Below are positions 1 through 45,775 of a stretch of DNA of 45,775 nucleotides, piece after piece; within the stretch, counting starts at the first letter, position 1, and the number at the start of each line of letters is the position of its first letter. The DNA is taken from contig JAAETT010000102.1 in assembly GCA_024228115.1 (NCBI GenBank), positions 1 to 45,775 on the forward strand. Direction: 5' to 3'. The notes beneath the pieces are model-generated. The model did not search any database and was not told the origin of the DNA. It saw nothing but the letters and a program-made list of their open reading frames with translations. Source of the stretch: a bacterium (GTDB taxonomy: Bacteria; Myxococcota_A; UBA9160; UBA6930). Made by a program: the position numbers and the translations under genes.

Positions 1-86
1 CGGAGCTGGCGATCCCGAGAGAAGGCCACCTTGAAAAACACACCCACAAAGGGCTAATCACACCACACCTGTCTTGGGCGGCTCCC

Positions 87-135
87 TATGGCCGCTTTTC
101 AGACGTTCACGTATGGCCGGTTTTGAGGTGTTCAC
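87..135. repeat. Two degenerate 24-bp direct repeats at a mobile-element remnant
   Basis: Two 24-nt units at 87-110 and 112-135 are separated by one base. Both begin TATGGCCG and end GTTCAC, and they differ at a few central positions. They lie just upstream of a transposase-like coding remnant. Short repeated units of this kind occur near the ends of some insertion sequences (IS21-like ends were considered), but assigning a family is inference. Positions 1-86 show nothing else I can name. Confidence 0.4.
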
Positions 136-140
136 CGAGG

Positions 141-422
141 GATCTGCTGATCCGGCACAGTGGAGCAAACCACAAGCGGGAGACCATCGCGTTCTCGAAG
201 CGCCGCCAATCGGCATTGGAACGGGTCGCGGTGTTCGCGGTCTGGGTGAATTTCCAGAAGAGCCGGCACGAGAAGGCACGGGACGCGACACCCGCCCAGT
301 GGCTCGGCCTCGTCGATCGAAAGCTCACGACGGAGGACATCCTCGCCGCTCGCCACTTCCCCAGCCGGATTCCGCTTCCGTTGCGCTGGCGGCAGTACTA
401 CGAGGGGCGAATCCCTACCCGC
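141..422 (+). pseudogene. Transposase-like C-terminal remnant
   Basis: The + frame through 141-422 encodes a protein-like stretch of about 94 residues beginning DLLIRHSGANHKRETIAF and running to YYEGRIPTR. It is rich in Arg and Lys with spaced Trp residues. I recognise this pattern from the C-terminal parts of transposase-associated proteins, but I cannot name the IS family. There is no credible start or N-terminal catalytic domain. The reading frame degenerates after about 425, and the degenerate repeats at 87-135 precede it. I read it as the end of a decayed mobile element beside the CCA-adding gene. Positions 423-539 contain only non-coding sequence, including a small CGCTTC/GAAGCG stem. 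Confidence 0.5.
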
Positions 423-539
423 GCGAGGCGCTGCGCTTCGCCTCCGTCCTACCGCTTCGCCACGTGAAGCGCCTGGAACCGCCTGTTCGTTCGTTGCTTT
501 CCCCGAGATATCAACAATTTCCGGGACACAACCCAAGGA

Positions 540-1871
540 TCATCCGCTACCTCGGCGCTTCCGGGGCTTTCGAGGAGCCAACTCCGCAGCCAGGCTGAGC
601 GCGTCCTCCCGGTTCCGCACCTTCTGATCGAGTACCGCCAGACGAATGCGCTCGAGTGCGCGGCCAACCGCAGGGCCAGTGAGGCCCATCTCGAGCAGAT
701 CCTGACCGGAGACCGGCAGGCGAACGGCTCGATCTTCGCGACGCCAGCGAAGGATGCGGCGGCGCTCTGCCGTTGCTGCCTCGGCCGCCAGAGCCTGTAA
801 CTCCTCGGCCCCGACGCCTCGTAGCAGGGCATCGGTCGGGCCGCGCCCCCGGCCCCGGCCAAGCGCGCGCAGGATCCGGGCGGCGGTCCGCGGATAGGCG
901 ACGATCCGCTCTGCAGCTCGGCCCCGCACGGCGAAGCGCCGCAGCACCCGGCGACGGAGCGGCGCGGGCAACGGCCCCAGCCACAGCATGAAGCCCGTGA
1001 GCCAAGGCTGGAGCGATGCAGAGGCATCGACCAGATCGCGACCCAAGCGACGCAAAGGGGTTCGGGAGGTCTTCGGCAAATGAAGACCCGGCTCGAGAGC
1101 GGCCAACACGTGCCACTCATCCAGCAGCCGAAGCGCCCGAGAGGGATCCAGACCGTGTACGGGATCGGCAAACAACTTCTCGAACTCGGCGTGGTAGCGC
1201 TCGCCCTTCACGCCACCGAACGCCCCATCACGCAGCGCCCCACGCAGGGCGCTGCGGCTCGGTCGGGCCAGCGCCATACCGAGCCGCGGCGCCAGGCGAG
1301 CAGCCCTTAGCGCGCGGGTCGGATCATCCTGAAAGCTACCCGCGTGGAAGACCCGCAGGAGCCCACGATCCAGATCCGCCAGCCCCTCGCCCGGATCGAT
1401 CAACGCCGAGCGGCCTTTGCGTGCGGTGGCGTTGAGCGGTGCAGCCATCCCGTTCACCGTGAAGTCTCGCCGCCGGAGGTCCTCATCGAGCCCACCGGCT
1501 GCGATCGTGGGGAGCGCGCCAGGTTTTTCGTAGACCTCCGACCGGACACTGGACACGTCCAACACGACGCCGTCCAACTCGATCCGCACCGTGCCGAAGC
1601 GCGGGTGGACGACGATCCGGGCGCCTTCCAGCTGCGCAGTCTTTGCCACGGCGGCTGCAGCCGAATCCGCCTGCTTCATCGTCTCGTCGCGAGGCTCGGC
1701 CACCAGATCCACATCCCGCAGCGGCCGGTCGAGAAGGAAATCCCGCACCGGCCCGCCAACCAGATGGATGCCCACGCCGAGCGAATCCCCGGCTTTTGCG
1801 ATCGCCAGGGTCGCATCCCGTGCCGGCTCCGGCAGAGCCCGCCGCAGCAGATCCAGGCCGATCCGCTTCAC
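540..1871 (-). CDS. cca: CCA tRNA nucleotidyltransferase / poly(A) polymerase family protein
   Basis: A class II nucleotidyltransferase of about 443 residues. It probably adds or repairs the 3' CCA of tRNAs; a poly(A) polymerase role is possible. The N-terminal catalytic signature is LVGGPVRDFLL (about residues 37-47), followed by DVDL carrying the metal-binding aspartates. The conserved RRDFTVNGMA element and the DDPTRALRAARL head/neck motif follow. No HD phosphohydrolase domain is seen at the C-terminus. The chosen start is a GTG 17 nt downstream of the xerD stop, because the N-terminus then matches family length and an upstream extension would read through xerD. It is the last gene of the minus-strand run. 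Confidence 0.85.
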   Translation of the reverse strand: MKRIGLDLLRRALPEPARDATLAIAKAGDSLGVGIHLVGGPVRDFLLDRPLRDVDLVAEPRDETMKQADSAAAAVAKTAQLEGARIVVHPRFGTVRIELDGVVLDVSSVRSEVYEKPGALPTIAAGGLDEDLRRRDFTVNGMAAPLNATARKGRSALIDPGEGLADLDRGLLRVFHAGSFQDDPTRALRAARLAPRLGMALARPSRSALRGALRDGAFGGVKGERYHAEFEKLFADPVHGLDPSRALRLLDEWHVLAALEPGLHLPKTSRTPLRRLGRDLVDASASLQPWLTGFMLWLGPLPAPLRRRVLRRFAVRGRAAERIVAYPRTAARILRALGRGRGRGPTDALLRGVGAEELQALAAEAATAERRRILRWRREDRAVRLPVSGQDLLEMGLTGPAVGRALERIRLAVLDQKVRNREDALSLAAELAPRKPRKRRGSG

Positions 1872-1890
1872 ACGCGCCTGCGGGGGATGC

Positions 1891-2823
1891 TCATCGCTCG
1901 CGCCTCGGACGTCCCGAGCCTCGCGGGTGATGTTCTTCCACGAGGTCGCGCAGACGTCCGCCGCTGACGTGCGTGTAGATCTGTGTGGTCGAAAGGTCCG
2001 CGTGGCCCAACATGGTTTGAACGGCCCGCAGGTCCGCGCCCCCCTCCACGAGATCGGTCGCAAACGCATGGCGAAGCACGTGGGGCGAGACCCGCTCGGC
2101 AGGCACGCCCGCACGCAGCGCCAGGCCCCGCAGCCGTTGGAAGAAGTTCTGGCGAGTCATGGCCTGGCCGCGTCGACCCAAAAAGAGTGCATCCACGCTG
2201 CGTTGGCCCTTGCCGAGCAGGACGGGGCGCGCCTCGTCCAGGTAGCGTTGGATGGCCAGCAGGGCGGGTTCGCCGAGAGGCACGATGCGCTCCTTCCGGC
2301 CCTTGCCCACGACACGCAGCCAGCCAGCACGGGCGTCGACCGCCGCCAGGGGAAGTCCGACCAGTTCGCTGACCCGCAACCCCGCGCCATACAGCACTTC
2401 GAGCATGGCGCGGTCGCGCACGCAGAGCGGGGCGTCGCCGCTCGTCGCTATCAAGAGCGCCTCGGTCTCGTCCGGGCGGAGCACCTTCGGCAGGGGGCGC
2501 CCCGTTCGCGGAGAGCCGACGCCCTCGCTCGGATCTTTCGCAAGTCGTCCGGTCGCAACGAGATGGCGCACGAACCTGCGCACGGATACGGCCATTCTGG
2601 CCCGGCTACGAGCCGCCAGGCCTTCCCGTTCGAGCGATTCCAGGAAGCCTGTCACGTGCCGCCTCTCGATCGCCTTCGTGTCCCGAACCCCATCTTGTTC
2701 GAGCAGGTCCGCGAACCGGGCCAGATCTCGCCCATAGGCTTCGAGCGTGTTCGGGCGAAGTCCCCGTTCCACGGCCAGATGACGGAGAAAGCGGTCGATC
2801 GCTGTGGACAGTTCAAGAGCCAT
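1891..2823 (-). CDS. xerD: Tyrosine recombinase XerD
   Basis: A site-specific tyrosine recombinase of 310 residues, the normal size for XerC/XerD, which resolve chromosome dimers at dif with FtsK. It has an N-terminal SAM-like core-binding domain (about residues 1-90). The catalytic set is visible: Arg in GAGLRVSEL, Lys in GKGRKERIVPL, His and Arg in SPHVLRHAFAT, His in MLGHADLSTTQ, and the nucleophile Tyr in IYTHV. The C-terminal box resembles XerD more than XerC. The ATG at 2823 overlaps the end of glnD by 11 nt, so the two are translationally linked. No second Xer gene or dif site was recognised in the window. Confidence 0.88.
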   Translation of the reverse strand: MALELSTAIDRFLRHLAVERGLRPNTLEAYGRDLARFADLLEQDGVRDTKAIERRHVTGFLESLEREGLAARSRARMAVSVRRFVRHLVATGRLAKDPSEGVGSPRTGRPLPKVLRPDETEALLIATSGDAPLCVRDRAMLEVLYGAGLRVSELVGLPLAAVDARAGWLRVVGKGRKERIVPLGEPALLAIQRYLDEARPVLLGKGQRSVDALFLGRRGQAMTRQNFFQRLRGLALRAGVPAERVSPHVLRHAFATDLVEGGADLRAVQTMLGHADLSTTQIYTHVSGGRLRDLVEEHHPRGSGRPRRER

Positions 2824-5551
2824 TTCGGGGCTCTTCCGTGGCCTGGGCCTCACCTCGAGCGGCGAGGGTCAGCTCATCCTCGAGTTCCACCAGGTCGTCC
2901 GGGTTCGTGATCTTCTTCGCGGCCGGCCCCTTGATGTAGAACGTGTCCGCCACCTGGTCGAGCACGGTCGTCGCCTTGGAAATGAAGATCTCTAGATCGT
3001 GCCCGGCCAAGGTCCGGGTCAGGTCGTAGAGCAGGCCCGGACGATCGTCCGCCGTCACATCCACGACCGTGTAGAAATCCGACACATCGTTGCGGATCTG
3101 CACGTGGGCCGGAGCACGCGAGGGGGATTGAGGGCGACCGACGGGTCGACCACGCTGCGCGATCAATGTGTCCACGAGCGCCCTGCCCTGCAACACATCC
3201 GCTACGACCTCTTCGAGCCGGTCCCAGGTGACCTGCTGCTCGGCTTCGCCACCGTCGGGAGTCGACACCCGATAGATCTCCAGGGCCAGCCCGGTGCGCG
3301 TGGTGTAGACGTTCGAACCGAGAATGTTGATGCCGACGGCCGTCAACGAGCCGGCCACATCCGAGTAGAGCCGCCGGGCATCGCGGGTACACAAGATGTA
3401 TTCGCTGAAGCCACCACGCATCGTGCGCACGGCGCTGGCCTGGGCTCGCTCCGGGCCCAACGAAAGAACGACCCTTGCGTGTCGAGCGATCTGACGCGGC
3501 GTGTGGGAGATGAAGTAGCGCCGCGGCATCATTTCGAAGAACTCGTGAACGCGCGCCTCGGCAACGCCCAGGGCCTGGAGCTCCCGCGCCGCCTGGGCTC
3601 GGCGGGTCTCGACCCGCGCATCGATCTGACTCTGGGCGAAGCGCGGATCGTCCCCACCGGATTCGAGGAATTCAGAGGTGCGCTCGAACAACTCCTTCAA
3701 CAACTCGTAGCGCCACTCGGTCCAGGCCGAAGTCGACGAGGCCCGCATATCGGCAAACGTCGCCAGGTAGAGATTGTGCAAGTTCTCGCGGTCACCACAG
3801 GTCTGGGCCAGGTCGACGATCACCTTCGGATCCGCCAGGTCGCGCCGCTGCGCGACATGGGACATCAGCAGGTGCCAACGCACCACGAACACGACCCGCC
3901 GCGTGCGATCGGCATCCAAGCCGAGACGCTCGCAGCATTGCTCGGCCATGTCGGCACCCTTGTTCGAATGGTCACCGCCCATGCCCTTGCCGATATCGTG
4001 GAGCAGACAGCCCAGGTACAGCGCAGGCAAGTCCGGAACATTCCGGACCAACTCCGTCAACTCGGGAAGCGCCTGCTCGTATTTCCCTCGCCACAGCCGG
4101 CGCAGCTCTTCGACCAGGAAGATCGAATGCACGTCCACGGTGTAGGTGTGGTAGATGACGTGCTGCCAGCGGCAGACGATGTGTTCCCACTCGGGCAGAT
4201 AGCGACCGAGAAGTCCGACCTCGTTCATCACCATCAACGTACGCATCACGCGGGTCGGCGCGCCCAGGATCCGGAGCAGCGCTGCAGCCGCCTCTGGATC
4301 CTTCTGGAAATCCTCATCGATGAGATGGAGATGTTCGCGGATATAGCGGCGGGCCGTTCGGGAGAGCGGAACGTCGTGGTCCTGGGCAATGGCGAAAGCC
4401 GTCAACAGGCGCACGGGATTCTCGCGGAGATGAGCAGCGTGCGGAATTTCGAGATGGTCCACCGCAACCCGGAAACCATCTTCGGCCGGTTTCGTCTCCG
4501 ACGTACCGCGGTTGGGCCGCGTTCGGGCGGCGCATTGCTCGAGCACGATCTCCGAGAACGTCTGGACCGCTCGCGCATGCAGGTAGTACTCGCGCATGAA
4601 CCGCTCGACCGGCAGCTCACCGCCCGGGCCCGGGCCCAAACCCAGGCCCAACCTCTCGGCGAGAGACTCCTGCAACTCGAAACTCATCTGGTCCGTCTTG
4701 CGCTTGGTCGAGAGGTGGAGTTGGTTCCGAACCCGCCAGAGGAACTGCAGGCCGTTCCGATACTGGGCCATCTCCGATTCGGTGAGCAATCCGACGTGCA
4801 AGAGGTCGTCGAGCCCCTGAAAGCGGGGCTCGGTTGCGCGCACGGCCCACCAGGCCGTGTGGTAGTCCCGCAAACCGCCGGCCCCCTCCTTGATGTTCGG
4901 CTGCAGGAGATACAACGAATCGCCGAACTTCGAGTGACGGGCCTGCCAGAGCTCTTGAAGCTCCTGAACGAACGCTCCGACATCGGGAATCAGGCGATCC
5001 CGGACGGCGGTCGTGAACTCGTGAAAGAGCGTCGCATCGCCGGCCAGAAAACGCGCGCCCAGCACGGTCGTCTTGGCCGTCAAGTCCTCCTGGCCCATCG
5101 CGATGGTCTCGTCCAGGTTTCGCAGGGCCGCGCCAACCTCGAGGCCCGCGTCCCAGAGGCAATACTGGATCCACTCGGCGATCCGCGCCGCATAGGGACT
5201 GACTTCGTCGCCGTCATGCAGGAAGAGCAGATCCACGTCGGAACCGATCGCCATCTCCCGTCGTGCGAACCCCCCCACCGCAGCAATACTCACTCGAGCG
5301 TCGAACTCCCCCTCGTCCGCGTAGTAGGTGAACTCCGCAACCTCGAAGAGGCGTCGGAGCAACCGGTCAATCGCGTCGGAGTGGAGGACGTTGACCGCGT
5401 TGCCCGAATCCCCTTGGCGTTGGCGCTCCGCGAGGAAAGCGCGCAGCTCGCCCAGATAGCCTCGGGCCGCCTCTGCGGTGGCGCGGGATTCGCGTTCCTC
5501 CCCCGACGTGTAGGGCGGAATGAACTGGTCCAGGGCCGGCTCGTCGCTCAT
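2813..5551 (-). CDS. glnD: Bifunctional uridylyltransferase/uridylyl-removing enzyme GlnD
   Basis: A nitrogen-status sensor of 912 residues that uridylylates PII (GlnB/GlnK) when glutamine is low and de-uridylylates it when glutamine is high. The order of domains is complete. The nucleotidyltransferase motif VGGFARREMAIGSDVDLLF is near residue 90. The HD hydrolase motif LLHDIGKGMGGDHS is near residue 517. Two C-terminal ACT domains lie at about 720-790 and 825-890; the second starts VDVTADDRPGLLYDL. The ATG at 5551 follows the amidase stop by 13 nt. No PII or glutamine synthetase gene is nearby, so the link to nitrogen control comes from family knowledge. Confidence 0.93.
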   Translation of the reverse strand: MSDEPALDQFIPPYTSGEERESRATAEAARGYLGELRAFLAERQRQGDSGNAVNVLHSDAIDRLLRRLFEVAEFTYYADEGEFDARVSIAAVGGFARREMAIGSDVDLLFLHDGDEVSPYAARIAEWIQYCLWDAGLEVGAALRNLDETIAMGQEDLTAKTTVLGARFLAGDATLFHEFTTAVRDRLIPDVGAFVQELQELWQARHSKFGDSLYLLQPNIKEGAGGLRDYHTAWWAVRATEPRFQGLDDLLHVGLLTESEMAQYRNGLQFLWRVRNQLHLSTKRKTDQMSFELQESLAERLGLGLGPGPGGELPVERFMREYYLHARAVQTFSEIVLEQCAARTRPNRGTSETKPAEDGFRVAVDHLEIPHAAHLRENPVRLLTAFAIAQDHDVPLSRTARRYIREHLHLIDEDFQKDPEAAAALLRILGAPTRVMRTLMVMNEVGLLGRYLPEWEHIVCRWQHVIYHTYTVDVHSIFLVEELRRLWRGKYEQALPELTELVRNVPDLPALYLGCLLHDIGKGMGGDHSNKGADMAEQCCERLGLDADRTRRVVFVVRWHLLMSHVAQRRDLADPKVIVDLAQTCGDRENLHNLYLATFADMRASSTSAWTEWRYELLKELFERTSEFLESGGDDPRFAQSQIDARVETRRAQAARELQALGVAEARVHEFFEMMPRRYFISHTPRQIARHARVVLSLGPERAQASAVRTMRGGFSEYILCTRDARRLYSDVAGSLTAVGINILGSNVYTTRTGLALEIYRVSTPDGGEAEQQVTWDRLEEVVADVLQGRALVDTLIAQRGRPVGRPQSPSRAPAHVQIRNDVSDFYTVVDVTADDRPGLLYDLTRTLAGHDLEIFISKATTVLDQVADTFYIKGPAAKKITNPDDLVELEDELTLAARGEAQATEEPRNGS

Positions 5552-5564
5552 GAAGATCCGTGAC

Positions 5565-6782
5565 TCATGAGGCGCGCCTCGCGAGCTTGGCACTCCGCTC
5601 GCTGCGATAGGATGAAAGGCCCCGGGCGATCTGCTCGGCAAGGACGGCACGGTAGAAACGGCTTGCGAGGCGTTTCGCTTCCTTCGGATGGGTGACGAAG
5701 CCGGTTTCGATCAGGATCGACGGCATTCCCGAAAGAAAGAGCACGTGGAACGGCGCCTGCTTGACACCGAGATCCTTCACCGAGCCATGGGTCTTCCGGA
5801 CGCCGGTCACCATCTTCCCGTGGACGGCGCGCGCCAGCGATTGCGACTGGATCGACATCTCGGAGACCTTGAGCCCAGCGACGGCACGCTGGAGCGCATC
5901 GAGTTTGTTGGGCGGTACACCGTTTTCTCGGGCTGCCACACGGAGGGAGTGGCGCTCGTGGCCTTTGTCCAGGAAGTAGGTCTCGATCCCGTTGGCTCCG
6001 CGCCGGCGAGCCGCGTTGGCGTGAATCGAGACGAAGACATCTGCGCCCTTGCCTTCGGCAAAGGCCGTGCGCGCCTCGAGGCTCACGTTCTGGTCTCGTT
6101 CGCGAGTCAGATGCACCTGGAAGCCGCGCTCCCGCAAACGCTGCGCAAGCTCCCGGGCGAGGCGGAGGGTCACATCCTTCTCGCGGACCCCTGCCACGCC
6201 AACAGCGCCCGGATCGTCGCCTCCATGGCCCGGGTCGATCACGACCGTGTGGATCGGGCGCAAGGAGGTCCGCGGGGACGGCGTCGCCCTGGGCGACGGA
6301 GCAGCTCCACGAGGCGGCTTCGTGGAGGACGGACGGCGCGCAGTGATCGTTCCGCCGTGCGGCCCGCGATGGGCGTAGACGTCCAGAACGAGTCGATCCG
6401 GCGAAGTGAGCTGGAAGAGGCGATGGCGCTCGTAGCGGTCGAGATCGATCACCAGCCGTGAGGCCGTGGCGCGATTCTGGCCGAGACGGATGCCTCGCAG
6501 TAGACCATCGCCGACCCGAATCGGATCCGCATAACGTGTCCCCACCCAGACATTGGGGAGATCCAGGTAGATCCGCTCGGGCTTCCCGGCCTCGCGATCC
6601 GCGGCGAGGCGCTTGACTTCGCTGCGTGCGGTCGGGCCAGAGAGCTCGACGACCACACGGGTGTAGTTCTTGTACGACCAATGCCGAACGTCCCGCACAT
6701 CGGAAAGCCCCGGCGGCCGCTCGGCGCCCAGCAGCAGCATGGCGCAGAGGCCCAACCAAATAATGGCCCGAGGGCGCTTCAC
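5565..6782 (-). CDS. N-acetylmuramoyl-L-alanine amidase with AMIN domain (AmiC type)
   Basis: A 405-residue exported zinc amidase that cuts the bond between N-acetylmuramic acid and the stem peptide, usually for daughter-cell separation. A signal-peptide-like N-terminus (RAIIWLGLCAMLLLGAERP) is followed by an AMIN domain (about residues 25-120) that targets septal wall, then a Pro/Ser/Thr-rich linker. The Amidase_3 domain follows, with zinc ligands in VVIDPGHGGDDPGAVG, a conserved Glu after VAGVREKDVTL, and VSIHANAA. The catalytic Glu is in SILIETGFVTHP. The GTG start overlaps the mutS stop (GTGA). A regulatory alpha-helix between sheets, as in AmiB/AmiC, is plausible from the insert after NGIETYFL. 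Confidence 0.9.
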   Translation of the reverse strand: MKRPRAIIWLGLCAMLLLGAERPPGLSDVRDVRHWSYKNYTRVVVELSGPTARSEVKRLAADREAGKPERIYLDLPNVWVGTRYADPIRVGDGLLRGIRLGQNRATASRLVIDLDRYERHRLFQLTSPDRLVLDVYAHRGPHGGTITARRPSSTKPPRGAAPSPRATPSPRTSLRPIHTVVIDPGHGGDDPGAVGVAGVREKDVTLRLARELAQRLRERGFQVHLTRERDQNVSLEARTAFAEGKGADVFVSIHANAARRRGANGIETYFLDKGHERHSLRVAARENGVPPNKLDALQRAVAGLKVSEMSIQSQSLARAVHGKMVTGVRKTHGSVKDLGVKQAPFHVLFLSGMPSILIETGFVTHPKEAKRLASRFYRAVLAEQIARGLSSYRSERSAKLARRAS

Positions 6783-9451
6783 GACGGACCTTCGCCGAGC
6801 CGCTTTCGCCAGGCCGCAACGAACTCCAGGGCCTGGCGAGGCGTCGTGTCGTCGGGATCGAGGGCGCGTAGCTCCCGCAGCACCTCTTCTTCCGTCGGAT
6901 CCGGGCCTGCGGTCGAGAACAGGGCCAGCTGTCCATCCTCTTGCGGGCCGTCGGCCTGAGCGGCCAACCGAGGGCGGCCATCGGGGGAGAGCTCGTCTTC
7001 CTCGAGCCGCGCCAGGATCTCCCTGGCCCGCTCGATCACGGCGGCAGGCAGCCCTGCCAGGCGCGCCACCTGGATTCCGTAGGACCGGTTCGCCGGGCCG
7101 GGTGCCAGGCGACGCAAGAACAACACCTCTTCCTTCCACTCGCGCGCTTCGAAGTGCGCGTTCTCCACGGCTTCGCGGGTGCGGGCCAGGTCTGCCAGCT
7201 CGTGGTAGTGGGTCGCAAACAGGGTTCGCGCACGAAGGCCGGGCGTGTCATGCAGATATTCCGCAACCGCCCAGGCGATCGACAGGCCGTCGAAGGTGCT
7301 GGTTCCGCGGCCGATCTCGTCCAGGATGATCAAGCTACGCGGCGAGGCCTGGGCCAGGATCTCTGCGGTCTCTCTCATCTCCACCATGAACGTGGATTCG
7401 CCACGGGACAGCCGATCCGAAGCGCCGACCCGGGTGAAGACCCGGTCGACGACACCGATGCGTGCTGCCTCGGCGGGGAGGAAGCTGCCCATCTGGGCCA
7501 GCAACACGAGGATGGCCACCTGGCGTAGATAGGTGCTCTTGCCGGACATGTTGGGACCGGTCATCAGGAGCAGTTGTGTTTCGTGCGGGTCGAGATCGGT
7601 ATCGTTGGCGACGTATTCTTCCCCGGCTCTACGCAGGAGGTGTTCCACGACCGGATGTCGACCAGCCGTCACCGAGAGGCCCGTGCCCTCATCGACGACG
7701 GGCCGCACCCAACCATCCTGGCGTGCAACCTCCGCCAGGGATTGGAGCGCGTCGAGTTCACCAACGGCAACGGCCGCCTCGCGGATCTCAGCAGCACGCG
7801 CCAGCGCCGTCTGGCGTACCTCTTCGAAGATCTCGCGCTCGAGGGCAGCCGCACGCTCGGTCGCACCGAGAACGCTCCCCTCCATTTCACGAAGCGCGGG
7901 GGTCGTGAAGCGCTCGGCGCCCTTCAGTGTTTGTTTGCGTTCGTAGTCTTCGGGGACACGATCCAGATTCGCCTTCGTGATCTCCAGGGCGTAGCCATGC
8001 ACCGGATGGAAGCGAACCTTCAGCGTTGGAATTCCAGTGCGCTCCTTCTCCTCAGCCTCGAGGCCCGCGATCCATTCCCGCCCTTTGCTCGCGGCCTCTC
8101 GCACGACATCCAGTTCACTTCGAAAACCAGCCCGGACGTATCCCGTCTCGTTGGCGCCACGCGAACCCCGCGGCAGGGGCTTCGGATCGTCTACGAGTGC
8201 GTCCGTCAGCAACTCATCCAGATCCGGTAGAGGCTTCGGCATCCGAAGCGCCGTCGGCGTGGCTACGAGCAGGGAACCATCCTGGCCCGCCAGGGCTTTG
8301 CCCACCCCAGGGAGGGCTGCGAGCGAGTCCCGGAGCGCCGCGACATCTCGAGGCTCTGCCCCAGGCCGCTGGCAACGAGCGAAGATGCGCTCCAGATCGC
8401 GGACACCGCCCAGAGCCTCTCGCAAACGATGACGGCCCCGATCGTCCTCGAAGAGCAAGGCGACACCATCCTGTCGCGCACCGATCGCGCTCGGATCGAT
8501 CAGGGGGTAGGCCATCCAGCGGGCGAGACAACGTGCGCCAAGCGCCGTGCGCGTATCGTCCATGCGCTCGATCAGGGTCCCGCTGCGCGAGCGATCCTCG
8601 TGGCTCTCGAAGAGTTCGAGGTGTCGGCGCGTGGCACCGTCGAGCACCATGGCATCGGCCAATCCGTAGAGGCGAAGCCGGGGTGCCTGAGCCATGGCCG
8701 CGGGTTGATGGTCGGCCAGATAGCGAAGGGCCGCGCCCGCGGCAGCCATCCGGGGATCCGCGGCATCGGCCAGGAAGCCATGGGGATGGGCCGGCGCACA
8801 GTCAGGATCGAAGTGGTCGGCATCGACGACACGCAGCACGGTCGCAGGAATCCGCGCCAACGCGAAAGGCTCGACGGCCCCGCGCCAATCGGGCCCGACC
8901 AGGAGCTCCCGCGGTGCAACGCGTTCGAGTTCGTCGCAGAGGCTGCTTGGGAGTTGCCCATCCGGCGCCGCATCTGCAGCGGTGGCCCGAAAATTTCCGG
9001 TCGAGGCATCGAGCACCGCGAGCCCGAACGCCCCACCCAACCGGGCAACGACGGCGAGAGCCACCTCCTGGGAACCCGCGAGGCCCGTCGGATCTCCTAC
9101 CAGGCCGGGAGTCACCACCTCGACGACCTCGCGCCGTACCAGCTTGCGGCCCACCGCTTGCTTCGCGTCTTCCACCTGCTCGCATAACGCGACCCGGTGG
9201 CCGAGATCCGCCAGCTTGCGGATGTATCCCTCCGCACTGTGCACAGGTACACCGCACATCGGGATCGGATCGGGCTTGTTCTTGTCGCGGGTGGTGAGCG
9301 TGATCTCGAGCAACGGCGCGGCCCGCTCGGCATCTTCGAAGAAGAGTTCGTAGAAATCACCCATCCGGTAGAACAGGAAGGCGTCGGGTACCTGGGCCTT
9401 CAGCCCAAGGTACTGCCGCATCATCGGAGTTTCGCGGGCCGATTTGATCAC
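6779..9451 (-). CDS. mutS: DNA mismatch repair protein MutS
   Basis: A full-length MutS of 890 residues, which recognises mispaired bases and recruits MutL. The mismatch-reading Phe-X-Glu motif is present in GDFYELFFED (F33, E35). The ATPase carries Walker A GPNMSGKSTYL (about residue 630), Walker B LIILDEIGRGTSTFDG (about 705) and the FATHYHEL H-loop. The C-terminus keeps a short tail where the dimer/tetramer helices sit. The start is GTG at 9451 overlapping the lapB stop, or the ATG nine codons later. It sits between the lapB and amidase genes. No mutL is seen in the window. Confidence 0.95.
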   Translation of the reverse strand: MIKSARETPMMRQYLGLKAQVPDAFLFYRMGDFYELFFEDAERAAPLLEITLTTRDKNKPDPIPMCGVPVHSAEGYIRKLADLGHRVALCEQVEDAKQAVGRKLVRREVVEVVTPGLVGDPTGLAGSQEVALAVVARLGGAFGLAVLDASTGNFRATAADAAPDGQLPSSLCDELERVAPRELLVGPDWRGAVEPFALARIPATVLRVVDADHFDPDCAPAHPHGFLADAADPRMAAAGAALRYLADHQPAAMAQAPRLRLYGLADAMVLDGATRRHLELFESHEDRSRSGTLIERMDDTRTALGARCLARWMAYPLIDPSAIGARQDGVALLFEDDRGRHRLREALGGVRDLERIFARCQRPGAEPRDVAALRDSLAALPGVGKALAGQDGSLLVATPTALRMPKPLPDLDELLTDALVDDPKPLPRGSRGANETGYVRAGFRSELDVVREAASKGREWIAGLEAEEKERTGIPTLKVRFHPVHGYALEITKANLDRVPEDYERKQTLKGAERFTTPALREMEGSVLGATERAAALEREIFEEVRQTALARAAEIREAAVAVGELDALQSLAEVARQDGWVRPVVDEGTGLSVTAGRHPVVEHLLRRAGEEYVANDTDLDPHETQLLLMTGPNMSGKSTYLRQVAILVLLAQMGSFLPAEAARIGVVDRVFTRVGASDRLSRGESTFMVEMRETAEILAQASPRSLIILDEIGRGTSTFDGLSIAWAVAEYLHDTPGLRARTLFATHYHELADLARTREAVENAHFEAREWKEEVLFLRRLAPGPANRSYGIQVARLAGLPAAVIERAREILARLEEDELSPDGRPRLAAQADGPQEDGQLALFSTAGPDPTEEEVLRELRALDPDDTTPRQALEFVAAWRKRLGEGPS

Positions 9452-10479
9452 ATCAATCGCTCTCGGCTTTCGAGCAGGCCCGCCCGCGCCAGGACCTGCA
9501 GCAGCTCGTGCGCCTGCTTCAGAGCGTCGTCCTTCCTGTCGGAGCCGAGCAGGGCCTGAAGCGACGCAGCTTGGCCGGCCAAGCTGCCAGGATCTCGCTG
9601 GGTCAACTCCCGAGCTTCGGCCAAGGCCTCTTCCGCAGCGCCACGCGCCAACAGAGAGCGAATCAGCGCCAGGCGACTCGCCGCTTCACCAGGTCGATCT
9701 TCGATCAGCTTTCGCAACCAGGTCTCGTAGTCTCGTGCCTTCCCGAGCGCGGCGTAGGTGGCTTCGATCTTCGGGTATACCTGCGGCCCGCTGCGTCGAT
9801 CGATTTCGGGAACGCGCTTCCAGGCTTCGAGGGCGCGCTTGTCCTTTCCGCGCTCGGCTTCGAGCTCACCGAGGGCAACCCAGGCATCGGTCGCATCTGC
9901 GTCCTTGCGCAGCGCTCGTTTCAAATCTCGACGGGCATCGTCGCTGCGCCCTTCCGCGTGAGCCACGGCCGCGGAACGAACCCACAACGCCGCCTCGTCC
10001 GCGGCCCCATCTTCGCCGGTTTGTTTCGCCAGACGCCGATTCATCTCGAGCGCGCGACCGAAATCCCGAGCGTCCGCGTGGAGCTCCCCCAGTGCCCGCA
10101 GGGCTGTCGGATCCTTCGGAGCGTTCTCGAGCACTTCCTCGAACGCGGCAATCGCCCGCTGCAGGAATCCTCCGCGCTGGAAATCTCCGGCCAATCCGGC
10201 CAGGGCTTCGTTCCGCGCTCCCCCCGGAAGCTCCGTTCGCAAGAGCAGGTTCTGATGGATCCGGATTGCCCGCCCGATCTCGCCACGGCTCCGATACAGA
10301 GCCGCCAAGGCGAGGTACGCGTCCGGGTCATCGGAATCTGCGCGCGCTGCGCGCACCAGAGCCTCTTCCGCTCCGTTCAGGTCGCGCTCGAGCAGACGCA
10401 GCAGCGCCTCCCGAAACGGATCCTCCCGGGAATGCGACGCCCTGCCCACCCCGCGGAGCGCCCTACCAATCCGACTCAC
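9448..10479 (-). CDS. lapB: LapB/YciM-like TPR protein lacking membrane anchor and rubredoxin domain
   Basis: A 343-residue TPR protein directly after lapA, as in E. coli. The segment RSRGEIGRAIRIHQNLL closely matches the first TPR region of E. coli LapB, and helix pairs follow throughout (for example ALGELHADARDFGRALE and WVALGELEAERGKDKRALE). LapB scaffolds LPS assembly and, in enterobacteria, steers LpxC to FtsH. Two family hallmarks are absent: there is no hydrophobic N-terminal helix (it starts MSRIGRALRGVGRASHSR), and there are no C-terminal CxxC pairs of the rubredoxin-like domain (it ends LLESRERLM). Either this is a reduced cytosolic version or the lineage uses a different arrangement. 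GTG start, 10 nt after lapA. Confidence 0.8.
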   Translation of the reverse strand: MSRIGRALRGVGRASHSREDPFREALLRLLERDLNGAEEALVRAARADSDDPDAYLALAALYRSRGEIGRAIRIHQNLLLRTELPGGARNEALAGLAGDFQRGGFLQRAIAAFEEVLENAPKDPTALRALGELHADARDFGRALEMNRRLAKQTGEDGAADEAALWVRSAAVAHAEGRSDDARRDLKRALRKDADATDAWVALGELEAERGKDKRALEAWKRVPEIDRRSGPQVYPKIEATYAALGKARDYETWLRKLIEDRPGEAASRLALIRSLLARGAAEEALAEARELTQRDPGSLAGQAASLQALLGSDRKDDALKQAHELLQVLARAGLLESRERLM

Positions 10480-10489
10480 CGAGCGCGGC

Positions 10490-10843
10490 TCATGGAGCGC
10501 CTGGAACCGGCGAGTCCTCCGCCGAGCCGTCGTTCACGGCCTCGCTGCCTGCCAGCGGCAGATTGCGAAGCTGGTGGATCTCCGACTCGAGGCCGACCAC
10601 CGCTTTCCGGTAGCGCCGGGCCACCAGGCTCTTCTTGGCGAGCTGATACAGCAATCCTGCGCTCGCGCAGAGCACGCCGACCAGAAAGGCGAGACCGAGC
10701 GCGATCCACAATGCCACCGGCGGTGCCTGCCAGAACAGGAGATCCACATTCACCAGCACCGAGTTCGCATCCGGCAGCGTTCGAGAAACGTAGACGAGGC
10801 CCGCCAGGAGCACGAGCACGACCAATCGGCGAATCCATTTCAC
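10490..10843 (-). CDS. lapA: LapA-family (DUF1049) inner membrane protein
   Basis: A 117-residue protein with two membrane helices (about residues 5-22 and 44-66) and a cytoplasmic helical tail with Lys/Arg-rich segments. The family is DUF1049/LapA, which works with LapB in LPS assembly. The lumenal loop NSVLVNVDLLFWQAPPVALW has the typical LapA spacing. The start is GTG with GGAGG about 10 nt upstream. The order rpsA-ihfB-lapA-lapB is the same as in many gammaproteobacteria, which supports the assignment. The C-terminal tail is Ser/Asp-rich and probably disordered. Confidence 0.85.
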   Translation of the reverse strand: MKWIRRLVVLVLLAGLVYVSRTLPDANSVLVNVDLLFWQAPPVALWIALGLAFLVGVLCASAGLLYQLAKKSLVARRYRKAVVGLESEIHQLRNLPLAGSEAVNDGSAEDSPVPGAP

Positions 10844-10895
10844 GAGCTGTGATCCTCCCCTACGAGACGCTTCGACGCCCCGAGGTCAAGGCCCC

Positions 10896-11222
10896 TCATT
10901 CCCGTGTATCGTCGTCGTCGGCCGATTCGTCCAGCGGCGCTGAAGAGGCGTCGACCATCTCCTTCAGCTCCTTGCCCACCTTGAAGAAGGGCGTCCGCTT
11001 GGCGGGAATATGGACTTCCTCGCCCGTCTTCGGATTGCGACCCTCGCGAGCCTCCCGGACTTTCACCTGGAAGCTCCCGAAGCCACGGATCTCGATCCGA
11101 TGCCCGTGCTTCAACGCTTCCGTCATCGAATCGAAGATCGTATTGACGACGATCTCCGTGTCCTTCTTCGAGATATGCGGCGTGAGCTCTGCCACTTTCT
11201 CGATGAGTCCGCTCTTGGTCAT
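10896..11222 (-). CDS. ihfB: Integration host factor beta-like / HU-family DNA-binding protein
   Basis: A 108-residue HU/IHF-fold protein that bends DNA. The N-terminal helices (MTKSGLIEKVAELTPHISKK) are followed by the RGFGSFQVKVREAREGRNP beta-arm and the PKTGEEV...PAKRTPFFKVGKELK core. It is about 14 residues longer than E. coli IHF-beta because of an acidic tail (LDESADDDDTRE). Position directly after rpsA identifies it as the IHF-beta (HimD) orthologue rather than HU. The ATG at 11222 has GGAGA seven bases upstream. A strong hairpin separates it from rpsA. The partner IHF-alpha is not in the window; IHF commonly assists sigma54 promoters such as the one proposed near 36.55 kb. Confidence 0.88.
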   Translation of the reverse strand: MTKSGLIEKVAELTPHISKKDTEIVVNTIFDSMTEALKHGHRIEIRGFGSFQVKVREAREGRNPKTGEEVHIPAKRTPFFKVGKELKEMVDASSAPLDESADDDDTRE

Positions 11223-11240
11223 CACTGTCTCCGCTGGTCG

Positions 11241-11273
11241 GTGGGGGGCCGGGCTTCTCGGCCCGACCCCCAC
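11241..11273 (-). terminator. Strong GC stem-loop between rpsA and ihfB
   Basis: Arms at 11241-11254 and 11261-11273 pair over about 12 bp (one bulge and one G-U pair), with a 6-nt loop. It lies 28 nt after the rpsA stop and before the ihfB Shine-Dalgarno. No U-run follows on the minus strand, so it is more likely a partial terminator or an RNA-stability element that separates rpsA expression from ihfB than a complete terminator. Confidence 0.5.
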
Positions 11274-11300
11274 AGAGATCGGTTGACACTGGGCGAGGAG

Positions 11301-13013
11301 CTAACTCTCCTCGCCACCTCCCTGCTCGAGCTTCTCTTTGAGAGCCGCGAGAGCGCCGACGTCGCCCAGTGTCGACGTCTGCGTCAACGACTGTTGGGCG
11401 GCCATCTTCTTGAGCGCATCCCGTTGATCCCTGTCCGAAACGGCCTTGATCGAAAGGGAGATCTTCTGATCCACCGGATCGACCTTGGTGACGATGGCCG
11501 TCACCGTATCGCCCTGGGACACGGCGTCCGAAGGCTTCTCGACCGGTTCCTGCGCGAGCTCCGAGCTGTAGACCAGCCCCTCGATGCCGTCCTCGAGCTT
11601 CACGAAGGCACCGAAGTCGGTCACGTTCGTGACCTCGCCGGTGATCTCGCTGCCGAGGGCGAACTTCTTGAGGATGTCGTCCCACGGGTTGGACTCGAGC
11701 TGCTTGATCCCCAGCGAGAACTTTTCGTTCTCCCGGTCGATCTTGAGCACGACGGCCTCGACGTGGTTGCCCTTCTCGAATTTCTCGCTCGGGTGCTTGA
11801 TGTTCTCGGTCCACGAAATGTCCGAGACGTGCACCAGACCGTCGATCCCCTCTTCGAGGCCCACGAAGACGCCGAAGTTGGTGATGTTGCGGATCTCGCC
11901 GGAGACATGGGTACCGATCGGGTATTTCTCCTCGATCAGTGCCCACGGGTTCGGCTCGATCTGCTTCATGCCCAGTGAGATCTTGCGGTTGTACTCGTCC
12001 ACATCCAGAACGACCGCCTCGACGTCGGTTCCGATCTCCACGACCTTCGACGGGTGCTTGACCCGCTTGGTCCAGGACATCTCGGATACGTGGACCAGGC
12101 CTTCGATGCCCGGCTCGAGCTCGATGAAGGCACCGTAGTCCGTCAGCGACACGCACTTGCCATTCAGGCGCTTGCCGATCGGATACCGCATCGCCGCATC
12201 GACCCAGGGATCCGGCTGGATCTGCTTCAGACCCAACGAGACCCTTTCGGTCTCTGCGTCGAAACGCAGCACCTTCACCTTGATCTCGTCACCGACCCGG
12301 AACAGCTCGCTCGGGTGATTCACCCGACCCCAGCTCATGTCGGTGACATGCAACAGACCATCGATTCCGCCGAGATCGATGAACGCACCGTAGTCGGTGA
12401 TGTTCTTGATCACGCCGTCGACGATCTGGGCCTCCTGGAGAGTTTCCAGGGTGGTGGCCCGCATCTTCTCGCGCTCTTTTTCGAGCAGCGCGCGGCGAGA
12501 GAGCACGATGTTCGCACGCCGTTGGTTGAACTTGATGATCTTGAACTCGAGACGCTCGCCGAGCAGGTTCTCGAGGTTCCTGACCGGCCGCAAGTCGACC
12601 TGGGAACCGGGAAGGAACGCCTTCACGCCGATATCGACGCTGAGACCACCCTTCACCCGCGAGAGGATGCGCCCCTCGACAGGTTTGTCCGCCTCAAAGG
12701 CATCGCTGATCTCATCCCAGACCTTGACCCGATCGGCCTTGTCCTTGGAGAGCACGATGCGACCGTCGTCGTCCTCGGCCTCCTCGATCAAGACGTCGAC
12801 TTCGTCGCCGACCTTGACCAGGATCTTCCCCTGTTCGTCCATGAACTCCCAGAGGTCGATGAACCCCTCGGATTTGAAACCGACATCGACCTGGACGTGG
12901 TCGTCATCGATGGAGAGGATGCGGCCCTTGGTGACCTCCCCCTCCTTCATCTTCTTCTCGGAAGCCGAGAAGAGGTCGGCGAAGGATTCGCCTGTTGTTA
13001 TTTCCTGAGTCAT
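11301..13013 (-). CDS. rpsA: 30S ribosomal protein S1
   Basis: A 570-residue S1 protein with six S1/OB repeats, the full Gram-negative form (E. coli 557). S1 binds mRNA at the 30S subunit and helps unfold initiation regions. The repeats are recognisable by recurring pieces: VTKGRILSIDDDHVQVDVGF (first), VEGRILSRVKGGLSVDIGV (second), then four with the GLVHVSEMSW/GLVHVSDISW pattern. The C-terminus is acidic and Gly/Glu-rich. The start is ATG 13013. The initiation region is unusual (see the entry at 13014-13033). It lies 11 nt after tyrA, without the aroA and cmk genes often found between them. Confidence 0.95.
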   Translation of the reverse strand: MTQEITTGESFADLFSASEKKMKEGEVTKGRILSIDDDHVQVDVGFKSEGFIDLWEFMDEQGKILVKVGDEVDVLIEEAEDDDGRIVLSKDKADRVKVWDEISDAFEADKPVEGRILSRVKGGLSVDIGVKAFLPGSQVDLRPVRNLENLLGERLEFKIIKFNQRRANIVLSRRALLEKEREKMRATTLETLQEAQIVDGVIKNITDYGAFIDLGGIDGLLHVTDMSWGRVNHPSELFRVGDEIKVKVLRFDAETERVSLGLKQIQPDPWVDAAMRYPIGKRLNGKCVSLTDYGAFIELEPGIEGLVHVSEMSWTKRVKHPSKVVEIGTDVEAVVLDVDEYNRKISLGMKQIEPNPWALIEEKYPIGTHVSGEIRNITNFGVFVGLEEGIDGLVHVSDISWTENIKHPSEKFEKGNHVEAVVLKIDRENEKFSLGIKQLESNPWDDILKKFALGSEITGEVTNVTDFGAFVKLEDGIEGLVYSSELAQEPVEKPSDAVSQGDTVTAIVTKVDPVDQKISLSIKAVSDRDQRDALKKMAAQQSLTQTSTLGDVGALAALKEKLEQGGGEES

Positions 13014-13033
13014 GTGAAGTGTCTTCACTCCTT
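13014..13033 (-). promoter_or_regulatory. rpsA translation initiation region with hairpin between SD and ATG
   Basis: Reading the minus strand, AAGGAG (13033-13028) is followed by GTGAAG-ACA-CTTCAC (13028-13014), a perfect 6-bp stem with a 3-nt loop, and then immediately by the rpsA ATG. In linear form the Shine-Dalgarno is 14 nt from the ATG, too far; folding the hairpin would bring them together. The tyrA stop codon lies inside the stem, so ribosomes finishing tyrA would disrupt it. E. coli rpsA also has a structured, non-canonical initiation region used for S1 autocontrol; similar use here is inference. Confidence 0.5.
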
Positions 13034-13960
13034 GGTGGCCGCCACTGGGGCAGCCTGAATTTCCGGGATTTCGCCCCCGGATCGGGCGTTTTCGTCGCCG
13101 TCCGTCTTCCACTCGCTACGAGCGAGCAGATCACGGGCGGCAGACAACTGAGCGGAGACTGCTTCCAGATCTCCGGCTTCGATTCTTCGGGCAAGTTCGG
13201 CCAACTGCCGGCCTGCCTCTTCGAGGGGCGCGACCAGTGCCTTGCGATTGGTCACCAGGATGTCGGCCCACATCTCGGGCTCGCTGCGCGCGACCCGCGT
13301 GAAATCGCGAAAACCAGCGCCCTTCAAGGCAGCCGCTGACGTGCCGGCCGCATCGAGTGCCCGTGCATAGGCGAAGGCCACGACATGCGGGAGATGGCTG
13401 ACCCATGCCACCTCGTCATCGTGGCAAGCCGGCTCCCGGCGTTCGATCCTCGCACCGAGCTCGGACCAGAAGGCAGCAAGCCGCGCTGCATCGGCTTCGT
13501 CGTCGGGGCCGCGGGGCGTCACCACGCAAGCAGCGCCCTCGAAGAGATCGGCTCGCGCAAAGTCGAGCCCGCTCGCGTGGCTTCCCGCCATCGGGTGGGA
13601 GCCCACATAACGCACGCCCGGGGGCAGCACGCCCGGCAACGTATCCGCAAGGATCCCCTTGACGCTGCCCACGTCCGTCACCAGGCAGCCGGGGGAAAGA
13701 TGGGGGCCGAGAGCGCGCAGGGTCTCTTCCATGGCAAATACCGGCGTTGCCAGAATCACCAGATCCGCGTCCCGAACACCGGCCGCCGGATCGGTACCGG
13801 CCTCGTCACAGAAGCCTCGTTCGACGGCACGCGTCGCCATTTCCGAGCGGCGGCTGAGCCCGATGACCCGACGCACACTGCGGCGCTGGCGAGCGGCCGC
13901 AGCGACCGAGCCACCCAGAAGCCCAAGACCAACGACTGCGAGGGTTTCGAAGTCGCTCAC
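13025..13960 (-). CDS. tyrA: Prephenate dehydrogenase
   Basis: A 311-residue NAD(P)-dependent enzyme that converts prephenate to 4-hydroxyphenylpyruvate for tyrosine. The Rossmann motif VVGLGLLGGS is at residues 9-18. Family motifs follow: DLVILATPVFAMEETL, CLVTDVGSVKG, and the substrate His in VGSHPMAGSHASG. The helical dimer domain contains VAWVSHLPHVVAFAYA. There is no ACT or chorismate mutase domain, so it is the monofunctional form; a cyclohexadienyl dehydrogenase using arogenate is also possible. The GTG start overlaps the hisC stop. It stands between hisC and rpsA in the aromatic part of the long operon. Confidence 0.88.
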   Translation of the reverse strand: MSDFETLAVVGLGLLGGSVAAAARQRRSVRRVIGLSRRSEMATRAVERGFCDEAGTDPAAGVRDADLVILATPVFAMEETLRALGPHLSPGCLVTDVGSVKGILADTLPGVLPPGVRYVGSHPMAGSHASGLDFARADLFEGAACVVTPRGPDDEADAARLAAFWSELGARIERREPACHDDEVAWVSHLPHVVAFAYARALDAAGTSAAALKGAGFRDFTRVARSEPEMWADILVTNRKALVAPLEEAGRQLAELARRIEAGDLEAVSAQLSAARDLLARSEWKTDGDENARSGGEIPEIQAAPVAATKE

Positions 13961-15054
13961 GCCTTCGTCCCCCGCCACGTCTCTACGACCTTGATCAGCT
14001 TCTCGTTCTCCTCGGCGGTCCCGATCGAGATCCGCACGCATCCGAGCAGGCCGAAACCGCCCATGGGGCGGACGATCACACCCTTGTGGAGGAGCTTTTC
14101 GTAGGCGTCGTCACCTAGCTCGGCCAGCAGGAAGTTCGCATCGGTGGGCCAGACCTTGAACCCGAGAGCCTCGAGGCCCCGGGTCAACTGCTCGCCACCT
14201 TCGGCATTCATGCGTCGGGTCGCCTCGATGTGCTCGACATCATCGAGGGCGGCCAGCGCTGCCGCTTCCGCGAGAAGATTCAGGTTGAACGGGTGCCGCG
14301 CGCGTTCCAGGTAGCCGGCAAGCTCGGGATCCGCGATGCCGTACCCCACCCGTACCCCGGCCAGGCCATTGAGCTTCGAGAAGGTGCGCGTCACCAACGT
14401 GCCAGGGCGACGAGCCACCCAGCCGAGGGCATCCGGGAAATCCGGCCGCCGCGCGTACTCGACGTACGCCTCATCCACCACGAGCACCACATCCTCAGGC
14501 AGGCTCTCCACGAAGGCATCGAAGGCGGCTGCGCCGACACTCGTACCCGTTGGATTGTTCGGATTGCAGACGATCACCACCTGGGTGCGTTCGGTGACGG
14601 CATCGGCCATCGCCGGAAGATCGTGGGCCAGATTCTCGTCCAGCGGAACCTGGATCGGCGTTCCGCCCATACCCTGGGTGACGATCGGATACATCGAGAA
14701 CGACGGCCACGCGAAAACGACCTCGTCACCCGTGCTGATGAAGGCTTTCGCCAACAGCTCCAGTACCTCGGACGAACCGGAACCGAATACCAGTTGGGCG
14801 GGTGAGAGATCGAGCCGCTCGGCCAGCGCGTTCCGGAGCCGGTAGCTCGCACCATCCGGGTAGCGATGCATGTTCTGCGCCGCTTGCTGAATGGCCTTGA
14901 TCGCCTTCGGTGAAGGCCCCAACGGGTTCTCGTTCGAGGCCAGCTTCGCTGCATTCGCGATTCCGAGTTCGCGCTCCAGCTCTTCGATCGGCTTGCCCGG
15001 CTGGTACGGCTCGAGGCTCGCGATATGCGGCTTCACGCGATCCGCCAGGCTCAC
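13957..15054 (-). CDS. hisC: Histidinol-phosphate / aromatic aminotransferase HisC
   Basis: A 365-residue PLP-dependent class I/II aminotransferase. PLP contacts are in VCNPNNPTGT (near residue 166) and DEAY (D194). The Schiff-base lysine is K227 in TRTFSKLNGLAGVRVGYG. The substrate-phosphate region near the start is LASNENPLGPSPKAI. Lying between pheA and tyrA, it probably transaminates phenylpyruvate and hydroxyphenylpyruvate as well as, or instead of, imidazole-acetol phosphate. The sequence alone cannot separate these roles, and no other his genes are nearby. The GTG start overlaps the pheA stop (GTGA). Confidence 0.85.
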   Translation of the reverse strand: MSLADRVKPHIASLEPYQPGKPIEELERELGIANAAKLASNENPLGPSPKAIKAIQQAAQNMHRYPDGASYRLRNALAERLDLSPAQLVFGSGSSEVLELLAKAFISTGDEVVFAWPSFSMYPIVTQGMGGTPIQVPLDENLAHDLPAMADAVTERTQVVIVCNPNNPTGTSVGAAAFDAFVESLPEDVVLVVDEAYVEYARRPDFPDALGWVARRPGTLVTRTFSKLNGLAGVRVGYGIADPELAGYLERARHPFNLNLLAEAAALAALDDVEHIEATRRMNAEGGEQLTRGLEALGFKVWPTDANFLLAELGDDAYEKLLHKGVIVRPMGGFGLLGCVRISIGTAEENEKLIKVVETWRGTKA

Positions 15055-16250
15055 GATCCGACCCTTTCCGCTTTGACCGGCGCGCCGACAGAAGGTCGGG
15101 CCGGATTGCGCGCTTCGGTAGCGCGCGGGAAGGAACCGAGGACCCGATGAGAATTGGAGAACGCAGCCGCGGCTTCGAAACCCGCGCGCACTTCGGGCTG
15201 TTTCAGATGCCCTTCGAGATCGATGAAGAACACGTACTCCCACGGCGTGCCCTTCAGAGGGCGAGCCTGGATGCTGGCGAGATTGACGCCGTGATCCGAG
15301 AACGGCTTGAGAAGCTTGTGAAGCGCGCCGGATTCGCCCTTACGGACGGTGTACGCCACGGAGGTCAGGTCGTGCCCACTCGGCGGGGGCGGATCGCCTC
15401 CGATGACCAGAAAGCGCGTCGTGTTGTCTCGCTGATCCTCGATCGAACCCGCCAGGATCTGGAGCCCGCATAGCTCGGCTACCAGTGAGCTTCCGATCGC
15501 CGCGACGTCGGCCTCACGGGTTGCCAGCTCGGCGGCGGCCGAGGTGCTGGGCATCTCGATCCGATCCAGGCCCGGCAGGTGGCGATCCAGCCAGATCCGG
15601 CATTGGGCGAGAGGTTGGGGATGGCTGGCCACGCGCCGCACGTCGGCCAGCTGACCGGAGGAAGACATCAAGTGGTGGGAAATGCGCAGCAGGCTCTCGC
15701 CCGAAATGGCGAGTTCCGAGGCAAGCAGCGCATCGAGCGTTGGCGTCACGATGCCCTCGGTCGTGTTCTCTACCGGGACGATTCCGTGCTCCGCTTCACC
15801 GCGCTCGACGATGGCGAAGACCTCGCCCAGGCTGGTGGCGGCCACGTACTCCGCGTGGGCTCCGAACGTGTCCCGGGCTGCCAGATGGGAAAAAGTTCCC
15901 GGCGGTCCGAGGTAGGCGATGCGCACCCGAGCTTCGAGTGAGCGGGTGGCCGAGACGATCTCTCGAAAGACCGGCCGCACGCCAGCATCGGGGAAAGGTC
16001 CCGGGTTGGCCGCTACGAGCTTGTCCGCCAGGTCCCGTTCGCGGGCGGCACTGTAGACCCCAGCGCTTCGGTCCTGTTTGAGCTGGCCCACGCGTAGGAC
16101 GAGTTCGGCCCGGCGGTTCAGTTCCTCGAGGATACGCGTATCCACGGCGTCGATTTCCTGGCGCAGCTCTCCAAGCTCCGTCTCGAAGGACGAATCAGAA
16201 GCCCCTGCGGCAGGTGCGGCCGCGGGCGTGCGGGAGCCGGGATCGCTCAT
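15051..16250 (-). CDS. pheA: Bifunctional chorismate mutase / prephenate dehydratase
   Basis: A 399-residue P-protein that makes phenylpyruvate from chorismate. An Ala/Pro-rich N-terminal tail (about 20 residues) precedes an AroQ chorismate mutase domain (about 22-105; LRQEIDAVDTRILEELNRR, then GQLKQDR). The prephenate dehydratase domain starts RIAYLGPPGTFSHLAA and includes GIVPVENTTEG and the substrate Thr in RDNTTRFLVIG. The ACT domain at the C-terminus begins GALHKLLKPFSDHGVNLASI; its effector motif is QARP where the family usually has ESRP, so Phe feedback may be altered. It is the first gene of the minus-strand run, about 160 nt downstream of a good promoter. Confidence 0.92.
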   Translation of the reverse strand: MSDPGSRTPAAAPAAGASDSSFETELGELRQEIDAVDTRILEELNRRAELVLRVGQLKQDRSAGVYSAARERDLADKLVAANPGPFPDAGVRPVFREIVSATRSLEARVRIAYLGPPGTFSHLAARDTFGAHAEYVAATSLGEVFAIVERGEAEHGIVPVENTTEGIVTPTLDALLASELAISGESLLRISHHLMSSSGQLADVRRVASHPQPLAQCRIWLDRHLPGLDRIEMPSTSAAAELATREADVAAIGSSLVAELCGLQILAGSIEDQRDNTTRFLVIGGDPPPPSGHDLTSVAYTVRKGESGALHKLLKPFSDHGVNLASIQARPLKGTPWEYVFFIDLEGHLKQPEVRAGFEAAAAFSNSHRVLGSFPRATEARNPARPSVGAPVKAERVGS

Positions 16251-16300
16251 GCCAGTCTCGCGTTCAATGCGCTCGCTCCCAGCTCCGGTCCCGGTCCCAG

Positions 16301-16492
16301 TCAGATCCGGATCCCAGCCCAGATCCGGATCAAGCCGAACCAAGCGTAGAACCACGAACCGACCTGCCGGCCACGGCGATGGGCGCGAACGCGCGTAACC
16401 CCTCGAAAAGACAGGCGCAATATATCCGAGGGCCCCGGGCCGGTCAAACCGAAATCAGGAAATCCCTCGCGCTTTCGGGGAGTTACCGGCAT
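16301..16492 (-). CDS. Possible leader ORF with aromatic-rich stretch upstream of pheA
   Basis: A 63-codon reading frame ends 50 nt before the pheA ATG. Near its end it reads GSWFYAWFGLIRIW: five aromatic residues in six codons (W-F-Y-A-W-F, 16351-16334), with more Trp afterwards. This is what a Phe/aromatic attenuator peptide would need. Its ATG (16492) has GGAGAG ten bases upstream. The best promoter lies downstream of that ATG, however, so translation would require the weaker promoter near 16544-16573 or a non-standard start. The coding status is therefore uncertain. The rest of the 16251-16612 gap holds the two promoter candidates. Confidence 0.25.
   Translation of the reverse strand: MPVTPRKREGFPDFGLTGPGPSDILRLSFRGVTRVRAHRRGRQVGSWFYAWFGLIRIWAGIRI
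16304..16331 (-). promoter_or_regulatory. Perfect 10-bp stem-loop in the pheA leader
   Basis: Two copies of the self-complementary decamer GATCCGGATC at 16304-16313 and 16322-16331 can pair with each other over 10 bp across an 8-nt loop. They lie a few codons after the aromatic-rich segment of the leader ORF and end at its TGA. No U-run follows, so it is not a standard intrinsic terminator. A role as antiterminator or pause structure is speculation. Confidence 0.35.
16419..16447 (-). promoter_or_regulatory. Sigma70-type promoter for the pheA-rpsA-cca run
   Basis: On the minus strand, TTGACC (16447-16442) and TATATT (16424-16419) are separated by exactly 17 nt, each one mismatch from consensus. 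Transcription would start near 16412, leaving a leader of about 160 nt before pheA. This is the clearest vegetative promoter in the window, consistent with expression of rpsA in the same run. Confidence 0.65.
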
Positions 16493-16543
16493 CTACCGAC
16501 AGCTCTCCACGCCCGACGCCCTGAATGCCTCCAACTTACTGGA

Positions 16544-16573
16544 ATTTCAGACCTTTTCGGATTTCCGGGTCAA
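16544..16573 (-). promoter_or_regulatory. Weaker second promoter candidate upstream of pheA
   Basis: TTGACC (16573-16568) and TGAAAT (16549-16544) are spaced by 18 nt on the minus strand. The -10 box is poor. If used, the transcript would include the whole candidate leader ORF at 16301-16492. Confidence 0.25.
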
Positions 16574-16612
16574 GCACATCGGGCGTTGAACCGATTCCGC
16601 CTGCGAGGAATC

Positions 16613-18175
16613 ATGCCCGAACCCGCCGCCCCGAATGTCACTCCCGAAAGGTGGTCCCCCAGCAGCCTGGCGGGCCGGCTGCTGTTCGCGGTCCTGGGCG
16701 GAGTGATCCTGAGTGCGGTCGTGGTCTCGGGCGTAGCCGTCCACACGACGTACCATTTCCTACAGCGGGAATTGCGAGCGAGCGTGCCGGTTCGCCTGGA
16801 CCAGGCAGCGCACCAGTTGGACGACGGGCTCCTCCTGGCCCAGGCGCAACTCGAGGCGCAACTGAAAGATCCCGACGGATCCGCCGAAATCGAGCCGCTG
16901 TTTCGCGCCGTGGAACCGGTTCCGGAGGTCGATGGCAAAGACGCCGAGGAGCTGAATCGCGACCGGTTGGTCCAGCCCCGCGTCCTTTGGCGGAGCGGCA
17001 AGCCGGGCCCCCAGCTGGGCGTCGTCGCGAATCACGACGGCAGGGATTTCGTCGGTTGGCTCTCGGACTCCTACCGCGCTGAAATCCTCACCCTTCCCGG
17101 CTCGCAGCGAGGGCGGGTGCGGCTCCTACCCGATCCTCCGCTCCCGGACAGTCTCGGCACTCCCCCCGGTGGCTGGCCCGACGAGCCCGTCCCCTATCGC
17201 AATCGATCGGGGGAACTGGTCGTCGGTGCGACCCTTTGGGTGGGGCCACTCGGTGCCCGGCTGATCCACGAAATCCCGTTCGAAGTGGTCTTCGAGCCCG
17301 TGCTCGCGGTTCTCCGACGGGTGGCGGGCGTGAACGCGGTGCTGCTCCTGGCCTTTGCATTCCTCGCGCGGCGGGTCACGCGTACCACGGTCGGCCCGAT
17401 TCACGCGCTCTCGGAAGGAGCGCGCCGGATTTCCGAGGGCCAACTCAATGTGAAGATCCTCCCGATCCCGACGGAGGATGAACTTGCGCTGTTGACACGT
17501 ACTTTCAACGAGATGGCCGAGGAACTCGTTTGCCAACGCTCCGACATTGTCCAGGCCAACGAACGCCTGCAGCAACAGAACGACGCACTCCAGGCCGCGA
17601 ACGAGGTCCTCGGACAGCTCTCGATCACGGACGGCCTCACGAAGCTGCACAACCACCGCTTCTTCCAGGATTTCCTGACGCGAGAGATCAAGCGCACCGC
17701 CCGTAGCGGCGAGCCGCTCTCCATCCTGGTGATCGACATCGACGATTTCAAACGCCTGAACGATCAGCTCGGCCACGCCGCCGGAGATGAGCTGCTGGTT
17801 CGACTGGCGGAGATCCTGAATGACAACGTTCGCGAGGCGGATCTGGTCGCACGCTACGGAGGCGAGGAATTCGTGGTACTCGCGCCCAATACGGATCAGC
17901 CCGGTGCCGCCTTGTTGGCCGAGAAGATCCTCCACGGTGTCTCGTCCGCATCGTTCATCCTGGACGACACGATGCGCCTGACCAAGATGACGGTCTCGAT
18001 CGGCGTCAATACCTTCTCCGGCAATCGGAAGGACTTCTTCCAGGGCGCCGACGAGGCCCTCTATCAGGCCAAGGCCGAGGGCAAGAACTGCGTGGTGGTC
18101 TACGAGCGCGGGCGTTCGACACCCGAGGGTTCGACACCCGAAGATCCGATGCCCGACGAGGGATGCGCGATCTGA
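16613..18175 (+). CDS. Membrane diguanylate cyclase (HAMP-GGDEF)
   Basis: A 520-residue sensor that makes cyclic di-GMP from two GTP. Helix 1 (about residues 20-45, LAGRLLFAVLGGVILSAVVVSGVAV) and helix 2 (about 235-260, VNAVLLLAFAFLARRV) flank a periplasmic domain that I do not recognise. A HAMP domain follows (VGPIHALSEGARRISEGQL), then a coiled coil (RLQQQNDALQAANEVL) and a GGDEF domain with the intact active site YGGEEF. The product-inhibition I-site RxxD is present as READ, five residues before it. The C-terminal tail carries a short repeat (STPEGSTPEDPMPDE). The ATG has GAGGA upstream. The signal it senses is unknown. Confidence 0.88.
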   Translation: MPEPAAPNVTPERWSPSSLAGRLLFAVLGGVILSAVVVSGVAVHTTYHFLQRELRASVPVRLDQAAHQLDDGLLLAQAQLEAQLKDPDGSAEIEPLFRAVEPVPEVDGKDAEELNRDRLVQPRVLWRSGKPGPQLGVVANHDGRDFVGWLSDSYRAEILTLPGSQRGRVRLLPDPPLPDSLGTPPGGWPDEPVPYRNRSGELVVGATLWVGPLGARLIHEIPFEVVFEPVLAVLRRVAGVNAVLLLAFAFLARRVTRTTVGPIHALSEGARRISEGQLNVKILPIPTEDELALLTRTFNEMAEELVCQRSDIVQANERLQQQNDALQAANEVLGQLSITDGLTKLHNHRFFQDFLTREIKRTARSGEPLSILVIDIDDFKRLNDQLGHAAGDELLVRLAEILNDNVREADLVARYGGEEFVVLAPNTDQPGAALLAEKILHGVSSASFILDDTMRLTKMTVSIGVNTFSGNRKDFFQGADEALYQAKAEGKNCVVVYERGRSTPEGSTPEDPMPDEGCAI

Positions 18176-18206
18176 CGGTCGACCCGTCCCGTGTCATGCT
18201 GCTGCC

Positions 18207-18806
18207 ATGGCGAGCGTGATGGGATTGACCGGGGGCATCGGCACGGGGAAGAGTACAGTCGCTCGCCTGCTCACGGAGCTGGGAGCGAACCTCGTCGATG
18301 CGGATGCCATCGTCCGCCAGCTGCAGGCCCCCGGCATGCCGATGCTGGCCGAAATCGCTGAAGCGTTCGGCAACGACATGCTACTCCCAGACGGTTCCCT
18401 GGATCGCAAGCGACTCGGCGCGAGGGTCTTCGGCGATCCAGCCGCCCGCACGCGCCTTGGCGGCATCACCGGCCCCCCGATCGTGGCCGAGCTCCTGAAG
18501 CAGATCGACGACGCACGGCGCGGCAACGCCCCCCTCGTCATCGTCGACATCCCGCTCCTCTTCGAAGGGCGCGGTGCCGCGCCCTACGGCCTCGACGGAG
18601 TCATCCTTGTCTATGCCAGAGAAGAACAACAGATCTCTCGCCAGATCGAGCGCGACGGCGCCACGCCGGAACACGCGCTCGAGCGCGTGCGCGCCCAGCT
18701 CCCCATCGAGGAAAAACGCGCTCTGGCCGACCACATCATCGACAACAGCGGTTCGATCGCAGAGACAGAAGCGCAGACAGAAGCCCTCTTCCACCTCCTG
18801 ACCTAG
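18207..18806 (+). CDS. coaE: Dephospho-CoA kinase
   Basis: A 199-residue P-loop kinase that performs the last step of coenzyme A synthesis, phosphorylating the 3' hydroxyl of dephospho-CoA. The Walker A motif is LTGGIGTGKSTVARLL (about residues 7-22). DADAIVRQL corresponds to the substrate-binding DAD motif, and VDIPLLFE is the conserved Asp/Pro-Leu-Leu-Phe-Glu element of the family. The C-terminal lid contains ADHIIDNSGS. It is the normal length. It lies 31 nt after the diguanylate cyclase gene, and its stop is 3 nt from the palindrome at 18810-18919. Confidence 0.93.
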   Translation: MASVMGLTGGIGTGKSTVARLLTELGANLVDADAIVRQLQAPGMPMLAEIAEAFGNDMLLPDGSLDRKRLGARVFGDPAARTRLGGITGPPIVAELLKQIDDARRGNAPLVIVDIPLLFEGRGAAPYGLDGVILVYAREEQQISRQIERDGATPEHALERVRAQLPIEEKRALADHIIDNSGSIAETEAQTEALFHLLT

Positions 18807-18809
18807 CAC

Positions 18810-18919
18810 GAACAAGTCAACCAGCGGGGACGGAGTTTACAATTGACTTGTCAAAGAGGGGCCGCTGCCCCTCTTTGACAAGTCAATTGTAAACTCCGTC
18901 CCCGCTGGTTGACTTGTTC
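18810..18919. repeat. Perfect 53+53 bp palindrome filling the coaE/trpF gap
   Basis: The arms at 18810-18862 and 18867-18919 are exact reverse complements around a 4-nt loop (CGCT). The element starts 3 nt after the coaE stop and ends 1 nt before the trpF stop (both genes converge on it). Each arm holds CAAGTCAA (18813-18820) and its complement TTGACTTG (18843-18850), so each arm can also fold on itself. GC content in the middle of the arms (TTTACAATTGACTTGTCAAA) is far below the surroundings, which suggests a foreign or mobile origin (REP/BIME- or MITE-like). As RNA it would be a very stable hairpin and could end transcription or protect both 3' ends. Confidence 0.9.
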
Positions 18920-18920
18920 T

Positions 18921-19565
18921 CTAGTCGATTTCCTCGACGTGCTCCACGACGTCCACCTGGCGAACCGCCGCGACGAAGGCGGCCATGCGGGCGGGATCCT
19001 TTCGCACGTCTCCCTCCCGTTCGACACCGGTTGCCACATCGACACCCCAGGGCAGCAGGTCACCCAGGCCTTCCAACGCATCGGCGACGTTTTCCGGGTT
19101 GAGTCCGCCCGCGAGGATCAGATCTGCGCCCTCGGCGATCAGCTCGGCAGCCTCGGTCCAGTTCCAGGTCTCGCCTTTTCCGCCGCCCTTCGTCGGGTGG
19201 TCGAGGAGTAACAAGGCTCCGGGGTATCGATCCGCCGCTTCGCGATCGGCACCGCGCACCGCCTTGATCACCGGGTAGTCCACCAGCTCGATGTCTTCCT
19301 CGGATTCGTCCCCGTGGAACTGGATTCGCTCCAGCTCGACCCGGCGGGTGACACGCTCGATCTCCGCCCACGGCGCATCCCGAAAGATGGCGACGCGCTC
19401 GACTTGTCCTTCGACCCTCCGGGCGATCGCCTCGGCATCGTCGAGGTTGAGGCAGCGCGGCGAATCCGCCACGAAGTTCAGCCCGATCAAGTCGGCCCCG
19501 GCATCGACTGCCGCTGCCGCGTCATCGGGTTGCACGATTCCACAGATCTTGATGCGTACGCTCAC
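18921..19565 (-). CDS. trpF: Phosphoribosylanthranilate isomerase
   Basis: A 214-residue TIM-barrel enzyme for the third step of tryptophan synthesis. Signatures are IKICGIVQPDDA at the start (catalytic Cys), IGLNFVADSPRCL, IQFHGDESEE with the general-acid Asp, LILAGGLNPENV, and VDVATGVEREGDVRK, the phosphate-binding loop. The GTG start overlaps the trpC stop. It is the last gene of the trp operon; trpB and trpA, which often follow trpF, are replaced by the palindrome and convergent coaE. Confidence 0.92.
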   Translation of the reverse strand: MSVRIKICGIVQPDDAAAAVDAGADLIGLNFVADSPRCLNLDDAEAIARRVEGQVERVAIFRDAPWAEIERVTRRVELERIQFHGDESEEDIELVDYPVIKAVRGADREAADRYPGALLLLDHPTKGGGKGETWNWTEAAELIAEGADLILAGGLNPENVADALEGLGDLLPWGVDVATGVEREGDVRKDPARMAAFVAAVRQVDVVEHVEEID

Positions 19566-20347
19566 TGGGCTCCTCGAAGACGCAGGAGAGCGCCCTCAAC
19601 GTCTGTTTCTCGCATCAGCGATTCTCCGACCAACAGGGCATCGGCCCCGGCGGCCGCGAGTCGCTTCACGTCCTCCGGCCCGAAGATACCGCTCTCAGAG
19701 ACCAACACGGCATCTCTCGGAACTTTCGGTGCGAGCCTTTCCGTGGTGGCGAGATCCGTCACGAAGCGGCGCAGGTTCCGATTGTTCACTCCGATCAGGT
19801 CGGCTCCGATCGAAGCGGCCACGTCCAACTCGGCCTCATCGTGGACTTCCACCAGCACATCCATTCCAAGTTTTCCTGCATGCACGCTCAGCCGCTCCAG
19901 GGCCGAACGATCGAGTGCGCTCACGATCAACAACACCGCATCGGCGCCGGCCGCTCGGGCTTCGTCGATCTGGTAGGCGTCGATCACGAAATCCTTGCGC
20001 AGGAGCGGCAGGGCCGTAACCGCCCGCACGGCACGAAAGATGTCGAGGCTTCCGCCGAAAAAGTGTTCGTCGGTGAGGACCGAGAGCGCCGCAGCACCAG
20101 CCGCAGTGTAGGCCCGCGCGATCTCCACCGGGTCGAAATCGGCACGGATCTCTCCCTTGCTGGGCGAGCGTCGCTTGATCTCCGCGATGACCCGTGGCTT
20201 CGGCCCCTCCGTCAGGGCGCGGCGGAAGCCCCGAGCCGGCACGCTCATCTCGCTCGCGGCTCGGGCCATGTCGTCGCCCGACGTTCGCGAGCGCGCGGAG
20301 ACGAGTTCCTCGCGCTTATGGGCCAGAATGTCATCCAGGATGTTCAT
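19562..20347 (-). CDS. trpC: Indole-3-glycerol phosphate synthase
   Basis: A 261-residue TIM-barrel enzyme that closes the indole ring. Conserved elements in order are VIAEIKRRSPSKGEI (catalytic Glu and Lys), LSVLTDEHFFGGSLD, LLRKDFVIDAYQ (Lys/Asp), DAVLLIVSAL, VEVHDEAEL, IGVNNRNLRRF and LVSESGIFGPEDV. It is normal in length and monofunctional (no TrpF fusion). The ATG overlaps the trpD stop. Confidence 0.94.
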   Translation of the reverse strand: MNILDDILAHKREELVSARSRTSGDDMARAASEMSVPARGFRRALTEGPKPRVIAEIKRRSPSKGEIRADFDPVEIARAYTAAGAAALSVLTDEHFFGGSLDIFRAVRAVTALPLLRKDFVIDAYQIDEARAAGADAVLLIVSALDRSALERLSVHAGKLGMDVLVEVHDEAELDVAASIGADLIGVNNRNLRRFVTDLATTERLAPKVPRDAVLVSESGIFGPEDVKRLAAAGADALLVGESLMRETDVEGALLRLRGAQ

Positions 20348-21369
20348 GCCGTGCCGCGGCCTTTCGTGGCGCGAACCAGGGCCTCGAGCTTCTCCCGAGC
20401 CGCTCCCGCATCCAGACTCTTGCGCGCGAGTTCAGCTCCAGCCACCCAATCTTCCGCGGCGCCAGCGACCCACAGGGCCGCTCCCGCATTCGCCACGACG
20501 ATGTCGCGTCGCGGCCCAGGCTCTCCATCGAGGATCTTCCGCGCAAGGCTCGCGTTCTCTTCCGCATCGCCACCCCGGAGGCTCTCGGGATCCGCCAGCC
20601 CGATCCCGATCTCTGCCGGGTCGAGCTCCAGCGGCCGAACGCCGCCAGAATCCACCCACGCGGCGTGGCTCGGCCCGGTCACCGTGATCTCGTCGAGGCC
20701 GTCACTACCATGGACCACCAGCGCCCTCTCGGCACCGAGTTCGAGGAGAACCTCCGCCAGGCGCTGAACCCACGCTCGACCGAACACGCCGATGAGCTGG
20801 CGCCGCGCGCCGACCGGATTGAGCAGCGGCCCCATGCAGTTCATGACGGTTCGCAGGCCGAGCTGTTGACGGACAGGAGCCACGAAACGCATCGCCGGAT
20901 GCGCCCGGCGCGCAAAGAACGGCCCGATACCGACCTCGGCGAGAACCTCCGCCGCGGCTTCGATCGGGAGATCCGCTTCCACCCCCAGGGCTTCGAGCAC
21001 ATCGAAGCTACCGGTGCGGCTCGAGGCGGCCCGGTTGCCATGTTTGGCAACCGGCACGCCGGCACCCGCGACCACGAACGCAGCCACCGTGGAGACATTG
21101 AAGGTATCCGCACCGTCTCCACCCGTGCCGCAGGTATCCACCGTGCGCGGATCGACGAGGGCCGACGTCTCCGCCCGGCCTCGCAACACCCGGGCCAGGG
21201 TCGCGATCTCGCGCGTCGTCTCTCCCTTCGCGCGAAGGGCGATCAGGAGCGCGGTGATCTGCACCTCGCTGGCATCGCCGTCCATGATCGTGCCAAACGC
21301 AGCCTCCAGCAGCTCCGAGGGAACCTCGTGGCCGTCGAGTGCGCACTCGATGGCACCGACGAGACTCAT
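20344..21369 (-). CDS. trpD: Anthranilate phosphoribosyltransferase
   Basis: A 341-residue enzyme joining anthranilate to PRPP. The PRPP-binding loop is VDTCGTGGDGADTFNVST. It is followed by VAKHGNRAASSRTGSFDVLEA, where many homologues read GSADVLEA. FFARRAHPAMRFVAPVRQQLG, GPLLNPVGA and LVVHGSDGLDEIT follow. The start is ATG 21369, overlapping the trpG stop (ATGA). It is a single-domain form, not fused to TrpG. Confidence 0.93.
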   Translation of the reverse strand: MSLVGAIECALDGHEVPSELLEAAFGTIMDGDASEVQITALLIALRAKGETTREIATLARVLRGRAETSALVDPRTVDTCGTGGDGADTFNVSTVAAFVVAGAGVPVAKHGNRAASSRTGSFDVLEALGVEADLPIEAAAEVLAEVGIGPFFARRAHPAMRFVAPVRQQLGLRTVMNCMGPLLNPVGARRQLIGVFGRAWVQRLAEVLLELGAERALVVHGSDGLDEITVTGPSHAAWVDSGGVRPLELDPAEIGIGLADPESLRGGDAEENASLARKILDGEPGPRRDIVVANAGAALWVAGAAEDWVAGAELARKSLDAGAAREKLEALVRATKGRGTA

Positions 21370-21962
21370 CGGACGGTCGCCCCATGCCCGCAACGGGCGA
21401 CGAAGTTTCCGAGCAGCCGCTTCCCCTCGCCGGTCAGGATCGACTCGGGATGGAACTGCACTCCTTCGATTTCGAGCTCCCGGTGGCGAACCCCCATGAT
21501 CTCACCGTCCGCCGTGCGCGCCGTCACGGCCAGAACGTCTGGACAATGGTCGCCATCGATCACCAGGCTGTGGTAGCGGGTCGCCTCGAAGGGGATCGGC
21601 AGGCCGGCGAACACGCCCTCTTCTTCGTGGCGAATCTCAGACGTCTTGCCATGCATGATCTTGCGCGCGCCAACGATCCGTCCTCCGAAACACTGGCCGA
21701 TCGCCTGGTGGCCAAGGCACACGCCGAGCACGGGAATGCCCGCCTCGCCGAAGGCCCGGACGGCCGGAACCGATACGCCCGCGTCTTCCGGGCGGCCAGG
21801 CCCGGGAGAGATGACCAGCCCATCGGGCCCGCGTGCAACGAGGCTCTCGACGCTCTCGTCGTCATTGCGCAGGACCTCGGTCTCCGCGCCGAGTTCGCCC
21901 AGATACTGGAAGAGGTTGTACGCGAAGGAATCGTAGTTGTCGATCATCAGCAAGCGCGGCAT
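21366..21962 (-). CDS. trpG: Anthranilate synthase glutamine amidotransferase subunit
   Basis: A 198-residue class I glutamine amidotransferase supplying ammonia to TrpE. It begins MPRLLMIDNYDSFAYNL. The oxyanion strand is LVISPGPGRPEDAG. The nucleophile is C82 in VLGVCLGHQAIGQ, and the His-Glu pair of the triad is in VQFHPESIL. It may also serve p-aminobenzoate synthesis, as such subunits often do. The start is taken at ATG 21962, since the nine extra codons upstream add no conserved sequence. Confidence 0.92.
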   Translation of the reverse strand: MPRLLMIDNYDSFAYNLFQYLGELGAETEVLRNDDESVESLVARGPDGLVISPGPGRPEDAGVSVPAVRAFGEAGIPVLGVCLGHQAIGQCFGGRIVGARKIMHGKTSEIRHEEEGVFAGLPIPFEATRYHSLVIDGDHCPDVLAVTARTADGEIMGVRHRELEIEGVQFHPESILTGEGKRLLGNFVARCGHGATVR

Positions 21963-21993
21963 CAGCTTCCGTCTTCCGGCCCTTGGCACGACA

Positions 21994-23496
21994 TTAGTCG
22001 GTTCCTTCCCGCGCCATGTCGATGGCCTGGATCATGGCGCGCGCCTTGTTGTTGCACTCGAGGAACTCGAGTTCCGGAACCGAGTCCGCCACGACACCCG
22101 CACCCGCCTGAACATGGACCTCACCGTCATGAACGAGCATGGTCCGAATCGTGATGGCCAGATCCATGTTCCCCGAATAGTCGATATACCCGGCGCAGCC
22201 ACCGAAGGGCCCGCGCCGAACACACTCGAGTTCGTCGATGATCTCCATGGCCCGCACTTTCGGCGCGCCAGAAAGGGTGCCAGCGGGAAACGTCGCGCGC
22301 AGCAGATCGAGCCAGTCGCGCTCCCCGGTCAGCCGGCCCTGGACGTTCGACACGGTGTGCATGACGTGGGAGTAGCGCTCGATATTGGCGTATTCGGTCA
22401 CGCGAACGCTGCCAACCTCGGCAACCCGTCCGACATCGTTGCGCCCGAGATCCACCAGCATCACGTGCTCCGCGATCTCCTTCGGATCGGTCCGCAGCTC
22501 CTCTTCCATGGCGAGGTCGTCCTTCGGATCGCGGCCACGCCGGCGGGTCCCGGCGATCGGTCGAACGTCGATCTCGTCCCCCTCGAGGCGCACCAGGATC
22601 TCCGGCGAAGAGCCGATCAGGAGCGAACCCTCCATCTGCATGTAGAACAGATACGGACTCGGGTTGATGTGGCGGAGCATCCTGTAGAGCAGGAAGGGGT
22701 CGACCTGGAGCGGCACCGAATGGCGGAAGCCCAGCACCACCTGGAAGACATCGCCTGCAACGACGTAATCCTTGGCCCGCTTCACGGCGTCCTGATACTG
22801 CTCCTGGCTCATGCTCGTGCGGACCGCCATCGGCGCGCGCACGACTTCACGCCGAGTCTCCACCGGCAGCGGTTCCCGCAACTCGTCGACGACGCGGTCG
22901 AGCGCGCGGACCTCATCGGCGTACCGCTCGGCCGGATCATCCCCATCGCGTAGATGGACGTGCCGGATGATCAGTGCGGTATGACGCACCTGATCGTAGG
23001 CAACGACGGTCTCTGGAAAATGGAACCAGAGATCCGGCAATCCAAGCTCGTCCGGGTTCTGGTCCGGAATGCGCTCGACGAAGCGCACCCAATCCCAACC
23101 GACCATGCCCACGGCACCGCCAGAGAAGCGCGGAAGCGGTTCGCCGGGCAACTCGACCGGGCGATAGGCTGCGATGCGATCTCTGAGCAGTTCCAGCGGA
23201 TCGCCAGGGGCCGTTTCCCGACGTACCTCACCGTCTTCTTCCCACTCGACATCAGCACCCCGAGCACGGAAGATCGCCCGGGCCCCGGTCCCGATGAAGC
23301 TGAATCGCGCCCATTTCTCACCGCCCTCGACGGATTCGAACAGGAAAGACGTCCGACCATCGTCCAGCCGACGAAACAAGGACAGCGGCGTGTCCAGGTC
23401 CGCGAGGATCTCCCGGACCACGGGGATGAGATTGCCTTGGGCGGCAAGCCTCACGAACTCTTCGGGCTGAGGGCGGAGCACGATGCGTCCAGCCAA
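21994..23496 (-). CDS. trpE: Anthranilate synthase component I
   Basis: A 500-residue chorismate-using subunit that makes anthranilate with TrpG. The N-terminal domain includes SFLFESVEGGEKWARFSF; the ES pair matches the Trp feedback-binding LLES motif. The catalytic part contains FQVVLGFRHSVPL, PSPYLFYMQMEGSLLIGSSPE, IAGTRRRGRD, VDLGRNDVGRV and GTLSGAPKVRAMEI, which favour TrpE over PabB. The start is uncertain: TTG 23496 or GTG 23481, neither with a clear Shine-Dalgarno. Only 47 nt separate it from lptD, so readthrough from lptD may feed the trp operon. Confidence 0.93.
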   Translation of the reverse strand: MAGRIVLRPQPEEFVRLAAQGNLIPVVREILADLDTPLSLFRRLDDGRTSFLFESVEGGEKWARFSFIGTGARAIFRARGADVEWEEDGEVRRETAPGDPLELLRDRIAAYRPVELPGEPLPRFSGGAVGMVGWDWVRFVERIPDQNPDELGLPDLWFHFPETVVAYDQVRHTALIIRHVHLRDGDDPAERYADEVRALDRVVDELREPLPVETRREVVRAPMAVRTSMSQEQYQDAVKRAKDYVVAGDVFQVVLGFRHSVPLQVDPFLLYRMLRHINPSPYLFYMQMEGSLLIGSSPEILVRLEGDEIDVRPIAGTRRRGRDPKDDLAMEEELRTDPKEIAEHVMLVDLGRNDVGRVAEVGSVRVTEYANIERYSHVMHTVSNVQGRLTGERDWLDLLRATFPAGTLSGAPKVRAMEIIDELECVRRGPFGGCAGYIDYSGNMDLAITIRTMLVHDGEVHVQAGAGVVADSVPELEFLECNNKARAMIQAIDMAREGTD

Positions 23497-23543
23497 ATGC
23501 GAGGAAGTCCCGTAGCTAGCAAAGCCCCCGGGGGAGTGCCAGC

Positions 23544-26168
23544 CTAGAGGGTCTCGTCTTCGTCATCGAGCAGCGGATCCCGACCACCTCGTTTGCGTCC
23601 CGAGAACGGTCGGACGGTGTCGTCCCCGAGGCCAATGATCCGGTAGCGCAAGTTGAATTCGAGGCCTGTGCTCCGATCATCCTCCACCTCGACCCGGAAC
23701 GCCCAGCACTCGCATTTGGAGAGGTACTCGACGCCCACCTGGTTCGTGAGGGCGAGGGTCTGCTCGAAGGAGTACCGGAAGCGGTAGGTGACGGCCCAGT
23801 TCCGTGTGATGGCGAGGCGGGTCAGGAAATCGAATTGGTTGATCTCGAGGAAGCCCTCCTCGAATTCTTCGAAACGCTCCTCGTCGAAGCGGAAGTTCTC
23901 GAAGAAGCGAGGCACGTCCTTGACGAGGCGGTAGGAGAAGCGGAAGTCGTTGCCCGTGAGCGATCCGTACCCGATCGAGAACAACATCTCACGGAAGTCC
24001 GGATCGTCCAGGTCGAAACCCAGGTTGAAGGCGGTGCGAACGCCCTCCCAGGGATAGGCGACGCCGTCCAGGTAGAGGCTGGAGAGGTCATTGTTCGAGA
24101 AATCGTGATGCACGCCCATCGTGAAATCCGCAAACAGACGAGGCGGTCCGACTTCCCCTTCCGCCCCGAGCACTCCGGGAAGATAGAAACGGTTGCCCAA
24201 CGCCATCGTGATGGCCTGGACATCGTCGATGCGATCCGAGGGATCCCGGGTCCGGGTGGTCGGCTCCAGCAGGCGCAGGCGCTCGTTCTGCACGAGCGGG
24301 CGGGGAATGAACGCGGGATTTCCCTTCTGACTGCTCCCCTCGATCATCGTGTAGACGAAGCGCGGCTCCAGCAAGTGGACGGCCGGCTGACCCTCCGCCA
24401 GCCAATTGGGCAAGCGCACCTCCCGGCGTAGCCGGGTTCGCACGTCGAGCAACGCCGTGAAGAGATTGCGGACGTCGCTGCTCTTCGCGTCCGTGTTGTA
24501 GAACGTGGCGTGCCAACCGAACTCGGGCATCACCTCGAAGGCATCCGCAATACGGAACGGGAACGCCACGCGGGGATTCAGCACGACCCGGTGGCCCCGG
24601 TCGGCGACTGGCTCGCCCTCTTGAAAGCGCCCGTCGCCCTCAGGGCCCGGAAAGTTGTCGCCACTCCCGTCACCCGTAGGCAGGATCGCCAGCGGGTCCA
24701 ATGCGAGGATGTCCGCGGCGGTCGTCACTGTGCCGTCCCGGTTCAAGATCGTCCCGTCCGGAAGCACCTGGCGGCCGGCTCGGTCTCGCTCGTCGCCATC
24801 GGGGATCGCGTCGATGCCCGTATCCGCGAACAGGCCGTCCACGACCGTGGCAAAGGGGAGCACGTCCTGAACGTCGTCCTTGGCCCAGAAATGCGTGTAG
24901 CGCGTATCGAAGGAGAAGACGGCGTTCCCGAGCAGGGGCAACGGCTCCAGCACGCCCCCCAACCGCAGATCGGGGAAGCGCTGCAGCAGGAAATCGTCCC
25001 GGTCCTGGTCGTCCGGGTTCTGCTGATCCTCGGCGTAGTGGAGCGCCGCCGTCAGACCGTAGCGACCGAGCGTTCCGAAGCGCCCTTCGAGGAAGGTCAG
25101 GGACTCGATGTAGCGATCGCTCCGTACGCCTGAGATATCCCGAAAATCGAAGCCGTAGCTGTTATCCGAGACGAGCTTGCCGTCCACCTTCCAGCGCCAG
25201 CCTTCCAAGGGCCCGGGCAGGTATTGGTCGTGGATCCATTCAACCGCCCAGCGGTTCTTGCTGAAGGGCGTCGAAATGTCGTTCTCGTTGATGTTGTCGT
25301 CCTGGAGGAAGGAACCGAAGAACTCGCCGTAGGATTCGCGACCGAAGACGTAGTCCACATCGAGTTCGGGCTTGAACCCGTTGTCCGCCAGGTAGCGGGG
25401 GGTCACGACGACGTTGATGTTGTCCCGCGCCGCCCAGAAGAACGGGAGCCCGATGCCGAGGCCGTTCCGCGAACCGATGTTGAAGGTCGGAAACAGGAAG
25501 CCGGTCTGACGCTCGGTCTTGAGCGGGAACCACATGCGCGGCGTCCACAGGACCGGCACACCGAGCACGTCGAAGGTCGTGCTCTTGGTGACCGCGTAGC
25601 CGCCGAACTCGAGGTCGGCCTCCTTGGCCTTGATCGCCCAGGGCTCGACACCGCCGTCGGGACACTTGCAGGTGGTGAACACCGCGTCTTCGAAGAGGTA
25701 CTCCTGATCCCCGGTGCGCTTGATGGTTTCGCCGATGGCGATGAAATCGTTGCCGCCCGCCTCGAGCTTGCCCTTGAAGACGATGCCCTGGAGATCGTCG
25801 ACTTCGAAATGGAGGACGTCCGCGAGCAGCCGGTCGCCGCCCTCGGTCACGATCACGTTGCCGCTGGCAACGCCCTCCCGCGTCTGGTCGCTGAAGACCA
25901 TCCAGTCCGCAGTGAGGACTCGCTTGGGCTGCTCGAGGCGCACGTTGCCGCGGGCGATGTACACCTGGCGCGTCGTGTCGAACTCGACCGTATCAGCGGT
26001 GATGTCGAAGGGATCGGCACCACCACCTTCTTCTTCATCAGCCCCGAAGATCTCCTGGGCAAGGGCGCCCTGCGCCAACAGACCCAGGACCAGCAACGCC
26101 CCGAGCCCAATGCTTCGGAAACCCAGGGCGAGCCTCGCCCCAAGCCATCGGCTCTGATCGCTCTTCAC
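23544..26168 (-). CDS. lptD: LPS-assembly protein LptD
   Basis: An outer-membrane beta-barrel of about 874 residues that, with LptE, inserts LPS in the outer leaflet. A signal peptide (hydrophobic about 12-37, cutting after AQGALA) is followed by an OstA/LptA-like domain (ADTVEFDTTRQVYIARGNVRL) and a long barrel domain. The disulfide cysteines appear as two CxC pairs, C167/C169 in TTCKCPDGG and C819/C821 in SKCECWAF, as expected for LptD. The start is uncertain: GTG 26168 gives a proper signal peptide, while a TTG at 26252 would add 28 residues. The gap of 155 bp to the next gene shows no clear promoter. Confidence 0.9.
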   Translation of the reverse strand: MKSDQSRWLGARLALGFRSIGLGALLVLGLLAQGALAQEIFGADEEEGGGADPFDITADTVEFDTTRQVYIARGNVRLEQPKRVLTADWMVFSDQTREGVASGNVIVTEGGDRLLADVLHFEVDDLQGIVFKGKLEAGGNDFIAIGETIKRTGDQEYLFEDAVFTTCKCPDGGVEPWAIKAKEADLEFGGYAVTKSTTFDVLGVPVLWTPRMWFPLKTERQTGFLFPTFNIGSRNGLGIGLPFFWAARDNINVVVTPRYLADNGFKPELDVDYVFGRESYGEFFGSFLQDDNINENDISTPFSKNRWAVEWIHDQYLPGPLEGWRWKVDGKLVSDNSYGFDFRDISGVRSDRYIESLTFLEGRFGTLGRYGLTAALHYAEDQQNPDDQDRDDFLLQRFPDLRLGGVLEPLPLLGNAVFSFDTRYTHFWAKDDVQDVLPFATVVDGLFADTGIDAIPDGDERDRAGRQVLPDGTILNRDGTVTTAADILALDPLAILPTGDGSGDNFPGPEGDGRFQEGEPVADRGHRVVLNPRVAFPFRIADAFEVMPEFGWHATFYNTDAKSSDVRNLFTALLDVRTRLRREVRLPNWLAEGQPAVHLLEPRFVYTMIEGSSQKGNPAFIPRPLVQNERLRLLEPTTRTRDPSDRIDDVQAITMALGNRFYLPGVLGAEGEVGPPRLFADFTMGVHHDFSNNDLSSLYLDGVAYPWEGVRTAFNLGFDLDDPDFREMLFSIGYGSLTGNDFRFSYRLVKDVPRFFENFRFDEERFEEFEEGFLEINQFDFLTRLAITRNWAVTYRFRYSFEQTLALTNQVGVEYLSKCECWAFRVEVEDDRSTGLEFNLRYRIIGLGDDTVRPFSGRKRGGRDPLLDDEDETL

Positions 26169-26323
26169 GCGCCTGTGCTCGAAGCCCCGCACGCTCCCCC
26201 TCACCCAAACCAGTCGGCGACCACGGTAACGAAGTGGAACACCGAGGGGCAATGCGCGTGATGACTCTCTGGTGAAGGTCGGGACCGAATCGAGGGCGGG
26301 AGGCCTGGAAGGCCGGCTGGGAT

Positions 26324-27010
26324 CTAGTCCCCAGAGGCGTCTTCGGTCAATTCCAGGGCGGCCGCAAGCGTCTCGTGGTCGGGCACGAGGAGGGTGTCCT
26401 CGGCGACCTTCACGAGCTTCCGGTCGACCAGTTGGGTCAGGGCCCGATGGGTCTCGAGCATGGAGAGCCCAGCCTCACGGGCCAGATCACGCAGCGCCAA
26501 CGGCACCTTGCGCAGGCCGTTCTTGCCGGTTTCGGGGCCTGCCTGGCGCAGCAGTACGCGAACGATGGGGCGTAGCAGGTCGTCGCCGCCGAGGGCCGCC
26601 AGACGTCTTTCCAGGTTCTTGGCCCGCGCAGCCAGGCGCTGGATCACACGAATCGCGATCTCGGGCTGCTCGATGCACATGGCTTCGAACGTCGCACCGT
26701 CGAGCTGAAGCACGCAGGAATCGCCGAGTGCACGTGCGGAGGCTGTCCGAAGGCTCCCCAGCAGCACGTCCATCTCACCGATCAGATCGCCCGGGCCCTT
26801 TCGTGAGATCAGTCGAGGCCCGTCGGGCCCCTCCCGCGTGAGCTCGAGGTGGCCGGCCTGCACCACGTACACCACATCACCGACATCGCCCTCGTCGAAG
26901 AGAAGGTCGTCTCGAACGAGGCGACGCTCGAAGACCTGCCGGACCGAAAATCCGGTGTCCTCGTGATGCTGGCCGGTACTACTCGCCACGGCCTCTGCTT
27001 CGACTTCCAA
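26324..27010 (-). CDS. Crp/Fnr-family cyclic-nucleotide-binding regulator
   Basis: A transcription regulator of about 228 residues. The cyclic-nucleotide-binding fold is seen in LLFDEGDVGDVVYVVQAGHLEL and the GDLIGEMDVLLGSLRTASARAL phosphate cassette (about residues 30-110). A long dimer helix follows, then a winged helix-turn-helix near the C-terminus (LRDLAREAGLSMLETHRALTQL). There are no clustered Cys residues, so it is not an Fe-S FNR. The ligand is unknown; the cassette reads SLRTASARA, near the RTASARA-type signatures for nucleotide binding. The start is TTG 27010 or GTG 26989. It follows the TlpA gene by 36 nt. Confidence 0.82.
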   Translation of the reverse strand: MEVEAEAVASSTGQHHEDTGFSVRQVFERRLVRDDLLFDEGDVGDVVYVVQAGHLELTREGPDGPRLISRKGPGDLIGEMDVLLGSLRTASARALGDSCVLQLDGATFEAMCIEQPEIAIRVIQRLAARAKNLERRLAALGGDDLLRPIVRVLLRQAGPETGKNGLRKVPLALRDLAREAGLSMLETHRALTQLVDRKLVKVAEDTLLVPDHETLAAALELTEDASGD

Positions 27011-27046
27011 CGGAAGCGACTTGAGGCGGCGAGGTCCCCCCGGGGC

Positions 27047-27547
27047 TCAGGCTCCCGCTCGCTCGAGAGCGTCCTCCAGCTCTTCCATCGTCACGATCCC
27101 TACGTGGGCCTCGACGATCTGCCCCTCGCCATCCAGCACGAAGAGCGTGGGGAAACCGATGGCGCCGTAGGCCTGGGCCAGCCGCTCATCGCCGAGCAAC
27201 ACCGTGTACGCCATCTCGTGTTCTTCGGCGAAGGGCGCGACGACCTCCGCGCCGCTCGTATCCACGGCAATCCCGACGACGCTCACGGCGTTGCCATGGG
27301 CGGCCTGGAGGGCGTTCAAGACCGGGATCTGGCGTATGCACGGTGCACACCAGGTCGCCCAGAAATCGATCACGGCAGGCCGGCCGGCCAGCGAATCCAG
27401 CGATACCTGGCGGCCGTCCAGGGTGGCCAGATCGAAGCCCGGCGCCCGCTCCGCGCCATCGCCCGCTTCCGGGTCGCCCACGGGACCACAGCTCACGATC
27501 GTGGAAATGAGAACCAGCCCTGCCAGGCCGCGTCCCAGAATGCTCAT
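27047..27547 (-). CDS. TlpA/ResA-like thiol-disulfide lipoprotein
   Basis: A 166-residue exported thioredoxin-fold protein. The N-terminus is a lipoprotein signal with lipobox IVSC (C20). The redox motif is WCAPC (C67, C70) in VIDFWATWCAPCIRQIP, and the cis-Pro loop is GFPTLFVLD. It probably reduces or oxidises extracytoplasmic thiols, for example apocytochrome c, using electrons from CcdA encoded just upstream. The ATG overlaps the ccdA stop (ATGA), so the two are translationally coupled. Confidence 0.88.
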   Translation of the reverse strand: MSILGRGLAGLVLISTIVSCGPVGDPEAGDGAERAPGFDLATLDGRQVSLDSLAGRPAVIDFWATWCAPCIRQIPVLNALQAAHGNAVSVVGIAVDTSGAEVVAPFAEEHEMAYTVLLGDERLAQAYGAIGFPTLFVLDGEGQIVEAHVGIVTMEELEDALERAGA

Positions 27548-28323
27548 AGCAGCCATCCTTCGACAGTCTCCACGAAGCGGTTCAAGAAGCTGAAGTACTC
27601 GTTCAACAAGGTGAGGCGGCGTGTGACGACGAGCAAGCCCAGCGCCACGAGGAGCGCTCCCGACCCGATCTCGATTCGCCGGAAGTGGGCCTTCATGCGC
27701 TGGAGCGCCTTGAAGAAGAACTCGATGCTCCACCCGGCCAGGAAGAACGGCACACCCAGCCCAAGCGAGTAGACGGCCAGCAACGCCATCCCCTGCCACA
27801 CCGTTTCCCGGGAACCCGCAATCGTAAGGATGCCGCCCAGGATCGGCCCGATGCACGGGGACCAGCCGAAGGCGAAGGCCGCGCCCACCAGGTAGGTGCC
27901 AATCCAGCTCTTGGGCTTGAAGCTGTCGTTGAAGCGCGTGTCACGGTAGAGCGCCTGGATCGGCAGCAAACCCATCAGGTGCAAGCCCATCAGGATGATC
28001 ACCACACCGGCCACCTGGACGGCCGTGATTTCGACCCCGCCAACCTCCAGGCGCCAGGTGTTCAGGACGTGGCCGATCGCGGTGGCCGATGCACCGAGCA
28101 GGATGAACACGGTCGAGAAGCCGGCCACGAAACCCGCGCAACCGAGCAGCACCCGGCGCCGAAGGCCCGCGTCAGGAGCCTCCCCCTGCATCTCCTCGAC
28201 CGAGATGCCGGAGATCAGCGAGAGGTAGGCAGGCATCAACGGCATCACACAAGGCGAGAGCACCGAGATGATGCCCGCGCCAAACGCTGCTCCAAACGAA
28301 GCCAGGGTGAGTCCGTCGGCCAT
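27544..28323 (-). CDS. ccdA: CcdA-type cytochrome c biogenesis / thiol-disulfide transporter
   Basis: A 259-residue polytopic membrane protein of the DsbD/CcdA family that carries reducing power from thioredoxin across the inner membrane. The two redox cysteines lie in SVLSPCVMPLMPAYLSL (first helix) and FGWSPCIGPILGGIL (fourth helix), the family hallmark. About six helices are visible. Start ATG 28323 has GGAG eight bases upstream. It is coupled to the TlpA-like lipoprotein, which is the likely acceptor. Confidence 0.92.
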   Translation of the reverse strand: MADGLTLASFGAAFGAGIISVLSPCVMPLMPAYLSLISGISVEEMQGEAPDAGLRRRVLLGCAGFVAGFSTVFILLGASATAIGHVLNTWRLEVGGVEITAVQVAGVVIILMGLHLMGLLPIQALYRDTRFNDSFKPKSWIGTYLVGAAFAFGWSPCIGPILGGILTIAGSRETVWQGMALLAVYSLGLGVPFFLAGWSIEFFFKALQRMKAHFRRIEIGSGALLVALGLLVVTRRLTLLNEYFSFLNRFVETVEGWLL

Positions 28324-28471
28324 GAAGTCTCCAGAATGACGAGCCCGAGCCATCGGGTCCACGCGCCCGAGGCCCAGGGCCCTCCACCCATCGGCGGCCC
28401 AGGCCGCCTGGCGGAGAAAGCCCCTCAGGCCTCAGCGGGTACGCCCGTCGGGAGCCTTCGGGTTCGGTGAA

Positions 28472-28490
28472 CCTCGGGAAGTCCCCGAGG
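28472..28490 (-). terminator. Weak stem-loop after the small exported-protein gene
   Basis: CCTCGGG (28472-28478) and CCCGAGG (28484-28490) form a 7-bp stem with a 5-nt loop, 9 nt downstream of the minus-strand gene ending at 28499. No U-run follows, so termination here is only possible. The rest of the 28324-28498 gap shows nothing else. Confidence 0.3.
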
Positions 28491-28498
28491 CCGAAACG

Positions 28499-28903
28499 TC
28501 AGAACCCCTCGGGCTCGGCGGGCGCAGCCACGTCCCAGCCCTGGTCCTGGTCTCGTGCCACCTCGTGCTGCGGCCGGCGGCCGATGAACTCGAGTTCGTC
28601 CTCTCCGGTCAGCTGATCCCTGCTCACGAAGTAGTCGCCGCGCAGCGAGGCATCCACGATCGGACGGGCCACGGCCACGTCGCCCCCTGAGAAAGCCCAG
28701 GCAATGGTCGCGACCATGCCTCCGCCCAGGGCGTAGAGCAGCTTGACCGGGCCGTACAGCAGGTTCGCACCCACCGTGGCCACACCCATGCCGAGTTCCT
28801 TGGCCGGGCTTTCCGCCTGTGCGGCCATCGGCGCCGTCATCAAGCACGCAGCCAGCAGAGCCGCCCGCCACACAGGGCGACCCATTCGATTCGTTCTTTC
28901 CAC
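28499..28903 (-). CDS. Small conserved exported protein of unknown function
   Basis: A 134-residue protein with a signal peptide (ALLAACLMTAPMAAQAES) and a Gly-rich hydrophobic segment (VGANLLYGPVKLLYALGGGMVATIAWAFSGG) that may be one membrane hairpin. This is followed by VARPIVDASLRGDYFVSRDQL and a charged tail. I recall similar short exported proteins in deltaproteobacterial genomes but know of no function. The start chosen is GTG 28903, with GAGGAG about six bases upstream; ATG 28885 is an alternative. It lies in the same direction as dtd and dcd, 115 nt after dtd. Confidence 0.65.
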   Translation of the reverse strand: MERTNRMGRPVWRAALLAACLMTAPMAAQAESPAKELGMGVATVGANLLYGPVKLLYALGGGMVATIAWAFSGGDVAVARPIVDASLRGDYFVSRDQLTGEDELEFIGRRPQHEVARDQDQGWDVAAPAEPEGF

Positions 28904-29018
28904 GTCATCTCCTCTCTCGGCTGGCTCGCCCGGTGCTCTGCACCGAGCGGCAGCGTCCCCATCTCGGGGGAGCATCGAAAGTGAGACGCGGGAGTGCAAG
29001 CCCCCATTCACAGGCTCT

Positions 29019-29468
29019 TCAGAAGCGTCTTTCGGTATCGAGCAGGATCGTGACGGGGCCCTCGTTCAACAGCTCGACATCCATGTGCGCCTGGAAGCGG
29101 CCGGTGATGACCGGCGTTCCGAGATTTCGCGCCTCCGCAATGACGGCCTCGACCAACCCTTCGGCCTGCTCCGGCGGCGCCGCATCGGAGAACGCCGGGC
29201 GTCGCCCCTTGCGCGCATCCCCCAGCAGCGTGAACTGTGAAACCACCCCGAGGCAGCCGCCCGTCTCGAGCAACGAGAGGTTCATGCGCCCCTCTGCGTC
29301 TTCGAAGATCCGAAGGTTCACGAGCTTCGCGGCCAGCTGTCGCGCATCGCTGGGGCCATCTCCGCGCGCCACCCCAACCAGCGCGAGCAGGCCTTCCTGC
29401 ATCTCTCCGACGGTCTCGCCTTCAACCTCGACCCGTGCCCTGCGCACGCGCTGCGCCACCGCGCGCAC
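29019..29468 (-). CDS. dtd: D-aminoacyl-tRNA deacylase
   Basis: A 149-residue proofreading enzyme that removes D-amino acids (and Gly from tRNA-Ala) from charged tRNAs. Motifs are the start MRAVAQRVRRARVEVEGE, the catalytic SQFTLLGDARKGRRP, and the Gly-cisPro motif in LLNEGPVTILLDT. The chiral-selectivity element GRFQAHMDVE precedes it. The C-terminus is normal. GTG start, 3 nt after the dcd stop, so they form one transcript. Confidence 0.92.
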   Translation of the reverse strand: MRAVAQRVRRARVEVEGETVGEMQEGLLALVGVARGDGPSDARQLAAKLVNLRIFEDAEGRMNLSLLETGGCLGVVSQFTLLGDARKGRRPAFSDAAPPEQAEGLVEAVIAEARNLGTPVITGRFQAHMDVELLNEGPVTILLDTERRF

Positions 29469-29471
29469 GGA

Positions 29472-29984
29472 TCAGAGCTCGTCTTGATCGAAGAAGCGCC
29501 CCGCGTAGACGGCCTCGCCCTCGGCCCGCAGCAGCACGATCTGGCAGATGCGAACGCCCGCATGCACCTCCAGGGGGTGGCCCGAGACGTTGCTGATCTC
29601 GAGCACCTGACGATTCGAAACCCCGGGCTGCACGAATGCAGAGGTAACGTGAATCATGAGACCAAGGCGTGCAAACCTGCTTCTCCCCTCGAGAAATCCG
29701 CACAGATCGGACGCCAGCGTGATGCGCTCCCGGGTGATCCCATGGATCGTGACCCCGGGCGCCAGCACGAAGGGACGATCCAGCGCCTCGAGCCGGGTGT
29801 GATCCCGGTAGTCCACATCCGCCTTCAAGGGGATCGGGGCCGCGCCCGGCTCGATCACCCGGATCCGGTCACCCAGGGTCAGATCGATCGATGCCGGACC
29901 GACCTGATCGCGATCGAAGGGCTCGATGCGGATTCGACCGGCATCGATCTCGGCCAGGATCACATCACGGGTAAGGACGGCCAT
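29472..29984 (-). CDS. dcd: dCTP deaminase
   Basis: A 170-residue trimeric enzyme that turns dCTP to dUTP. It begins MAVLTRDVILAEIDAGRIRI and has the QVGPASIDLTLGDRI motif. GFLEGRSRFARLGL (the catalytic Glu lies in EGRS) and HVTSAFVQPGVSNRQVLEI follow. It is a little shorter than E. coli Dcd (193). A bifunctional dCTP deaminase/dUTPase is possible but not indicated. It starts 27 nt from the divergent phosphodiesterase remnant. Confidence 0.9.
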   Translation of the reverse strand: MAVLTRDVILAEIDAGRIRIEPFDRDQVGPASIDLTLGDRIRVIEPGAAPIPLKADVDYRDHTRLEALDRPFVLAPGVTIHGITRERITLASDLCGFLEGRSRFARLGLMIHVTSAFVQPGVSNRQVLEISNVSGHPLEVHAGVRICQIVLLRAEGEAVYAGRFFDQDEL

Positions 29985-30011
29985 CGGGCGGCGTAGGTTA
30001 ACGTACGTGCG

Positions 30012-30538
30012 ATGCCTCACCCGCGTCCCGCGTCGCATCCCTATTTCGCGCTGCCCCGGCCGCTCTTGTTCGGGCATCGCGGCGCCAGTGGCGAGCGCCC
30101 CGAGAACACCCTCCCCGCCTTCGAGCACGCCGTCCGGGAGGGTGTCGCGGCGCTCGAGACGGATGTCCATCTGACCCGGGACGGCGAGGTCGCGGTCTTC
30201 CACGACGCCCTGCTCGAGCGCACCACGAACGGCGAGGGGCCCATCGCAGAGCTCAGCCTGGCCGAATTGCGCGAGCTCGACGCGGGTTACCGGTTTTCGG
30301 CGGATGGCGGCCAGAGCTTCCCGTTCCGCGGCAAGGGAATCCAGGTTCCCACCTTGCGAGAGACCTTCGATGCCTTTCCGGATCTACGCATCAACGTGGA
30401 ACTCAAGGGGAAGACCGACGACCTGATCGCCGCGACCCTCGACCTGGTCGCGCCGCGTTGCGAGCTCACGCTGCTCGCGGCGGCGGAAGACGACACCATG
30501 CGCGCACTGCGCACCGCCGTCGAGAAGCCGAGTGCTGA
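30012..30538 (+). pseudogene. Truncated glycerophosphodiester phosphodiesterase
   Basis: The 5' part (about 175 codons) of a GDPD-family TIM-barrel gene. LLFGHRGASGERPENTLPAF carries the catalytic HRG, EN and His positions. LETDVHLTRDGEVAVFHDALLERTTNG carries the metal-binding E-x-D and the second catalytic His. LRINVELKGKTD carries the later Glu/Lys. The frame continues as GDPD to about 30530 (TMRALRTAVEKPS), after which the reading becomes Arg-rich nonsense and the last third of the barrel (GDPD normally 240-300 residues) is missing. The following sequence matches a methyltransferase in another frame. I interpret this as a deletion scar that inactivated the gene. Confidence 0.7.
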
Positions 30539-30897
30539 ACGGCGTCCGGCGAACCGGGCAACTCCCGATCGAGCTCGTGCGCGCCGACCTCGAAAGCGCG
30601 CCAGGCCTACCGGTGGCCGAGGGGCGCTTCGGCTGCGTGTTGGTGTTCCGGTATCTACACCGCCCACTTGCCTCCGCGATCACGAGGGCCCTCCGGCCAG
30701 GCGGCCTGCTGGTCTATGAAACCTTCACCACTTACCAAAGCAATCGCCCGCAAGGCCCCAACAATCCTCACTTTTTGCTGGAACCAAATGAATTGCCAGC
30801 TCTCTTCCCCAGATTGAACATCGAGTACCACTGGGAAGGGGATCTGGGAGGCGACGAGATGTTCGCGGTCGCCCAGTTGGTGGCCCGCCTAGCCTAG
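30532..30897 (+). pseudogene. C-terminal remnant of a class I SAM-dependent methyltransferase
   Basis: 121 codons corresponding to the second half of a TehB-like methyltransferase. ELVRADLESAPGLPVAEGRFG is the motif II region; VLVFRYLHRPLASAITRALRPGGLLVYETFT is the strand 4-helix-strand 5 region. NPHFLLEPNELPALFP and a C-terminal strand follow. The SAM-binding glycine-rich motif I is missing. The ATG at 30532 lies in frame +1 relative to the upstream phosphodiesterase piece. The stop overlaps the queG stop region by 9 bp. It could still be translated but should not bind SAM. Confidence 0.65.
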
Positions 30898-31977
30898 GAG
30901 GCGATCCAAAGCCCAGCGGGCGTGCTCGGCCAGAAGTGGATCATCGCCTTCGAGGTGCCTGCGTATGGCCGGGATCAACGACGGATCCTCGCTGTTGCCC
31001 GCGGCTACCAGGCAGTTGCGGAGAAGACCTCGGAACCGGGCGCGCCGCAGGGCCGAGCGTCGGGTGACCCTCCGCCAGCTCTCCTCATCGAGATCGAGCA
31101 GCCAGGCGAGGGTCGGCCGACGCCATGCCTCTCGGGGCGCCAGCCGTGCACGCAGCCCGAGCGGGTCGCCCGGCGCCTGCCGCCCCGCGCGCGTGTTCCA
31201 GGGACAGACCGCCTGGCAGACATCGCAGCCATAGACCCGTGTGCCCTGGGTCTCGCGGTGCTCCTCGGGAATCGAACCCCGCAACTCGATCGTCGTGTAC
31301 GAGAGACAGCGCGTCGCGTCGAGCACGTAGGGCTCGAGAAACGCGTCGGTCGGGCAAGCGTCCAGGCATGCCCGGCAGCTCCCACAATGGTCGGGCTCGA
31401 CCTCGTCCGGGGGCAATTCGAGATCCGTCAGCAGTACCCCGAGAAAGGCGTACGACCCCTGCGCAGGATCGATCAGGCAGGTGTTCTTGCCTTGCCAACC
31501 AAGCCCCGCGCGGGCGGCCCACTCCCTCTCGAGCACGGGACCGGTATCGACATAGGCCCGGGTCCGAACAGGCTCGGGCACGAGAGCCACCAGACCGGTT
31601 TCGAAAGCTCGCAAGCGATCGCCGAGCACGTCGTGATAGTCCTCGCCCATCGCATAACGCGAGATCCTGGGATCGAGGTCGGCCAGAGGCTCCGGGCCGT
31701 AGAGGAGACGGACGGCAATCACGCTGCGCGCCCCGGGCAGTACGTGCCTGGGATCGAGGCGCTCTTGGAGGCGCGCGGCCAGGTAAGCCATCTCTCCGCT
31801 TCGGCCCCGTTCGAGCCAATCCCGAAGCGCATCCCCCCGGCGGATCGGCCCGGCCCGGGCGAAACCGACCGCGTCGAAACCCAACGCGAGGCCCAAGGCC
31901 CGCACCCGCTCGGCGGTCTCGATCAGTCTGCTTCCCAGCGCCTTAGCAGGGCCGCCACGCCGAGCATTCCGAAGCAC
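30889..31977 (-). CDS. queG: Epoxyqueuosine reductase QueG
   Basis: The cobalamin and iron-sulfur enzyme that finishes queuosine in tRNA. DTGPVLEREWA holds the catalytic Asp (D144 if read from 31977). Two 4Fe-4S clusters are seen as CGSCRACLDACPTDAF and CDVCQAVCPWNT. The C-terminal HEAT-like part ends in HLEGDDPLLAEHARWALDRLL. The start is uncertain: ATG 31977 overlaps the exosortase gene by 55 nt and gives about 18 extra residues. GTG 31908 looks slightly short. A CTG overlapping the exosortase stop would fit the alignment best. No other queuosine genes are in the window. Confidence 0.88.
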   Translation of the reverse strand: MLRNARRGGPAKALGSRLIETAERVRALGLALGFDAVGFARAGPIRRGDALRDWLERGRSGEMAYLAARLQERLDPRHVLPGARSVIAVRLLYGPEPLADLDPRISRYAMGEDYHDVLGDRLRAFETGLVALVPEPVRTRAYVDTGPVLEREWAARAGLGWQGKNTCLIDPAQGSYAFLGVLLTDLELPPDEVEPDHCGSCRACLDACPTDAFLEPYVLDATRCLSYTTIELRGSIPEEHRETQGTRVYGCDVCQAVCPWNTRAGRQAPGDPLGLRARLAPREAWRRPTLAWLLDLDEESWRRVTRRSALRRARFRGLLRNCLVAAGNSEDPSLIPAIRRHLEGDDPLLAEHARWALDRLLG

Positions 31978-32771
31978 GCGACGAGATAGGTGCTGAGCCC
32001 AAGGAAATCGTGCAGCGGCCCCTCGGTGGCGGCCCCGACGCCGTAGGCGTCGGCCAGGATCACGGTCGCTACGACCCGCGTCAGATTGCCCAGCATGGCC
32101 AGTGGAATCACCACAACGACGAGCGCCAGCTGAAGGCCCAGCCCTCGCAGGCTGTAGTAGCCGAGAACCACGGCGAGGGGCATGAGCGTGATGACGGAAG
32201 TCACCCCGCTACAGGCCTCCGCCACGAACAACGATTCACCACTCGCCAGCATCAAGACATTGCCGTCGCGAACGACCTCGAGCCCGACGGCCTGAACGAT
32301 GGCGAGAGCGACGAACGAAACGAAGAGCTGAAGCTGGACGATGAGCGGTGCGATCCAGGCCGAGGGAGGTGGGACCATGAAGATCAGGTAGGCGACCGGA
32401 AAGGCCACGCTGCGCAGCCAGGCCGTTCCGCGCAGCAGCCAGACGGCCCCTGCCACCGCAAGCACCAGCGCCAGGCCTTGAAGCGAAATCACGCTGGCCG
32501 CGAGGCCCGCCAGATAGGCGAGCAATGCGGCACCCACGAGCCCAGCGCCCCAAGGATCGGCGGCCACCGGAACCTGTTCACGGAGCGGCTTCTCGCGCAG
32601 GTACGACCAGAGAGAGACCACCGGCACCAGGAAGCCATGGGACAGGTAGTCGTAGGTGAGCCACTGCTCTGCCATCCCCGCGAGGGCCGGTGCGAAGACC
32701 GCCAGCAAGGCAGCCGCGAGCAACCACTCACGGAGCGCTGCGGGTTCGGGATGGATCGCTTGTTCGCTCAT
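31923..32771 (-). CDS. Exosortase/archaeosortase-family membrane protease-transpeptidase
   Basis: A 282-residue protein with about eight membrane helices. The catalytic triad of exosortases is visible: C187 in VAEACSGVTSV, R232 in GNLTRVVATV and H254 in GPLHDFLGLS. The N-terminal DYLSHGFLVPVVSLW is also typical of the family. Exosortases cut and transfer PEP-CTERM-type sorted proteins, usually beside exopolysaccharide genes. None of the window's proteins has an obvious PEP-CTERM tail, and no exopolysaccharide cluster is present. The subfamily (XrtA or another) cannot be fixed. It is divergent from the glycosidase-like gene with a 53-nt gap. Confidence 0.85.
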   Translation of the reverse strand: MSEQAIHPEPAALREWLLAAALLAVFAPALAGMAEQWLTYDYLSHGFLVPVVSLWSYLREKPLREQVPVAADPWGAGLVGAALLAYLAGLAASVISLQGLALVLAVAGAVWLLRGTAWLRSVAFPVAYLIFMVPPPSAWIAPLIVQLQLFVSFVALAIVQAVGLEVVRDGNVLMLASGESLFVAEACSGVTSVITLMPLAVVLGYYSLRGLGLQLALVVVVIPLAMLGNLTRVVATVILADAYGVGAATEGPLHDFLGLSTYLVACFGMLGVAALLRRWEAD

Positions 32772-32824
32772 GAAGCCTCGAAGGTACCATCGGCATCCCC
32801 GGGAACCCCCTAGAATCCGGCGCG

Positions 32825-34132
32825 ATGTCTCGTCTCCGCTTCCCGGAGGGCTTCCACTGGGGAGCCACGACCACCATCCGCACGGAGGGCGCCCCGCGCG
32901 AGGCCGGACGCCGCGAATCGATCGGCGACCGCTCGGCGAGACGCGCTCCCGAGACCGGGAGCCATGGCTACCGGCGGTTCGAGGAAGACGTGGCGCTGCT
33001 GCGGCGGCTCAGCCTGATCCGTTACCGGTTTGGAATCGACTGGTGTCGGATCCAGGCTGAAGGAAGAGGTGCCCCGCTGGCGGCCGGGCTCGACCACTAC
33101 GCGGCGTTGGTCGATGCACTGCTCGCTGCCGGTATCCAGCCCGCCCCCGTACTTCACGACGGAGACCTTCCTCAGCCGCTCCAAGAGGGCGGCGGCTGGG
33201 CCGCCCGCGACACGGCGGGACGGTTCTCGGATCTTGCGTCGTGCGTCGCTCGCCGCCTGGCCGACCGGGTCGAAGTCTGGCTGCCTTTCGAAACCCCTTC
33301 GGTCTTCCTTGCCGAAGGCCTCCTGCACGGGCAGCGCGCCCCGGAGCTGCGCGACCGGTTCGCCTTCCTGAGGGCCATTCATGTCGTGAACCTCGCCCAG
33401 GCCATGGCGGGCGAGGCCTTGCGGGCGGAGCAGAGCGATTTGCAGCTCGGCGCGAGCATCGTCGGGGCCGCTTGCGAACCCGGCGGCGACGAACCTGCCG
33501 ATGGCCAGGCGACCGAGCGGTGGCGGGCGTTCCAGGAGGAAGTCTTCCTGGGCCCGGCTCTCGGCCTCGGCTACCCGGAGGCGTTTCAGACGGACGAGAA
33601 GCAGCGGGTGCCAGAACTCCGCGAGGAGGAAGGCGATGAAGCGCGGTGTCGGACGCAGATCGATTTCGTCGAGATCAGTTTGGCGCCGCGCTCCCGCATC
33701 ATTGCCAGCGGCGACGACCGCCTTGGACGCGAGGCAACGGTCGAGGCCCTGCCCTTCGATCCCGATTCCTGGCCCGAAACCGTTTGCCAACTCCTTCTCG
33801 AACGCTCCACACAGCCCGAGTGCCCACCGCTCGAAGTCCGGGGCCTGCCCTGCCTCGATGCACCGCTGCCCGAGCCCGATGGGAGCGTCCGCGATGATTC
33901 GCGAATCCTCCAGCTCACCTGCGATCTCGAGGGTGTCGCCGCGGCCATCGAATCGGGGGCGAACATCCGTGGCTACGCAGCGCCTCACTTTCTCGATGCG
34001 CCGATGGGGCCCGGCGACAGCTTGGCCGGGTGCGGCCTGGTCGCAGTCGAAGCCGAGCACGGAGACCGGACACCGCGCGCATCTGCGGCCTGGTTCGGCA
34101 GCGTGGCCCAGGAGGGGGGCTTCGAGCGATGA
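32825..34132 (+). CDS. Glycoside hydrolase family 1-like protein, catalytic residues lost
   Basis: A 435-residue protein with the GH1 fold pattern from end to end: FPEGFHWGATTTIRTEGAP, YRFGIDWCRIQ, HDGDLPQPLQEGGGWAARDT, ADRVEVWLPFETPSVFLAEG, and a C-terminal NIRGYAAPHFLDAP. Aligned by eye to beta-glucosidases, the acid/base motif NEP reads ETP (the Glu becomes Thr157, with Glu one place early). The nucleophile motif TENG reads RGLP. The YQIEG Gln is Arg, and the HWDLP His is Asp. All main -1 subsite residues therefore appear replaced, which suggests a non-catalytic carbohydrate-binding relative or a new chemistry. The ATG lies 8 nt after a TAGAAT box. Confidence 0.75.
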   Translation: MSRLRFPEGFHWGATTTIRTEGAPREAGRRESIGDRSARRAPETGSHGYRRFEEDVALLRRLSLIRYRFGIDWCRIQAEGRGAPLAAGLDHYAALVDALLAAGIQPAPVLHDGDLPQPLQEGGGWAARDTAGRFSDLASCVARRLADRVEVWLPFETPSVFLAEGLLHGQRAPELRDRFAFLRAIHVVNLAQAMAGEALRAEQSDLQLGASIVGAACEPGGDEPADGQATERWRAFQEEVFLGPALGLGYPEAFQTDEKQRVPELREEEGDEARCRTQIDFVEISLAPRSRIIASGDDRLGREATVEALPFDPDSWPETVCQLLLERSTQPECPPLEVRGLPCLDAPLPEPDGSVRDDSRILQLTCDLEGVAAAIESGANIRGYAAPHFLDAPMGPGDSLAGCGLVAVEAEHGDRTPRASAAWFGSVAQEGGFER

Positions 34133-34152
34133 GATGCCTATCTTCCCGGACC

Positions 34153-34208
34153 GCCGGGTTGGCCGGCCATTTCAAGATCGGCCGGGTTGGCCGGCCAGTT
34201 CAGGATCG
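34153..34208. repeat. Tandem 28-bp repeat before the sulfotransferase gene
   Basis: Units 34153-34180 and 34181-34208 are 26/28 identical. Each contains the self-complementary GGCCGGCC core. They lie in the 104-nt gap between the GH1-like gene and the sulfotransferase gene. They may be slippage products or a protein-binding site. Confidence 0.6.
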
Positions 34209-34236
34209 GCCGCGTGGCAGCCGATGAATCCATTCC

Positions 34237-35250
34237 ATGCAAGACCGGCTCGTCTTTCTGATCGGCCCGCCCCGCGGCGGAACCACCCTCACGACCCGCA
34301 TGCTCGGGGCTCATTCGGCCATCTTCGCGCCGGTCGAACCGCACCTGATGCCTCCCCTCGCTCACATGGGCTTCCACGAAAAAGTCGAGAAGGCCCCTTA
34401 CGACCCGACCATCACTCAGCTCGGCCTGCGTGAGCTGGTGGGCTTCCTGCCCGGCGGCGAAGCGGACTACCTGGATGCGCTGCGCGCAGCAACGGACCAC
34501 CTCTACGCCAAGGCACTCGAGCCCTCGGGCCGGGAAATCTTCCTCGACAAGACCCCGGCCTACGCGTTGGTGCTCGATTTCCTGACGAAGCTCTATCCGG
34601 ACGCGAAGTACCTCGTCCTCACCCGGCACCCGATGGCCGTCTGGTCGAGCATCGTCGATTCGTTCTTCGACGGCGACCATGAGGCTGCCCATCGCCACAA
34701 TCCGATCCTCGAACGTTATGTCCCCGCCATCGCGCGCTTCCTGCGTGAGCCGCCCACGCAGTTGCATCACCTCCACTACGAAGAGCTGGTGCAGGCGCCG
34801 GAAGCACACATGGAGAAGGTCTGCAGCTTCCTCGAGATCCCCTTCGAGCCGACCATGATCGACTACGGCAAGCAGGAAGGCGGTGCGCAGAGTTCGGCCC
34901 GCGGCCTCGGGGATCCGACCAGCGTGGCCCAGCAGACCCGCCCCACGACCGGTTCCATCGACAAATGGGCCGGAGTGCTGGCGGAGGATCCTGCCCGCTT
35001 GAGCCAGTGCCGGGAGATCGCCGCACGCCTGACCGATCCGGATCTGGCCACCTGGGGCTACCCCGGAGGCGAGCTCCGCCAAGCCCTGGGAGCGATCGAG
35101 CCGCAGAATGCCAAGCCATCCCGGGCCAAGCTCACCCGCTACGCCCTGGAGCGCCGTCTGCTCGTCCGCCTGCGCCGGAACATCCACCACAACGCCCTGG
35201 GGCGGCTCGTCCGCCAGATCCGCGGCGCCTGCGACGTACTGCTTCGTTGA
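34237..35250 (+). CDS. Sulfotransferase family protein
   Basis: A 337-residue PAPS-dependent sulfotransferase-like protein. The 5'-phosphosulfate-binding loop is LIGPPRGGTTLTTRML (about residues 8-23). FLDKTPAYALVLDF and the 3'-phosphate-binding LVLTRHPMAVWSSIVDSFF follow, with LHHLHYEELVQAPEAHMEKV toward the C-terminus. The acceptor (carbohydrate, lipid or peptide) cannot be told from sequence. It is in the same orientation as the GH1-like gene, beside an exosortase, so a role in cell-surface glycan decoration is possible but inferred. Confidence 0.83.
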   Translation: MQDRLVFLIGPPRGGTTLTTRMLGAHSAIFAPVEPHLMPPLAHMGFHEKVEKAPYDPTITQLGLRELVGFLPGGEADYLDALRAATDHLYAKALEPSGREIFLDKTPAYALVLDFLTKLYPDAKYLVLTRHPMAVWSSIVDSFFDGDHEAAHRHNPILERYVPAIARFLREPPTQLHHLHYEELVQAPEAHMEKVCSFLEIPFEPTMIDYGKQEGGAQSSARGLGDPTSVAQQTRPTTGSIDKWAGVLAEDPARLSQCREIAARLTDPDLATWGYPGGELRQALGAIEPQNAKPSRAKLTRYALERRLLVRLRRNIHHNALGRLVRQIRGACDVLLR

Positions 35251-35403
35251 GAACGCCTGGCCCCCTGCCGGGCGCTGAACCGTGAGGCGGGCGCCCTCCA
35301 TGCTGGCTCCCAGCACCCGACGTGCGGCACCCTCACGCCAAGCAGACCCGGCACCGATACAGTCAGGGCGGAGTCTCATCTCCCAAGCGCCCCAAGGCCC
35401 ACC

Positions 35404-36123
35404 ATGCTCAGGAAACTCTGGAAGAACATCCGTCTGATTCTCGGCCGCTACTTCGTGGCCGGCGTGGTCGCTTTTGCTCCGATCGGCGTCACGATCTGGG
35501 CGATCGCCTGGATCGTTCGACGCCTCGACAACCTGCTCCTCCCGAGCGTGCTGCGCTGGATCTTCCCCGGCGCCCAGGAGCCGCCGAGCGTGCCGCTCCT
35601 CGGCGCCGTATTCACGCTGCTGGTGATCCTGTTGTTCGGTGTGATCGCCCGCCATCTCTTTGGCTGGGAGCTGGTGCGCCTCTGGGAGCGGTTGCTCTCT
35701 CGCGTGCCCGTTGCCCGCAACATCTATTCCGCGGTCAAACAGCTCTTCGAGGCCATCTTCAGGAGCAGCGATGCGGCCGCGAGCTTCAACCGCGTTGCCA
35801 TCATCGAGTACCCGCGCGAGGGGCTGTTTGCGCTCGCCTTCGTCACCGGGCCGGTCCGCGGCCTGGACGTCTCGGGGCTGCCCCCGAACATGGTGAATGT
35901 CTTCGTCCCGACCACGCCGAACCCAACCTCCGGCTTCTACCTCCTCGTGCCGGAGACCGGCCTGATCCCGGTGGACCTCTCCGTCGAACAAGCCTTCAAG
36001 CTGGTGATGTCGGCAGGTCTCGTCAGCCCCGATCATCAAGCGGGGGAGGCGGTTCCGGGCAGCGCGGCGGTGGCACCCGGCGAACTCGCTCCGCCGTTGC
36101 CCTCGCCGGGCGAAGCTTCCTAG
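35404..36123 (+). CDS. DUF502-family membrane protein
   Basis: A 239-residue inner-membrane protein of DUF502 (COG2928), function unknown. The first helix is in YFVAGVVAFAPIGVTIWAIAW and the second in LLGAVFTLLVILLFGVIARH. The family core follows: WERLLSRVPVARNIYSAVKQL and VAIIEYPREGLFALAFVTG, then NVFVPTTPNPTSGFYLLVP. The C-terminal 40 residues are Pro/Ala/Gly-rich and probably disordered. Its stop TAG shares CTAG with the stop of the convergent small gene. Confidence 0.88.
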   Translation: MLRKLWKNIRLILGRYFVAGVVAFAPIGVTIWAIAWIVRRLDNLLLPSVLRWIFPGAQEPPSVPLLGAVFTLLVILLFGVIARHLFGWELVRLWERLLSRVPVARNIYSAVKQLFEAIFRSSDAAASFNRVAIIEYPREGLFALAFVTGPVRGLDVSGLPPNMVNVFVPTTPNPTSGFYLLVPETGLIPVDLSVEQAFKLVMSAGLVSPDHQAGEAVPGSAAVAPGELAPPLPSPGEAS

Positions 36124-36416
36124 CTTTCGCTCTCGCCGGGCCCGCCGTCTCCGCGCCGCTCCTGGAGCCAGGCCCGGAGGCCGAGCCCCAGACCGGCAAC
36201 CGCCAGGATGCCCGCACCCCATTGGTTGAAGGCAAGGTGCTTGCTCAACGATGCGGCCGGGTCGAGCCGGTCCGGGTTGAAGAAGCCGTCGTAGCCAAAC
36301 CAGAGCGCGCCGGCGAGCAGCAGTACCGGTACGAAGTAGGGGCCATCCAGCGGCGTGGGTGCGTATTCGGGAGTCTTCTTCCCCTCGGGGGCCGAGGGAT
36401 CGTCTGATTCTGCCAT
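36120..36416 (-). CDS. Small two-helix membrane protein of unknown function
   Basis: A 98-residue protein with a polar N-terminus (MAESDDPSAPEGKKTPEYAP), two hydrophobic helices (YFVPVLLLAGALWFGYDGF and WGAGILAVAGLGLGLRAWL) and a charged tail. I do not recognise the family. ATG start, 235 nt from the divergent kinase gene, and convergent with the DUF502 gene. A signal-like GTGAGGG lies directly before the start. Confidence 0.6.
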   Translation of the reverse strand: MAESDDPSAPEGKKTPEYAPTPLDGPYFVPVLLLAGALWFGYDGFFNPDRLDPAASLSKHLAFNQWGAGILAVAGLGLGLRAWLQERRGDGGPGESES

Positions 36417-36458
36417 CCCTCACTAGTCGCGAACGCGGGACGGGGACGCAATGCCGCC

Positions 36459-36501
36459 CGGGTGCAGTACCCGAGCTGCAGTGTCGGATGTAGGCTGCAG
36501 C
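36459..36501. promoter_or_regulatory. Paired inverted repeats, probable enhancer sites for an NtrC-type activator
   Basis: Two dyads lie side by side: CGGGT-N5-ACCCG at 36459-36473 and GCTGCAG-N13-CTGCAGC at 36475-36501. They share the TGCAG element (36463, 36477, 36496). They sit about 55-95 bp upstream of the sigma54 promoter at 36554, the usual distance for activator binding. The fused regulator encoded downstream has a Fis-type DNA-binding helix and is the obvious candidate ligand; that link is inference. Confidence 0.5.
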
Positions 36502-36553
36502 AGGTTCTCGGGCCGAGCCGCGTAACCCGTTGGAATTCCTGGAGTTGGAGTTT

Positions 36554-36571
36554 CGGCACGACCCTTGCTCT
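36554..36571 (+). promoter_or_regulatory. Sigma54 (-24/-12) promoter of the kinase-PspA operon
   Basis: The sequence CGGCACGACCCTTGCTCT matches the consensus TGGCACG-N4-TTGC with one mismatch (first base). The invariant GG (36555-36556) and GC (36567-36568) are 10 nt apart as required. Transcription would start near 36580, about 70 nt before the first kinase ATG. The operon itself encodes a sigma54 activator, which supports the call. I saw no sigma70 promoter of comparable quality in this gap. Confidence 0.65.
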
Positions 36572-36651
36572 CTCGATCAGGCATGATTCCCGAGCGGCCT
36601 CGAGCCGCCATCGAAACGGTTCCCGGCAAACCCGCCCTGAGAGGCCCATGC

Positions 36652-37815
36652 ATGTCCCGACGGCGCGACGAACCCCGAACGGCTCACTCCCGTAGAAGCA
36701 CCGAACGGCGCCGAAGGCGTCGGGAGGAACGGTTGCAGGCGCAGCGCAGCGGGCATCACGATTGGGAGGCTTGGCCCGGTGATTCGGACGCGTTCGGCGG
36801 AAACCTGCCGACGACGTCGGAGCCTGGATCCTCCACGGACGATCCCCGCGAGCGGGCCTACCGCGAAGCGCGCAAGGCGGCGAACCGGCGCATCGGTTTC
36901 ATGTCCCACCTGATTCCCTATCTGGTGGTGAACGCCTTCCTGCTGTTGGTCGCCGGACCCCGAGCGGCTTTCTGGACCGCCATGCCCTGGGGCGTCGGCC
37001 TGGCCCTGCACTACTTCTTCGCCATCGTCGCACCGGATCTGCGCCAGCGTTGGGTCGACCAGGAGGTCGAGCAGCGAGTCGGCGTTGGTGTCTCCCGGGA
37101 ACGCGCCAACCTCGAAGGCGCCCACTCGAAGCAGGTCGAGGAACTCTCGGCCTCGATCGCCCACGAGATCCGCAATCCGATCACGGCCGCCAAGAGCCTC
37201 GTTCAGCAGATGGGCGAGGATCCCAGAGCGAACGACAACGTCGAGTACGCCAACGTGGCCCTCGAAGAACTCGAGCGGGTGGAGCGCAGCATCTCCCATC
37301 TCCTGCGCTACGCGCGAGACGAAGACGTGGTGCTGCGCGAGGTCTCCATTGCCGAAGTCATCGATTCGGCCCTCGAAACCTTCCGCGATCGACTGCAGAC
37401 CGTCGGCATCACCGTCGAGTTGGACGTTCACAACGCCGGCCCCATGCGAGGGGATTCGGAGAAGCTGCGCCGGGTGATCATCAACCTGGTCGGCAACTCC
37501 CTCGACGCCTTTTCCGACGGCCACACCGAGCATCCGATCCTCGTGGTCCAGGCCGGCGAAAACCTGGCCGGCACCGAGATCTGGCTTCGGGTGAAAGACA
37601 ACGGTCCGGGCATGGAACCCGAGCGGCTGACGCGGATCTTCAGCCCCTTCTACACATCGAAGGAGAGCGGTACCGGGCTGGGCCTGGCGATCTCGAAGAA
37701 GGTCGTCGATGCCCACGGCGGTTCGATCGAGGCCCACTCCGATCCGGGCAACGGCACGGAGTTCGTCCTCACCTTTCCCAAGGAGATCCGCGAACAACCC
37801 GAGAGTGCTTCGTGA
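36652..37815 (+). CDS. 2TM-domain sensor histidine kinase (first of tandem pair)
   Basis: A 387-residue kinase. A very basic N-terminus (residues 1-35, Arg-rich) precedes a 2TM domain (two helices about 84-102 and 108-127, with the RQRWVDQEVEQRV exit segment). A HisKA helix follows with the phospho-acceptor H171 in SIAHEIRNPITAAKSL. The ATPase domain has the N box (RRVIINLVGNSLDAF), G1 (VKDNGPGM), F box (FSPFYTSKESG) and G2 (TGLGLAISKK). There is no periplasmic sensor, so it probably senses the membrane itself or a partner. The start ATG 36652 was chosen over an upstream ATG because GAGAGG precedes it. The next gene overlaps its stop. Confidence 0.88.
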   Translation: MSRRRDEPRTAHSRRSTERRRRRREERLQAQRSGHHDWEAWPGDSDAFGGNLPTTSEPGSSTDDPRERAYREARKAANRRIGFMSHLIPYLVVNAFLLLVAGPRAAFWTAMPWGVGLALHYFFAIVAPDLRQRWVDQEVEQRVGVGVSRERANLEGAHSKQVEELSASIAHEIRNPITAAKSLVQQMGEDPRANDNVEYANVALEELERVERSISHLLRYARDEDVVLREVSIAEVIDSALETFRDRLQTVGITVELDVHNAGPMRGDSEKLRRVIINLVGNSLDAFSDGHTEHPILVVQAGENLAGTEIWLRVKDNGPGMEPERLTRIFSPFYTSKESGTGLGLAISKKVVDAHGGSIEAHSDPGNGTEFVLTFPKEIREQPESAS

Positions 37816-40283
37816 GCCGCCGGGGTCACCGGAACTGTGGCGCGGGGACGAGGCAATCGGCCCGGCGTCGGAAGCGCCGCGACGGGTCCGAGCACGCCCG
37901 CGACGCTGCGTCGCGAAGCGAGGGTGACGGGAGAGAGGATCGGTTGGCCGCAGCTCGGAAGCGTGCCCGGGCGAAGGCGAAGCTCGTCAAGGATCTGATC
38001 GGCCTGCTCCTCGTAACCACCCTCGTCGGCATCTTTGCCGGCCGCGCCGCCTTCTGGGTGATCACGATCGGCGCGTTCGTGATCGTGGGTGATTTCGTGA
38101 AGAAGGTCCTCGAACCGCAACTGCGGGAGCGTTGGATCGAGCGTGAGGTGCAGCGGGAACTGGATCACGAGGTCGCCGCCCACCGGCACCAGACCCTGGG
38201 CCAGCAATCCCGGCACATCGAGCACCTGGCGGCGGGCGTGGCCCATGAGATCCGCAACCCGATCACGGCCGCCAAGAGCCTCGTCCAGCAGATGGGCGAA
38301 GACCCGCGCGCCGAAGACAACGTAGGGTACGCCCACGTCGCGCTGGAGGAACTCGAGCGGGTAGAGAAGAGCATCTCGCACCTGCTGCGATTCGCCCGCG
38401 AAGAGGGATTCCAGGGCCAGCCGCTCGCGCTGGCGGATGTGGTTCGCTCGGCGCTCGCCACGTTCCGCGAGCGCATCGATCAGACCGGCGTGCTCGTACA
38501 ACTCCAACTCGAAGACGAAGCAACGATCTACGGGGATCCCGAGAAGCTGCGCCGGGTCGTGATCAACCTGATTGCGAACGCCCTCGACGCGATGAGTGAA
38601 GCAGAACGCCATCCGGTTCTCAGCATCGAGACCGGTCAGAACCTCGCTTGCGACGAAGCCTGGCTGCGCGTGCGCGATCACGGCCCGGGCATCGAGCCTT
38701 CGGAACGAGAGGGCATCTGGAATCCGTTCGTCTCGTCCAAGGAGAGCGGAACCGGCCTCGGTCTCGCACTCACCAAGAAGATCATCGAAGCCCACGGCGG
38801 CCAGATCGAGTTGGAAAACCCCTCGACCGGCGGCGCCGCCTTCCTCGTCAGCCTGCCCACACGACACCCCGGAGCAAGCATGACTGGTCCCAGAATCCTC
38901 ATCGTCGAAGACGAGCGTGCCATCCGCCTGGCCTTGTCGGGCCTGCTGAAGCGCGAGGGCTTCACGAGCGAACAAGCCGGGGACGGTCGGGCCGCCATCG
39001 CGATGCTGGAAGCGGAATCCTTCGATTTCGTGCTCACGGATCTTGCCCTGGGCGAAGGGCCGAGTGGAATGGACGTCCTGCGCGCCACCAAGGCGAACCA
39101 GCCGGAAACGCCCGTGGTGATGATCACTGCCCACGGCAATGAAAAAGTGGCGGTCGAAGCCATGAAGGCTGGCGCCGACGACTATGTCCCCAAGCCCTTC
39201 GACAACGACGAGATCCGCCTCGTGGTGCGTCGCTGCCTGGAGCGCACGCAGCTCGCGCGAGAGAACCGGCTGCTGCGCGCCCGCGTCGAAAAAGACTACG
39301 GGATGGGCAACTTGATCGGCTCCGGTGCAACCATGCGCCAGGTCTTCGAAACGATCCAGAAGGTTGCCGAGACCGATCTCACCGTGTTGATCCGCGGCGA
39401 GAGCGGTACGGGCAAAGAACTCGTCGCCCAGGCGCTTCACGAAAAGAGCGCACGGAAGGGGCGACCCTTCGTGGCCGTGAACTGCGCTGCGATCAGCCGC
39501 GAGCTGGTCGAAAGCGAACTCTTCGGCCACGAGAAAGGCGCTTTCACGGGCGCCGACGCGCGTAGGGTCGGTCGTTTTGAGGCGGCCGACGGCGGCACGA
39601 TCTTCCTTGACGAGATCGGCGACATGGCGCCAGAGACCCAGGCGAAGGTACTGCGTGTCTTGCAGGAGCGTTCGTTCGAACGTGTCGGCGGCGCCCAACC
39701 GATCGCTGTCGATGTGCGCGTCGTCGCAGCCACCCACCGCGATCTGGAAAAGGATGTCGCGGACGACCGCTTCCGGGAGGATCTCTACTACCGGTTGAAG
39801 GTCGTCGAGCTCCCCCTTCCCCCGCTTCGCGAACGACGGGAAGATCTCCCGGCCCTGGCCGAACGCTTCCTCGGGCAACTTGCAGAACGTCTGGGACGTC
39901 CTGCCAAGCCACTCGCTGAGGAGGCCCTCGCCGCTCTCGCCCGCCACGCGTGGCCCGGTAATGTTCGCGAACTCCGCAATGTGATCGAGCAAGCCGCGGT
40001 CCTCGCTCCCGGCGAGCGGATCGAGCCCGGAGACCTGAACCTCGCTACGGGCGCGAGCCGGCGCAGCGCGGAAGAGCTCGTGCCCCAGGGCGACCTCCCC
40101 TTCTCCGACGCGAAGAAGGCATCCGTCGAGCGCTTCGAGCGCAGCTACCTGCTAGGCGCCCTGCGACAAAACCAAGGCAACATTTCTCGCACCGCCGAAG
40201 CCATCGGGATGGTGCGCCAGAGCTTGCAGCAGAAGATCCGCGACCTCGACCTCCGGGACGAAGATTGGAACGCGGACGAATGA
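37812..40283 (+). CDS. Fused 2TM histidine kinase and NtrC-type sigma54 activator
   Basis: One uninterrupted 823-codon frame. Residues 1-60 are basic; a 2TM domain lies at about 62-100; HisKA has H145 in VAHEIRNPITAAKSL; the HATPase has NLIANALDA, VRDHGPGIEP and GTGLGLALTKK. With no stop it continues at M357 into a receiver domain (D367, phospho-acceptor D410 in VLTDLALGEG, K461). An AAA+ sigma54-interaction domain follows (Walker A GESGTGKE at about 529; GAFTGA at 576-581; Walker B TIFLDEIGD), and then a Fis-type helix-turn-helix (ISRTAEAIGMVRQSLQQKI). The GTG start overlaps the first kinase's stop. An internal GGAG-N5-ATG at 38880 could also give the regulator alone. Confidence 0.85.
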   Translation: MSRRGHRNCGAGTRQSARRRKRRDGSEHARDAASRSEGDGREDRLAAARKRARAKAKLVKDLIGLLLVTTLVGIFAGRAAFWVITIGAFVIVGDFVKKVLEPQLRERWIEREVQRELDHEVAAHRHQTLGQQSRHIEHLAAGVAHEIRNPITAAKSLVQQMGEDPRAEDNVGYAHVALEELERVEKSISHLLRFAREEGFQGQPLALADVVRSALATFRERIDQTGVLVQLQLEDEATIYGDPEKLRRVVINLIANALDAMSEAERHPVLSIETGQNLACDEAWLRVRDHGPGIEPSEREGIWNPFVSSKESGTGLGLALTKKIIEAHGGQIELENPSTGGAAFLVSLPTRHPGASMTGPRILIVEDERAIRLALSGLLKREGFTSEQAGDGRAAIAMLEAESFDFVLTDLALGEGPSGMDVLRATKANQPETPVVMITAHGNEKVAVEAMKAGADDYVPKPFDNDEIRLVVRRCLERTQLARENRLLRARVEKDYGMGNLIGSGATMRQVFETIQKVAETDLTVLIRGESGTGKELVAQALHEKSARKGRPFVAVNCAAISRELVESELFGHEKGAFTGADARRVGRFEAADGGTIFLDEIGDMAPETQAKVLRVLQERSFERVGGAQPIAVDVRVVAATHRDLEKDVADDRFREDLYYRLKVVELPLPPLRERREDLPALAERFLGQLAERLGRPAKPLAEEALAALARHAWPGNVRELRNVIEQAAVLAPGERIEPGDLNLATGASRRSAEELVPQGDLPFSDAKKASVERFERSYLLGALRQNQGNISRTAEAIGMVRQSLQQKIRDLDLRDEDWNADE
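38871..38882 (+). promoter_or_regulatory. Internal ribosome binding site and ATG at the kinase/regulator junction
   Basis: GGAG (38871-38874) is followed after 5 nt by ATG (38880-38882), in frame with both halves. The ATG begins MTGPRILIVEDE, exactly where a free NtrC-type response regulator would start. It suggests that the two parts were separate genes before the kinase stop codon was lost, and that a free regulator may still be made. Confidence 0.5.
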
Positions 40284-40344
40284 AGACCCGGACAGGACCC
40301 GCTTCCAGACCCATGAGCCGCGCCCAGGCCCAGAAGGACACAAC

Positions 40345-41091
40345 ATGACACAACGACCCGGTTTCTTTGCACGATTGTTTGGTTTCATCTCCGGAATCGC
40401 CACCCATTGGATTCGCGGCCGAGAGGAGCAAAACCCCCAGGCGGTCTTCGAGAACGCCATCTCGGAGCGCGTGGGCCAATACCGCGAGCTCAAGGAAGCG
40501 GTGGCTGGCATCCTCTACATGCGCAACAAGCTGGAGGGCGATCTCGCGGATCGCCGCGGCGAACTCGCGCGCACCCTCGAAGACATTCGACGATCCGTCC
40601 AACGCGGTGACGATGATGTCGCTCTCACGTTGATCGCCCACAAGCAGGCCTTGATCGAAGACATCGAGCGGGCCGAGACCGAGTTCGAGACCCTCAAGAC
40701 CGAGGCCGAGGAAGCCAAGACCAATCTGGTGCGCTTCCGTGAGGAGATCCGGGCCCTCGAACGCGAGAAGGGCCGTATCGTCGTCACCCTCGCCAATGCC
40801 AAAGCCCGGCGGCGGATCCACGAGGCGATCGACGGCCTCTCGGTCGACGCCGACATGCGAGCCCTCGAGAGCGTGCGTTCGCACGTTGCCCGGCTCTCCA
40901 CGGAAGGTGAGCTCGACCGGGAACTCGGCGCGGATGACGATCTGCAAGGCCGGCTGAAGAGCATCCGACGGGAAGCGACCCACGAAGCGGCGCGTCAGGA
41001 ACTCGAGCAGTTCAAGCGCCAGATGAGCTCCGCCGCCCTGCCCGCCCGCTCGGCCCGCAAGGCTCCGCCGGTGCCCGTGGTCTCGCGATGA
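40345..41091 (+). CDS. pspA: PspA/IM30-family membrane-stress protein
   Basis: A 248-residue, almost wholly helical coiled-coil protein of the phage-shock PspA/IM30 (ESCRT-III-like) family. It binds stressed inner membrane and limits proton leakage. An amphipathic N-terminal helix (FFARLFGFISGIATHWI) is followed by NPQAVFENAISERVGQYRELKEAVAGI, the family opening, and long heptad helices to about residue 215. The tail is Ala/Pro/Arg-rich. AAGGA precedes the ATG. It follows the fused kinase/activator by 61 nt without an obvious promoter, so it is most likely co-transcribed from the sigma54 promoter at 36554. Homologue identity is fair rather than strong. Confidence 0.78.
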   Translation: MTQRPGFFARLFGFISGIATHWIRGREEQNPQAVFENAISERVGQYRELKEAVAGILYMRNKLEGDLADRRGELARTLEDIRRSVQRGDDDVALTLIAHKQALIEDIERAETEFETLKTEAEEAKTNLVRFREEIRALEREKGRIVVTLANAKARRRIHEAIDGLSVDADMRALESVRSHVARLSTEGELDRELGADDDLQGRLKSIRREATHEAARQELEQFKRQMSSAALPARSARKAPPVPVVSR

Positions 41092-41531
41092 ACGCGGGCG
41101 TCCGGAATGACAGCTGGCTCATGGAAGAGGAGCCGGAATTCACCCGCATCGTTCAACGGGTGGAGGGCCAGGCGCGAGCCGAAGAGCGAGTTCGGCTCCT
41201 GGCCCTCTCCTACCTCGTCCTGCACGGGCTCGGCGCGGCCGCGGCGGCGCTCGTGTTCGTGGCGCTGGCCGGCACCGGCCTGATCAGCGGCGACCCGACC
41301 GCGACCTGGGTGCTCGGTGGAATTGGCGCAGCCGTCGCCACCGTGGTCGGGGCACTGGCAATCCCCGGCCTCGCGACCGGCGTCGGATTGTTGTTGCACC
41401 GCCCCTGGGCGCGAACCTCGGCGATCGTCGTCGGCGCACTCTCCCTTCTGTGGGTACCCCTCGGCACCCTCGTCGGCGTGCTGACCCTCTACGTATTGCT
41501 GCAGGACGACGTGCGGGAACTCTTCTCCTAG
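41088..41531 (+). CDS. Four-helix membrane protein coupled to pspA
   Basis: A 147-residue protein with a cytoplasmic N-terminus (about 40 residues, EFTRIVQRVEGQARAEERV) and four hydrophobic helices (about 41-63, 71-100, 103-117 and 121-140). It ends VLTLYVLLQDDVRELF. I do not recognise a named family; the last helix pair resembles small uncharacterised membrane proteins with a WVPLGTLVGVLTLYVL ending. The ATG overlaps the pspA stop (ATGA), so it is translationally coupled and a likely PspA membrane partner, filling the place of PspB/PspC. That role is inferred from position only. Confidence 0.65.
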   Translation: MNAGVRNDSWLMEEEPEFTRIVQRVEGQARAEERVRLLALSYLVLHGLGAAAAALVFVALAGTGLISGDPTATWVLGGIGAAVATVVGALAIPGLATGVGLLLHRPWARTSAIVVGALSLLWVPLGTLVGVLTLYVLLQDDVRELFS

Positions 41532-41580
41532 CAAACCGGAGCCAGCGAAGGGAAGTCTCCTTCTCCGCTAGGCTCCCGCC

Positions 41581-42369
41581 ATGACAGAACCCGTTCTCCT
41601 CGTCGAAAAAAAAGACGGTCTCGCGACCGTCACGCTGAACCGGCCGGCCGCGCGCAACGCGCTCTCCGGTGCGCTGCGCCGCGCCATCGCGGCGACCTTC
41701 ACCGCGCTGCCCGAGGATCCCGAGGTCGGTGCAATCGTCCTCACCGGAGCCGGGACGGCGTTCTCGGCCGGCATCGATTTGAAGGAACTCGGGGGCCAGG
41801 GGCCCGAGGACGGTGGTGCGGGCGAGCTTCCGCTCGTCGAGGACGCAATCCGTGCGATCGAGGCCTGCCCGCTTCCGATCGTCGGTGCCATCAATGGATT
41901 TGCCATCACCGGCGGATTCGAGCTGGCGTTGGCCTGCGACGTACTGATCGGTTGCCCGGAGACCCGCTTCGCCGATACCCACGCCCGAGTCGGGATTCTT
42001 CCAGGCTGGGGACTCTCCCAGAAGCTCCCGCGCCTGATCGGGATCAACCGGGCCAAGCTCGTTTCGCTTACGGGGAACTTCGTCGATGCGGAGACCGCGG
42101 AGCGCTGGGGTCTACTTGCCCAGGTCGTCGCAGGTGCCGACGAGCTTCTGCCAACCTGTCAGGCAATCGCCCACGACATGCTCTCGTGTGTGCCCGATGC
42201 GATGCGGGGCTACAAGAAAATGATCGACGAGGGCTTCGGCATGAATTACGCGGAAAGCCGCGAGTACGAAAGACGCGAGTCGTTCGAACACGTCAAGAAC
42301 GTCACGGCAGATGATGTGGCAGCGCGACGCACCGGAATCCAGGAACGCGGGCGCGGGCAGAGCCGCTGA
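41581..42369 (+). CDS. Enoyl-CoA hydratase/isomerase family protein
   Basis: A 262-residue crotonase-fold protein. The oxyanion-hole pieces are AGTAFSAGIDLKELGG and INGFAITGGFELALACDV. The first catalytic Glu of crotonase is kept (E114), while the second, in the segment FADTHARVGILPGWG, is replaced by His (H134). This may mean isomerase, hydrolase or another crotonase activity instead of plain hydration. The C-terminus (YERRESFEHVKNVTADDVAARRTGIQERGR) is typical of the family. A TAGGCT box lies 6 nt before the ATG, so the message may be nearly leaderless. Confidence 0.85.
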   Translation: MTEPVLLVEKKDGLATVTLNRPAARNALSGALRRAIAATFTALPEDPEVGAIVLTGAGTAFSAGIDLKELGGQGPEDGGAGELPLVEDAIRAIEACPLPIVGAINGFAITGGFELALACDVLIGCPETRFADTHARVGILPGWGLSQKLPRLIGINRAKLVSLTGNFVDAETAERWGLLAQVVAGADELLPTCQAIAHDMLSCVPDAMRGYKKMIDEGFGMNYAESREYERRESFEHVKNVTADDVAARRTGIQERGRGQSR

Positions 42370-42371
42370 CC

Positions 42372-42394
42372 GGTCACGGCCAGAGCCCGTGACC
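42372..42394. terminator. Stem-loop between convergent genes
   Basis: GGTCACGG (42372-42379) and CCGTGACC (42387-42394) form a perfect 8-bp stem with a 7-nt loop in the 35-nt gap between the crotonase-family gene and the FHA gene, which converge here. It could act on both strands. There is no U-run on either side. Confidence 0.4.
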
Positions 42395-42404
42395 TCCGGC
42401 GGTC

Positions 42405-43766
42405 TCAGGAACGCTTCAACTTCACCCGGACGGTGAGCTCCGCGCTCTCCTCCGTATTCTCGAGTTCCTGGAGGGCCCGACGCAACGGCTCGGGAAGGCC
42501 TTCTGAAGCCAATTCCAGCTGGAGGACCAACGGCGCAGTAGCGGACTTCTCGAAGCTGACAGGCGCCAACTCGAGCTCTTTCTCGTCCAGATCCTGCTCG
42601 GCCGTCTCGATTCCGTCCTCTTCCGTAGACGAGAACGCCGTCTCGATCTGGTTCTGTCCGGCGGCCGATTCGAGAGGTTCGACTTCGGAGTTCTCGATCC
42701 CGTCGAGGACGATCGGCGGCTGCGCCTGAACGGTCATGCTGAGGGGATCCGTGTGCTCGACTTCCGGTTCCAGAACGTCCGCACCCATCTGGAGCTCGCT
42801 TCCGATCGGCTCGGACTCGAGCACGAACGTCAGCTCGAAGGTCTCGATCTGCACGATGTCGCCAACGCTCAGGATTCGCTGGTGGACGCGCTCGCCGTTC
42901 ACCATCACACCATTGATGGAATCCAGGTCGCGGACCTCGTAGATCTCGTCATTGCGAACGAAGAGCGCGTGGCGGCGGGAGACCTCCCGCGCCCCCAGGA
43001 AGATCTCGCATTCGGCTCCGCGCCCTGCACACAACTCGTCCTCGTCCCAGGCCAGGACCCGATCGAGTTGTCCGGAACGCTGCACGATCAGTCCCGGGAA
43101 ACTACCCGCGGGCTCCGCCTCGTCCCCGGCCGTTTCCTGGAGCTCGGTTTCAGGCTCGAACTCGATTTCGGGCTCGGACTCGATCTGGGGCTCGAACTCG
43201 GGCTCGCCGGAATCCAGAATCCCATCGGGTTCTCCGAGTCCGTCTTCGCCCAGGCCGACACCCCATAGCTCGCCGTCTTCCAGAGGCACCTCCGCCTCCG
43301 CCAGATCCTCGTCACCGATCGAAAACGGGTCCACGTCGGGCGTCTCGTGGCTACCTTCCCATGCGCCAACCGGCGCGAGCGCAGTCGAGGCTTCCACGGC
43401 CGTCGACGAAGGGGTGCCCGACTCCAAGGACTGCAAGGCCGGCTCCGCGCTCAATGGCGCTTCGACGCTGGGGGGACCCACACGCATCGTGTGCCGCCCG
43501 ATCCGAAGCTCGTCCGTGGATCCGATCTCGACACGCCCCTCGATTCGTTGGCCGCCTAGCCAGATCCCATTCTGGCTGCCCAGATCTTCGACGTAGATCT
43601 GCTCGCCTACCCGTTCGAGCAGCGCGTGGGTTCGGCTGGCCGCACGATCCCTCACCACGACGTCATTTTCCTCCAGCCGACCCACCTGAAGGCGATCCGA
43701 GCTGAACGGAATCTCGGCGAGCGGCTCGCCATCAATGGAAACATGGACATGCAGGATCGTGCTCAT
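42405..43766 (-). CDS. Double-FHA-domain protein
   Basis: A 453-residue cytoplasmic protein with two phosphothreonine-binding FHA domains. The first is at the N-terminus (about 1-95: DRLQVGRLEENDVVVRDRA, SRTHALLE, DLGSQNGIWLGG). The second is in the centre (about 240-330: DELCAGRGAECEIFLG, SRRHALFVRN, DLDSINGVMVNG). A Glu/Pro-rich acidic spacer joins them. The C-terminal 120 residues are also acidic and end in a conserved-looking segment (LELASEGLPEPLRRALQEL). The start is ATG 43766. No Ser/Thr kinase gene is nearby, so its partner is unknown. Confidence 0.8.
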   Translation of the reverse strand: MSTILHVHVSIDGEPLAEIPFSSDRLQVGRLEENDVVVRDRAASRTHALLERVGEQIYVEDLGSQNGIWLGGQRIEGRVEIGSTDELRIGRHTMRVGPPSVEAPLSAEPALQSLESGTPSSTAVEASTALAPVGAWEGSHETPDVDPFSIGDEDLAEAEVPLEDGELWGVGLGEDGLGEPDGILDSGEPEFEPQIESEPEIEFEPETELQETAGDEAEPAGSFPGLIVQRSGQLDRVLAWDEDELCAGRGAECEIFLGAREVSRRHALFVRNDEIYEVRDLDSINGVMVNGERVHQRILSVGDIVQIETFELTFVLESEPIGSELQMGADVLEPEVEHTDPLSMTVQAQPPIVLDGIENSEVEPLESAAGQNQIETAFSSTEEDGIETAEQDLDEKELELAPVSFEKSATAPLVLQLELASEGLPEPLRRALQELENTEESAELTVRVKLKRS

Positions 43767-43975
43767 CGGGTGTGGTTCCGTCCGGGGAGGTTGAAATGCC
43801 TGCGCGGCATCCGCGAGACACCCCATTCAAGGGTCTGCCCAGCTCATCGGCTCGACACCCGGCCCTACTTGAAGGCGTTCCCAGGCGCGCCGAAACCGGC
43901 TTTTTCCGCCCCGAATCGGCTATGATGCGCCGCGTCAAGCCCACGAGGCAGCTCCAGCCTCGTCCCGGAGACCCC

Positions 43976-45454
43976 ATGGCCCGCTACGCGTACGACCGCC
44001 TCACCGCCCTCGACAACTCGTTCCTGCTCCTCGAAGGCCCCAACACCTTCATGCACGTCGCCTCCACCGCCCTCTACGAGAGCGGCCCGCTTCGCACGGA
44101 GCAAGGCGGCATCGACATGGCGCATATCAAGCGGGGCATCGCCTCGATCCTCCACCGCATCCCGCGCTATCGCCAGAAGCTGGCCTGGGTGCCGATCGAG
44201 CAATCGCCGGTCTGGATCGACGACGCGAATTTCAACCTCGACTACCACGTCCGCCACACCAGCCTGCCGAAGCCCGGCGACAGCGATCAGCTCAAACGAT
44301 TGGCCTCGCGCATCATGGCCCAGCGCCTCGACCGCACACGGCCGATGTGGGAGATGTGGTTCATCGAGGGGCTCCAGGACGACAAATTCGCCGTCGTGAG
44401 CAAGACCCACCATTGCATGATCGACGGCGCTTCGGGCGTCGACCTGATGAACGTCCTCATGCAGGGCTCGCCTGAATTCGAGATCCTCGACGCCCCGCCC
44501 TTCGTGCCCCGACCCGCTCCCAGCGGAACAGAACTGTTCCAGGACGAAATGCTACGGCGGCTGAGCCTGCCGCTCGATCTCGTGCGCGGCGTGCGGAATC
44601 TCTGGCAAGAAGTCGGCGAGCAGCGACGCGACGTATTGAATCGGCTGCGAGCTGCGGCCACCACCCTCGGCACCACATTGCGACCCGTTTCTTCGACGCC
44701 CCTCAACCGACAGATCGGTCCTCACCGCCGCTTCGACTGGCACACGATGGAGCTGGCCGAGGTGAAGCGCGTCCGCAGACATCTTGGCGGTTCGGTCAAC
44801 GACGTCGTGCTGACCATCGTCACTGGGGCCGTCCGGCGCTTCCTCGAATACCGCCGGGTCGACCCGACGGATCTCGAGTTCCGCGTCATGGCCCCGGTCA
44901 GCGTGCGCGCCGAAGGGGAAAAGGGCCAGCTCGGCAACCGGGTCTCGGCCTGGATCCTGCCGCTGCCCCTGGACACGGACAATCCGAAGGAACAGCTGGC
45001 GCGGATTTCCGAGGCCACACAGGAGCTGAAAGATTCGAAGAGCGCGGTCGGAGCCGAGGCCCTCACCCAGGTCGCGGAGTGGACACCCGCCACCCTGCTT
45101 TCGCTAGGCGCGCGCAACGCTTCGCGCCTGCTGCCCTTCAATCTCGTGGTCACCAACGTACCCGGCCCCCAGGTGCCGCTCTACATGATGGGCGCCCCGA
45201 TGAACGAGATCTTCCCGCAAGTACCCCTCGTCGATCGCACGGGGCTCGGCATCGCCTTGTTCAGCTACGACGGGAAACTGTGCTGGGGCTTCAATGCAGA
45301 CTACGAAGTCGTGCCCGACCTGAGCCGTTTCATTGCCTTCCTCCGCGAGAGTCAGGAAGAACTGCTCAAACTGGCTGAAGGCCCGATCGAGCTGCGACCC
45401 GAGGCGCGGGAGGAAGCTCCCTCGAACGAGGCCGGCTCCGTCGACGCGACCTGA
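43976..45454 (+). CDS. Wax ester synthase/diacylglycerol acyltransferase (WS/DGAT)
   Basis: A 492-residue acyltransferase that joins acyl-CoA to fatty alcohols or diacylglycerol, making storage lipids. It begins with the family's RLTALDNSFLLLEGPNTFMHVAS. The catalytic motif HHxxxDG is intact in SKTHHCMIDGASGVDLM. Later motifs are GGSVNDVVLTIVTGAVRRFL, the LGNRVSAWILPLPLD region and NLVVTNVPGPQVPLYMMGAP. The ATG at 43976 has GGAG 6 nt upstream. The 209-nt gap to the divergent FHA gene holds a TATGAT box (43921) without a convincing -35. Confidence 0.9.
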   Translation: MARYAYDRLTALDNSFLLLEGPNTFMHVASTALYESGPLRTEQGGIDMAHIKRGIASILHRIPRYRQKLAWVPIEQSPVWIDDANFNLDYHVRHTSLPKPGDSDQLKRLASRIMAQRLDRTRPMWEMWFIEGLQDDKFAVVSKTHHCMIDGASGVDLMNVLMQGSPEFEILDAPPFVPRPAPSGTELFQDEMLRRLSLPLDLVRGVRNLWQEVGEQRRDVLNRLRAAATTLGTTLRPVSSTPLNRQIGPHRRFDWHTMELAEVKRVRRHLGGSVNDVVLTIVTGAVRRFLEYRRVDPTDLEFRVMAPVSVRAEGEKGQLGNRVSAWILPLPLDTDNPKEQLARISEATQELKDSKSAVGAEALTQVAEWTPATLLSLGARNASRLLPFNLVVTNVPGPQVPLYMMGAPMNEIFPQVPLVDRTGLGIALFSYDGKLCWGFNADYEVVPDLSRFIAFLRESQEELLKLAEGPIELRPEAREEAPSNEAGSVDAT

Positions 45455-45458
45455 TCGG

Positions 45459-45677
45459 TCAACCGAGCTTCGCGGCAATTCCGTAGTCGGAGAACAGCTT
45501 CCCCACCTCGGCGAGATGCGCCGGCTCCTGAAAGCTCCCGAATTTCGCGTCGAGTGACTCCGTGATTGCCAACCCGAGGTGGGGGCGTTTCTCCAGCCAG
45601 ACGGGATTGTTCGGCAAGAGGGCCATCTCCTCGACGCCTAGTCCCTTGTATCGACCAAAGGCGGAAGTGTTGTCATG
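45459..45677 (-). pseudogene. C-terminal fragment of an unidentified gene
   Basis: On the minus strand an open frame of 72 codons runs from just after a stop (45678-45680) to TGA at 45459. It reads AFGRYKGLGVEEMALLPNN, later PHLGLAITESLDAKFGSF, and ends LFSDYGIAAKLG. The composition is protein-like with normal codon use, but there is no start codon in the first 17 codons and no N-terminal domain. I do not recognise the family. The ATG at 45626 would give only 55 residues without a properly spaced ribosome site. It is probably a gene end cut by a rearrangement; 45678-45775 shows no gene. Confidence 0.45.
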
Positions 45678-45775
45678 CTAAGCACTGCGTCCCCCGCAGC
45701 CAATCGGTTCTCGCCGTGTCGCGGGCCGATTCATGGGGCCCGTATGTCGAAGAAGCGGTATCGGATTGACTTGAC

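Follow-up and report, generated by a model that had tools for sequence, protein, structure and literature searches.

The window, which is the whole 45,775-nucleotide stretch of DNA analysed here, contains an operon for two membrane kinases, an NtrC-type response regulator, a PspA/IM30-family protein and a small hydrophobic membrane protein. The first kinase gene, HK1, is preceded by a -24/-12 sequence of the sigma54 type, an IHF-like word and two candidate activator dyads. The coordinates of these features are given in Table 1.

Table 1. Genes and predicted regulatory features of the operon, in order of position
Feature	Position	Strand	Details
Activator dyad 1 (candidate)	36463-36480	.	TGCAG-N8-CTGCA, 10/10 match
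Activator dyad 2 (candidate)	36482-36499	.	TGTCG-N8-CTGCA, 8/10 match, degenerate
IHF-like site	36523-36535	-	TAACCCGTTGGAA, complement of WATCAANNNNTTR; 7/9 in the window, up to 9/9 in relatives
sigma54 -24/-12 promoter	36554-36569	+	CGGCACG-ACCC-TTGCT; GG 36555-36556, GC 36567-36568
Predicted transcription start	36580	+	12 nt past the C of the -12 GC; inferred from sigma54 geometry
Near-leaderless AUG	36583-36585	+	At predicted +4, in frame with HK1
HK1, 2TM-HisKA-HATPase kinase	36652-37815	+	PF13239, PF00512, PF02518
HK2, second membrane kinase (HisKA, HATPase)	37812-38879	+	Start overlaps HK1 stop
NtrC-type response regulator	38880-40283	+	PF00072, PF00158, PF02954
PspA/IM30-family protein	40345-41091	+	PF04012, 59.7 bits against a cut-off of 33.9
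Small hydrophobic membrane protein	41088-41531	+	No Pfam match; conserved in several relatives (tblastn)

Products of the operon

The regulator had been read from the sequence as a complete NtrC-type activator, and Pfam finds all three parts of one: receiver, AAA+ domain and helix-turn-helix (HTH). The receiver carries Asp54, the AAA+ domain is of the sigma54-activator type with a GAFTGA motif, and the HTH is of the Fis type. Both D54 and the GAFTGA region are conserved. The closest NCBIfam matches of the protein are NtrC, AtoC and NtrX, all of them below cut-off. Of the 60 nearest relatives searched, 34 have an orthologue with 69-94% identity. The gene order kinase(s)-regulator is preserved in relatives, and PspA comes next in nearly all of them, the exceptions including contig ends and one locus (L053).

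In the window, HK2 and the regulator form one open frame from 37812 to 40283, with no stop between them. In four genomes of the same genus, HK2 stops at or before the start of the regulator. The open frame may be either a true fusion confined to this lineage or an assembly error of a single base.

The PspA of the operon scores far below the cut-off of TIGR02977, the curated model of the E. coli type. Neither PspB nor PspC was found among the operon proteins scanned. The operon also departs from the classical PspF-psp arrangement in that its regulator has a receiver domain and its genes include kinases.

Promoter, upstream dyads and the start of HK1

The letters of 36554-36569, CGGCACGACCCTTGCT, differ from TGGCACG-N4-TTGC at one base and keep the spacing GG-N10-GC, just as the sequence-only reading had described them. 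A word of this kind is not rare. A scan of the window for the sigma54 consensus with at most one mismatch returns one match where chance would give 0.27, a result equalled by 24 of 100 shuffled sequences. Taken singly and within the window only, the promoter word is compatible with chance and is not decisive. The case for a real promoter is made instead by its conservation among orthologous loci.

A sigma54 site lies 5' of the first kinase gene in 28/28 orthologous loci with intact upstream DNA. Alignment of related upstream regions had been proposed as a check, and GG and GC prove invariant across these loci. The whole of GGCA and TGC, together with adjacent columns, is invariant or nearly so, and most flanking columns of the 28 upstream regions are at background. 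Scoring with a sigma54 weight matrix, another of the checks proposed, also favours the site: 5 of 840 shuffles of the same upstream regions reach the score of the locus itself, a score that is approximate, as is the matrix, which follows the published consensus. Promoter and dyads are the same in the isolate UBA9160. Absence of rpoN from the genome had been named as grounds for giving the promoter up, and RpoN is encoded (PF04552, E = 6.7e-63).

No sigma70-type promoters were found within 36000-42500. A second sigma54-like word at about 36230 (12.9 bits) falls within an opposite-strand gene of 98 aa and seems to be incidental.

Upstream of the promoter, the sequence-only reading had pointed to two inverted repeats as the likely sites of activator binding. 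Both are present in the window, CGGGT-N5-ACCCG at 36459-36473 and GCTGCAG-N13-CTGCAGC at 36475-36501, and the region was well chosen. The register was not: the conserved element is a tandem TGCAG-N8-CTGCA. Relatives do not share the first repeat, and the second, taken as one dyad, pairs half-sites that belong to two different dyads. Read in the corrected register, the dyads are kept in orthologous loci.

Dyad 1 lies 91 nt upstream of the first base of the promoter, which places it at about -117 to -100 relative to the predicted start. Dyad 2 follows 19 bp further downstream, 72 nt before that base (about -98 to -81), and most relatives likewise have two dyads, 19-20 bp apart. The spacing within the dyad is sharply defined. 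When TGCAG...CTGCA is scanned at every spacer from 0 to 19 over the 28 upstream regions, dyads matching at 9/10 or better number 48 at spacer 8, against 0 at spacer 7 and 1 at spacer 9. Spacers 13, 14 and 16 give 15, 25 and 7 dyads, which are largely half-sites of neighbouring dyads. By chance, about one 18-bp dyad with at most one mismatch is expected per window.

Between dyads and promoter, most relatives carry a YAANNNNTTGATW-type word that fits the IHF consensus, with 9/9 matches in three loci. In most of the 28 loci, the best IHF-like match falls at -29 to -32 relative to the promoter, and columns -30, -29 and -20 to -18 are conserved as A and A/T. In the window the site is weak, since 13% of shuffles reach its score. 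IHF-alpha and IHF-beta are both encoded among the genome's proteins, above the curated NCBIfam cut-offs. IHF is also used in the E. coli psp system. Action of IHF at the promoter is graded as probable and no higher because the site is absent in about a quarter of the loci. The gene for IHF-beta itself lies inside the same window, at 10953-11222 on the minus strand.

The predicted transcript would begin almost directly with a start codon. An AUG stands at predicted +3/+4 in 26/28 loci, and in all 26 of these it is in frame with the kinase and free of intervening stops. In the window, the HK1 frame reaches back to 36583, and an ATG led by a Shine-Dalgarno sequence, GAGG, follows 69 nt downstream. 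The second in-frame start lies mostly 42-108 nt further on, and has a Shine-Dalgarno-like word before it in most loci. In the Toastrack genes of the window's own genome and of genome G003, an AUG likewise stands at +4, where it opens a signal-peptide-like sequence. HK1 is thus quite likely to have a near-leaderless start plus an internal one, given the predicted transcript start.

Distribution of the pattern and of the operon's regulator

The promoter and its dyads can be searched for as a composite pattern, TGCAG-N8-CTGCA-N55..85-GGCAC-N5-TTGC, with the reversed pattern as a control. The pattern is found in 31/80 genomes of the order (control 0), in 33/91 of the class and in 35/379 of the phylum, where the reversed control gives 1 match. 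The regulator is present in 59/379 genomes of the phylum (protein search, E <= 1e-140). Pattern and regulator occur together in 32 genomes; Fisher's test gives a p of about 8e-27, a value that overstates independence, as the carrier genomes share ancestry.

Of the 288 genomes beyond the class, two carry the pattern, and these two are also the only ones there to carry the regulator (p = 2e-5, with the same caveat). In these two genomes (G281 and G324, loci L266 and L267), the promoter is followed by an extra gene, one kinase and a regulator that is 65-68% identical. No PspA was detected in the promoter-linked stretch of either. Because these two carriers hold the regulator with no PspA detected in the operon, the pattern tracks the regulator and not PspA. 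The extra first gene is sterol-desaturase-like in G281, as judged by eye, and lipoprotein-like in G324.

Mismatches between the two distributions are few on one side and more common on the other. Three genomes have the pattern with no regulator match. In G046 and G052 the contigs end within or before the regulator, and G049 appears to hold a relic, in which dyad and sigma54 site are followed directly by a C-terminal fragment of PspA (contig C62, L148). The exact pattern misses 27 of the 59 regulator-positive genomes, some of which have degenerate dyads and some of which have contig ends. Nearly every orthologue of the regulator, the two from outside the class among them, retains the HTH helix GMVRQSLQQK. 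Autoregulation is supported mainly by the co-distribution of pattern and regulator.

Two further searches gave little. Among 80 loci of other phyla, none but OFTM60 has a PspA near the NtrC relative, which is a weak test, as similarity to NtrC was the sole basis on which loci were chosen. A loose search for half-dyads in the window's own genome returned 26 matches against 16 for the reversed control, and is uninformative.

The pattern also occurs away from the operon. In the window's own genome, the sole other exact match is a promoter before two secreted Toastrack (DUF4097) genes, and Toastrack loci carrying the pattern are found in G003 and G038 as well. Proteins of the Toastrack type are established partners in Psp systems (PMC11237479). 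Both genes of the own-genome locus (L102, contig C646, promoter at 36538, minus strand) look frameshifted in the assembly; longer open frames are found in G003 (L154).

Another example is a small two-span membrane protein that has the pattern before it in six genomes of family f4. The proteins at these loci (L138, L139, L142, L144, L146 and L149) are 61-82% identical to the L144 copy, and in five of the six the next gene, identified by eye, encodes a DAHP synthase. In the same family the pattern stands once upstream of a DUF4389 membrane protein. The regulon of the regulator thus appears to include the Toastrack proteins, the small membrane protein and the DUF4389 protein, and to be mostly envelope-related.

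A P450-like gene probably belongs to it as well. In G035 the pattern precedes such a gene, which was named by eye (the fragments tested have no Pfam match). Its counterpart in the window's own genome, 59% identical, has a sigma54 site and a 9/10 dyad at -85. P450-like genes with this type of promoter occur in two families (L081, L145). Other sigma54 words in the genome stand before Amt-like transporters, a pilin and other genes, named by eye.

The proposed circuit and its relation to known systems

Judged from conservation and distribution, the locus is very probably the autoregulated, enhancer-controlled sigma54 promoter of a phage-shock-type envelope-stress system. In this model, the membrane-embedded kinases would respond to a disturbance of the membrane by phosphorylating the NtrC-type regulator, a pairing that is assumed from their shared operon. 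The regulator would then bind the tandem TGCAG-N8-CTGCA dyads, which the co-distribution supports, and IHF would probably bend the DNA between the dyads and the promoter. By the established mechanism of its family, the AAA+ domain would open sigma54-RNA polymerase at 36554-36569. A transcript from near 36580 would yield more kinase, regulator and PspA, and so close a positive feedback loop. The same regulator would also drive the distal, mostly envelope-related genes. Positive feedback had been put forward as the simplest reading of the operon, and it gains support from the way in which the presence of dyads and promoter matches that of the regulator, including in the two genomes outside the class.

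A fuller version of the model is more tentative. In it, the two kinases and the NtrC-type regulator would replace PspF, PspB and PspC and govern PspA, Toastrack and further membrane proteins, the regulon would be driven by phosphorylation and amplify itself, and HK1 would have two products, initiated at the near-leaderless AUG and at the Shine-Dalgarno-led start.

The regulator might instead control the promoter while being inhibited by PspA, which would modify the main reading by turning the circuit from a self-amplifying switch into a homeostat. The PspA of E. coli forms a complex with PspF and thereby silences its own transcription (PMC9239133), and here PspA is encoded in the same operon. 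However, the relatives outside the class keep the promoter with no PspA shown in the operon, which implies that the circuit can do without PspA. A homeostat of this kind is rather unlikely.

Another model accepts the promoter as real but assigns the dyads to some other enhancer-binding protein, PspF-like or NtrC-like, with the operon lying downstream of a cascade. The genome has 22 NtrC-like matches, each of them a conceivable binder of sites upstream of a sigma54 promoter. It is nevertheless the operon's own regulator that dyads and promoter follow, even into the two outside-class genomes whose operon shows no PspA. Since the DNA-reading helix is also nearly invariant among orthologues of this regulator, and its gene sits in the operon itself, control by another protein is very improbable. 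Finally, chance occurrence in GC-rich DNA of a sigma54-like word and unrelated palindromes would suit the window alone, given the expected numbers of promoter matches and dyads, but its probability is negligible beside 28/28 loci at constant geometry in mostly unconserved surroundings and the excess of the composite pattern over its control.

The autoregulated circuit can be compared with several known systems. In NtrBC, ZraSR and AtoSC, a kinase and an NtrC-type regulator act through dyads upstream of a -24/-12 promoter. The TGCAG-N8-CTGCA dyad and the targets, PspA and Toastrack, are specific to the group described here.

The psp system of E. coli has a sigma54 promoter and PspF, under kinase-free control (PMC11237479, PMC9239133). 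It shares with the present operon the sigma54 promoter, an AAA+ activator with a Fis-type HTH, and PspA as a product. PspF, however, has no receiver and no kinase and is divergently encoded, whereas here the NtrC-type regulator and two kinases share the operon of PspA. The E. coli system also differs in having PspB and PspC, which were not found in this operon.

Two-component control of PspA-type genes is known from LiaRS or, in actinobacteria, MprAB, which do not involve sigma54 (PMC11237479, PMC9239133). The LiaFSR-LiaIH system of Bacillus is alike in placing a PspA-family protein under a two-component system and in including a Toastrack (DUF4097) protein (PMC11237479). LiaR, however, is a receiver-HTH regulator, with neither sigma54 nor an AAA+ activator. 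The DVU2989 regulon of Desulfovibrio vulgaris is a sigma54-dependent psp operon outside the gammaproteobacteria, as the one described here appears to be, but DVU2989 is listed as a single-component regulator and not as a two-component response regulator (PMC4641369).

The wiring had been described as new. Its two elements are not, as two-component control and sigma54 control are each known. Their combination, a sigma54-dependent response regulator that controls pspA, was not found in the open-access literature searched.

The locus therefore suggests a third Psp wiring, besides the type in which PspF is held by PspA and the LiaRS type: a sigma54 response regulator that would activate its own operon. 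This wiring appears to be conserved across the uncultured, UBA9160-type Deltaproteobacteria of one class and to extend to two genomes from a different class. Operons in which PspA is missing allow the role of the regulator to be told apart from that of PspA, and the conserved in-frame AUG at the predicted end of the transcript makes the dual starts of the sensor kinase directly testable. The anatomy of the promoter is defined well enough that regulon members may be predicted in any genome that carries the regulator.
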